Source: an uncultured Bacilli bacterium (GTDB taxonomy: Bacteria > Bacillota_I > Bacilli_A > RF39 > UBA660). From it: DNA of 50,847 bases. Where the stretch lies: contig CANQYO010000003.1 of assembly GCA_947628095.1 (NCBI GenBank), positions 1 to 50,847 on the forward strand, read 5' to 3'. Positions 1 to 50,847 of the stretch are shown piece after piece (positions within the stretch are counted from its first letter, which is position 1; the number at the start of each line of letters is the position of its first letter). The position numbers and the translations under genes are program-made. The notes under the pieces were generated by a model, which made no database searches, was not told the DNA's origin, and saw nothing but the letters and a program-made list of their open reading frames with translations.

Positions 1-117
1 AACGCCCTTATTTTGGACGTTTCTCTTACATTCTCTTTTCACTTTCTGAAACTGGAATTTACTTTTTCATTTCACGAAAAAAATTAAAAAACTAAAATAA
101 TTTAAATAAATATGTAT

Positions 118-263
118 AAACAACTAATACCTACATATAATATTCTTGGTGAGTGATATTAATTATTATTCACCAGAAACACATAGTTGTTTCTATAATA
201 AAACTCTATCAAACTTTAAATTTATATTTATATGTAAATTTTTAGTTAGTATGATAGAGTTTT
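118..263. other. Intergenic structured region: nested inverted repeats and a probable bidirectional terminator after tatD
   Basis: AAACAACTA (118-126) pairs with TAGTTGTTT (184-192) around TGGTGA (147-152)/TCACCA (170-175). AAACTCTATCA (~201-211) pairs with TGATAGAGTTTTT (252-264). Confidence 0.55.
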
Positions 264-283
264 TATTTATAAAAAACAAATAA

Positions 284-1063
284 TTAACTTATTCTATTGT
301 AAGTTCTTAATATATTTTGATTAGTTACCTTAATTATTTCTTCCCTGGAAATTCCCTTAATCTGACATAAATTATCACATATAATGCTTATATTTTTAGG
401 AGCATTTCTTTCTTTTCGAATAGGTTCAGGTGTTAAATAAGGACTATCTGTTTCAAGTACAATATTATCAAGAGGAATTTCTTTCAAAGTTTCCCTTAAC
501 TTAGTATTTTTAAAAGTAGATACTCCACCTATTCCTAGTAAACAACCAAGTTCAATATAACGTTTAGCATTTTCTAAAGCTTCTGTAAAACAATGAATTG
601 TAATACTTAAATCTTGATATTCTTTTAAAATATTATACGTATCATTAAAAGCAGCTCTTGAATGAATAACAACTGGTAATTTTAACTTTCTAGCTAAATC
701 AAGTTGTAAACGAAATATTCTTTGTTGTTCTTCCTTATTTTCTTTATTATGATAATAATCTAAACCAATTTCTCCAATACCAATTATTTTTTGATTATTT
801 TTTATTAAATCTTCTAAATAACTAATTGTTTGAGCATTAAAATCTTTAATCTCGTCAGGATGGATACCTATTGTTAGATAAATATTTGCATACTTTTTAA
901 TAATTTCTAAACCTTCATTAATTCCTTTTAAATCACAACCAGAAATAATAAAGTTAGAAACTCCACATTTATTTGCTTCTTCTAAAATACTTTCAATATT
1001 ATCAGTTAATTCTAAATGAAAATGTGTATCAGTTAAACCATTCTTATTCATTTTTATTATCAA
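284..1063 (-). CDS. tatD: TatD family metal-dependent DNase
   Basis: TDTHFHLE, IGEIGLDYY, LETDSPYLTPEP motifs; adjacent to metG as in Bacillus. Confidence 0.95.
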   Translation of the reverse strand: MIIKMNKNGLTDTHFHLELTDNIESILEEANKCGVSNFIISGCDLKGINEGLEIIKKYANIYLTIGIHPDEIKDFNAQTISYLEDLIKNNQKIIGIGEIGLDYYHNKENKEEQQRIFRLQLDLARKLKLPVVIHSRAAFNDTYNILKEYQDLSITIHCFTEALENAKRYIELGCLLGIGGVSTFKNTKLRETLKEIPLDNIVLETDSPYLTPEPIRKERNAPKNISIICDNLCQIKGISREEIIKVTNQNILRTYNRIS

Positions 1064-2576
1064 CTCTCATGAAAATTGGCTTAAAATCATTTATATGAAT
1101 ACCAAGTTCAAGATTACCAAAAGTTGTAATACTTGAAATATCTTCATTCTTAGTATTCAATTGACGTAGGATTTCATTGGCTGTCCTTGGTAAATAAGGT
1201 TTTAATAAAATTGCTCCAATTCTAATTGCTTCTAGTAAGTTATATAAAACAGTTTTTAAAAGTTCAGTCTTACCTTCTTTAGCAAGTACCCAAGGCATTG
1301 TCTCGTCTATATATTTATTACATCTTCTAAATATTTCAAATATATAATCTAAAGCTTCAGGAACTTCTAATTTATCCATAGCTTCAACTACTTTATCATG
1401 AGTATTTATTACTAAATCAATTAAATCATTATCAAAAGATGTTGTTTCTTCTCCTTTTTTAATTTCACCATCAAAATATTTAGTTAACATAGATAACGTT
1501 CTATTTACTAAATTTCCAACAGTATTAGCTAAATCAGTATTATATCTTGTAATTAACAAATCTAAACTAAAATTACCATCACTTCCAAATGGAACTTCAC
1601 GAAGTAAATAATATCTTATAGCATCGACACCATAAGCTTTAATATATTCTCTTGGGTCTTCATAATTTCCCAAACTCTTAGATATTTTACCACCATTGAT
1701 AACTAACCAACCATGTCCAAATACTTGATGTGGTAATGGTAAATCTAAAGCCATTAAAATAGCTGGCCAAATAATTGTATGAAAACGAACTATTTCCTTT
1801 CCTACAATATGTAAATCAGCTGGCCAATATTTTTTAAACAACGTATCGTCAGAACTTAAATAACCTAATGCACTTATATAATTTGAAAGAGCATCTAACC
1901 AAACATAAACAACATGTTTTTCGTCAAATGTAACAGGTATTCCCCAATCAAATGAAGTACGAGAAACACATAAATCTTCAAGACCTGGTTTTATAAAATT
2001 ATTAATCATTTCATTCTTTCTAGAAACTGGTTGAATAAACTCAGGATGTGTTTCTATATATTCTAATAATCTATCTTGATATTTACTTAATTTAAAGAAA
2101 TATGCTTCTTCACGAACTAAATTAACTTCTCTTCCACAATCTGGACATTTACCATCAACTAATTGAGTTTCAGTCCAAAAAGATTCACATGGTGTACAAT
2201 AAAGTCCTTTATATTCTCCTTTATAAATATCTCCTTTATCATATAATTTCTTAAAGATTTTTTGAACTGCACGGACATGTTCTTCGTCCGTTGTTCTTAT
2301 AAATTTATCATAAGAAATATCTAAACATTTCCATAAATCTTTAGCATTTTCAATAACCTTATCTACATATTCTTGAGGTGTTACCCCACTTTCTATAGCT
2401 TTTTTTTGAATTTTTAAACCATGTTCATCACTTCCAGTTAAGAAATAAACATCATATCCTTCTTGTTTTTTAAAACGAGCTATACTATCTGCTACTACTG
2501 TCGTATAACAATGTCCAATATGAAAATTTGCAGAAGGATAATATATTGGAGTTGTTATATAATATTTTTTTTCCAT
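1044..2576 (-). CDS. metG: Methionyl-tRNA synthetase
   Basis: YYPSANFHIGHCYTT (HIGH-type), KISKSLGN (KMSKS-type), zinc-knuckle cysteines CTPC..CPDC; T-box leader upstream. Confidence 0.97.
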   Translation of the reverse strand: MEKKYYITTPIYYPSANFHIGHCYTTVVADSIARFKKQEGYDVYFLTGSDEHGLKIQKKAIESGVTPQEYVDKVIENAKDLWKCLDISYDKFIRTTDEEHVRAVQKIFKKLYDKGDIYKGEYKGLYCTPCESFWTETQLVDGKCPDCGREVNLVREEAYFFKLSKYQDRLLEYIETHPEFIQPVSRKNEMINNFIKPGLEDLCVSRTSFDWGIPVTFDEKHVVYVWLDALSNYISALGYLSSDDTLFKKYWPADLHIVGKEIVRFHTIIWPAILMALDLPLPHQVFGHGWLVINGGKISKSLGNYEDPREYIKAYGVDAIRYYLLREVPFGSDGNFSLDLLITRYNTDLANTVGNLVNRTLSMLTKYFDGEIKKGEETTSFDNDLIDLVINTHDKVVEAMDKLEVPEALDYIFEIFRRCNKYIDETMPWVLAKEGKTELLKTVLYNLLEAIRIGAILLKPYLPRTANEILRQLNTKNEDISSITTFGNLELGIHINDFKPIFMRVDNKNE

Positions 2577-2661
2577 AATTCACCCTTTACATAAAATACC
2601 TTTCTTCTAATTTTATTTTTAAATTTATTAAAAGTTACACATCCGTTTCATATTCACCTCA

Positions 2662-2860
2662 TAAAAAAACGAGTTCTTCCTAAAGGACGAAAAACTCGTG
2701 GTACCACCTTAATTTACATATTTCTATGCCTCAAACTTTTTAACGCAAGTAACGTGTTTCCAAGCTCCAAAACCATCTTCAATTTTAAATTTTTGTTTTT
2801 CTCACCAACCAAAACATCTCTTAAAAAATCTAAAATTTACTCATTTCTTCTTTGCTTTAT
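2662..2860 (-). promoter_or_regulatory. T-box leader upstream of metG
   Basis: On the minus strand: AAGGTGGTACCACG T-box followed by the terminator ACGAGTTTTTCGTCCTTTAGGAAGAACTCGTTTTTTT. Candidate AUG specifier at 2774-2776. Candidate -35 TTGAAT / -10 TAGAAT (17 bp) overlaps the end of the spoVT-like gene. Confidence 0.93.
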
Positions 2861-2887
2861 GCATGTATTCTATCATAAAAAAATAAA

Positions 2888-3418
2888 CTATTCAAGATAT
2901 TTATCTAAAAATAATTCCATGATTTTAAATATTTCTAAATCTTCTTTAGTAATATTATTCTCTGATAACATAATTAAAAGTCCTACTGTATCTCCATTTT
3001 TAATAATTGTTTTTATATTATAAGCAACAGTAATTGCCTCTTTATCATTTATTAAAGTTAAAGAAATTGGTTCTGTTTCTAAAACATCACTTCTCGTATC
3101 TATTAAATGACTAAGATAAGGACTAATAAATTTTCCTTTTAATTCCTGATATTTATATGGTGTTAAAACAATAGAACTTAAATCTGTAAAAAATATATAT
3201 TTTTCTTTAACATTTTCAATTACTGAAATTAAATTAGCAAGGGCAATATCATATTTATCTATATTTGAATAACGATTTAAAATAATACTATCGTTTGAAA
3301 CATTTATTTCAACTTGTTCATTTTCTTTTATTTTTAAAACTTTTCTAATTTCTTTTGGTATAACTATTCTTCCTAAACTATCAACTCTTCTTACCATACC
3401 TGTTGCCAAATTAATCAC
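2888..3418 (-). CDS. spoVT: SpoVT/AbrB-type transcriptional regulator with GAF-like C-terminal domain
   Basis: TGMVRRVDSLGRIVIPKEIRKVLKI AbrB domain; C-terminal half resembles SpoVT; near mfd as in Bacillus. Confidence 0.8.
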   Translation of the reverse strand: MINLATGMVRRVDSLGRIVIPKEIRKVLKIKENEQVEINVSNDSIILNRYSNIDKYDIALANLISVIENVKEKYIFFTDLSSIVLTPYKYQELKGKFISPYLSHLIDTRSDVLETEPISLTLINDKEAITVAYNIKTIIKNGDTVGLLIMLSENNITKEDLEIFKIMELFLDKYLE

Positions 3419-3479
3419 CCAATTTTAGTATTGATTAAAATTTAATAATTATACAAAAAAATGAAGAAATATAAGAATT

Positions 3480-4073
3480 TTATATTTCTCCAACAGTATT
3501 TTTATTAAGTTCTAAATATTTAGAATAAGTTTCTTTAAAAGTATTAATTAAAATTGTATCACGAGTTTTAACAATATCTAAAACTTTTTCATTTAAGTTA
3601 GTAATAAATATTTCATTTAAATAAGAATTTAAGCGTTTATTTTTAAATTCTTCCTTAATGTATTTTTTAATTGAATTTTCTAAAAGTTCAATTAATTCTT
3701 TTGAATATTCACTTAACTCTTCTTTAAATGAATTTAGATTTTCATTCAATTTTATTTTAAATACATCAATATTAGCTATTAAATCTAAGTTAGATTTTAA
3801 ATATTTACTTTTAGAATTAATTAAATTCATTAATTTTTCCTGATAGGAATTAACAAATATTTGAATTTGTTTAGTTATTTCTTCTTTATTAGTAAAACTT
3901 TCATTTATTTCAAGAATTTTTAAATTTACAGTATCGGGAATAGAATTCAAGAGATTATCAATTGCTAAAATTAGAACTTCCATATTATTGTCAATATCAA
4001 GATTTAGTTTATTTAAGTATATTTCTTTATTTTTTACTTCTAACTGCTTCTTAACATCTTCTTCTTTTTCCAT
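3480..4073 (-). CDS. Hypothetical coiled-coil protein
   Basis: Intact 197-aa ORF, charged and helical; located between spoVT-like and DUF368 genes. Confidence 0.6.
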   Translation of the reverse strand: MEKEEDVKKQLEVKNKEIYLNKLNLDIDNNMEVLILAIDNLLNSIPDTVNLKILEINESFTNKEEITKQIQIFVNSYQEKLMNLINSKSKYLKSNLDLIANIDVFKIKLNENLNSFKEELSEYSKELIELLENSIKKYIKEEFKNKRLNSYLNEIFITNLNEKVLDIVKTRDTILINTFKETYSKYLELNKNTVGEI

Positions 4074-4164
4074 ATTAACCCTTTCTATTATTCAATTTAC
4101 AAGAATAGCATAGCAATTTTTAATAAAAAAGTCAAATTTAAAAAAAATTAAGACTTTTTAAATC

Positions 4165-5010
4165 TTAATTTTCAAGTTCACCCATTTTATAAGCAAGAAG
4201 GAAGCCAACTATAAACAAAACGGCCGCTACTAAAGCTTCAATTATAGAAAAGCTAGTTGCTAAAAGAGGGTAAATAATAGCAATAATAGAAGCTAAGACA
4301 AAACCAAGAACGCCATAATAGGTTTTAGTTTCATATTTCTTCAATAAAAATTCAATTAATTTAGCCACTAAGATTATACCAATTATTACTCCAAGACCAA
4401 ATGGTGCTAAGATTAAAAAGTTATGTCCTAATAAACTAAAATTAGTTAAACTACGAATTGTATCAATAAGAGGTTTATAATAACCTAAAAACATTAAAAC
4501 AAAAGAACCACTTATACCAGGAATAATCATTGTAGAAGATGCAAGCATTCCAACTAAAAATAAAATTACATAACCACCAAAAGTTAAATTATTAAAACTA
4601 ACAACCAAATCTCCTGATTTTAAAAAGGTTAAAACTGTAATTAAAACAAATGTTAAAGCAAAAATTAACCAATTACTAATACTTTTCTTTTTAGTATTTA
4701 CTTTCTTCCATAAAACAGGTATTCCCCCTAAAATTAAACCTATGAAAAACAAAGTTGTTGCAAAGGGAAATTTATCTAAACTTATTCCGATAATCTTACT
4801 AAACAATAAAATAGCTAATACAAGTCCTATGGCAATTGGTAATAAAAATTTTAGATTTTTCTTGAAATTTTGAAAGAAATGACTGATTGTTTCAATTAAT
4901 TCTTCGTATATTCCAAGCGTAATCATTAATGTTCCCCCACTTACACCTGGAATTACATTAGCAAGTCCTATAAACATTCCTTTAATAATTAACATTATAT
5001 TTTTTTTCAT
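4165..5010 (-). CDS. DUF368 family membrane protein
   Basis: KGMFIGLANVIPGVSGGTLMITLGIYEELI and STMIIPGISGSFVLMFLGYY motifs. Confidence 0.9.
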   Translation of the reverse strand: MKKNIMLIIKGMFIGLANVIPGVSGGTLMITLGIYEELIETISHFFQNFKKNLKFLLPIAIGLVLAILLFSKIIGISLDKFPFATTLFFIGLILGGIPVLWKKVNTKKKSISNWLIFALTFVLITVLTFLKSGDLVVSFNNLTFGGYVILFLVGMLASSTMIIPGISGSFVLMFLGYYKPLIDTIRSLTNFSLLGHNFLILAPFGLGVIIGIILVAKLIEFLLKKYETKTYYGVLGFVLASIIAIIYPLLATSFSIIEALVAAVLFIVGFLLAYKMGELEN

Positions 5011-5072
5011 AATACTCCTTTATTTATCTCTTCTTAATTATATTATTTTTTAACTTAAATAGAAACTATTTT

Positions 5073-8000
5073 TTAAGATTTTAATAAATCTATTAAATAA
5101 TAAATTGGATGTTTTTCTAAATTAGTTGTTATAAGAGTTACAAAAAGTCTAAAATGTTGATAACTAAATTTAAAATTACGACTTATTTCATAAGCTTTCA
5201 TGAATAATTCGTCTCCATTTATTTCTTTAGTTTTTTCAATACTAAATATTAATTCTATTTTATTTTTCTCTTCATGTACTTCTTCAATTCCAGCTTGTTT
5301 AGCTAATTTTTCAAACCATTCTTCTTGCATATAAATTAACATATCTTCATTTATCTTACCAAATCTATCTTCAAGTTCAGCTTTAATATCTTTTAATTTA
5401 TCATAAGAATTAATTGTATTGATTAATTTATGAATTTCAATCTTTAAATCATTATCTGAAACATAATTCTCGTCAATATGAGTTGAAACATTAATTAAAG
5501 GTTTTTCTTCTTTAACAACTTCTTCAACTATTTCTTCACCTTTTAAACGTTTTACTTCGTCATTTAAGATTTTTAAATATAAATCTATTCCTACTGTATC
5601 AATAAAACCAGCTTGTTCACTTCCTAATATATCACCAGCTCCACGAATTGATAAATCACGACTAGCAATTGAATAACCACTTCCAAGTTCTGTAAATTCT
5701 TTTAAAACATTTAAACGTTTAATAGCTGCTTCAGTTAACATTTTACGTTCAGGATACATTAAATAAGCATAAGCAATTTTATCACTTCTACCTACTCGTC
5801 CTCTAATTTGATATAATTGAGCAAGTCCAAAGCAATTAGCATCTAAAACAATTAACGTATTAGCATTAGCTATATCAATTCCTGTTTCAATTATAGTTGT
5901 ACAAAGTAAAATATCATATTCATGATTAATAAATTTTAACATTCTATCTTCAAGTTCAATTTTACTTAATTTTCCATGAGCCACAATAATTCTAGCACTA
6001 GGAACTAATTTTTGAATTTCTTCTTTTTTAGCTTCTATTGTTTCAACCCGATTATAAAGAATAAATACTTGCCCATCTCGACTAATTTCTTTAACAATGG
6101 CATCTTTAATAATTTCTTCTTGCTCATAAACAACATAGGTTTGAACAGGAAATCTATTAACTGGTGGAGTTTCAATTACTGAAATAGACCTAATTCCAAC
6201 AATAGACATTTGTAAAGTTCTTGGAATAGGAGTAGCTGTTAAAGTCAAAACATCAACTGATGCTTTATATTCACGTAATTTTTCTTTATGAGCTACTCCA
6301 AATCTTTGTTCTTCGTCAATTATCAATAACCCTAAATTTTTAGGTTTTATATCATTACTTAATAAACGATGTGTTCCAATTACTAAATCATAAGTTCCAT
6401 TTTTTAAACCTTCTGTTATTTCTTTTGCTTGTTTAGGAGTTGTAAATCGATTTAAAAGTCCTATTTTGATTGGAAAATTTTTAAATCTCTCAACTGCACT
6501 TTGATATTGCTGGTTAGATAAAATAGTTGTTGGGCATAAATAAAGAACTTGTTTAGCATCATATACTGCTTTAAATATAGCTCGAAAAGCAACTTCCGTT
6601 TTACCAAACCCTACATCTCCACATAGAAGTCTATCCATTGGATGGCTATCTTCCATATCTTTTTTTATTTCTAAAAAAGCTTTAATTTGGTCTTTCGTTG
6701 GAGTATAAATAAATTCATTATAAAACTCTTCATGATAACTAGTATCTTTAGAAAAAGCAAAACCTTGTTGCATTTCTCTTTCAGCATAAATATGAATTAA
6801 TTTAGCTGCTATATCATGTACTTTATTAATAATTCTTTGTTTATTCTTTTTCCATTCCAAACTTCCTAAGCCATTAACTTTAGGAACCATCCCTTCTTTA
6901 CCAGAATATTTACTAATTAAATCTATTTTTTCAACTGGAATATATAGTTTATCGTCACCTTTATATAAAATCTCTAAATAATCTTTTTTTAAAGAATTAA
7001 CTGTTAAAGTTTTAATTCCATTATAAATACCTATTCCATTAATACTATGAACGATATAATCTCCTACTTCTAATTTATTTATATTATTTATTTTAGTAGC
7101 ATATTTAAACTTAGTTTTATACTTATGCTTTTTAGTTTGCATATTAAATAAATCAGCACTTGTTAAAATAATACGATTATCATATATAAACCCTTTTTGT
7201 AAATCTAAAGTAATGATATTAACAATATCAAAATTTAAATTATCAGTAGTTGTTAGTATGTATGGAACTTCAAGATACTTAATAAAATTTTTAATTTGAT
7301 ACTCTTTTAAACAAATAATTACCTGTTTTTTAGAAGCTAAAGCTTGTTTTAAATAATTATTAATTGCTTCAATATTTTCATGAAATTTAGGTGCTTCAGT
7401 GACTTTAAAATCATGTTCTTCAATAAATTTATGATTAACAACTAAATTATCAAGACTTAAGTAATGAATAACTTTATTACTATCTAAAATATCTAAATTA
7501 AACATATAATTACCATGATAATCTTTATCTCCTTCATGATAACTTTTTATTTCTTCTTGTATTTTCTGATATGCAGTAGATATTCTTGTATAGTCTTTAA
7601 CAACTGTTAAATGTTTATCTAAATAGCCTTCTATATTAGTAATTTCTTTATTATAAAAAGGTAAATTCTTTTGCTCTTTAGATACTTCTTGACTATTATC
7701 ATCTAATAAAAACTCTGTATAAGGGTAAATAGTTATTTCTTTTATTTCTTTCAAAGATTTTTGAGTTTCTTCGTCAAATATACGAATGGAATCTATTTCA
7801 TCACCAAAAAATTCTAAACGAATTGGATGGTTATTAGAAACAGGAAAGATATCGATTATAAAACCTCTAACTCCTAATTCTCCAGTAGTCGTTACTATTG
7901 TTTCACGTTTATAACCCATATTAAATAGTTTTAAAACTAAGTCTTTAGGGTTTATTTCTTCACCTATTTTTAAAGTAAGAATATTTGAAAGATAAGTTTT

Positions 8001-8354
8001 TTTACTTGGTAAATATCTTAAATATCCCATTAAATGAGTAATAACTATTTTTTTAGATTCTAAAATTAATTCATTTAAAGTTTCTAATCTGGTAACCATT
8101 AAATCAGGACTGGAACTAATAGCAACACTAGTTAAAAAATCGTCCATTGGAAAAAATAAGACATCTTTAGTTATATTACTTAAAATATTTAATAAATTAC
8201 TAGCCTCTGTGATATTACTAGTTAAAACTAAAATACCTTTATTTGAAGTTTTAAGTTTTTTTACTAACCAAAGGCAAAAAGACTCATCAGTCATTCCTGA
8301 TAAGCCAACATTTTCTTCTTGTTTTATATTAAATATATCAAATAAATTATGCAT
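5073..8354 (-). CDS. mfd: Transcription-repair coupling factor Mfd
   Basis: GDVGFGKTEVAFRA, DEEQRFGV, LTATPIPRTLQMS, QIRGRVGRS; 1093 aa; adjacent to pth. Confidence 0.97.
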   Translation of the reverse strand: MHNLFDIFNIKQEENVGLSGMTDESFCLWLVKKLKTSNKGILVLTSNITEASNLLNILSNITKDVLFFPMDDFLTSVAISSSPDLMVTRLETLNELILESKKIVITHLMGYLRYLPSKKTYLSNILTLKIGEEINPKDLVLKLFNMGYKRETIVTTTGELGVRGFIIDIFPVSNNHPIRLEFFGDEIDSIRIFDEETQKSLKEIKEITIYPYTEFLLDDNSQEVSKEQKNLPFYNKEITNIEGYLDKHLTVVKDYTRISTAYQKIQEEIKSYHEGDKDYHGNYMFNLDILDSNKVIHYLSLDNLVVNHKFIEEHDFKVTEAPKFHENIEAINNYLKQALASKKQVIICLKEYQIKNFIKYLEVPYILTTTDNLNFDIVNIITLDLQKGFIYDNRIILTSADLFNMQTKKHKYKTKFKYATKINNINKLEVGDYIVHSINGIGIYNGIKTLTVNSLKKDYLEILYKGDDKLYIPVEKIDLISKYSGKEGMVPKVNGLGSLEWKKNKQRIINKVHDIAAKLIHIYAEREMQQGFAFSKDTSYHEEFYNEFIYTPTKDQIKAFLEIKKDMEDSHPMDRLLCGDVGFGKTEVAFRAIFKAVYDAKQVLYLCPTTILSNQQYQSAVERFKNFPIKIGLLNRFTTPKQAKEITEGLKNGTYDLVIGTHRLLSNDIKPKNLGLLIIDEEQRFGVAHKEKLREYKASVDVLTLTATPIPRTLQMSIVGIRSISVIETPPVNRFPVQTYVVYEQEEIIKDAIVKEISRDGQVFILYNRVETIEAKKEEIQKLVPSARIIVAHGKLSKIELEDRMLKFINHEYDILLCTTIIETGIDIANANTLIVLDANCFGLAQLYQIRGRVGRSDKIAYAYLMYPERKMLTEAAIKRLNVLKEFTELGSGYSIASRDLSIRGAGDILGSEQAGFIDTVGIDLYLKILNDEVKRLKGEEIVEEVVKEEKPLINVSTHIDENYVSDNDLKIEIHKLINTINSYDKLKDIKAELEDRFGKINEDMLIYMQEEWFEKLAKQAGIEEVHEEKNKIELIFSIEKTKEINGDELFMKAYEISRNFKFSYQHFRLFVTLITTNLEKHPIYYLIDLLKS

Positions 8355-8914
8355 TATATTCTCCTATTATATTCTGCCATTAATCTATCAAACGACATAG
8401 TAAAATAGTCGTCTAAAATATTCATAATTAAGGGTTCGAGTTGAGTAAAAACCAACATTTCTTCTCTATTAAAATTACCTAATACATAATCTTTAGTATC
8501 TATCTCTTTATTATTAGAAATTCCTATCTTTAATCTTTTAAAATCTTCACCTATATAGTTAATTATATTTTTTATACCATTATGTCCCCCACTTGAACCT
8601 TGGCTTTTTAATTTAAGTGAACCTAAAGGAATATCTAAATCGTCATGAATTACCAAAATATCAGAATTCTCTATTTTATAATAATTTTTAAATTTAACAA
8701 CAACTTCACCCGATAAATTCATAAATGATAAAGGTTTTAAAAAGATTACATCTTGATTACGATACTTAGTTTTTAAATATAACCCATTAAATTTCTCTTT
8801 AAATTCCCCTAAATTCTTTTCTTTAATAAATAAATCAAGGAATTTAAAACCAACATTATGTCTTGTATTTTGATATTCTAAACCAGGGTTTCCAAGTCCT
8901 ACAATTAATTTCAT
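8354..8914 (-). CDS. pth: Peptidyl-tRNA hydrolase
   Basis: MKLIVGLGNPGLEYQNTRHNVGF, FLKPLSFMNLSG, HDDLDIPLG. Confidence 0.97.
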   Translation of the reverse strand: MKLIVGLGNPGLEYQNTRHNVGFKFLDLFIKEKNLGEFKEKFNGLYLKTKYRNQDVIFLKPLSFMNLSGEVVVKFKNYYKIENSDILVIHDDLDIPLGSLKLKSQGSSGGHNGIKNIINYIGEDFKRLKIGISNNKEIDTKDYVLGNFNREEMLVFTQLEPLIMNILDDYFTMSFDRLMAEYNRRI

Positions 8915-8937
8915 AATTCCTCCTTTATTTTTTATTT

Positions 8938-10338
8938 TTATTCATTAACTAATTTTTTTACTTTCTCTTCTTGTTTTTCTTCTTGCTTTTTACTAAAAAA
9001 TCTTTTAGTTGCAAGAGCTAAAGTTTTATCATACAAACAATTATGCTCTTTTAAGAAATTAATTATCTCGTCTTTTTCTTCTTTAGTTACAACATGTCCT
9101 GAACCAATAATTGGCATATTTTCTGCATCAAATTCAACATTAACAGTTAATTTATCTTCATAGAAATAACGAATACTTCTCTCGTTTAAAGGTATTAAAT
9201 CTTTATTTCTTGAAAAGAAACATCTAAATAAATATAATTGTTGTTTATTACATTTACCTTTTAATTCTTGTTCATATAATTCATTAAAAGATAAATTAGT
9301 TATCATATAATAATCTAAGATATTGAATGGACGAACTGTTCCATTATCTTCAATTCCTGATTGTAAATAATATAAAATTGTATCTGCAATTGAATTGGGT
9401 TTTGTAAGTGATTGATATTTTTTATATAATTTTTTATCTTTTAGTTTTATTAAATTTAAATAGTATTCCCATTGTTTATTAGTTAAATTATGAGCTTTTA
9501 GAAATTCTTCAAAAGATATTTGACTTTCTACATTTTCTTCTTGTTCTATATATTCTTCTAAAAGCTTTTTACCTTCTTTAAATTCAACTACTAGCATATC
9601 AACATTTCCATATTTTCTATCATATTCTAATTTTTTAATTTGATATTCATTATAATATTTTAATTTTTCAAGTAACTCTTCTTTTTCTTCTTCAGTTAAA
9701 GAAAATTCTTTAGCATAGTCATTTACTTTATTAATAAGAGTTGTTACATTTAAAATACTATTGTCAAATATATTAATCACTTCTTGAAGATTTGCTGCAT
9801 TACGAATATCAGTTAAAGTTTCTGTTATAGTTGTAATTTTTTCTTTTAATAAGTATTTATAATGTTCTTCAACTTCTGAAACAGAAACTTTTCTAGCAAG
9901 TTCAAATCTAGCTACTCGAACACAAGTATCATGAAAATCTAAATTCCAGTTTTTTAATAAATTTTCAATTGCAAGTAAATCATAGTTAAGATTTGCCATA
10001 TTACTTTGAATAAATGACATAATATTATATATTAAACTTTCATTGGTATATATACCACCAATTATATCTTCAACACTTTTTGTTTCTTGATTTCCCATTG
10101 CCTTAATTACTTTTTCATATTGAGTTATATAACGCATAGCATCACTTCCAACAAGAAAACGCATAATTAAAGTTGGCATTTCATAAAACTTTTGTTCTAA
10201 ATTTTTAGTTAAATACATAAAAACTGCTTGTTTAAATTCTTTTTCTTTTAAATTGTGTTTTTGAATATACTTTAAAATTGCTCTATTACTCCATTTATTT
10301 CTAACACATATTTGATAATATTTTTCCATTTCTTCCAT
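8938..10338 (-). CDS. Hypothetical protein, 466 aa
   Basis: Intact ORF inside a conserved operon; no family recognised. Confidence 0.7.
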   Translation of the reverse strand: MEEMEKYYQICVRNKWSNRAILKYIQKHNLKEKEFKQAVFMYLTKNLEQKFYEMPTLIMRFLVGSDAMRYITQYEKVIKAMGNQETKSVEDIIGGIYTNESLIYNIMSFIQSNMANLNYDLLAIENLLKNWNLDFHDTCVRVARFELARKVSVSEVEEHYKYLLKEKITTITETLTDIRNAANLQEVINIFDNSILNVTTLINKVNDYAKEFSLTEEEKEELLEKLKYYNEYQIKKLEYDRKYGNVDMLVVEFKEGKKLLEEYIEQEENVESQISFEEFLKAHNLTNKQWEYYLNLIKLKDKKLYKKYQSLTKPNSIADTILYYLQSGIEDNGTVRPFNILDYYMITNLSFNELYEQELKGKCNKQQLYLFRCFFSRNKDLIPLNERSIRYFYEDKLTVNVEFDAENMPIIGSGHVVTKEEKDEIINFLKEHNCLYDKTLALATKRFFSKKQEEKQEEKVKKLVNE

Positions 10339-10347
10339 ATAAACCTC

Positions 10348-11064
10348 CTATTTGAATAGTTCTTGTATTTCTTGATTGTAACTTAAATCTTGATTATAAA
10401 TATAAAAACTATCTTCAACTTTCAATCCATTATGTCCATTTTTAACTGCTTCAATTAAGAATAATTTAGCTTCTTTTTTAGAATAAGCATGAATAAATTT
10501 TATTCGTTTGGGCATTAATCTATATTTTCTTAATACATCTAATATTTCAATCAACCTTTCAGTTCTATGAACCATATAAAAAGAGGCATTGGTTTTAAGT
10601 AAATACGAAGATATACTTAATAATTCCTCCAAGTTCAATGTACTTTCATGTCGAGCTTTCGCCTTTATATCATTTTGGTTAATTAAAGTTTCTTTAAATG
10701 TTTTAAAATATGGCGGATTGACAGTAATTATATCAAAGTTTTCACCTTTAAACAAGTCTTTTAACTTTTTAACATCATAATTTATAATCTTAATTTGTTG
10801 TTCTTTATTATTAATTTTAACACTTTTAACTGCTAAATCATATATTTCTTTTTGTAATTCTACTCCATAAATCTCTGCTTTAGTTTTTTCTGATAAAATC
10901 AAAGGAATTGGAGCATTTCCCGTACATAAATCTAAAATCTTTTTATCACGCAATTTAACATTAACAAAACTAGGTAATAAAATAGCTTCAAGAGAAAATT
11001 TAAAATACTCGTCATTTTGATAAATTTTTAGATTTTTCCCAACGATTTCATTAACGACTTCCAT
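10348..11064 (-). CDS. tRNA1(Val) (adenine-N6)-methyltransferase-like (YabB/TrmN6 family)
   Basis: LDLCTGNAPIPLILSEKT SAM-binding motif, VNPPYF motif; synteny with ricT as in B. subtilis. Confidence 0.85.
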   Translation of the reverse strand: MEVVNEIVGKNLKIYQNDEYFKFSLEAILLPSFVNVKLRDKKILDLCTGNAPIPLILSEKTKAEIYGVELQKEIYDLAVKSVKINNKEQQIKIINYDVKKLKDLFKGENFDIITVNPPYFKTFKETLINQNDIKAKARHESTLNLEELLSISSYLLKTNASFYMVHRTERLIEILDVLRKYRLMPKRIKFIHAYSKKEAKLFLIEAVKNGHNGLKVEDSFYIYNQDLSYNQEIQELFK

Positions 11065-11066
11065 AT

Positions 11067-11846
11067 TTATAATAAAACCTCTTCTTGAATATGTTGTTCA
11101 TTCTCTATTTTTATTTTTCGTTTTAATACATCAACATCTATTACTTTATAAATACTACCGTTATAGGTATAATCTTCACCTATATTAGGTAAACCTCTTT
11201 TAAGTTCTGTATAGGTATCGTCTTCATATGATAAGCAACATAGTAACCTGCCACATACTCCATTTATTTTAGTTGGGTTTAAAGCAAGTAATTGATTTTT
11301 AGCCATATTAATAGTAACACTGTTTAAATCAGTTAGAAAAGAATTACAGCATAAAAATCTTCCACAAGGACCAAGTCCTCCTATTTCTCTTGCTTTATCA
11401 CGAATACCAATTTGTCTTAATTCAATTCTTGTTTTATAAATTCCTGCAAGTTTTTTAGCTAATTCACGGAAATCAATTCTATCTTCAGCAGTAAAATTAA
11501 ATAATAATTGGCGTCTATCAAAAGTATAATTAGCATCTATTAAATTCATAGGAAGTTCTAATTCTGTTACTATCTTTTTAGCTTTTTTTAAAGCATAAGA
11601 ACTATCTTTTAAATTCTTTTCATAAATTTGTTTATCGTCCTTTGAAGCTATACGAATAATATCTTTTAAAGGACTTACTAATTTAGTTTCTTCTATTTCT
11701 TTAAATGCTTCTTGAACAAAGCCATATTGAAGACCTCTTTCAGTTTCAACAATAACCTCGTCTCCATCTTTTATCTCAAAATTCTTTCTATTAAAATAAT
11801 ATTTTCTCCCTTTAGGTGAAAATTTAATTCCTGCTACGCTAATCAC
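11067..11846 (-). CDS. ricT: PSP1 domain protein RicT (YaaT)
   Basis: GGLGPCGRFLCCNSFL and GRLLCCLSYE cysteine motifs; adjacent to holB. Confidence 0.93.
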   Translation of the reverse strand: MISVAGIKFSPKGRKYYFNRKNFEIKDGDEVIVETERGLQYGFVQEAFKEIEETKLVSPLKDIIRIASKDDKQIYEKNLKDSSYALKKAKKIVTELELPMNLIDANYTFDRRQLLFNFTAEDRIDFRELAKKLAGIYKTRIELRQIGIRDKAREIGGLGPCGRFLCCNSFLTDLNSVTINMAKNQLLALNPTKINGVCGRLLCCLSYEDDTYTELKRGLPNIGEDYTYNGSIYKVIDVDVLKRKIKIENEQHIQEEVLL

Positions 11847-12725
11847 TTACATCACCTCAAACTTTGACATTTCTATTACTAAACTATCTAAAAATAAGTT
11901 AATATTTAAATTTGGAAACATTGTTAATTTATTTTTAAATTCAACAATTATCTTTAAATAGTATATTAATTCTTCTTTTAAAATGCCTTTTAAAGACGAC
12001 TTTATTATATCATAAAAATTTAATTTAGTTATAGTATTTACTTGAAATTCTTGACTAATTCTAGTATCTAAAATAATCTCTAATATATTTAAAGCTCGAA
12101 TTATCTCAGTATTACTATTATATCTATCCTTAAAGTATTCTTTTAGATAAGGAATAGCATCTTCTTTTTTTCTATAAACTAATTCTAAAAAAGAAACTAA
12201 ATAAGTTATTTCTTCTAAATCATAAGTTATTTCTTGATTTGATTTTAATGTTATTAAAGAACATCTGGAATAAATAGTTGGTAAGATTTGTTTTTTATTA
12301 GTAGTTATTAAAATAGCATAAATTCCTTCTTCGGGTTCTTCAATAAATTTAAGTAAAGAATTGGCAGCATGAGTATTTAATTTATCAGCTTCTTTTATAA
12401 TATAAACTTGATTTAAACTATTAGACGATTTTAAACTTAAATTTTTCTTAATTTCTAAAATTTGTTCTTTTTTAATATATGCTCCATCAGGTTCTATAAT
12501 TTTTAAGTCTTCATAATAATTCTCGTCAATTAAATGACAGATATTGCAATCTTCACATTTTGAGTTATTAGTATAATGTTTAGAACATATTATCATTTTA
12601 GCAAACGCTAGAATAATTTTAAAACTAGCTTCTATATCGTCAACTTCAAATAAATACGCATGATAATATTTTTCTAAATTAACTGCATAATCATAAAATT
12701 TATTATCTTTAAAATCATCTAACAT
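11847..12725 (-). CDS. holB: DNA polymerase III subunit delta'
   Basis: CKDCNICHLI-type Cys cluster, ADKLNTHAANSLLKFIEEPEEG; synteny. Confidence 0.9.
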   Translation of the reverse strand: MLDDFKDNKFYDYAVNLEKYYHAYLFEVDDIEASFKIILAFAKMIICSKHYTNNSKCEDCNICHLIDENYYEDLKIIEPDGAYIKKEQILEIKKNLSLKSSNSLNQVYIIKEADKLNTHAANSLLKFIEEPEEGIYAILITTNKKQILPTIYSRCSLITLKSNQEITYDLEEITYLVSFLELVYRKKEDAIPYLKEYFKDRYNSNTEIIRALNILEIILDTRISQEFQVNTITKLNFYDIIKSSLKGILKEELIYYLKIIVEFKNKLTMFPNLNINLFLDSLVIEMSKFEVM

Positions 12726-12732
12726 AATACAC

Positions 12733-12918
12733 CTACAGTCCTATTAATTTTAAAGCTAGAAGTCCTGATATACCAGGAATATCAAAAAGTCCAACTGTTA
12801 AAATTGTATAAAAATTTATGGGAATTGTAATATTAAACGAAACAGCTATTAAATTGTAAGCATAAAGCAAAAAGCCCCCTAGAACAATCTTTTTTAAATA
12901 TTTCAAAAATATATGCAT
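12733..12918 (-). CDS. bofA: BofA family membrane protein (pro-sigmaK processing inhibitor-like)
   Basis: 61 aa, two hydrophobic segments, C-terminal GLFDIPGISGLLALKLI; position after recR as in Bacillus. Confidence 0.75.
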   Translation of the reverse strand: MHIFLKYLKKIVLGGFLLYAYNLIAVSFNITIPINFYTILTVGLFDIPGISGLLALKLIGL

Positions 12919-12936
12919 AAAACCACCTATAAAAAT

Positions 12937-13554
12937 TTATGAGTTGGTGGTTTCATTATATGATATTTTTTTACGATTATCGAAAGCTTTTTCTAAAGTC
13001 ATTGGGTCTATATATTCCATATCAGCTCCCATTGGAATTCCTGATGCAAGTCTTGATACTGTTATATTCATACCTGATAATATATTACTTATATAAAGTG
13101 CTGTCATTTCTCCCTCTAAACAAGGTTTTACAGCTATTATAATTTCTTTAAAATTACTGTTTTCTATTCGTTTAATTAATTTATCTAATCTAATATCTTC
13201 CGGATTAATACCATTGGTACTTGTAATTAAACCATTTAGTACATGATAATAACCATGAAATATTCCAAGTTTCTCAATTGATATAACTGTTTTAGGGTCT
13301 TCAACAATACATAGATAATCGCCATTTCTAAGTTTATCTTCACAGATAGAACAACAATCATTTTCAGTAAAATTATTACATATCTGACATCTTTTGATTT
13401 TAGCTTTTACATTATTGATACTTTCAGCTAAAAAATCAGTTTGAATTTTATCCATTCCTAAAACATGAAAGGCCATTCGTTCCGCTGTTTTTTCTCCAAT
13501 ACCTGGGAAATATTTAAAAGCTTCAATTAAATTACTTATACTTTTAGGATACAT
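12937..13554 (-). CDS. recR: Recombination protein RecR
   Basis: KYFPGIGEKTAERMAFH, C4 zinc finger, SRLASGIPMGADMEYID. Confidence 0.97.
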   Translation of the reverse strand: MYPKSISNLIEAFKYFPGIGEKTAERMAFHVLGMDKIQTDFLAESINNVKAKIKRCQICNNFTENDCCSICEDKLRNGDYLCIVEDPKTVISIEKLGIFHGYYHVLNGLITSTNGINPEDIRLDKLIKRIENSNFKEIIIAVKPCLEGEMTALYISNILSGMNITVSRLASGIPMGADMEYIDPMTLEKAFDNRKKISYNETTNS

Positions 13555-13557
13555 AAT

Positions 13558-13857
13558 CTAAAATAAACCTGGCATACTATTCGTATATTTTCCCATTTTG
13601 GCTTCTGTCATTTTATCTATTTGTTTATTAACATCATTTACAGCAACTTGAATCATACTTTCTAAAAGTTCAATATCATCTATAGAAAAATCAGCATCTG
13701 GTTTTATAGTAACTTTTAAAATTTCTTTTTTACCATTTGCTGTTACAGTAACAAAAGAACTAGTAGCAGTAAATTCTGTTTTATCGATTTCCTCCTTAGC
13801 TTTAATCATATCTCTTTGTAAAGCTTGAGCTTGTTTCATAAGTGCTTGCATATTCAT
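13558..13857 (-). CDS. YbaB/EbfC nucleoid-associated protein
   Basis: MNMQALMKQAQALQRDM start, small acidic protein, position between dnaX and recR. Confidence 0.95.
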   Translation of the reverse strand: MNMQALMKQAQALQRDMIKAKEEIDKTEFTATSSFVTVTANGKKEILKVTIKPDADFSIDDIELLESMIQVAVNDVNKQIDKMTEAKMGKYTNSMPGLF

Positions 13858-13868
13858 AATATCATCTC

Positions 13869-15680
13869 CTATTCAATTTCTACATAATCTTCTCCAAAGG
13901 TATCAATTGCTTTGGCTACTAAACTAGAGTAACATACTTTACTCTTATTTTCAACTTCAGATTCAAGAATTTTTATCATTGGTTCTTCTTCTTCTTGATA
14001 ATTATAATATTCTTTATCATTCATATGTTCTTTATAGTTTTGTACTTCTTCTTTAAACTCAACATCTGTTAGTAAAACTATTTTATATTCTTTTTCAAAA
14101 ATCTTAGTAATTAATTCCAAAGACTTATTGAAATTCTCATACAATTTATTAATAACTGAATCATATTTAGTAACAAATATAATGTTAGTATTACTTACAA
14201 CACCAATTTCACAATCTTTTAAAAGTCCAGCTATTTCACCAGTTTCTTGATTATTTATGTAATCAACTAGATTTTGCCATTTATCAATTGCCATATTTTT
14301 TAGCATTTTACTAGCAAGAGCAAAGGTATTATCAATTCTCTTTCTCTTGATTTTTTCATTTAATTGATATTTTATTAAAGGTATTTTATGTTCATTTCCC
14401 ACATCTTTTTGAGTTTCCAAATCATTTTTAGTATCTTTAGCTTCGGGTATTTCCTGGGAAATTGCTGTTTCAGAACTTTCGAAAGTTTTTTCTACTGATT
14501 TTTCTACCGTTTGTTCCATTGATTTTACTTGGTCTATACCTTTTTTTTCTATTGGTTTCACTTGTTCTAAAACCTTTTCAGCCATTTTTTTAGAATTACT
14601 TAAATGAATATTTTCTTGATTTTCTATTTTAATTTCTGTTTCGTTTTTATCTCTATTCATGAAAGTTAATAATTCAACTTCTAAAATTATCTTTCGATTA
14701 GCTGCTTCTTTTAAAAGATTATAACTTTCATTTAAACAAATAATTAAATTATATAAATCTGTTGGTTTATATTTATTAGTTTGATTTATATAGCAATCAA
14801 CCAATAAATCTCTTAACTCTTGCATAATCTTTTCAATTAATTTAGAAAAATCATAACCAAGATTATCAAATTCATTTAACGTATTGATTACATCTGTCAT
14901 TTTATAATTCAATATCTCATCTATAAATTTATCAATATCACTTTTAGAAATTAAGCCATTGATACTTAAGAAATCTTCTTTGGTTATTTCTTTTAAGGAA
15001 TATGATGCTAACTTATCAAGCATACCTAAAGCATCACGCATTCCACCTTCTGAATAAACAGCTATTTCATGAATTGCCTCATCTTGAATTTTTATTTTTT
15101 CGAGTTTAGAAATTTCTTTCAATCTTTTTTCGATATTCTCAGTTTTAATTCTTGTAAAATTCAAACATTGACATCTTGATACAATAGTTGTTGGTACTTT
15201 ATAAAATTCAGTGGTTGCTAAAATAAAAATTACATGACTAGGTGGTTCTTCTAATGTTTTTAAAAGAGCATTAAAAGCACTTATTGATAACATATGAACT
15301 TCGTCAATTATATATACTTTATATTTTAATTTATTGGGTACTAAATTTATTTTACTTTTTAATTCTCGAATTTCGTCGACACCATTATTACTAGCAGCAT
15401 CAATCTCAATAATATCAGAACTGTTATTTTCAATATCTAAACAATTCTCACATTTGCCACAAGTAGAAAAATCTTTTTGTATATCTAAGCAATTCACAGT
15501 TTTAGCAAGCAATTTAGCAATTGTTGTTTTACCTGTTCCTCTTGGTCCTGAAAAAAGATAGGCATGTGAAATTTTATTTTCTTTAATAGAATTAGTTATA
15601 ATCTTTAAAGTACTTTCTTGGTCAACCACATCACTGAATTTACTAGGTCTATATTTACGATATAATGCTTGGTATTCCAT
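13869..15680 (-). CDS. dnaX: DNA polymerase III subunits gamma/tau
   Basis: YQALYRKYRPSKFSDVVDQ, FSGPRGTGKTTIAK, IDEVHMLS. Confidence 0.97.
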   Translation of the reverse strand: MEYQALYRKYRPSKFSDVVDQESTLKIITNSIKENKISHAYLFSGPRGTGKTTIAKLLAKTVNCLDIQKDFSTCGKCENCLDIENNSSDIIEIDAASNNGVDEIRELKSKINLVPNKLKYKVYIIDEVHMLSISAFNALLKTLEEPPSHVIFILATTEFYKVPTTIVSRCQCLNFTRIKTENIEKRLKEISKLEKIKIQDEAIHEIAVYSEGGMRDALGMLDKLASYSLKEITKEDFLSINGLISKSDIDKFIDEILNYKMTDVINTLNEFDNLGYDFSKLIEKIMQELRDLLVDCYINQTNKYKPTDLYNLIICLNESYNLLKEAANRKIILEVELLTFMNRDKNETEIKIENQENIHLSNSKKMAEKVLEQVKPIEKKGIDQVKSMEQTVEKSVEKTFESSETAISQEIPEAKDTKNDLETQKDVGNEHKIPLIKYQLNEKIKRKRIDNTFALASKMLKNMAIDKWQNLVDYINNQETGEIAGLLKDCEIGVVSNTNIIFVTKYDSVINKLYENFNKSLELITKIFEKEYKIVLLTDVEFKEEVQNYKEHMNDKEYYNYQEEEEPMIKILESEVENKSKVCYSSLVAKAIDTFGEDYVEIE

Positions 15681-15743
15681 AATTTCACCGCCCTTTCATA
15701 CTAATTTTATTATACAATAAAAAATTATTTCTTGCGAAATAAT

Positions 15744-16208
15744 TTACTTAATTTTACCATTTTTTCTCTGTTTTTTGAAAAACATTGAGAGAATTTCACT
15801 ACATTCTTCTTTTAAAACATTATCTTTCATTTCTAGTAATAGATTACCTTTCTCGTCATGAAAGAGCATATCAACAATTTTTTGATTTTTCATATCAAGA
15901 CTTGGAGCTCCAATTACTATTTTTTTAATACGTGATTGAACAATAGCACTAGCACACATTGAACAAGGAAACAATGTCACGTATAAAGTTGCATCATTTA
16001 ATCGCCAATCCTTTATCTTTTTACTAGCTTTTTTTATAGCTATCAATTCAGCATGATTGGTTATTAAACCTGTAAATTCTCTTTTATTATGCCCTATACC
16101 AATTATTTTATCATTTAATACAATAATAGCTCCAACAGGTACTTCGTCCTTTTTAAAGGCCTTTTCAGCTTCTTTTAGAGCTATATTCATATAATACTCA
16201 TCATTCAT
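15744..16208 (-). CDS. tadA: tRNA-specific adenosine deaminase TadA
   Basis: NHAELIAI and PCSMCASA zinc motifs. The start MNDEYYMN (16208) is preferred because the ORF-track start at 16238 lies inside the SRP RNA 3' stem. Confidence 0.94.
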   Translation of the reverse strand: MNDEYYMNIALKEAEKAFKKDEVPVGAIIVLNDKIIGIGHNKREFTGLITNHAELIAIKKASKKIKDWRLNDATLYVTLFPCSMCASAIVQSRIKKIVIGAPSLDMKNQKIVDMLFHDEKGNLLLEMKDNVLKEECSEILSMFFKKQRKNGKIK

Positions 16209-16232
16209 AAAACTATTCTTTCTAAACAAAAA

Positions 16233-16306
16233 GTGCACATAAAAGAGTTATGTTAAGGCTGCTGGCTTCCGCCCCTGACCTGGTTCCATTTCTTTTATTG
16301 CACGAC
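16233..16306 (-). ncRNA. ffs: Small signal recognition particle RNA (4.5S-like, scRNA)
   Basis: Minus strand GAACCAGGTCAGGGGCGGAAGCCAGCAGCCTTAA (helix 8, GGAA tetraloop). Terminal stem GTGCAATAAAAGA/TCTTTTATGTGCAC followed by TTTTTG. -10 TATAAA just upstream. tadA-SRP-dnaX neighbourhood as in Bacillus. Confidence 0.95.
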
Positions 16307-16423
16307 TATATTTTATACTATAATTGTAATTAATACAAGTATTTTCGTAAATTTTATAAGAGATTTAAATTGAATTTAAAGTATTATTGTTTCAAAAGAT
16401 TATCAAGAATACTTTAATTTTTC

Positions 16424-17029
16424 TTATTCTGTTGTTTTAGTTAGTATCTTATCTTTTTCAAGAAAATTTGTACTACATGATTTAGCTTTCTCAAAAAACT
16501 CTACATCATGATAAGCTAATTTCTTACGTATAAAATTATTAATATCTTTTAAAGTATTGGGTAAATTTAAACTTTCTGCTTCTTCTTGATATGTATCACT
16601 TAAAAAATAATCTAATAAACTGCTTGGTAAAATATTAGGTCGGAATTTGCCAAATTGGTCTGCTCCTGATTGAGATAATATTGTATCAAAGAATAATTCT
16701 ATATAATGGCGATTAGTCATAATAATATCTAAAGCATTATCCTTATTTTCCATATTAATTCCATAAATTAAACATTCTCTTAAAGATAGATTAAAGTTAT
16801 AACGTATAAATCTTAATAGCTTTAAAAACTCTTTATCATAATCGTCTCGCATTTGAAACGATACTAAGGACATTAATAATTCAAATTTACCTGCTGGAGT
16901 TAGGACCACTTCACCATCTGGCTTTTTTCTCCACCAAATTCGAGAATTTTTATCTTTATTATTTTCTTTCTTTTTTTCTTTCATAATAACTATCATTCCT
17001 TTCAATTCCTTCAAGGTGCACATAGTCAT
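16424..17029 (-). CDS. Hypothetical protein (real start probably 16984 or 16996)
   Basis: Intact ORF, M at 12 or 16 more likely than M1; candidate promoter ATGACA-18-TATAAT upstream; no family recognised. Confidence 0.6.
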   Translation of the reverse strand: MTMCTLKELKGMIVIMKEKKKENNKDKNSRIWWRKKPDGEVVLTPAGKFELLMSLVSFQMRDDYDKEFLKLLRFIRYNFNLSLRECLIYGINMENKDNALDIIMTNRHYIELFFDTILSQSGADQFGKFRPNILPSSLLDYFLSDTYQEEAESLNLPNTLKDINNFIRKKLAYHDVEFFEKAKSCSTNFLEKDKILTKTTE

Positions 17030-17127
17030 GAATTTTGAATAAAATTTATTTTTATATTCAGACTATCACCACTAGTTCTTTATTATACCATAAAGTTAAA
17101 AAATATGTCATATTTTTGTCAATACTG

Positions 17128-17157
17128 TTGACAGAGTTTTAAATTTTGAATTATACT
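17128..17157 (+). promoter_or_regulatory. Sigma-A type promoter reading toward 17.2 kb
   Basis: TTGACA (17128-17133), 18 bp, TATACT (17152-17157); second TATAAT at 17163-17168. Confidence 0.7.
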
Positions 17158-17164
17158 AACCTTA

Positions 17165-17285
17165 TAATATAACTAAGTATTATTGCAGGTGGCTTGGTTA
17201 AAAAGCCCGGTTTCTTGAAAAACGGAATAAGTTACATTTGTATTAAGAATAATCACGAAAACCCTTTATAGATAAAGAGTTTTTA
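17165..17285 (+). ncRNA. Candidate small RNA of unknown class
   Basis: Promoter above; hairpins GGCTT..AAAGCC and CCG.TTT..AAA.CGG; terminator AAAACCCTTTATAGATAAAGAGTTTTT at 17258-17284; no ORF. Confidence 0.6.
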
Positions 17286-17321
17286 TATATATTTTTACTT
17301 CGGTACTTTTAAATTTAAAGA

Positions 17322-17346
17322 AAAAGAAGATGCTATTCAGCACCTT
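17322..17346 (-). terminator. gyrA terminator overlapping the stop codon
   Basis: Minus strand GAAGGTGCT-GAAT-AGCATCTTC followed by TTTTTCTTT. Confidence 0.75.
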
Positions 17347-19969
17347 CTTTATTTTCTTCAACGACAGTTTCTTTTTCTTCAGATTGATTAGCTTCTGAAG
17401 TTATATTTTCACTATTTTCTTCCTCTTCTTCTTTATCTAAAACAACAACAGTTGCAACTTTATGATTATCTTTTAAGTTGATTAAACGTACTCCTTGAGT
17501 TGCTCTTCTTAAAGTAGATACTTGTTCTAGTGAAATACGAATTATAATACCAGCATCAGTAATCATGATTAAGTCTTCATTGCCTAAAACAGCATTAAGA
17601 GTGACTAAACTTCCGTTCTTATCAGTTACATTCAAGGCTTTAACACCTTTACTACCACGATGGGTTAGACGATATTCTTCAATTGGAGTTTTCTTACCAT
17701 AACCATTTTCCGTTACAATTAAAACTTCTTGATTAGAATTAATTACCTCGCCACCTACTACTATAGAATCACCTAAATCTATTCCTCTTACACCAGAAGC
17801 TGTTCTTCCCATAATACGTACTTCGTTTTCAATGAAACGTACCATACGACCATTTGAAGAGCCAATAATTATTTCATTTTCACCAGTTGTCTTTTGAACA
17901 GAAATTAACTCATCATCTTCTTTTAAAGATATAGCAATCTTTCCATTATTTCTAATATTATCAAATTCTTCTAAGTTAGTACGTTTTACGATACCTTTTT
18001 TCGTAATAAAGAATAAGTATTTATATACATCTTCATTAGGTTTTAAAGAGATTACAGAACTAATTTTTTCATCTTTTTCAAGTGCTAATAAATTGATAAT
18101 TGGCAAGCCCTTACTTTGACGATTGAATTCTGGTATTTCATAACCTTTCATACGATATACTTTACCTTTATTACTAAAGAATAAAATATAATCATGTGTC
18201 TCAGCATTTATCATTTTATAAGCAAAATCTTCTTCATTGGTTGTCATTCCTTTAATTCCTACACCGCCACGATTTTGAGTTCTATATTCAGATACTAACA
18301 TTCTCTTGATATAACCTTTTTTAGTTAAGGCAATTAAAGTATTTTCAACTGGAATTAAAGATTCGTCTTCTATATAATCAATTGCTGTCATATCGATAGT
18401 TGTTCTTCTATCATCAGAGTATTTCTTTTTAATTTCTAACATTTCTTCTTTAATAATATTTAATACTCTTTCATTAGATGCTAAAATTTCTTTATAATCT
18501 GTTATTTTAATCAATAAGTCAGCAAGTTCACTTTCAACTTTACCACGTTCTAAGCCAGTTAAACGACGTAGACGCATTTCAAGAATACTATTAGCTTGAA
18601 TTTCGTCAAGATTAAAGCGTCCCATTAACTTTTGACGAGCTTCTTCATCACTTTCAGCTCCACGAATAATTTTAACTATTTCATCAATGTTATCAAGAGC
18701 AATCTTTAAACCTTCTAAAATATGTACTCTTTCTTCGGCTTTCTTTAAATCATATTGAGTTCTTCTAATGATAACCTCTTTTTGATGGTCAATATATTTA
18801 GATATAATATCTTTTAAACCTAAAGTTTTAGGAGTTTTTCCATCTATCATTAAGAAAATAATTCCGTAATTAACTTGAAAATTAGTATGCTTATATAAGT
18901 TATTTAAAACAACTTGAGGGTTAGCATCACGTTTTAAAGTAATAGTAATCTTTACGCCATCTTTTAAATCTGTATGATAATCTGATATTCCATCAATGAC
19001 TTTATTATGAACAAGTTCAGCAACTTTATTCTTAAGTTCCATTGTATTAACACCATATGGTACTTCAGTTATCACAATATTACTATGATTTTTTCCTTCT
19101 TCAATGGTTGCACGACTTCTTATAGTAATGCTACCTCGACCAGTTTCATAAGCTTTTTTAATTCCAGAATTTCCTAGAATAATACCACCAGTTGGGAAAT
19201 CTGGTCCTTTTATATATTGCATTAAACCATTTGTATCAATATCTGGGTTATCTATATAAGCAATACAACCATCAATTACTTCTCCTAAATTATGTGGTGG
19301 AATATTGGTTGCCATACCAACAGCAATTCCCATTGAACCATTTACTAAAATATTTGGAAATCTTGATGGTAAAACAACAGGCTCGTCTAAAGTCTCGTCA
19401 AAGTTTTTCATCATATCAACAGTATCTTTATTGATATCACGAAGAAGTTCAAGTGATAACTTTGATAAACGTGATTCAGTGTAACGCATAGCTGCTGCTC
19501 CATCACCTTCAATATTACCAAAGTTTCCATGACCATCAATTAAAGTATATCTTTGATTAAAATCTTGAGCAAGTCTTACCATTGCTTCATAGATTGAAGA
19601 ATCTCCATGTGGATGATAATTACCCATAACTTCACCAACAGTTTTAGCACTTTTACGGTGAGGTTTATCAGGCGTATAACCAGATTCATACATTGACCAT
19701 AAAATACGTCTATGAACTGGTTTTAAACCATCTCTTAAATCAGGAATTGCACGGGAAATAATAACACTTAAAGAGTATTCCAAGAAAGAATTAGAAACTT
19801 CATTAACTATATTTTCTTCTGTTAATTTATCATGTTCATGAAATTCTCCTCCAAAATCAGTATTTATAGATTCATCTTCTTCAGTTTCAGATACAATTTC
19901 CGCATCAGGTTCATTTTTATCTTCTTCTGCTCTTTTTAATAATTCATTTAATTCATTATCTTCTTCCAT
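17333..19969 (-). CDS. gyrA: DNA gyrase subunit A
   Basis: SLSVIISRAIPDLRDGLKPVHRRILWSM, AAAMRYTESRLSK; C-terminal beta-pinwheel repeats. Confidence 0.98.
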   Translation of the reverse strand: MEEDNELNELLKRAEEDKNEPDAEIVSETEEDESINTDFGGEFHEHDKLTEENIVNEVSNSFLEYSLSVIISRAIPDLRDGLKPVHRRILWSMYESGYTPDKPHRKSAKTVGEVMGNYHPHGDSSIYEAMVRLAQDFNQRYTLIDGHGNFGNIEGDGAAAMRYTESRLSKLSLELLRDINKDTVDMMKNFDETLDEPVVLPSRFPNILVNGSMGIAVGMATNIPPHNLGEVIDGCIAYIDNPDIDTNGLMQYIKGPDFPTGGIILGNSGIKKAYETGRGSITIRSRATIEEGKNHSNIVITEVPYGVNTMELKNKVAELVHNKVIDGISDYHTDLKDGVKITITLKRDANPQVVLNNLYKHTNFQVNYGIIFLMIDGKTPKTLGLKDIISKYIDHQKEVIIRRTQYDLKKAEERVHILEGLKIALDNIDEIVKIIRGAESDEEARQKLMGRFNLDEIQANSILEMRLRRLTGLERGKVESELADLLIKITDYKEILASNERVLNIIKEEMLEIKKKYSDDRRTTIDMTAIDYIEDESLIPVENTLIALTKKGYIKRMLVSEYRTQNRGGVGIKGMTTNEEDFAYKMINAETHDYILFFSNKGKVYRMKGYEIPEFNRQSKGLPIINLLALEKDEKISSVISLKPNEDVYKYLFFITKKGIVKRTNLEEFDNIRNNGKIAISLKEDDELISVQKTTGENEIIIGSSNGRMVRFIENEVRIMGRTASGVRGIDLGDSIVVGGEVINSNQEVLIVTENGYGKKTPIEEYRLTHRGSKGVKALNVTDKNGSLVTLNAVLGNEDLIMITDAGIIIRISLEQVSTLRRATQGVRLINLKDNHKVATVVVLDKEEEEENSENITSEANQSEEKETVVEENKEGAE

Positions 19970-19978
19970 GTTACCCTC

Positions 19979-21913
19979 CTAAATATCAAGATTCTCAACC
20001 TTATGAGCATTTTCTTCAATATATTGTCTTCTTGGTTCAACTTCGTCTCCCATAAGTTTCTCAAAAATCTTATCTGCTGCTAAACAATCTCCAACTGTGA
20101 TTTTTCTAAGAGTTCTTTTGGTAATGTCCATTGTTGTTTCATTTAATTCTTCAGCATCCATTTCTCCTAAACCTTTCATACGAGCAATCTCTGCTTTATT
20201 TCGAACATTTTCTGGTAAAGAATTTAAATAAGCATTAAGTTCAGCTTCATTTAAAACATATTTTCTTGTTTTACCATGCATAATTCTAAATAAAGGTGGT
20301 TGAGCTGCATAAACATGTCCTGCTTGTACAATTGGTTTAAAGAAACGATAGAATAAAGTTAATAATAAAACACGAATATGAGAACCATCAACATCGGCAT
20401 CGGTCATGATAATTATCTTATCATAACGAAGTTTATTTAAATCAAAATATTCACCAATTCCCGTTCCAAATGCAGTTATAATTGTCTTAATTTCTTCATT
20501 TCCAAGCGCTTTATCAAGTCTTGCTTTTTCAACATTTAAAATCTTTCCACGTAAAGGCAAAATAGCTTGAGTCATGGCATCTCTTCCTTTTTTAGCACTT
20601 CCTCCAGCTGAATCTCCCTCGACTATAAAGATTTCACTGATAGTTGGGTCTTTACTTTTACAATCACTTAATTTACCAAAGAAATTAGTAGTTGTTAAAT
20701 CTGTTTTTCTCGTTGCTTCACGAGCTTTTTTAGCTGCCATTCTAGCATCTCTTGCTAAAACTGCCTTACTTATAATTGTTCTAGCTTCAGTTGGGTTTTC
20801 AAGTAAAAATCTCTCAAAACCTTCAGCAAAGACACTATCAGCTAAGTTTTTAACTTCACTATTTCCTAAACGACCTTTAGTTTGTCCTTCAAATTGAGGG
20901 TTAGGATGCTTACAAGAAATAATCATAGTAAGTCCTTCTTTAACATCGTCGTCTTTTAAACTCTCGTCTTTTTCTTTTAAAATATTATTTTTTCTTGCAT
21001 AACTATTAATAACTCTTGTTAGAGCACGTTTAACTCCATCTTCGTGAGTTCCTCCATCATGAGTATTAATGTTATTAACAAATGAATAAATATTAGAGTT
21101 ATATGAAGTATTATATTGCATAGCTACTTCAAAAAATACTCCATCTTTTTCACCATTTAAGTGAATTATATCATTATGAAGTGGTGTTTTTTCTTGATTG
21201 ATAAAACGTACGTACTCGCTTATTCCACCTTCATACATGAAAGTTTCTCCAGTTGTATCTTCAAGGTCACGGTCATCTCTTATGTTAAGTGATAAACCAC
21301 GATTTAAGAATGCTAATTCACGAACACGAGTTTTTAATGTTTCATAATCATAAATATCTGTATCAAATATTTCAGGGTCTGGTTTAAAAGTTACCGTTGT
21401 TCCAGTACGATTTTTATCGCAAGTTCCCGTTTCATGTAATGGTTCTACTGTATGACCCCCATTTTCAAAACGAATACTATTAACTTTACCATCTTTATAA
21501 ACCGTTACTTCTACCCATTTACTTAAAGCATTTACAACACTGGCTCCAACACCATGTAAGCCACCAGATACTTTGTATCCGCCACCTCCAAATTTTCCAC
21601 CAGCATGCAAAACAGTATATACTGTTTCAACAGTTGAAATACCTGTTTTAGGGTGAATATCTGTTGGTATACCACGACCATCATCCTTAACTGTAACTGA
21701 ATTATCTTTATTTATTACTATTTCTATATTATGGCAATAACCAGCAAGTGCTTCATCAATTGAATTATCCACTATTTCCCAAACTAAATGATGTAAGCCT
21801 TTAACATCGGTTGTACCTATATACATACCAGGTCTTTTTCTTACAGCTTCTAACCCTTCCAATACTTGAATTGACGAAGAATCATAATTACCTTGTACCT
21901 TTTCTTCTTCCAT
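19979..21913 (-). CDS. gyrB: DNA gyrase subunit B
   Basis: [58 protein letters not shown]. Confidence 0.98.
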
Positions 21914-23027
21914 TTTTATGTCCTCCTTTAATCATGCCATTTTTTATTTTATAAATTCTTGCATTTTTTACTAAATTCTCATCTATTTCTTCAATGTCGG
22001 TAGTTGTTATTACAACTTGCATCTCGTCATTAAAATATTTTATTATATTATTACGCTTTTTTATATCAATTTCAGAAAATACATCGTCAAGAAGTAAAAC
22101 TGGGTATTCTCCTTTTATCTTTTTAAATACTAAAAGTTCAGCTATTTTATAAGCAATAACAATCATTCTTTGTTGTCCTTCAGAAGCATAAATTTTAGCA
22201 TCATGGTTTGCTAACGAAAATAATAAATCGTCTCGATGTAGACCAAAAATAGTCATACCTTGCATTAATTCTTTATTTAAGTTTCGTTTCCATTTTAAAA
22301 GTAATATTTTCCGAATTTTATCTTCATCATAAAAATCAATTCCTAAATTATTTATATATTCTACTTTTAAACCACTTATTCCCGATAATTTTTTAAATAT
22401 TCCAGGAATTATTTTATTAATTTCTTCAATATAGAAAAAACGAAAATAATATATTTTAACACTACTTTCTAGCATTTTTTCATTAATAATATCTAAATAT
22501 TTATAATCAGCCATACTATTAATGTTTAATCTTTTTAAATATTCATTACGCATTTTTAAAAGACTATTATATTCATTTAAATTTTTTAAATAATTGTTAT
22601 ATAACTCGCCTATTTGAATATTTAAAACATTTCTTCGAATGCTAGGTGAACCTTTAATTATTTCAATATCATTTGGTAAAAAAGTTGTAACACAAAAATT
22701 AGAAATATAATCAGAAATTCTCTTGATTTGATTTTTGTTTATATAAACTTTCTTTCCTGTTTTATCTATTGATATTTGATACCATTTAGTGTAATCAGTA
22801 TAAGCAACTTCTCCAATTAATGAAGCATTTAAAGCATCAAATTTAATAAGATTCATGTAATCACCAAATCGACTTGATTTAGTAAGTGAAAGTACATATA
22901 TTCCTTCTAAGATATTTGTTTTTCCAGCTCCGTTTTCTCCAATGAATATATTTATACCATCAGAAAACTCAATAGTTGCTTCTTCATAATTTCGAAAATT
23001 TACTAATTTTAAACTCTTTAATCTCAT
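21888..23027 (-). CDS. recF: DNA replication/repair protein RecF
   Basis: [47 protein letters not shown]. Confidence 0.97.
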
Positions 23028-23298
23028 AAAACATCACAAAAACCCTACAAAACAAATATTTGAATTAGATAATATACCTATACTTGCTTATTTATTATAC
23101 CATAAATTTGGTTTAAAACAACCTAATTTAACCTTTTTTGGACATTTTTATCCATTTTTAGGTAATTTTTTTCCACTTTTTATGTGAATAATTTTTTTAA
23201 TGCAAAAAAAGACTCTTAAGCATAGATAAATAGTAGAATTTTTATTTTTTATAAAAATTAATTTTAGCCTAATAGTCTTATTAATATATTATTTTAGC

Positions 23299-23754
23299 TT
23301 AATTTACAGATACACGATGTTTTAATAAATTTTGAAGTCTTGTGGCTCTTAATAATTGCAATTCAAAAGAACGATAAGACATTTTTAAAATCAAAGTCTT
23401 TCCTTCTGTAAAAGTTATTTTCGTATAACCTTTATATGGCTCGTATTTTAATACATTGTTTAAAGAAATCCAAGAACATTTTTCATTTTCAGCACCATTA
23501 GTTGGAAAGAAAATTATATCATTAACTTCTTCTATTATAATAGGTAATTTATAATTAGAACCTAACATCATCTTTGTTCCTTTTACTCGTCCTTCTAAAG
23601 TGCTTCCATAGTAAGCACAACTCTCTTCCATAACTTCATATGTTCTTTTAGACAATAAATAATCTTGGTCTTGTTCAATAATTTGAGAAGATTCATTATT
23701 TACATTGAGAACAGCACAAGTTTCTTTATTGATTTCATATGAATCTAATTCCAT
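23299..23754 (-). CDS. ComK family competence transcription factor-like protein
   Basis: Collinear with remembered B. subtilis ComK: YEINKETCAVL / ESCAYYGSTLEGRVKGT / IIFFPTNGAENEKCSWISLNNV / ITFTEGKTLILKMSYRSFELQLLRATRLQ. Confidence 0.85.
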   Translation of the reverse strand: MELDSYEINKETCAVLNVNNESSQIIEQDQDYLLSKRTYEVMEESCAYYGSTLEGRVKGTKMMLGSNYKLPIIIEEVNDIIFFPTNGAENEKCSWISLNNVLKYEPYKGYTKITFTEGKTLILKMSYRSFELQLLRATRLQNLLKHRVSVN

Positions 23755-23780
23755 GTTTCACCCCCTACTAGAAATTTATT

Positions 23781-23802
23781 TTATCCACAAAATTGTGAAT
23801 AA
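23781..23802. promoter_or_regulatory. Inverted pair of DnaA boxes upstream of the ComK-like gene
   Basis: TTATCCACA (23781-23789, perfect, +) and TGTGAATAA (23794-23802, one mismatch, -). Confidence 0.75.
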
Positions 23803-23923
23803 TTCCAATTTCTGAGGCATATAATAATCAACTACTATGTCGATATTTGTTCTTTTTTGTCGATAAAAAAAGAAATAAGACATTTTTTAACAAATTATCT
23901 TATTTAAAATCTTATTTTCTTTA

Positions 23924-25048
23924 TTAATATGTACGAATTGGTAATACTAATTGTAATAAATCTTCAGATTCATTGCCTTTAAAGATAATTGGGTTAACTT
24001 CTCCCACGAAAGATATTTCACATTGCTCACTATCAATTACTTTTAATGCTTCCATTACATAACGAGCACTAAAGGAAATAGTAATATCCTCATTGTTATC
24101 TTTTTCAATTGGCATTTTTTCTTCAACACGACCGATTTCAGCACTTGAAGATTTCATAGTTAAAATATTGCCATTTGTTTCAAGTGTTACAACATTTTTT
24201 TCTTTATCACTTGTTAAAATACTTACTCTATCAATAACATTATAAAGGTCTTCAACTCGAACAGATATTTTTAACATACTATCTTTTGGTAATAAATTAG
24301 CTGTATTTGGGAAAGTTCCATTAATTAAACGACTTTGGAATAAAACATTATCATATTTAAATAATATTTTATTATTAAATATATGTAATTCAACATCTAA
24401 CTCATCATCAGTTAATAATTTAGATACTTCTATGATATTTTTACTTGGAATAACAAGATTATAATCATTTTCAACACTATCTTTTAATGTTAATACCTTT
24501 CTTGCTAAACGATAGGAATCTGTGCAATTACATTCTAATATATTTCCCACAATTTTTAAATTTACTCCAGTTAAAGCTGGACGAGCCTCGTCAGTTGAAG
24601 CAGCAAAAGCAGTTTGGTTAACTAAATCTTTAAATACTTTGCTATTTATTAAGATAGGTGTTTTATTTAATTCTAAATTGATATTTGGATATTCATTTTT
24701 ATTAATACCATTTAAATTATATTCACTATTTTCTGTGGAAATAATTACTTTTAATTCGTCAAATACTTCTAAATTTATCATTTTATCTGGAAGTTTACGA
24801 ACAATATCTAAAATATATCTTCCTTGAATAATAATACTTCCTTCTTCTTCAATTGTCATATCTTCATCTTGATATGGTATAAAGGTACGAATAGTTATAT
24901 CATTATCTGATGCTGTTAAAGTTAAACCTTCTTTTTGTAAATCAAATTTTATTCCAGCTAAAGCAGGTACTAAATTTTTAGTTGAGATAGCTTTAGATAC
25001 TTTATTTAAATTTTCTAATAATAAATCTTTTTTTATTTTTATTTTCAT
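23924..25048 (-). CDS. dnaN: DNA polymerase III beta sliding clamp
   Basis: MKIKIKKDLLLENLNKVSKAIS..; C-terminal LLQLVLPIRTY; adjacent to dnaA. Confidence 0.97.
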   Translation of the reverse strand: MKIKIKKDLLLENLNKVSKAISTKNLVPALAGIKFDLQKEGLTLTASDNDITIRTFIPYQDEDMTIEEEGSIIIQGRYILDIVRKLPDKMINLEVFDELKVIISTENSEYNLNGINKNEYPNINLELNKTPILINSKVFKDLVNQTAFAASTDEARPALTGVNLKIVGNILECNCTDSYRLARKVLTLKDSVENDYNLVIPSKNIIEVSKLLTDDELDVELHIFNNKILFKYDNVLFQSRLINGTFPNTANLLPKDSMLKISVRVEDLYNVIDRVSILTSDKEKNVVTLETNGNILTMKSSSAEIGRVEEKMPIEKDNNEDITISFSARYVMEALKVIDSEQCEISFVGEVNPIIFKGNESEDLLQLVLPIRTY

Positions 25049-25295
25049 ATTTAATCTCCTTTAAAATTTCTTCTTTATTTCTTTTTTATATAATATTAAT
25101 AATAATAATAGTGTGGAAAAGTGTGAATAACTTCAAGAACGTTTATAAATAAACAAAAAGCTTAAAAATTTATAGGTGGAAAATGTGTTAAAAATTTCTG
25201 AATTATTAACATTTGAAATTTTTGGCTTTTATTTTCTTTTCACATTTTTTTAATTAAATCAATCTTTTCCACAAATGATTGTTGAAAACTTTAAT
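25049..25295. other. oriC: oriC right-hand component between dnaA and dnaN (basal unwinding region)
   Basis: Minus strand TTATTCACAC TTTTCCACAC TATTATTATTATTAATATTATATAAA: tandem DnaA boxes followed by DnaA-trio-like repeats; further boxes at 25265-25273 and 25280-25288. Confidence 0.8.
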
Positions 25296-26657
25296 TTAAT
25301 TTAAATTACTTTTAATTTTTTCAACTGTATCTTTGATACTTTTATTGGTTTTGATATCACTTTCAAGTTTTTCACAAGAATACATTACTGTTGAATGGTC
25401 ACGTCCTCCAAATTCTGAACCAATTCTTTGGAAAGATTCATTTAAGACATCTCTTGCTAAAAACATAGCTATTTGTCTTGGAAAAGCAATCGATGCACTT
25501 CGTTTTTTTCCTTTTAAATCGTCAACAGATATTTGAAAGAAATCAGCAACTACGGTTTGAATTTTGGAAATATCATTTTTTTCACTCGTTCCTTTAGTTA
25601 TTTCATCTTTTAGAGCATCAATTGCAAATGATAAAGTGATATCGGCTCCACCCATCATCATTGAGCAAGCCATTAATCTATTTATAGCTCCTTCCAAATT
25701 TCTTACATCATCCGGCATATTTTCAGCAATATATTTTAAAACTTCTTCTGGAAAATCTTTAGCAAGTTTTGACCCTTCAATCTTTTTCTTTAATATATTG
25801 ATACGAAGTGCCGTATTAGGTGGATAAATATTAACGGTTAATCCCCAAGAAAAACGGGTTCTAAGTCTATCTTCTAATAATTTTAAGTCATTTGGTGACC
25901 TATCAGAAGAAATAATGATTTGCTTTTTATTATCATGTAATGCTGTAAAAGTGTGGAAGAATTCTTGTTGAGTTTGCGTAGCTCCTGCTAAGAATTGAAT
26001 ATCGTCGATTATTAAAATATCAATATTTCGATATTTATCTTTAAAGAAATCAGCATAACTGTAATTTTCATTTTTCTTATCTTTTCTACTAATTCCTGAA
26101 AAATCGTCAATAAATTGTTCACTTGTAACGTATAAAACTTTTTTATTTGATGTTTGTTGAATATAATTACCAATTGCATGCATTAAATGTGTTTTACCTA
26201 GTCCACTTTTTCCATATATAAATAAAGGGTTATAGGTTGAACCAGGACTTTCCGCAACGGCAAAAGCCGCAGCATGAGCTAATCGATTACTATCACCAAC
26301 AATAAATGTATCAAAGGTATATTCAGGTTTTAGATTAGATTGATGGTTAAATTTACTAGTTTGGGATGCTTCTTTGGTTTCTACTTGGACTTTTTCTTCA
26401 GAATTTTTAATTTCTTCTTCTAAAATAAATTCTAAATCATATACATTTCCTGTTAGATTAGTAAGAATATTAGTAATTAAATCTTGATAACTTTCTGATA
26501 ATCTTCTTCTATGAATTTCATGAGGTACTACAATGACGGCTTTTTTATTATCAATACTATAAAGATAAGATTTACTAAACCATGTGGAAAAAACCATAGC
26601 ATTAACATTTTCTTTGACTTTATCGAGAAAATGTTTCCATAAAAGTTCGTTATTCAT
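25296..26657 (-). CDS. dnaA: Chromosomal replication initiator DnaA
   Basis: NPLFIYGKSGLGKTHLMHAIGNY, DILIIDDIQFLAG, GGRDHSTVMYSCEK. Confidence 0.98.
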   Translation of the reverse strand: MNNELLWKHFLDKVKENVNAMVFSTWFSKSYLYSIDNKKAVIVVPHEIHRRRLSESYQDLITNILTNLTGNVYDLEFILEEEIKNSEEKVQVETKEASQTSKFNHQSNLKPEYTFDTFIVGDSNRLAHAAAFAVAESPGSTYNPLFIYGKSGLGKTHLMHAIGNYIQQTSNKKVLYVTSEQFIDDFSGISRKDKKNENYSYADFFKDKYRNIDILIIDDIQFLAGATQTQQEFFHTFTALHDNKKQIIISSDRSPNDLKLLEDRLRTRFSWGLTVNIYPPNTALRINILKKKIEGSKLAKDFPEEVLKYIAENMPDDVRNLEGAINRLMACSMMMGGADITLSFAIDALKDEITKGTSEKNDISKIQTVVADFFQISVDDLKGKKRSASIAFPRQIAMFLARDVLNESFQRIGSEFGGRDHSTVMYSCEKLESDIKTNKSIKDTVEKIKSNLN

Positions 26658-26935
26658 AATTCATATTCCACCTCCCTATTTTAAGACTTCTCTATCTATA
26701 TTTTACCTTATTTATAATATAAAAGTAAAGTTCAGTTGATATGTTTTAATCTTTAGAAATTAAGGTATTTTCTTTATAATTTTGTACTTTTTTCTTTGTT
26801 CGTGAATACCCTCATCTTGTCTAAATATTTTAAATTAATTTTTTTAGAATAACAAGTAATAAGTGTCAAGTTAAAGGAATTTTAGTTAATAAAAAGATGA
26901 TGTCGAATATTTGGGAAATAACTGTTAAAAACCTT

Positions 26936-27153
26936 GTGGATAAATATTTCCCACAAAAACTTTCAACAAGTTTTCCACTTAGTTTTCAACATATCTTTTG
27001 CTTTTATAGCAAGGAGATGATTAGTTTTCCACTAAATATTAAAAAGGCATTTCCACAGTGTTAAGATTATATTCCACCATTGTGTGGAAAAATATTCAAA
27101 AAAAGTTTCTTAAACCCTTGAAAAAATTAGTTTTCCACTTGACATGTTGATAA
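26936..27153. other. oriC: oriC DnaA-box cluster upstream of dnaA
   Basis: TGTGGATAA perfect box (26936-26944), TGTGGAAAA (27083-27091), TGTTGATAA (27145-27153), plus several TTTTCCACT/ATTTCCACA-like sites. Confidence 0.8.
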
Positions 27154-27381
27154 ATTTTTTAAGTAAAATTAAGTAAACCAAAGTTTCATTTATTCTTAAA
27201 CTTGCCAATTATTTTTATCTTTTTCTGCTTTTATTTTCTTGATTACTAAGAACGGAGTAATTTGCTCTTTCACTCTAAAATTTTACTTTATTCTCAAAAT
27301 ATGATAATATCTTTAATGTGTTTTTTATTTTTAAAATTCACTGAGGAGGTAAAACTAAATTTTTATATTTAGTAAGACTTT

Positions 27382-28404
27382 ATGAAAAATTTAAATTCTG
27401 AATTATTCAGAAATGCAAAAAAGCGTAATAGGTATTTACTTATTACAGGAGTTATTTTTTTAATTTTATCAATATCGTTATTTATATTTACGTATAAATA
27501 TGAACACAAACCTTTGCCTAAAACCAAAGATATGGCAACACTTGTTGGAGATACTAGTGAAATTAACAATGTTTATGCATCAATTGAGATAACTAATGTT
27601 CCGGTTTTGTTTGCTACCTATCAAAATTATGGTATTGAAGAAGATAGTAAATATTATTTAGCCATGGATAGACAAAATATTTTATATATTGTTTATATGA
27701 GTTCTAATGAGTTTAATAAATTAAAAAATAAGACTGAACAAGATTTCCCAATTGAAATTAAAGGAACAACGAGAATTATTCCTAATGATATCAAAAAGCT
27801 TGCAATTGAAGAATACAATAAAGTAATTGGTGAAAAACGATTAACTGAAGAGAACTTTGAAGATTTTGTAGGAACTGTTTTATTAGATATGGAATTGTCA
27901 CCATATAATCTTGATTATCTTTATATAATAGCAGCTTTATTATTTGGACTATTCATACCAATGATAACAATTTATTTGGTAAGGGCTTTAAAAACAAGAA
28001 AAATATTAAAGAAATATAGTATGGCTGATTTAATTAAGATTGATAATGAAGTAAAAAATTTAAAAAATACTCCATATGATAAAATGAGACTTTATTTAAC
28101 ATCAAATTATGTTGTAGACTCTAGTAATAATATTATAATAATAAGTTATGAAGATATCGTTTGGGCATATAAATATGAATATCGATACAGTGGTGTAACT
28201 GTTAATAAAAATATTAAAGTATTAACTAAAGATAATAAGTATTATACTATTTGTAATACAAATTTAATAAAAAATGATAAAGAAGAAGTTCTTAACGAAG
28301 TGTTGAAAAAAATAGAAAAACAAAATTCTAAGATTTTAATAGGACTTAGTCCTGAAAACGAAAAAAAAGCTAAAGAAAAGATTAAAAACCAAAAAAGTAT
28401 CTAA
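27382..28404 (+). CDS. Hypothetical membrane protein with two predicted TM segments
   Basis: 340 aa, hydrophobic stretches YLLITGVIFLILSISLFIF and YLYIIAALLFGLFIPMITIYLV. Confidence 0.75.
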   Translation: MKNLNSELFRNAKKRNRYLLITGVIFLILSISLFIFTYKYEHKPLPKTKDMATLVGDTSEINNVYASIEITNVPVLFATYQNYGIEEDSKYYLAMDRQNILYIVYMSSNEFNKLKNKTEQDFPIEIKGTTRIIPNDIKKLAIEEYNKVIGEKRLTEENFEDFVGTVLLDMELSPYNLDYLYIIAALLFGLFIPMITIYLVRALKTRKILKKYSMADLIKIDNEVKNLKNTPYDKMRLYLTSNYVVDSSNNIIIISYEDIVWAYKYEYRYSGVTVNKNIKVLTKDNKYYTICNTNLIKNDKEEVLNEVLKKIEKQNSKILIGLSPENEKKAKEKIKNQKSI

Positions 28405-28412
28405 AAAATTAA

Positions 28413-28442
28413 TTGACAAGCACCCTATTTTCCTATTATAAT
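28413..28442 (+). promoter_or_regulatory. rpmH promoter
   Basis: TTGACA (28413-28418), 18 bp, TATAAT (28437-28442). Confidence 0.8.
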
Positions 28443-28471
28443 AGTGTAGATTTTAGTTTTGGAGGTGTGAA

Positions 28472-28597
28472 ATGAAAAGAACTTATCAACCAAATAATAG
28501 AAGAAGAGCAAAAAAACATGGATTTTTTGCAAGAAAAGAAACATCTGTATTAAATTCAAGAAGAAGAAAAGGTCGTAAGGAAATTATAAAAAAATAA
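28472..28597 (+). CDS. rpmH: 50S ribosomal protein L34 (missing from ORF track because of length)
   Basis: GGAGGTGTGAA RBS then [41 protein letters not shown]; followed by rnpA. Confidence 0.95.
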
Positions 28598-28622
28598 GCC
28601 ACATTTTAATTGTGGTTTTTTT
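28598..28622 (+). terminator. Terminator/attenuator between rpmH and rnpA
   Basis: CCACATTTTAATTGTGGTTTTTTTA. Confidence 0.75.
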
Positions 28623-28632
28623 AAGGTGAAAT

Positions 28633-28965
28633 ATGAAGAAAATTAATGTTGTTAAAAGTAATTTGGAATTTAATGATGTTATAAAAGCAGGAAAATGTTA
28701 TAAGAATCAATACTTTGTTCTTTATATAAAAAATAATAATCTTGATAGATATCGTTTTGGAATATCTGTTCCTAAAAAAGTTACTAATGCAGTAAATCGA
28801 AATAAACTAAAAAGAAAAGTAAGAAATATTTTAGATAATCACCGAAATCTCTATTCAAAAAACAAAGATTATATTATAATAATAAGAAAGAGTTGTCTTA
28901 TGGAGCCATTTAAAGTTTTAGAAGACAATTTAGTAGATTTATTAAAATATACATTTTCAAAGTAA
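28633..28965 (+). CDS. rnpA: Ribonuclease P protein component
   Basis: RFGISVPKKVTNAVNRNKLKRKVRNI; after rpmH. Confidence 0.96.
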   Translation: MKKINVVKSNLEFNDVIKAGKCYKNQYFVLYIKNNNLDRYRFGISVPKKVTNAVNRNKLKRKVRNILDNHRNLYSKNKDYIIIIRKSCLMEPFKVLEDNLVDLLKYTFSK

Positions 28966-28996
28966 TACTTATAAAATAAAAGAAAAGGAAAAAAAT

Positions 28997-30034
28997 ATGA
29001 AAAAGAAAAAAATATTAATTGTAGTTTTACTGTTGTTATTAATAACCGGTTGTACTAAACCTCTAAAAGGAAAAGATAATAAAGCTGTTATTAATGAAGT
29101 AACGGGTCAAAACTTAACGGAAAATATTTTATGTCGACCAACTGATAAAGAAACAATAGAATTATATGAAAAAAATAATGTTGATATAGATTCTTTACCA
29201 AGTTGTGTATGTAAAGAAGATAAAATAAAGAAGACAGTTGAGAAAAAAGATGATGAAGGTAATGTTTTAAAAGATGAAGATGGTAAGGTCATAACCGAAG
29301 AAGTAGAAGAAAAATGTGAAAGCTTTAAAATTACATCTGGTAAATATGATGGTTTATGGGCAACAATTCTTATAAAACCTTTAGCATTTGTAATTTTGTT
29401 CTTTGGTAATTTAGTTAATAGTTTTGGTTTAGGACTTATTATTACGAGTTTAGTAATTAGATTGTTGCTTTACCCTATAACAAGAAAAACAGCAATGCAA
29501 TCTGAATATATGAAAAAAGCTCAACCTGAAATGGAGAGAATTGAAAAGAAATATGCCAATAAAAATCAAGAAGACAAAGAAGTAATGATGCAAAAAAGCC
29601 AAGAAATGCTAATGGTTTATAAAAAATATAATATTAATCCTATTTCAGGATGTTTGTTAGCCTTTCTTCAATTACCTCTTTTAATAGCTTTCTTAGAAGC
29701 CATCAATCGAGTTCCAGCTATTTTTGAAGAGAAATTCTTAGGACTTCATTTAGGAACTACTCCTCAAGTTGGTTTATTCTCTGGTAATTATCTATATATT
29801 ATAATCACGATAATCGTTGCTTTAACAACTTATTTCTCATTTAGAGCAACAACTAAGGACCAAATATCAACAAGTAAAGAAATGGAGAAGCAACAAAAAA
29901 TGATGACTAATATGTTCACAATTATGATTATTGTTATGTCTTTCTTCATGACAACCGCCTTAAATATTTATTGGGCAACGACAAACTTATTTACTATTTT
30001 CCAAAATATAATCGTTAGGAGGACAACAAAATGA
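28997..30034 (+). CDS. yidC: Membrane protein insertase YidC/SpoIIIJ (lipoprotein)
   Basis: LLLITGCTK lipobox; LVIRLLLYPITRKTAMQSEYMKKAQPEMERIEKKY. Confidence 0.95.
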   Translation: MKKKKILIVVLLLLLITGCTKPLKGKDNKAVINEVTGQNLTENILCRPTDKETIELYEKNNVDIDSLPSCVCKEDKIKKTVEKKDDEGNVLKDEDGKVITEEVEEKCESFKITSGKYDGLWATILIKPLAFVILFFGNLVNSFGLGLIITSLVIRLLLYPITRKTAMQSEYMKKAQPEMERIEKKYANKNQEDKEVMMQKSQEMLMVYKKYNINPISGCLLAFLQLPLLIAFLEAINRVPAIFEEKFLGLHLGTTPQVGLFSGNYLYIIITIIVALTTYFSFRATTKDQISTSKEMEKQQKMMTNMFTIMIIVMSFFMTTALNIYWATTNLFTIFQNIIVRRTTK

Positions 30035-30651
30035 AAAAATATACATATCAAGCTAAGACATTTGAGGAAGCTAAAAATTTAGCTATGGCTGAATTAATGG
30101 AGCAAGAAAGTAATCTTTATATAAAAGAAATTGCTAATACCAACAAATTATTTACTAAAAAAAGTGTAATTGAAGTAATCAAAAAGGAAGATGTTGTTGA
30201 ACATATAAAAAAATTAATAAAAGATATTTGTAATGATATGGGTTTAACTATCAATATGGAAGTTAAAAAAAGAGAAGATAGTTTAACTATTTCAATTTAT
30301 GCAGATAATAATGCCATTTTAATTGGTAAAAATGCTAAAACGTTAGATGCATTAAATACCATTATAAGACAAAGTATTTATAAAGAAATTGGAGAAAGTT
30401 ATAAATTTGTTTTAGATGTAAGTGAATATAAACAAAAGCGTGAATGGAATTTAGAACGTATGGCAAAGCAAATAGCTAGAGAAGTTGCTAAAACCAAAGT
30501 TGAAGCTAAATTAGACCCAATGAATTCATATGAACGAAGAATAATTCATAATACTTTGACTAATAATAAAAAGGTTTATACTGAAAGTACTGGTGAAGAA
30601 CCAAATCGTTATGTTGTTATTAAACCAAAAGAAGAAATATTAGAAAAATAA
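30031..30651 (+). CDS. jag: Jag/KhpB RNA-binding protein
   Basis: KH ILIGKNAKTLDALNTIIRQ and R3H SYERRIIHNTL; follows yidC. Confidence 0.93.
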   Translation: MKKYTYQAKTFEEAKNLAMAELMEQESNLYIKEIANTNKLFTKKSVIEVIKKEDVVEHIKKLIKDICNDMGLTINMEVKKREDSLTISIYADNNAILIGKNAKTLDALNTIIRQSIYKEIGESYKFVLDVSEYKQKREWNLERMAKQIAREVAKTKVEAKLDPMNSYERRIIHNTLTNNKKVYTESTGEEPNRYVVIKPKEEILEK

Positions 30652-30678
30652 TTGCTTTTTAAAAGGCAATTTTTTTAT
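30650..30678 (+). terminator. Rho-independent terminator after jag
   Basis: ATTGCTTTTTAAAAGGCAATTTTTTTA. Confidence 0.8.
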
Positions 30679-30750
30679 TTCAAAAACTAAACGACAAAAT
30701 ACTTCAAAATACGACAAATTAATTTGATAAAACAGATAAAGGTGATAAAA

Positions 30751-31116
30751 ATGGAAAGTATTTTAGAAAGTATAGAAGAATTACAAGGAATGATTGAAAA
30801 ATTAACGGAAGATGTAGCCTTAATTAAAGTTTCACACATTTTAGATAATTTGCTGATTGAATTAAAAGAAGAAAAATATGATATTCCAGAGAATAAAATA
30901 ATTTTTTTAATTAGATTTTTAGATACTAAGTCACCTTCTGATTTACTTTTATTTCACGGTATTTTAACAAATGAAATTAAGATTTTAGAAGAAGTGTTCC
31001 CTTCTCCTCGATATGAACTTTTTATTTTTTTAATGCGACTTTCTAATAAAATTCAAATTGTGAATGAAATATTTCCTAAAAGAAGTAAAAAATTAGTTTT
31101 CATGCATAACAAATAA
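30751..31116 (+). CDS. Hypothetical protein
   Basis: Start at 30751 after a GGTG-type RBS; helical protein of unknown family. Confidence 0.55.
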   Translation: MESILESIEELQGMIEKLTEDVALIKVSHILDNLLIELKEEKYDIPENKIIFLIRFLDTKSPSDLLLFHGILTNEIKILEEVFPSPRYELFIFLMRLSNKIQIVNEIFPKRSKKLVFMHNK

Positions 31117-31206
31117 AAAGAGGTTAAAGAATATAGATAAAAACTATGTTAAACAAATGACATAGTTTTCTTTTTGTGATACAATATGGGCAGTTGGGGT
31201 GATATT

Positions 31207-32559
31207 ATGAATGATACAATAGTATCTTTAGCAACCAATTTAGGAGTTGCAGCCATATCAATTATTAGAATAAGTGGACAAGAAAGTATTAAAATAGTAA
31301 ATGATTTATTTAAAGAAAAAGATTTAGAAAAAGTTAAAAGTCATACTATTAACTATGGTCATATTGTATTAGATGGTGAAATTATAGACGAGGTTTTAGT
31401 AAGTGTTATGAGAGGACCTAAAACTTATACAGGTGAAGATACCGTTGAAATTAATTGTCATGGTGGAATTGGAGCAACTAATAAAATATTAGAAATTTTA
31501 ATCAAAAAAGGATGTCGTTTAGCAAGTCGTGGTGAATTTACTAAAAAAAGATTTTTAAATGGGCATATAGATTTAATGCAAGCTGAAGCAATACTAGATT
31601 TAATCAATAGTGAAACTGAAAAAGAAAGAAAAGTAGCTATTCAAGGGTTAAACGGAAATTCTAGTAAAATGATTAAAGATTTAAGAGAAATCTTAATTAA
31701 TTTAATTAGTAATATAGAAGTAAATATAGATTACCCAGAATATGAAGATATATATGAAGTAACTAAAGAAGATATAAGAAAAAATATAGATATTATTCAT
31801 GAAAAGATTAAAAAAATTGTAGCTGAAAGTGAGAATGGAAAGTTAATTAAAAATGGTATAAAAACAGCTATAATTGGTCGTCCTAATGTTGGAAAAAGTA
31901 GTCTTTTAAATAGATTGCTTGGTAATGAAAAAGCAATTGTTACAGATATTCCGGGTACAACAAGAGATATTGTAGAAGGTAATATTTTAATAAATGGAAT
32001 TAAACTTAATATAATAGATACAGCTGGAATTAGAGAAACTAAAGATATTGTTGAACAAATTGGAGTTAATAAAAGTTTAGATATCATGGAAGAAGCTGAT
32101 TTAGTTCTTTTACTTTTAAATAACAATCAAGAATTAACTTCTGAAGATAAAGAGTTAATTGCTAAAACTAAAGATAAAAATACTATCATTGTTATTAATA
32201 AAAATGATTTAGAAGAAAAAATAGATATTAGTTCTTTAGATTTAGAAAATATAGTTTATATAAATACTTTAACTTATAAAGGAATAGAAGCTTTAAAAAA
32301 TAAGATAAATTCAATGTTTAATTTAGGAAAATTAGATACAAATGAATTTAATTATATAACTAATGAAAGACAACTTTCTAAATTAAGAGAATGTTTAGAT
32401 TTAAGTTTAGATGTTAAAAATAATCTTGATACCTTACCTTTAGATATTATAGAAGTTGATTTAAAAACAATTTGGAATACATTAGGTACTATTCTAGGTG
32501 TTACCTATGATAATGAATTGTTAGATAATTTGTTTAGTAAATTTTGTGTAGGAAAATAA
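31207..32559 (+). CDS. mnmE: tRNA modification GTPase MnmE
   Basis: Start MNDTIVSLATNLG; GRPNVGKSSLLNRLLG; C-terminal FCVGK. Confidence 0.97.
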   Translation: MNDTIVSLATNLGVAAISIIRISGQESIKIVNDLFKEKDLEKVKSHTINYGHIVLDGEIIDEVLVSVMRGPKTYTGEDTVEINCHGGIGATNKILEILIKKGCRLASRGEFTKKRFLNGHIDLMQAEAILDLINSETEKERKVAIQGLNGNSSKMIKDLREILINLISNIEVNIDYPEYEDIYEVTKEDIRKNIDIIHEKIKKIVAESENGKLIKNGIKTAIIGRPNVGKSSLLNRLLGNEKAIVTDIPGTTRDIVEGNILINGIKLNIIDTAGIRETKDIVEQIGVNKSLDIMEEADLVLLLLNNNQELTSEDKELIAKTKDKNTIIVINKNDLEEKIDISSLDLENIVYINTLTYKGIEALKNKINSMFNLGKLDTNEFNYITNERQLSKLRECLDLSLDVKNNLDTLPLDIIEVDLKTIWNTLGTILGVTYDNELLDNLFSKFCVGK

Positions 32560-32577
32560 AAAACAGTTGGGGGAAAT

Positions 32578-33027
32578 ATGAAAATTGAATTACAAGATAA
32601 AGAGTTAGAAAAAAATTTAAAAAATGCTACGTTAGAAGAAATAATTAAAATAGAAAAAAGAATAATTGCTACTAATCAAGATTTTATAAGAGTAAATAAA
32701 ATAAATCAAAAAATTTTGAATATTGTTAAGAAAAGTTTGATTGTAATATTTACAATGTTATTACTTACTAAAAGTAATGTAAGTTTTAATAAAGAATTAT
32801 TTTTAAAGACAATTTTAGTTATAATTGAAACTATTTTTGTTTCAAAAATTGATAAAAGAGAACAATTATTATTAAAAGAAATATTAGTTGAAACTGATAT
32901 TATTAATTTGAGTAAGTTAATTTTAGAGTGTTATAAAGAAGATTTAGAAGCAAAAAATTATACAGATTTAGAATTACATGAATTACAAGAAAAGATGTTA
33001 AAGTTAAAAGATGGATTAGAGATGTAA
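32578..33027 (+). CDS. Hypothetical protein
   Basis: Intact 149-aa ORF with RBS GGGGG, collinear with mnmE. Confidence 0.6.
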   Translation: MKIELQDKELEKNLKNATLEEIIKIEKRIIATNQDFIRVNKINQKILNIVKKSLIVIFTMLLLTKSNVSFNKELFLKTILVIIETIFVSKIDKREQLLLKEILVETDIINLSKLILECYKEDLEAKNYTDLELHELQEKMLKLKDGLEM

Positions 33028-33346
33028 AATATTATATGTAAGATATGGAGTTATTTTATTAATACTATTGAAGAAATATTAGTAGTAATGATAAAATAAA
33101 AAAGAGATATGATTTAATTTTTTGCCGTTAAGTACTATCTCTGTTCAATTAATTGATTTGAAGAAGAATGCACCATTCAGTAATGAAAGGTGTTTTTTCT
33201 TCTAGTTCTTTTTTTTAAAAAGTTTATAAGAAGTATAACTTTTACAAATGCTATAGGTGAAGACACTTATATAAAAATATATTTATTATTTACAAGAAAT
33301 AAGTTTTGTTGTATAATCTCTAAGTATTGATATGGGAAGTGATTAG

Positions 33347-35209
33347 ATGGAATTTGAAGCCATAGTTGTAGGTGGTGGACATGCTGGTTGTGAAGCAAGT
33401 TTAGCTCTTGCTAGATTAAACCATAAGACATTGTTAGTTACGGGAAATATTAAAAATATTGCCGATATGCCATGTAATCCTAGTGTTGGAGGTCCAGCTA
33501 AAGGAATTTTAGTTAGAGAAATTGACGCTTTAGGTGGTGAAATGGGAGTTAATACTGACAAAAGTCATTTGCAACTTAAAATGTTAAATACTAAAAAAGG
33601 ACCAGCTGTTTGGGCATTAAGAGCTCAAGCTGATAAAATAACCTACCCTAAAGAAATGTTAAAAACATTAAGAAGTACGAAAAATCTAGAAATTAAAGAA
33701 GCTATAGTTGACGATTTAATTGTTTCAAATCAAAAAGTTATAGGAGTTAAGCTTGAAAGTGGTGAAGAAATTAAATCAAAAGTTGTAATACTTACAACCG
33801 GAACTTATTTAAAAGCTGATATTTTAGTAGGAGCTAGTAGAACTCCTGGAGGACCACACGGTGAAAAAGAAGCTAAAAATTTATCAGATAATTTAAGAAA
33901 ATTCGGACTTACTATTCAAAGACTTAAGACTGGTACTCCTCAAAGAATAGCAAAAAATTCCATTGATTATAGTGTTTTAGAACGTGAAGATGGAGATAAG
34001 ATTTTAAGAACATTTTCTTTTGATATAGAACCGCTTTATAAAATAGAAGACCAAGTGCCATGTTATTTAACTTATACCAATTTAGAAACTCATAAAATAA
34101 TTATGGAAAATCTTGAAAAATCAAGTATGTATGGTGGTTATGTAAGAGGAATTGGTCCAAGATATTGTCCTTCCATTGAAGATAAAGTTGTAAGATTTAA
34201 AGATAAAGAAAGACATCAATTATTTTTAGAACCTGAAAGTAAATATTATGATGATATCTATCTTCAAGGTTTTTCAACTAGTATGCCTCATGATATTCAA
34301 GAAAAAATGGTTCATAGTTTAAAAGGCCTTGAACATGCTAAAATATTAAAATATGCTTATGCAATTGAATATGATGCAATTGACCCATTAGAAATGCAAG
34401 CTAGTTTAGAAAATAAAAAAATTGAGAATTTATTTACAGCTGGACAAATTAATGGAACTAGTGGTTATGAAGAAGCAGCAGCTCAAGGTTTGATGGCAGG
34501 AATTAATGCTAGTTTAAAAATGCGAGGTTTAGAACCACTTATTTTAAAAAGAAATGAAGCATATATTGGAGTTTTAATAGACGATTTAGTAACTAAAGGA
34601 ACAAAAGAACCTTATCGTATGTTAACATCTCGTGCTGAATATCGACTTTTACTTCGTAATGACAATGCCGATATAAGATTAAGAGAATATGGACATCAAG
34701 TTGGTTTAATAGACGATATCAGATATGCTAAATTTAAAGATAAATTAAAACAAATAGAAGAATTAACTAATAAATTAAAAGAAATCAAAATATTACCAAC
34801 TGAAAAAGATTTAATTGAAAAACTTCATACCTCCCCTATTCTAGATGGTATTACTTTATATGATTTATTAAAAAGACCAGAAATTAGTATAGATAAATTA
34901 ATGGAACTTGGAAAAATTGAAGAAAAATATTCTGATGCTGTTCTTGAACAAGTTTCAATTGCAATAAAATATCAAGGTTATATTGCTAAAGAAATGAAAG
35001 AAGCTTCAAAACTTTCAGAGCTTGAAGATATAAAAATACCAACTGATATTGATTATAATAAAATACTAAATATTGCTAGTGAAGGACGTCAAAAGTTAGA
35101 CCAAGTAAAACCTAGAACTTTAGGACAAGCTAGTCGAATAAGTGGAGTTAACCCAAGTGATATAGCAGTTTTAAGTGTTTATTTAAAGAGGTATAAGAAT
35201 GAACATTGA
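33347..35209 (+). CDS. mnmG: tRNA uridine-5-carboxymethylaminomethyl modification enzyme MnmG
   Basis: VVGGGHAGCEASLALARL, CNPSVGGPAKGILVREIDALGGEMG. Confidence 0.98.
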   Translation: MEFEAIVVGGGHAGCEASLALARLNHKTLLVTGNIKNIADMPCNPSVGGPAKGILVREIDALGGEMGVNTDKSHLQLKMLNTKKGPAVWALRAQADKITYPKEMLKTLRSTKNLEIKEAIVDDLIVSNQKVIGVKLESGEEIKSKVVILTTGTYLKADILVGASRTPGGPHGEKEAKNLSDNLRKFGLTIQRLKTGTPQRIAKNSIDYSVLEREDGDKILRTFSFDIEPLYKIEDQVPCYLTYTNLETHKIIMENLEKSSMYGGYVRGIGPRYCPSIEDKVVRFKDKERHQLFLEPESKYYDDIYLQGFSTSMPHDIQEKMVHSLKGLEHAKILKYAYAIEYDAIDPLEMQASLENKKIENLFTAGQINGTSGYEEAAAQGLMAGINASLKMRGLEPLILKRNEAYIGVLIDDLVTKGTKEPYRMLTSRAEYRLLLRNDNADIRLREYGHQVGLIDDIRYAKFKDKLKQIEELTNKLKEIKILPTEKDLIEKLHTSPILDGITLYDLLKRPEISIDKLMELGKIEEKYSDAVLEQVSIAIKYQGYIAKEMKEASKLSELEDIKIPTDIDYNKILNIASEGRQKLDQVKPRTLGQASRISGVNPSDIAVLSVYLKRYKNEH

Positions 35210-35912
35210 AGAATTTAAGTCAGAACTTTTAAAATTAAATATAAATTTATCTCAAGAAAAATTAGCTAAATTAGAAAAATTTTATGAACTTTTAATTACT
35301 TGGAATGAAAAGATTAATTTAACAACTATTACTGATAAAGAAGAAGTTTATTTAAAACATTTTTATGATAGTTTAACTTTAATTAAAGCTATTGATTTGA
35401 CTAAAGATTTAAAATTATTAGATGTTGGAACAGGAGCTGGGTTTCCAGGAATTGTTTTAAAAATAGTATTTCCCAATTTAAAAATAACACTTTTGGATGC
35501 TACAAGTAAACGTATAAATTATTTAAATGAAATTATTAAAGAGCTTGATTTAAAGGAAATAGAAACGGAATGCACAAGAATTGAAGACTATTCAAGAATT
35601 AATAAAGATAAATATGATGTTGTAGTAGCAAGAGCTGTTGCCCATTTAGGAATATTAATAGAAACAATTATGCCAACAGTTAAGGTAAATGGGTATTTTA
35701 TAGCTATGAAAGCAAATGTTTTGAATGAAATAGCTGAAAGTAATAAAATTTTAAATCAAATAGGAGCTAGAATAATTCAATGTGAAGAATTTGTACTTCC
35801 TAAAGAAGATAGTTTAAGGACTTTGGTTAAAATACAAAAAATGACTGAAACTCCACTTGAATTTCCAAGACGTTTTGATAAGATAAAAAAAGATTATTTA
35901 AAAAATAAATAA
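35199..35912 (+). CDS. rsmG: 16S rRNA (guanine527-N7)-methyltransferase RsmG
   Basis: LDVGTGAGFPGIVLKI, VVARAVAHL; overlaps mnmG stop by 11 nt. Confidence 0.96.
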   Translation: MNIEEFKSELLKLNINLSQEKLAKLEKFYELLITWNEKINLTTITDKEEVYLKHFYDSLTLIKAIDLTKDLKLLDVGTGAGFPGIVLKIVFPNLKITLLDATSKRINYLNEIIKELDLKEIETECTRIEDYSRINKDKYDVVVARAVAHLGILIETIMPTVKVNGYFIAMKANVLNEIAESNKILNQIGARIIQCEEFVLPKEDSLRTLVKIQKMTETPLEFPRRFDKIKKDYLKNK

Positions 35913-35916
35913 AAGG

Positions 35917-36077
35917 TTAATCTGTTAAAAAGACATGTCGCCTTCTCGTTTTAATACGAGCTATGCAAATGCTAGTAATTGGAGTATTCCACCTTCTGGT
36001 GAGTTAAGTCCCTGGGATAGTGTTGTTGCTTCCATTGGCGTGCGCAAGATTTTAACTAAATCTTTTAAATAGATTAA
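35917..36077 (+). ncRNA. GC-elevated island: candidate structured RNA (alternative: orphan cassette of a lectin-like C-terminal domain, 45-codon ORF 35935-36072)
   Basis: Closing inverted repeats TTAATCT/AGATTAA (35917-35923/36071-36077) and GTTAAAA/TTTTAAC (35924-35930/36050-36056). Adjacent internal hairpins at 35945-35960, 35961-35975, 35980-35991 and 35990-36001. About 40-43% GC against an AT-rich background. Confidence 0.5.
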
Positions 36078-36177
36078 GGTTTCTTTAAAAGAAGTTAAAA
36101 ACAAGATTATCCTTAGTTTAACTAAAAACTAAAATATAGATGTTTACATATTAGATATTAAACTAAAACTATATTAT

Positions 36178-36206
36178 ATCACAGTGGGAAATACTGTGAT
36201 TTTCTT
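36178..36206 (+). terminator. Rho-independent terminator upstream of noc-like gene
   Basis: ATCACAGTGGGAAATACTGTGATTTTCTTTT. Confidence 0.85.
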
Positions 36207-36310
36207 TTACAAAATTTCTACAAAAATGGAAAAAAACATTGTCAAAAATACAATTTTGATATAATATATTATCATAGGGAAATACTAGAAAAGAAGAAAG
36301 AAGGGATTGT

Positions 36311-38464
36311 ATGAATAAAGATAAATTAGATAATGAAGTAGTTTATCTAAGAATAGATGACATTATTCCTAATCGTTTTCAACCTCGGGAAATATTTGAT
36401 GAAACGGGTTTAGAAGAACTATCAGATTCAATTAAAGAACATGGAATTATTCAGCCTATTGTTGTTCGTCCTATTGGAGATAAATATGAACTTATTGCCG
36501 GTGAAAGAAGAACAAAAGCTAGTGCTCTAGCGGGTTTAACAACAATTCCAGCTATTGTTCGTGATATGGATGATACAGAAAGTGCTAAAGTATCTCTTCT
36601 TGAAAATTTACAACGAAAAAATTTAAGTGCTATTGAAGAAGCAAGAACTTATAAAAGAATATTAGATTTAGCTAATATGACTCAGGAAGAACTTGCTAAG
36701 ACAATGGGAAAAAGTCAACCAATGGTTGCTAATAAACTTCGTCTTTTAGCTCTTCCAGAGGAAGTTCAAGATGCTTTAATTAAAAATCAAATTTCTGAAA
36801 GACATGCAAGAAGTTTATTAAATATAAAAAATAAACAAGAACAATTAAAATTATTAGATAGAATTCGTGATGAGCGTTTAACAGTTCGAGAATTAGATAA
36901 AGTAATAAAAGAAATGAAAGAAAATAATACAGAAAATAATGCTATAGTTCAAGGAGGAGCTAGTATGAATAACGGAATGCCAAATTATAATTCTACACAA
37001 AGTTCACAAAATCAATATGGTATGCAACAAGGTTATAGTCGTAATTTTGGAAATATGGGTTTAAATGATTATCAAAGTACAATCAATAATGGTATGTTTA
37101 ATAATATTCCAAATTTTAATAATACAGAAAATACAATGCCTCAGACAAATATTGGAAGTATGGCATCAGTTGAAAATTCTAATTCTAATAACAATAATTA
37201 TGATTATAGTTCATTTGATAGTAGTAAAGATTTCAAAATGCCAACTGAAGAAAATAATAACTATTTTGATATTCCAAACAACAACTCTACTCCAGGAAAT
37301 TATAGTTCTTTAGGTTCAATGTTTGATGGAAATAATACTAATTCTAATGTTCAATCAGATTTTTCTTTAAATTCTGATAATAATGCCAATAATCAAAATT
37401 TATTTGTAAGTCAAATTAGAGAAAATGATACCAGACCATCTGAAAATCAATTTTTACCAAATTTTGATACAATGCCAAATAATATGGGAAATAATGAATT
37501 TATGCCTTCTAATAACATGATGGGAATGTCTAATTCTATGCCAAATGATTTTCAAGTTAACAATCAAAATACTAATTATATGAATTTTGCACCTAATAAT
37601 GGAATGAATGAATTTAATTCAGGTTTTGGAGATTTAAATCAAAACTTTGGACAATCTAATTTTGGTATTAATCAAAATAATGGTGGTTTAGATGGTATAA
37701 ATAATTATCAAAAACCAATTGAAGATTTTGCATTTCCTAGTAATAACCCTCAATCTAATTATTCAGTTCCTCAAGGTGGCTTATTCAATCAACCATTAAA
37801 TATAGTTGATGTTCCAGGTAGTTCAGGACCTAATGATACTTCAATGAGCTTTAATGAAGATACTAAACCAACTGGGGAAAATAACAAAGAAGAAAATAAT
37901 GAAACAGATAAGTCTGAAGAAGCACCTGATGTTTCTAAATCGGAATTTTCTGATTTATTCAATATTCCAGCTGTACCAGTAGAACCTTCAGAACCTACTG
38001 AAAATAAAGAAAATGAGCCTGAAGTGTCTGGAGAAGAAGCAAAAGACGAAGATAATAAAGATAATAATCAAGAAGAAAAAGAAACTGAAAATAATGGACA
38101 AGAAGAAAATACTTCTGAATCTTCTGATATTGAAGAAGTAGAAGTTATTGATACTATAGGAAATGAGACTAAAGAAGAAACTTCAAATGTTGCTGAAACT
38201 ACCAATGAAGGAGAAACTAATCAAACTTTAGAAACAGTAACAATAAATACAGCACCTGAAACACCAGAAGAAGTAAAGGAAGATAATAAAAACAATAATC
38301 AATATATATCTCTTGAACCAGTTAAGACTATCTTTGATACTAGAGGAGCTGTATTAGAATTAAAGAAAACAACAGATGCAATAAAACAAAATAATATAAG
38401 TATTGATACTGAAGAAATAGAATTTGACGATTATTATCAAATAACAATTAAAATTAAAAAATAA
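36311..38464 (+). CDS. noc: Noc/ParB-like nucleoid protein with long Asn-rich/acidic disordered extension
   Basis: ParB N-terminal domain (NRFQPREIFDETGLEELSDSIKEHGIIQPIVVRP..AGERRTKAS) and HTH; rsmG-noc-parA-parB order as in Bacillus; residues ~215-660 low complexity. Confidence 0.85.
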   Translation: MNKDKLDNEVVYLRIDDIIPNRFQPREIFDETGLEELSDSIKEHGIIQPIVVRPIGDKYELIAGERRTKASALAGLTTIPAIVRDMDDTESAKVSLLENLQRKNLSAIEEARTYKRILDLANMTQEELAKTMGKSQPMVANKLRLLALPEEVQDALIKNQISERHARSLLNIKNKQEQLKLLDRIRDERLTVRELDKVIKEMKENNTENNAIVQGGASMNNGMPNYNSTQSSQNQYGMQQGYSRNFGNMGLNDYQSTINNGMFNNIPNFNNTENTMPQTNIGSMASVENSNSNNNNYDYSSFDSSKDFKMPTEENNNYFDIPNNNSTPGNYSSLGSMFDGNNTNSNVQSDFSLNSDNNANNQNLFVSQIRENDTRPSENQFLPNFDTMPNNMGNNEFMPSNNMMGMSNSMPNDFQVNNQNTNYMNFAPNNGMNEFNSGFGDLNQNFGQSNFGINQNNGGLDGINNYQKPIEDFAFPSNNPQSNYSVPQGGLFNQPLNIVDVPGSSGPNDTSMSFNEDTKPTGENNKEENNETDKSEEAPDVSKSEFSDLFNIPAVPVEPSEPTENKENEPEVSGEEAKDEDNKDNNQEEKETENNGQEENTSESSDIEEVEVIDTIGNETKEETSNVAETTNEGETNQTLETVTINTAPETPEEVKEDNKNNNQYISLEPVKTIFDTRGAVLELKKTTDAIKQNNISIDTEEIEFDDYYQITIKIKK

Positions 38465-38469
38465 AAATA

Positions 38470-38530
38470 AAAAAAGAAGTTATTAATTATTAAATAATTT
38501 ATGTTTAAAAAATTGATAACTTTTTTATTT
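38470..38530 (+). terminator. Terminator after noc-like gene
   Basis: AAGTTATTAATT....AATTGATAACTTTTTT. Confidence 0.65.
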
Positions 38531-38655
38531 TTTCTAAATTCAATAAAATCAAGGCTTTTAAGATAAAAAAAACAAATATTCTGCTTAAATACCTTTGCTA
38601 ATTTTCGTATTATTTGATAGAATAGAAATGACAACGATATAGAAGGTGGTACAAT

Positions 38656-39441
38656 ATGGGAAAAATAATATCATTAGTAAATCAAAAAGGCGGTGTTGGT
38701 AAAACAACTACTAGCATTAATTTATCAGCAAGTCTTGCTCTTTTAGGAAAGAATGTTTTATTGATTGACCTTGACCCTCAAGGAAATGCAACAACAGGAG
38801 TGGGAATTAATAAAGGCGATATAGATAAAAGCATTTACGATTTACTAAGAGGTAATTGTAATGCCTTAGATGTTATTGTTAAAACTGATTTTCCAAAATT
38901 AGATATAATTCCTGCTACAATTCAATTAGCTGGTATTGATATTGAATTAATGGAAAAAAGTCGAGTTGATACAAGTTTTAAAAAACAATATCAATTAAAA
39001 GAAAAAATAGCAGATATTAAAGATAAATACGATTACATTATTATAGATTGTCCTCCAAGTTTAGGTATGATAACAACTAATGCTTTAACAGCTAGTAATT
39101 CCGTTTTAATTCCTGTTCAATGTGAATTTTATGCATTGGAAGGAATAACTCAATTGTTAAATACAGTTATGTTAGCACAGAAGAATTTGAACCCTAATCT
39201 TGATTTAGAGGGAGTTTTACTTACAATGTTATCAAAATCTAATTTAGGACTTGATGTAATTGAAGAAATCAGAAGTTATTTTAAAGATAAAGTATACGAT
39301 ACAATAATTCCAAGATTAATTAGATTAGCTGAAGCACCTAGTCATGGTAAACCAATTGTATCTTATGACCCAAAAAGTAAAGGCTCAGAAGCTTATATAA
39401 ATTTAGCAAAGGAAGTGATAATGAGAAATGGAAACAAATAG
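38656..39441 (+). CDS. parA: Chromosome partitioning ATPase ParA/Soj
   Basis: NQKGGVGKTTTSINLSASLA Walker A; DCPPSLG. Confidence 0.97.
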   Translation: MGKIISLVNQKGGVGKTTTSINLSASLALLGKNVLLIDLDPQGNATTGVGINKGDIDKSIYDLLRGNCNALDVIVKTDFPKLDIIPATIQLAGIDIELMEKSRVDTSFKKQYQLKEKIADIKDKYDYIIIDCPPSLGMITTNALTASNSVLIPVQCEFYALEGITQLLNTVMLAQKNLNPNLDLEGVLLTMLSKSNLGLDVIEEIRSYFKDKVYDTIIPRLIRLAEAPSHGKPIVSYDPKSKGSEAYINLAKEVIMRNGNK

Positions 39442-40321
39442 AAGAAGAGCTTTAGGAAAAGGCTTAGAAGAATTATTTGGAGCTGAAGTTTTAGATATTG
39501 AAACTTTAGAAGAACAAATTGTTGCTGATACACCTAAAGAAGAAATAATTGAAATTAATATAAATGAACTTCGTAGTAATCCTTATCAACCAAGAAAAGT
39601 ATTTGACGAAAAAGCTTTATTAGAATTAGCAGATTCCATTAAGGAACATGGAGTTTTTCAACCAATTATTGTTAAAAAAAGTATTAAGGGTTATGAAATT
39701 GTAGCTGGAGAAAGACGAGTTAAGGCATCAAATCTTGCTGGAAAATCAACAATTCCAGCAATTATTCGTGATTTTAATGACCAAGAAATGATGGAAATTG
39801 CCCTACTTGAAAATTTACAAAGAGAAGATTTAAACCCTATCGAAGAAGCTTTAGCTTATCAAAGTTTAATGGAAGCAAGAGGTCTTTCACATGAAGAATT
39901 AGCTAAAAGAATTGGAAAAAGTCGTAGTTATGTTACTAATATGGTTGGGCTTATTAACTTACCAGATAGTGTTAAAGAGTTAGTTATTGCTAAAAAAATT
40001 CCAGCAACTCATGCAAGAACTTTAAGTAAAATAAAAGATGTTGCTAAAGTAGAGGCTTTAGCTGATAGAATAATAAATGAAGGGCTAACTTCAGCATCAG
40101 TTGAAGAACTTGCTCAAGATAAATCTTTTGAAAAACGTAATAAAATGGAACGTCATGAAACAGAAGAAAGTAAAACTTATAAATATATTCAAGAGTTATT
40201 ATGTGAAAAACTTGAAACGAAAGTTCGTATTAGAGGTAGTAAAATTGAAATTAGTTTTGCTGATTTAGACGATTTTAATCGAATTATAGAAATATTAAAT
40301 ATTGACGAGGAAAGATTATAA
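39428..40321 (+). CDS. parB: Chromosome partitioning protein ParB/Spo0J
   Basis: RRALGKGLEELFG; NPYQPRKVFDEKALLELADSIKEHG; AGERRVKASNLAG. Confidence 0.97.
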   Translation: METNRRRALGKGLEELFGAEVLDIETLEEQIVADTPKEEIIEININELRSNPYQPRKVFDEKALLELADSIKEHGVFQPIIVKKSIKGYEIVAGERRVKASNLAGKSTIPAIIRDFNDQEMMEIALLENLQREDLNPIEEALAYQSLMEARGLSHEELAKRIGKSRSYVTNMVGLINLPDSVKELVIAKKIPATHARTLSKIKDVAKVEALADRIINEGLTSASVEELAQDKSFEKRNKMERHETEESKTYKYIQELLCEKLETKVRIRGSKIEISFADLDDFNRIIEILNIDEERL

Positions 40322-40366
40322 AATAAAAATTAAATAAAAGAATAAAAGTGTAAGTGAGTATTAAAT

Positions 40367-40573
40367 ATGGAAGAAAAAAAATATGATGTAGGGACAATTC
40401 TTACTATGAAAAAGCCTCACCCTTGTGGTGCTAATAATTGGTGTGTAGTAAGACTTGGTGCAGATATTAAGATTAAATGTCTTAATTGTGGACATGTAGT
40501 AATGTTACCTAGAGTAGAATTTAATAAAAAAATAAAGAAAATTATTTCTTTTAGTGGTGATAAAAATGAATAA
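40367..40573 (+). CDS. DUF951 family zinc-ribbon protein
   Basis: VGTILTMKKPHPCGANNWCVVRLGADIKIKCLNCGHVVMLPR. Confidence 0.92.
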   Translation: MEEKKYDVGTILTMKKPHPCGANNWCVVRLGADIKIKCLNCGHVVMLPRVEFNKKIKKIISFSGDKNE

Positions 40574-42161
40574 AAGAAAAAAAATGCGATTAAAAAGATT
40601 AAAAACCCATCCAGTTACAGTTTATATTATATTAACTTTGTTAACGGTTATTGTTAGTGGCATTTTAAGTAGTTTTAATTTTCAAACAACATATAGTACA
40701 ATTAACCCAGCAGATTTATCTATTGTTCAAAATACTGTAATTGTTGAAAATCTTTTAAACTATGATGGTCTTAAATATATAATTAGTAGTGCATCTGCCA
40801 ATTTTATTAGTTTTGCACCACTTAGTATGTTTATTTTAACTGCAATTGGTATGTCAGTTATGATGGCAAGTGGTTTTTTAGAATATTTATCTAAAAAAAT
40901 ATTCTCCAAAATTGATAATAAAATTTTAACGTTTTTAATAATATTTATTGGTATTGTTTCTACAATGATAAATGATATTGGTTATTTGATATTAATACCA
41001 ATAGCTGCTAGTATCTATGAACTTAAAGGTCGAAGTCCTTTAGCGGGAATTATTGCTGCTTTCTGTGGTGTTGCTTTTGGAAGTGGAACTTCTATATTTG
41101 CTGGTTCTAGTGAAGCAACTTTAATACCTTATACAACCAGTGCTGCTCGTTTAGTTGATGAGAATTTTCATGTTAGTATTTTATCAAATTTATTTATAAT
41201 GATAGCAGCAACAATTATTTTATCAATTGTTGGAACAATTGTTATTGAAAAATTTATCGTTCCTAAGTTTGGAAAACAAAAAGAAAAAAGAGATTTACAA
41301 GCTGAAAATGATATTGAAGTAATTGATGATATTGAATCAGAAGAAGATAGATTAAATCGTGAGTATAAGGAACATCGTGGTGCTAAATATGCCCTTATTG
41401 CTGGTATTATCATGATAATTATCTTTATTTATTCAGTTATTCCTAATTTACCTTTATCAGGAATGTTATTGGATATGAATGAAACAACGTATTCTAAACA
41501 AATATTTGGTGATAATTCTTATTTCCAAGATGGTTTCACCTATATGATGTCTCTTTTGTTTATTGTAACTGGTCTTGCTTATGGAATTGGTTCTAAAAAA
41601 TTTAAAAACGACCGTGATGTATTTGAAGGAAGTCATGATAATTTAAGAGATTTAGGTGGAATATTAATTTTAATTTTCTTTGCATCTCAATTTATCTTTG
41701 TATTTCGAAAGACTAATATAGGAACAATTATTACTGGAATTGTTGCGAATGTAATAGATAGTATTACTTTTGGTGGTATTCCTTTACTTATTTTAGCTAT
41801 TTTATTGATAGCTTTTGCCAATTTATTCTTACCAATGGCTGGTTCTAAATGGCAAATTCTAGCACCTGTAATAGTTCCACCTTTAATGCAATTTAATATA
41901 TCACCTCAATTTTTACAATTTGTATTACGAGCTGCTGATTCCATGACCAAGGGAATAACCCCTTTATCAACATTCTTTGTAATCTTTATTGCTTATATGA
42001 ATATTTATAATAAAGATAAAGATAACCCAATTGGAATTTTTAAAGCAATTAAAATAATCATGCCATATTGTTTAATTATTTCAGCTACATGGTTGCTACT
42101 TTTAATCGGTTGGTATATAATAGGTTTACCAATTGGACCAGGAGTAGGGCCAACTGTGTAA
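40554..42161 (+). CDS. AbgT family transporter
   Basis: SPLAGIIAAFCGVAFGSGTSIFAGSSEA and GSKWQILAPVIVPPLMQFNISPQFLQFVLRAADSMTKGITPL; ~12 TM. Confidence 0.85.
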   Translation: MVIKMNKRKKMRLKRLKTHPVTVYIILTLLTVIVSGILSSFNFQTTYSTINPADLSIVQNTVIVENLLNYDGLKYIISSASANFISFAPLSMFILTAIGMSVMMASGFLEYLSKKIFSKIDNKILTFLIIFIGIVSTMINDIGYLILIPIAASIYELKGRSPLAGIIAAFCGVAFGSGTSIFAGSSEATLIPYTTSAARLVDENFHVSILSNLFIMIAATIILSIVGTIVIEKFIVPKFGKQKEKRDLQAENDIEVIDDIESEEDRLNREYKEHRGAKYALIAGIIMIIIFIYSVIPNLPLSGMLLDMNETTYSKQIFGDNSYFQDGFTYMMSLLFIVTGLAYGIGSKKFKNDRDVFEGSHDNLRDLGGILILIFFASQFIFVFRKTNIGTIITGIVANVIDSITFGGIPLLILAILLIAFANLFLPMAGSKWQILAPVIVPPLMQFNISPQFLQFVLRAADSMTKGITPLSTFFVIFIAYMNIYNKDKDNPIGIFKAIKIIMPYCLIISATWLLLLIGWYIIGLPIGPGVGPTV

Positions 42162-42170
42162 GGAGGATGT

Positions 42171-43271
42171 ATGAGTTTAAAAGCTGGAATTGTGGGACTT
42201 CCTAATGTTGGTAAATCAACTCTTTTCAATGCTATTACTAAGCAAAATATTTTAGCTGCCAACTACCCTTTTGCGACTATCGAACCAAATGTCGGAGTTG
42301 TAAATGTACCAGATAAAAGAATGAATGTTTTAAATGATATGTATATGCCTGAACGCTTAATTATGGCAAGTTATGAGTTTACAGATATTGCTGGACTTGT
42401 AAAAGGTGCTTCCAGTGGTGAGGGTTTAGGTAATAAATTTTTATCACATATTAGAGAAGTAGATGCAATTGTTGAAGTTGTTCGTTGTTTCGATGATTCT
42501 AATATTATTCATGTTGAAGGAAACACCGACCCTTTAAGAGATGTTGATATTATTAACTTAGAGTTATCAATAAGTGATTTAGAAATTGTTAATAATCGTT
42601 TAGATAAAATATATAAAAAAGCAATGACAACTAAAGATAGTGATTCTTTAATTGAAGTAAGTGCCTTGACTAAAGCCAAAGAAGTTTTAGAAAAAGGTGG
42701 AGCTTTACGTGATATTACTTTTACAGAAGAAGAACAAGCTAAGATACTTGGTTATCAATTTCTAACAATGAAACCAATTATCTATGTTGCTAATATAAAA
42801 GAAGACGATTTAGCTAAACCAAATAATGATTATGTAAAAGTTTTAGAAGATTATGCTAAAAAGAATTCAAGTAAAGTTATTAAGATGTGTGCTAAAGTAG
42901 AAAGTGAACTTGCTGAACTTTCAATTGAAGAAAAAGAAGAAATGCTTGCTATGTTAGGAATTAAAACAAGTGGACTAGACGATTTAATAAATGCAACATA
43001 TGAAATATTAGGTTTAAAAACGTATTTTACGGTTGGACCAGATGAAGTTCGAGCTTGGACTTTCAAAGATGGTATGAATGCAAGAGATTGTGCAGGAATT
43101 ATTCATACTGACTTTCGTGAAGGGTTTATTAAAGCTGAAGTTATTAGTTATAATGATTTAATTGAAGCTGGAAGTGAACTTAAAGTTCGTGAGCTTGGAA
43201 AATTAAGAATAGAGGGAAAGGAATATATAATGCAAGATGGTGATATTTGCCATTTTCGATTTAATAGGTGA
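42171..43271 (+). CDS. ychF: Redox-regulated GTPase/ATPase YchF
   Basis: [53 protein letters not shown]; ends in TGA. Confidence 0.98.
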
Positions 43272-43276
43272 TATAG

Positions 43277-43921
43277 ATGTCAGTTAATAATTTATTAGGT
43301 ATAATTACTAGTTTAGGAGTTTTTGCTATTTTTCTTTTTGTTGTTTTAATAGCAGTTCTAATAGCAGCATATGTTTTTTCAAGTTTAGGAATTATGGGGC
43401 TTGCTAAGAAAAATGATTTACCAGCACCTTGGCTTGCTTTTATTCCAGGAGGAAGAAGTTATTTAATAGGAAAACTTGGTTATGAAATTTATGTTGAACC
43501 AAGTAAGCGAAATCAAACTTTAACTTGGGTAACTTTAGGTCTTGGAATAGGAGCTTTAGTTTTTGATATTAATAATTATCTTTTAGGAAATATGTTAACT
43601 ATAGCTTTAACTGTTTTCCAAACAGTTGCCTTTTATAATATTTTTAAAGTTATTAATGAAAAGAACTGTGTTATTTATACAGTGGTAACAGCTATATATA
43701 ATAATCTTGGTGGAATATTCTTATATTTAAATCGTGATAAAGCTGAAAAGAGAGAAATTGCTCCATTAGAAATTTCTGAAGAAGTTAATGAAGATTTATC
43801 TTCTGAAGAAAAACAAACTGAAACAAAACCTACTATTGAACATAATTTTTGTATTCATTGTGGTGCTAAACTTAAACCAAATTCTAAATTTTGTGGTGAA
43901 TGCGGAAAAGCAATCAAATAA
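43277..43921 (+). CDS. Membrane protein with C-terminal zinc ribbon
   Basis: N-terminal TM segments; C-terminal FCIHCGAKLKPNSKFCGECGKAI. Confidence 0.75.
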   Translation: MSVNNLLGIITSLGVFAIFLFVVLIAVLIAAYVFSSLGIMGLAKKNDLPAPWLAFIPGGRSYLIGKLGYEIYVEPSKRNQTLTWVTLGLGIGALVFDINNYLLGNMLTIALTVFQTVAFYNIFKVINEKNCVIYTVVTAIYNNLGGIFLYLNRDKAEKREIAPLEISEEVNEDLSSEEKQTETKPTIEHNFCIHCGAKLKPNSKFCGECGKAIK

Positions 43922-43945
43922 ACATCAAATTTTGATGTTTTTTTT
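43922..43945 (+). terminator. Rho-independent terminator
   Basis: ACATCAAATTTTGATGTTTTTTTT. Confidence 0.85.
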
Positions 43946-44023
43946 GAATTTTTAGAAAATAGGTTCTTCTTTCTTGACTTCCCAATTATCTTAATTTATA
44001 CTATTCTTATAATAGGTGATGAT

Positions 44024-44656
44024 ATGAAAAAGAATAAAAAGAATGATAAAAAAGAAAAGACTTTACTTTGGTTTGTAACAATTATAATTGAAGTAATTTT
44101 AGCATTTGCTTTATTAATTAATAGTTTGCAAATAATTTTATATGGAACAAATACTGTTTTGCATATTTTTGATAATGAGAAATTTCCAGATTATATAAGT
44201 AATTTTTATAACCCTGATTTTACTGGTGAAAGTGACGAGGAAAACTTTAATTACTTGTATTTTATAACATCAGACTATGAAAGAGATTTAATTCAAAATG
44301 AAGCAGTTTCAAGTGACAAGGTAATTGCATTTACATGGGTTAAAATTATAACAATTGAAGTATATCTAATATCTTTTGTACTTGTTTGTGTTATGACAAG
44401 ACGTTTACTTCGAGTTAAGAATTCTCAAAACCCATTTGTAAATGACAACTTAGAAATTATTGATAAGATAAAACGTTACTTAGTAATTGGGTTTGGTGTT
44501 TATATGTTAGGAATAATAATTATTTCTATCTTCTGTAACCCTTTAGGTACAATAGGAAATATAAATGTATTATTAATTTTCTTAATTATGTATGGTTTAG
44601 TTGATTTTGTTGATACCTTAATAAAACGAGGAATAGATTTAAAAAGTAAAAAATAA
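44024..44656 (+). CDS. Hypothetical membrane protein (possibly DUF2975-like)
   Basis: Four hydrophobic segments; NPFVNDNLEIIDKIKRYLVIGFGVY. Confidence 0.6.
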   Translation: MKKNKKNDKKEKTLLWFVTIIIEVILAFALLINSLQIILYGTNTVLHIFDNEKFPDYISNFYNPDFTGESDEENFNYLYFITSDYERDLIQNEAVSSDKVIAFTWVKIITIEVYLISFVLVCVMTRRLLRVKNSQNPFVNDNLEIIDKIKRYLVIGFGVYMLGIIIISIFCNPLGTIGNINVLLIFLIMYGLVDFVDTLIKRGIDLKSKK

Positions 44657-44683
44657 AAGCTTGTAGATTTACAAGTTTTTTTT
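44656..44683. terminator. Terminator between convergent genes
   Basis: AAGCTTGTAGATTTACAAGTTTTTTTT. Confidence 0.8.
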
Positions 44684-45042
44684 CATTTAATACCTTTAAT
44701 ATATTTTTTATTAATTTTAATGAACTCTATTATATTTTTAATTTCTTCATTTGTTAGTTCTTCATTTTCTTTTAAATAACCGTTTTCAATAAGAAGTTTT
44801 TTTAAAGCTTCTTTTTCTTTAATTTCCGTTTCAGATGTATTAATTTTACTTTCATTTCCTAATAAATAATCAGTTGAAACATTATAAAATTTTGCTATGT
44901 CTTTTAAAACATCATAATCTGGCTTTCTTTTATTACTTTCATATTGTCCATATCTAACTTCAGATAAATTTAAATTAATACTAACCTCTTTTTGAGTTAA
45001 ATCATTAAGTAATCTTAAAGATTTTAATCTTTCTCCTAACAT
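44683..45042 (-). CDS. XRE family helix-turn-helix regulator
   Basis: MLGERLKSLRLLNDLTQKEVSINLNLSEVRYGQYESNKRKPDYDVLKDIAKFYNVSTDYLLG. Confidence 0.93.
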   Translation of the reverse strand: MLGERLKSLRLLNDLTQKEVSINLNLSEVRYGQYESNKRKPDYDVLKDIAKFYNVSTDYLLGNESKINTSETEIKEKEALKKLLIENGYLKENEELTNEEIKNIIEFIKINKKYIKGIK

Positions 45043-45076
45043 ATTGAATTCCCCCTATTTCAATTTATTATAAACA

Positions 45077-45295
45077 TTAATTTTTAGTTTTTTCAATAGT
45101 TATTTTAATATTATGTTTATTACACATATCTAAAAAATCATTTAAAAACATTCTATTTCTTCCATTTTCTATATTATTTATACTATCTCTACTTCTATTA
45201 ATTGTTTTACCAAATTCAGTTTGATTTAATTCAGTCCATTCTCTTATAATTTTAATAATTTCAGTTGCTTTATATTTATTAGCAATAAATTTCAT
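45077..45295 (-). CDS. Small XRE-type HTH protein
   Basis: Start MKFIANKYKATEIIKII preceded by a TAGGTGAT RBS; LNQTEFGKTINRSRDSINNIENGRNR. Confidence 0.85.
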   Translation of the reverse strand: MKFIANKYKATEIIKIIREWTELNQTEFGKTINRSRDSINNIENGRNRMFLNDFLDMCNKHNIKITIEKTKN

Positions 45296-45344
45296 ATCAT
45301 CACCTAATAAAAGATTATCATTAATACTCAAAAAAAATCACAAT

Positions 45345-45403
45345 TGAGTATTGATTGTACTCATTTTTTGTGTTATACTCTTTTTGAGTATAGATAGTAC
45401 TCA
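45345..45403. promoter_or_regulatory. Two 19-bp inverted-repeat operators flanking the surface-protein promoter
   Basis: TGAGTA-TTGATTG-TACTCA (45345-45363) and TGAGTA-TAGATAG-TACTCA (45385-45403), centres 40 bp apart; -35 TTGATT / 17 bp / -10 TATACT between and overlapping them. Confidence 0.85.
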
Positions 45404-45421
45404 AAAAGAGGGACAAATATT

Positions 45422-48019
45422 ATGAATAATAGTAAAAAAAGCATAGGAATAATAGTAACAGTAGTAGTAATGTTATTAACAGTATTTGGAGTAACATATG
45501 CCTTTGTAAACTTTACTTTAAATGGTAATGAAAATTCTATTCTTGTAACAGGAGACATCTACATGAATTATACTGAAACTAATCAAATTAATTTAACAGA
45601 TGCAGTTCCAATGGATAAAGAAAGTGCATTAAAATTATCTGACAATGTATTTAATTTTACAATAAGTGGCAAAAATCAAAGTAAGAAAGATATCTATTAT
45701 GGAATAAGTATAGTCTATGGAGAAGAACAAGCAAGTAAAACTAGATTAAAAGATGAGGATATAGATGTCTACTTAACAAGTGGAGAAGATGTACTTGTAA
45801 ATGCAAATAGATATAAGAGCTTAAATGATACAAGAATATGGGCAGAGAAAATAGATGCAGGGACTAATTCTTATACAAAAGAATATTCATTACGATTATG
45901 GGTAGACGAGAGTGTAATAATATCAGATACAGATGCAAATAAAGATTATACTCAAGAAGTATGGAATAATAGTTATGCTAGTTATAAAGTAAAAGTAGAT
46001 GGAAATTTAAATAAAATGAACATTCCGTTAGAGATAGATGCCAAAGATAGTTATTTTGAAAATGGAAAATCATATTTTATAGTAAATATAAGCAATTACT
46101 TAAACCCACAAGTTGCGACTAAAACAATAGCAACGGCAGATATTATGAAATTAGATATAACAAGTACAAATAAAGATGTAGTATTCACATATCAAGACGA
46201 TACAGGAAATAAAGTAGATGAAGAAAGTTCAACATTAAGTCAGACTTACACCTTTGATACAAACAAAGTAATAAAAATACAGGTTTATGTAACATCTAAA
46301 AATGTAGAACCAATAAATGCAGATATTAATATTAAAGTAACAAAAAATGATAATGAAACATACGAAGTTTTGAAAAATATGAGTTTAAGAGGAGCGAATG
46401 AATATTATTGTCAAAATAATGGTTTTACAAAATTAGCAGATTGTTTATTAGTATCTGAACAATATAGTAAAGATGTAGAAAGTGCAAAATTAGCTATCAA
46501 AAAGAAAGGTGCTCCAACTTTAAGTAAAACAGCACCTGAAATAACTTATATAGCAACAGCTGAAACCACAGGAGCAGAAGTGACTCAAAGAGGTGGTTAT
46601 GCTTGGGCGTATGGTGATAGTTATACTTTTGATATAAATAACGGGACATTTACATTATCAGGAAATGTGAAAACAAATCAAAGTTTAAGTGATGCCATAC
46701 AAGGAAAGTGGACATGTGGAGCTACTTCAGATAATATAACAAATTGTAATACTATATATCATATAACATTAATGGAAGGAAATACAATAAAAGCAGCAAG
46801 TAGTAGTACCTATCAAATAGCAAATGTTATAGGTTCAGAAGTTGGTTTATATCAAACAACCGACAATGATGGAGATACATATTTTTATCGAGGAGATATT
46901 AAGAACAATAATGTAAAATTTGCAGGTTTTTACTGGAAAATAATAAGAGTAAATGGAGATGGTTCGATAAGACTTATTTATAATGGAACAAAACCAAATT
47001 CAAATGAAATGAATGCATCTTCTGTAACTGGAATAGGTGTTGCCTATAACAAAAAATATTCCGACCCAGCATATGTAGGTTATATGTATGGAGATAATTT
47101 TTCGACTGCCCCAATTAAAAGTAAAGAAGTATATTATAATGGTATAACTGCAAATACTAAGTATTACTTTGGTACTGGATATACACCTAATGATAATGCT
47201 GGAACTTTCAAAATAACTGGAGCTGATTACTTAGGTACATTTACAGAGTGGAACTCAGCTGGAAAGTTAGCAGAAGGTTACAAATATACATGTATGTCGA
47301 CAATAGCCGATGGAACATGTCAATTTTTAATAGAAATAAAAACATTTAATGATGCAACAAGCATACAAGCATATTATTGGACATATGGTTCAACCAGTTA
47401 TGAAGCAATTAGAGAAGATACAGCCAGTAGTAATGCTAAAATAGAACTCGAAAATTGGTATACTAATACATTAGCAAAAGCAAAAGAAGCAGGAGAAACA
47501 GCAGATAAATATATAAATCTTGGTGGAACATTCTGCAATGATAGAAGTCTATCTTCACAAGGTGGAAATGGTGATGGTTTTTCAATCGTACCAACTACCT
47601 ATTATGGAGCATATGACAGAAATGTAAATAAAAAGGCTGCAAGCTTAATATGTCCAAATGCATTAGATTTATTTAGTGCTAAAGGAAGTAGTGGTAAAGG
47701 AAATAAAAAGCTAGAGAAACCAATTGGGTTAATAACAGCTGACGAAGTCGCATTAGCCGGTGGTTTATATAATACTAAAAATGAAAGATACTATCTAAAA
47801 ACCGGAGCTGCTTATTGGACAATGTCTCCTGTTAACTTTAGTTCGATTGCCTCTCAAGCTCGTGAGTTTGATATTGACCAAGATGGCAAGTTCAAAGACG
47901 ATTGGGTTCCTTTTACTACTTCTGGTCTACGTGCAGTAATCAATTTAAAGAAAGAAGTATTATTAGCTGGAGGAAATGGCACAATGGACGACCCATATAC
48001 AGTAAAGTTAGCTAGTTAA
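45422..48019 (+). CDS. Large secreted/anchored surface protein, TasA/camelysin-like N-terminus and lectin-like (WTMSP...GLR) C-terminal domain
   Basis: N-terminal TM IGIIVTVVVMLLTVFGVTYAF; FTLNGNENSILVTGDIYM; C-terminal AAYWTMSPVNF...TSGLRAVINLKKEVLLAGGNGTMDDPYTV. Confidence 0.75.
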   Translation: MNNSKKSIGIIVTVVVMLLTVFGVTYAFVNFTLNGNENSILVTGDIYMNYTETNQINLTDAVPMDKESALKLSDNVFNFTISGKNQSKKDIYYGISIVYGEEQASKTRLKDEDIDVYLTSGEDVLVNANRYKSLNDTRIWAEKIDAGTNSYTKEYSLRLWVDESVIISDTDANKDYTQEVWNNSYASYKVKVDGNLNKMNIPLEIDAKDSYFENGKSYFIVNISNYLNPQVATKTIATADIMKLDITSTNKDVVFTYQDDTGNKVDEESSTLSQTYTFDTNKVIKIQVYVTSKNVEPINADINIKVTKNDNETYEVLKNMSLRGANEYYCQNNGFTKLADCLLVSEQYSKDVESAKLAIKKKGAPTLSKTAPEITYIATAETTGAEVTQRGGYAWAYGDSYTFDINNGTFTLSGNVKTNQSLSDAIQGKWTCGATSDNITNCNTIYHITLMEGNTIKAASSSTYQIANVIGSEVGLYQTTDNDGDTYFYRGDIKNNNVKFAGFYWKIIRVNGDGSIRLIYNGTKPNSNEMNASSVTGIGVAYNKKYSDPAYVGYMYGDNFSTAPIKSKEVYYNGITANTKYYFGTGYTPNDNAGTFKITGADYLGTFTEWNSAGKLAEGYKYTCMSTIADGTCQFLIEIKTFNDATSIQAYYWTYGSTSYEAIREDTASSNAKIELENWYTNTLAKAKEAGETADKYINLGGTFCNDRSLSSQGGNGDGFSIVPTTYYGAYDRNVNKKAASLICPNALDLFSAKGSSGKGNKKLEKPIGLITADEVALAGGLYNTKNERYYLKTGAAYWTMSPVNFSSIASQAREFDIDQDGKFKDDWVPFTTSGLRAVINLKKEVLLAGGNGTMDDPYTVKLAS

Positions 48020-48075
48020 TTATAAAGTGGTAATAGAGAATAAATAAGAATAAAATAAAAAAAGAAAATAGAAAG

Positions 48076-48118
48076 AAAAAAACATAAATTAGAAAAAATA
48101 GTTTATGTTTTTTTCATA
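48076..48118. terminator. Terminator after surface protein gene
   Basis: AAACATAAATTAGAAAAAATAGTTTATGTTTTTTT. Confidence 0.75.
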
Positions 48119-48129
48119 CTTATTAATTA

Positions 48130-49485
48130 TTATTTATCTTTTTCATTTAAAAATCTTTTTAAGAGAAAAGTCATAAAATAAGGGAATGTATAGAATTTAT
48201 CATTAAAAGCTATATTTTTATTACATAATTTAATTCCATATTTAATGTTTTTATATTGCTTTTTTTCTATTAATTTATTTAATGAATATGTTGCATTATC
48301 AGATGCTTTAACTTCAACTGGAATTATATTTTTATCGTCTCTTATTATAAAGTCCATTTCAATTTTATTTTTATTGTCTCTATAAAAGAATAAATCAAAA
48401 CCAGCCTTAGTGAGCATTTCGGCAACTATATTTTCGTATAATGCACCTTTATATGTTCCAAAGTTTTGATTATTTCTTAAATCTTTTTGAGTTTCCTCAT
48501 CAAGAGAACCTATTAATAACCCTGTATCTCCAAAGTATAGACGATAGTTATCTGGGTTATAATTAACTTTTAAAGGCATTTCTAAGTGGTCTAGAGAATA
48601 GCTTATATTAATTATTCCAGCTCTATCTAGCCAATCAATAATTCCTACATATTCTCTATTTCTTGCACCATCTTTAAGTTTAGTAATTTGAAATTTTTTA
48701 TTGTCATTACCAAGAAATATTTTAATTTTTTTATATGCATCTAATATTTTTGATTTGTCAAGTCCACCAGCATATTTTGTAATATCTTCCTCATAATCTA
48801 CTAATAGTTTTTGTTGTTGTGCTAAGATACCGCTGAAATTTTTATTATCAATAAATGTACTTACGATTTCAGGCATTCCGCCAGTTATTAGATAATCTTT
48901 AAAATTGCTCATCATAACATCATATTGTGTAGTTGTTAAAGGTTTAACTTCTTTCATACATATATATAAATCTTCTATTTGCTCATTACTATACCCTTTA
49001 GCCCATAAAAATTCTTCAAAATCTAGTGACCTCATTGTATAATCTTCTTTATTGCCAACACTATTTGAGTGTATTTGATTATAGTTAATTCCCATTAGTG
49101 AACCAGAACAAATAACATCAAATCTACCATCTTGATGAAAAAATTTTAAAGAGGTTGCTGTATCTGGATATTCTTGCATTTCGTCAAAAAATATTAACGT
49201 TTCTCCAGGTATAAATTTAAAATTACTATTTAATAGACTTATATTTTTAATTATATTGTCTGTTGTATAACCATCTTGAAATATTTGTTTAAATTGTGGC
49301 ATAGAAACATAATTAATCTCAATAAAGGATGTATAGTTTTCTTTACCAAATTTTTCTATTGATGTCGTTTTTCCAATTTGCCTTGCACCCTTAATTATTA
49401 AAGGTTTTCTGTCTTTTGAATTTTTCCATTCAACTAAATATTTATCGATTTTTCGCTTTAATTCAGCCATCTTATCACTCTCCAA
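48130..49485 (-). CDS. AAA_14/DUF4143 family ATPase
   Basis: RKPLIIKGARQIGKTTSIEKFG; LIFFDEMQEYPDTATSLKFFHQD; C-terminal FFYRDNKNKIEMDFIIRDDKNIIPVEVKA nuclease-like fold. Confidence 0.9.
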   Translation of the reverse strand: MESDKMAELKRKIDKYLVEWKNSKDRKPLIIKGARQIGKTTSIEKFGKENYTSFIEINYVSMPQFKQIFQDGYTTDNIIKNISLLNSNFKFIPGETLIFFDEMQEYPDTATSLKFFHQDGRFDVICSGSLMGINYNQIHSNSVGNKEDYTMRSLDFEEFLWAKGYSNEQIEDLYICMKEVKPLTTTQYDVMMSNFKDYLITGGMPEIVSTFIDNKNFSGILAQQQKLLVDYEEDITKYAGGLDKSKILDAYKKIKIFLGNDNKKFQITKLKDGARNREYVGIIDWLDRAGIINISYSLDHLEMPLKVNYNPDNYRLYFGDTGLLIGSLDEETQKDLRNNQNFGTYKGALYENIVAEMLTKAGFDLFFYRDNKNKIEMDFIIRDDKNIIPVEVKASDNATYSLNKLIEKKQYKNIKYGIKLCNKNIAFNDKFYTFPYFMTFLLKRFLNEKDK

Positions 49486-49494
49486 GATAATTTT

Positions 49495-49575
49495 ATCACA
49501 TTTTTAGAAAGAAAAACAAGGCAATTTATCACATTTTAGAAAGAATTTTCGACATAAAAATCACATTTTTAGAAA
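49495..49575. repeat. Three direct repeats ATCACATTTT(T)AGAAA in the promoter region of the AAA/DUF4143 gene
   Basis: Copies start at 49495, 49528 and 49560 (32-33 bp spacing). Confidence 0.85.
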
Positions 49576-49727
49576 ACTTGTTATAATCATAATGATTTTA
49601 GCAGTAAAAATAAAAGGCACTGTTAATTAAATTAACAATGCTCAACCATTATAAGGTAGGCATTTAGCATAAAAACTAAATTGCTTCCTACAAATTAAAT
49701 TATAATAGATAATCATAAATTTGTAAA

Positions 49728-50657
49728 CTAGTTTGTTATTACTTTTTTACCTTGATAAGTATCTCTTTTTTTTAGTTCTTTATCAATATCATTTAAAACA
49801 ACAAATTTTTTAACAAGCCAAGTTGGTTCAATTAAATCACTTACTTTAGGGTCACCGGTAATTCGGTGAATAACAATATCAGGTCTTAAAAGTTCAAGTT
49901 CACTTACTACAATATCAATATATTCTTCTTTGGTTAAAACATGAAATTTTTCTTTTTCATAAAGTTCTGCCAATTTAGTATTTTTTAAAATATGAAGCAT
50001 ATGAATTTTAATTCCTTGAATATCTAATTTATTTAAATATTTAACAGTTTCTAACATCATTTCTTTAGTTTCATAAGGAAGACCATTTATAATATGCACA
50101 ACAACATTGATATTTCTTTCACGAAGTTTTTTAACCATTACTTCAAATTCTTCTAAAGTATGACAGCGATTAATTAATTTAGATGTTTTATCATGAATGG
50201 TTTGAAGACCAAGTTCAACAGTTAAATAAGTTCTTTTACTTAAATCAGTTAAGTAATCTAAACATTCTTCACTTATAGCATCAGGACGAGTTGCAATATT
50301 AAGACCTACTACGTTATCAATTTTTAAAATAGGTTCAAACAAACTTTTAAGTTTGGATAACGGAGCATAAGTATTAGTCCCGGCTTGAAAATAACCAATA
50401 AACTTAGCATTAGGCCATTTATGAAGCATAACTTTTTTTATTGTTTCAAATTGAGTTATTATATCATTTCTACTATTTCCAGCATATTCACCACTTAGCA
50501 TATTAGAACAATATATGCATCCCCCTACTCCTTTAGTTCCATCACGATTAGGACAAGTAAAATTGCCATTTAGACTAACTTTAGCAATTTTAGTATTAAA
50601 TTTTTGTTTATAAAAACTATCTAAGGTATAATAACGTTTATTATTATCAAATAGCAT
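49728..50657 (-). CDS. Radical SAM protein, YhcC/TIGR01212-like family
   Basis: FTCPNRDGTKGVGGCIYCSN, GYFQAGTNTYAPLSKLK, LTVELGLQTIHDKTSKLINRCH. Confidence 0.93.
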   Translation of the reverse strand: MLFDNNKRYYTLDSFYKQKFNTKIAKVSLNGNFTCPNRDGTKGVGGCIYCSNMLSGEYAGNSRNDIITQFETIKKVMLHKWPNAKFIGYFQAGTNTYAPLSKLKSLFEPILKIDNVVGLNIATRPDAISEECLDYLTDLSKRTYLTVELGLQTIHDKTSKLINRCHTLEEFEVMVKKLRERNINVVVHIINGLPYETKEMMLETVKYLNKLDIQGIKIHMLHILKNTKLAELYEKEKFHVLTKEEYIDIVVSELELLRPDIVIHRITGDPKVSDLIEPTWLVKKFVVLNDIDKELKKRDTYQGKKVITN

Positions 50658-50847
50658 AAAACCACCGAAATCAGTGTATCACTTTTTTTTAATCATGACA
50701 AATTTTTCTAGATTGTTCTAATTATTTTCTCATATGAAGAAAAAAAACTTAACTAATTTTAAAAATATGTTATACTCTCAAATTTATCACTTTTGAAAGT
50801 CAAAAATCTCTTAGACTCTTATCAATAAAGGGTTTAAGAAATTTTAA

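Follow-up and report, generated by a model that had tools for sequence, protein, structure and literature searches.

What is the island of elevated GC content that follows rsmG in the genome of an uncultured Bacilli bacterium from the gut? The window, a stretch of 50,847 nt, is contig C3 of the genome G000, a fragmented MAG of 1.23 Mb on 81 contigs, and the analysis refers to its assembled sequence only. The initial annotation had put the GC content of positions 35941-36060 at about 42%; 41.7% was measured over 35920-36039, versus about 20–30% in the adjacent intergenic DNA. It had offered a structured RNA and a donor cassette of a surface-protein gene as competing readings. The evidence says that the island is both, and each reading was partly right. 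It is best explained as one of the template-repeat (TR) RNAs of a diversity-generating retroelement (DGR). Among systems that deliberately hypermutate selected proteins, DGRs are the best known; the usual picture is of a single template next to a single enzyme.

The full element comprises positions 35914-36205 and extends past 36077 to about 36205. It consists of a closing helix, a TR core that corresponds to variable regions (VRs) of surface proteins, a structured 3′ scaffold, and a terminator:

35199..35912, plus strand: rsmG (TIGR00138, 166.8 bits)
35914..35923, plus strand: 5′ strand of the closing helix P1, AGGTTAATCT (98.6% of cells paired in the covariation analysis of 33 copies)
35935..36045, plus strand: TR core of 111 nt, ATGTCGCC...GGCGTGCGC, encoding MSPSRFNTSYANASNWSIPPSGELSPWDSVVASIGVR (homology to the surface-protein VRs and to 42 other TR cores)
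35935..35942, plus strand: conserved 5′ end of the TR, with 36037-36044 as its predicted partner in P2 (identical in nearly all copies)
36037..36045, plus strand: conserved 3′ end of the TR, GGCGTGCGC, which corresponds to the GVR/GLR codons in the VRs (invariant in 33 copies)
36046..36175, plus strand: conserved 3′ scaffold RNA (match to RNA model R1 at 36037-36175, 120 bits; pair counts)
36050-36057 with 36093-36100, plus strand: P3 of the scaffold (R1 match and pair counts)
36062-36067 with 36086-36091, plus strand: inner helix of the scaffold (R1 match and pair counts)
36104-36113, plus strand: 3′ strand of P1, within the scaffold and followed by a small hairpin (R1 match and pair counts)
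36134-36139 with 36169-36174, plus strand: P5 of the scaffold (R1 match and pair counts)
36178..36205, plus strand: intrinsic terminator, ATCACAGT..ACTGTGAT and a T run (sequence; the stem forms in the predicted fold)

The RNA structure was analyzed at two levels. The island segment of the window copy alone folded better than all of 200 dinucleotide shuffles (z −3.3). RNAalifold was applied to 33 copies of the element and yielded seven helices. P1 links the 5′ end of the element to its 3′ part, the conserved TR ends pair as P2, and P3 to P5 follow. In the 33 copies 97.9% of the cells were paired, versus 92.5% after shuffling. Changes on both sides were found in 82 cells, versus 24.7 after shuffling, and none of 500 shuffles reached this value. 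The covariation score was 0.211, versus 0.108 for shuffled alignments, and no shuffle scored as high. Pairing fell to 39–52% when the helix partners were slid. P2 is invariant across the copies; its pairing is predicted and lies outside the reach of covariation. The strong covariation supports a conserved RNA fold and bears out the structured-RNA reading, while some of its details have to be revised. The inverted repeats are present, but the conserved partner of TTAATCT (35917-35923) is AGATTA-TCC at 36104-36113 and not AGATTAA at 36071-36077. The small hairpins that had been listed (CTCGT/ACGAG and others) are not conserved ones; they sit in the variable TR core and have no counterparts in other copies. 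The strong terminator described at 36178 is indeed present. An Rfam scan of the window yielded no match at or above the gathering score at the island, and it returned only a T-box leader (2680-2861, minus strand) and a small SRP RNA (16217-16311, minus strand), both ordinary.

A genome-wide search revealed that the island belongs to a family. G000 holds 20 full elements on 19 contigs, in addition to a degenerate copy beside the reverse transcriptase (RT) gene and a fragment. In the closest relative, G003, 25 matches to the RNA model were found, some of them cut by contig ends. The elements of G000 have a constant scaffold and differing TR cores. All elements are built to one plan. AGGGTTAATCT at the 5′ end is joined by a short linker to ATGTCGCC and a core, 108, 111, or 114 nt long, whose last bases are GGCGTGCGC; about 130 nt of conserved 3′ sequence and a terminator come next. 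Many are preceded by a TTGACT/TATTCT-like promoter 7–8 nt upstream of the first helix, and others directly follow a gene. For the window copy, no clear dedicated promoter is seen. The rsmG stop codon lies 22 nt before the TR core of this copy, which makes transcription by read-through from the mnmG-rsmG operon probable. A structured element between rsmG and parB that fits no Rfam family could also be a regulatory RNA or a 3′-UTR element of this operon, without any connection to surface proteins. This is hardly credible, because the same element adjoins many unrelated genes and the rsmG-parB gap of three relatives (G002, G010, and G016) contains no element. From this absence, the simplest view is that the window's species acquired the island copy within its own lineage.

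The TR core encodes a C-terminal segment of surface proteins, MSP..F....A..F.V...GE......GVR. About 20 surface proteins of 700–870 aa in G000 carry a matching C-terminal VR, which lies near the 3′ end of the target gene and ends about 30 codons before the stop codon. In 29 target proteins, this segment is hypervariable, with a mean entropy of 2.36 bits, compared with 1.13 for the preceding and 0.37 for the following residues. One target lies in the window:

45422..48019, plus strand: 865-aa surface protein belonging to the target family (its C-terminal VR places it among about 20 such proteins)
47822..47932, plus strand: VR of this protein, MSPVNF...SGLR (best TR match G3_C47, score 112)

The initial annotation had aligned the island with this very protein. 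The segment is homologous, but it is not a recent match to the island, and compared with G3_C47 its VR is changed at 13 of 29 A and 23 of 81 non-A positions. No clear cognate VR of the island was found; the best one, at C14:16511, is changed at 12 of 20 A and 22 of 88 non-A positions. GGCGTGCGC is found also at the end of the C14 VR. Comparison of the target protein with Pfam, NCBIfam, and PDB sequences yielded nothing useful. Concerning a possible C-type-lectin fold, the predicted model of the VR domain (pLDDT 77) had no significant fold match. The terminator after the surface gene of the window (about 48079-48117) has an ACATAAA..TTTATGT stem that is found also after many template RNAs. In G003, several template RNAs lie tail-to-tail with a VR gene (contigs C9, C11, C15, C16, and C21).

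The 45-codon plus-strand ORF that had been reported (MSPSRF...KSFK) exists. It was rejected as a gene for a translated small protein, since the junction after GVR varies in frame and many copies have a TAG there. All 43 TR cores are open in frame and free of stops, and the frame is lost right after GVR, by stops or by junctions that differ in length between copies. This pattern would be expected of a template for a coding sequence, not of a gene. The cassette reading is thus correct in that the core is homologous to the surface-protein segment and its frame is open in 43 of 43 copies. Such a collection of partial copies, homologous to about 20 expressed genes, could in principle be silent DNA donors for RecA-type gene conversion, as in pilin or vlsE, with an unrelated RT. 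We regard this as very improbable. Gene conversion would leave unexplained the covarying RNA scaffold, the terminators, the A-specific one-way mismatches, and the presence of the same scaffold beside the RT in relatives.

G000 encodes a single RT, on contig C57, in an operon that also encodes a MutS domain I (MutS-I) protein and an Avd-like protein. The RT is of the DGR type according to its profile matches (PF00078, 68 bits; phrog_1423, E 1.5e-75), its motif GNMTSQ, and its best PDB relative, 8ub7 (E 9e-25), which we take to be the BPP-1 RT. The Avd-like protein matches DivGenRetAVD (34.4 bits), bAvd (32.3 bits), and the PHROG "Avd protein of DGR" (31.7 bits), matches that are significant but under the curated cut-offs. 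The RT is under purifying selection (dN 0.080, dS 0.915, dN/dS about 0.09). Upstream of the operon, G000 has a degenerate scaffold without a TR, whereas G003 has an intact scaffold and TR at the same place. This leader (L044, G000:C57, 2511-2643), a degenerate scaffold with a terminator and without a TR, might regulate the operon. A TR adjoins the RT gene in G003 and in G002, but not in G000, where the 20 TRs are located on other contigs. From the location of the elements and the decay of the local template we infer that the templates of G000, as assembled, could be supplied only in trans. A TR beside the RT is the usual arrangement and not a mechanistic requirement (PMC10907252).

TR and VR sequences were compared for 15 pairs from G000 and G003. 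The VR differs at 52% of the TR adenines; the corresponding values are 36% for C, 25% for G, and 17% for T. When only codon positions 1 and 2 are counted, 180 of 351 A but only 154 of 747 non-A positions are changed (p 5e-24), and A->N changes outnumber N->A changes (198 vs 109). The best TR/VR pairs in G000 retain 11–14 non-A mismatches, and the non-A mismatches indicate old or mosaic pairs in G000 and G003, or pairs whose members are not true cognates. Under a template-mosaic model, the best VR is left with 3 non-A versus 15 A changes. The best permissive base in this model is A for VR-from-TR and T for the reverse, and many VRs are poorly explained. In G002, 18 of 31 A and 0 of 75 non-A positions differ between TR and VR; in G080, which represents another genus, the values are 99 of 195 and 30 of 567. 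Taken together, the differences are found mainly at TR adenines, cleanly in G002 and G080, and significantly, with non-A mismatches, in G000 and G003.

The non-A mismatches in all TR/VR pairs of G000, the degenerate copy at the RT, and the adenine-poor composition of some cores might indicate that the elements are decaying relics of an old DGR that the RT no longer reads, and that the surface proteins diversify by ordinary mutation and recombination. We consider this improbable: compensatory changes preserve the RNA fold in copy after copy, the cores have remained free of stops, the RT is under purifying selection, the adenine bias persists, and G080, which has the same multi-template plan, looks freshly active.

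The preferred reading, to which we assign a probability of roughly 0.9, is that a DGR with a single RT draws on 20 self-contained template RNAs dispersed over the genome, and that the island is one of them. Each element would be transcribed from its own promoter, or, in the case of the island, probably by read-through from rsmG, and its own terminator would end the RNA. The scaffold would hold the TR core in a closed loop and recruit the single RT-Avd complex encoded on C57. The RT would copy the core and misincorporate opposite adenines, and the mutated cDNA would then take the place of the homologous VR in one of the about 20 surface-protein genes, at its 3′ end. The system may be active at present. 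What the initial annotation had missed is that the island is a DGR template RNA, that about 20 such elements exist, and that the copying step should be error-prone reverse transcription.

The cores of G000 are not equally rich in adenines. Most have 22–30, whereas the island has 21, C44:850 (L033) 18, and C5:20192 (L029) 13; these three (the island's at window positions 35935-36045) look like already mutated copies. We hypothesized that the library itself might evolve, with mutagenic cDNA, or recombination with VRs or other templates, rewriting the templates. This is a tentative idea that we consider rather doubtful; as a test of template-to-template rewriting by A-mutation, close TR-TR pairs were compared, and no consistent A asymmetry was found. 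If the idea were true, the organism would evolve its own templates, and adenine-poor cores like those of the island and C5:20192 would be already rewritten ones.

G002, of the same genus and with an RT 68% identical, has the surface gene, the TR-scaffold, MutS-I, Avd, and the RT in a row, and is a canonical single-template DGR. Several congeners (G002, G007, G011, G013, and G016) have a single scaffold in the genome, located at the RT. In a wider survey, about 98 genera of the family, each represented by one genome, were searched with a broader RNA model, R2. Matches were found in 11 genera, eight with one match and three with many, namely those of G000 (21 matches), G080 (6), and G136 (9, four of them in one cluster). 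The six scaffold copies of G080 are associated with at least three TR sequences, and the cores and scaffolds of the G136 copies follow the same plan. Multi-template versions in three of about 98 genera suggest that templates have multiplied repeatedly, or that they did so long ago and the trait was lost in most genera. In G080, about 40 VR-like copies in short ORFs of 50–107 aa were observed (L325, C1:122800-124814; L326, C2:28800-31000; L288; L289), several in tandem arrays spaced about 340–400 bp; at least one long target gene (698 aa, C35) lies beside them. Most differences between the copies and the TRs fall on adenines, which looks like DGR writing into silent VR cassettes. Of the nine template-RNA copies of G136 (L329, C25:3558-4874; L330-L334), four lie within 1.3 kb, and a target gene is located near L334.

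No description of a DGR with a dispersed library of 20–25 template RNAs was found in the open-access literature, while one survey mentions DGRs with several TRs (PMC6642488), and MutS-like accessory proteins of DGRs are already known (PMC10053308). By default, DiGReF searches for templates within 5 kb on each side of the RT (PMC3521204), and surveys restricted to the RT vicinity would miss free-standing templates. Free-standing, multi-copy template RNA genes would give a single enzyme many starting sequences from which to diversify an entire surface-protein family, and the portable scaffold enables a direct test of trans-acting templates.

The DGR of Bordetella phage BPP-1 (PMC12875486, PMC3240598) resembles that of G000 in several respects: an RT is accompanied by Avd, a structured spacer follows the untranslated TR, mismatches are specific to adenines, and the VR is located at the target gene's 3′ end. 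The BPP-1 spacer after the TR folds and recruits RT-Avd (PMC12875486). The scaffold described here is its positional analogue, with a putative binding of RT-Avd and no implied homology. In contrast to the one TR of BPP-1, which lies between avd and the RT gene, G000 has 20 separate TRs, each with its own scaffold and terminator, and a decayed local one. The DGR of G002 (G002:C6, L119) has the same surface-protein family, scaffold RNA, and MutS-I/Avd/RT order, but a single TR beside the RT and the VR gene just upstream. The crAss-like phages Lera/ct1yV3 (PMC12386605) also have more than one TR per RT, and some of their pairs have non-A mismatches; they carry three TR-VR pairs in a DGR cassette, compared with 20–25 stand-alone chromosomal RNA elements here. 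Targets remote from the RT that seem to be altered in trans have been described for Thiohalocapsa PB-PSB1 (PMC10907252), cyanobacteria (PMC7517822), and Treponema denticola (PMC4891356). In these cases the targets are dispersed and the TRs reside in the DGR loci, whereas in G000 the templates are dispersed, about 20 per RT.
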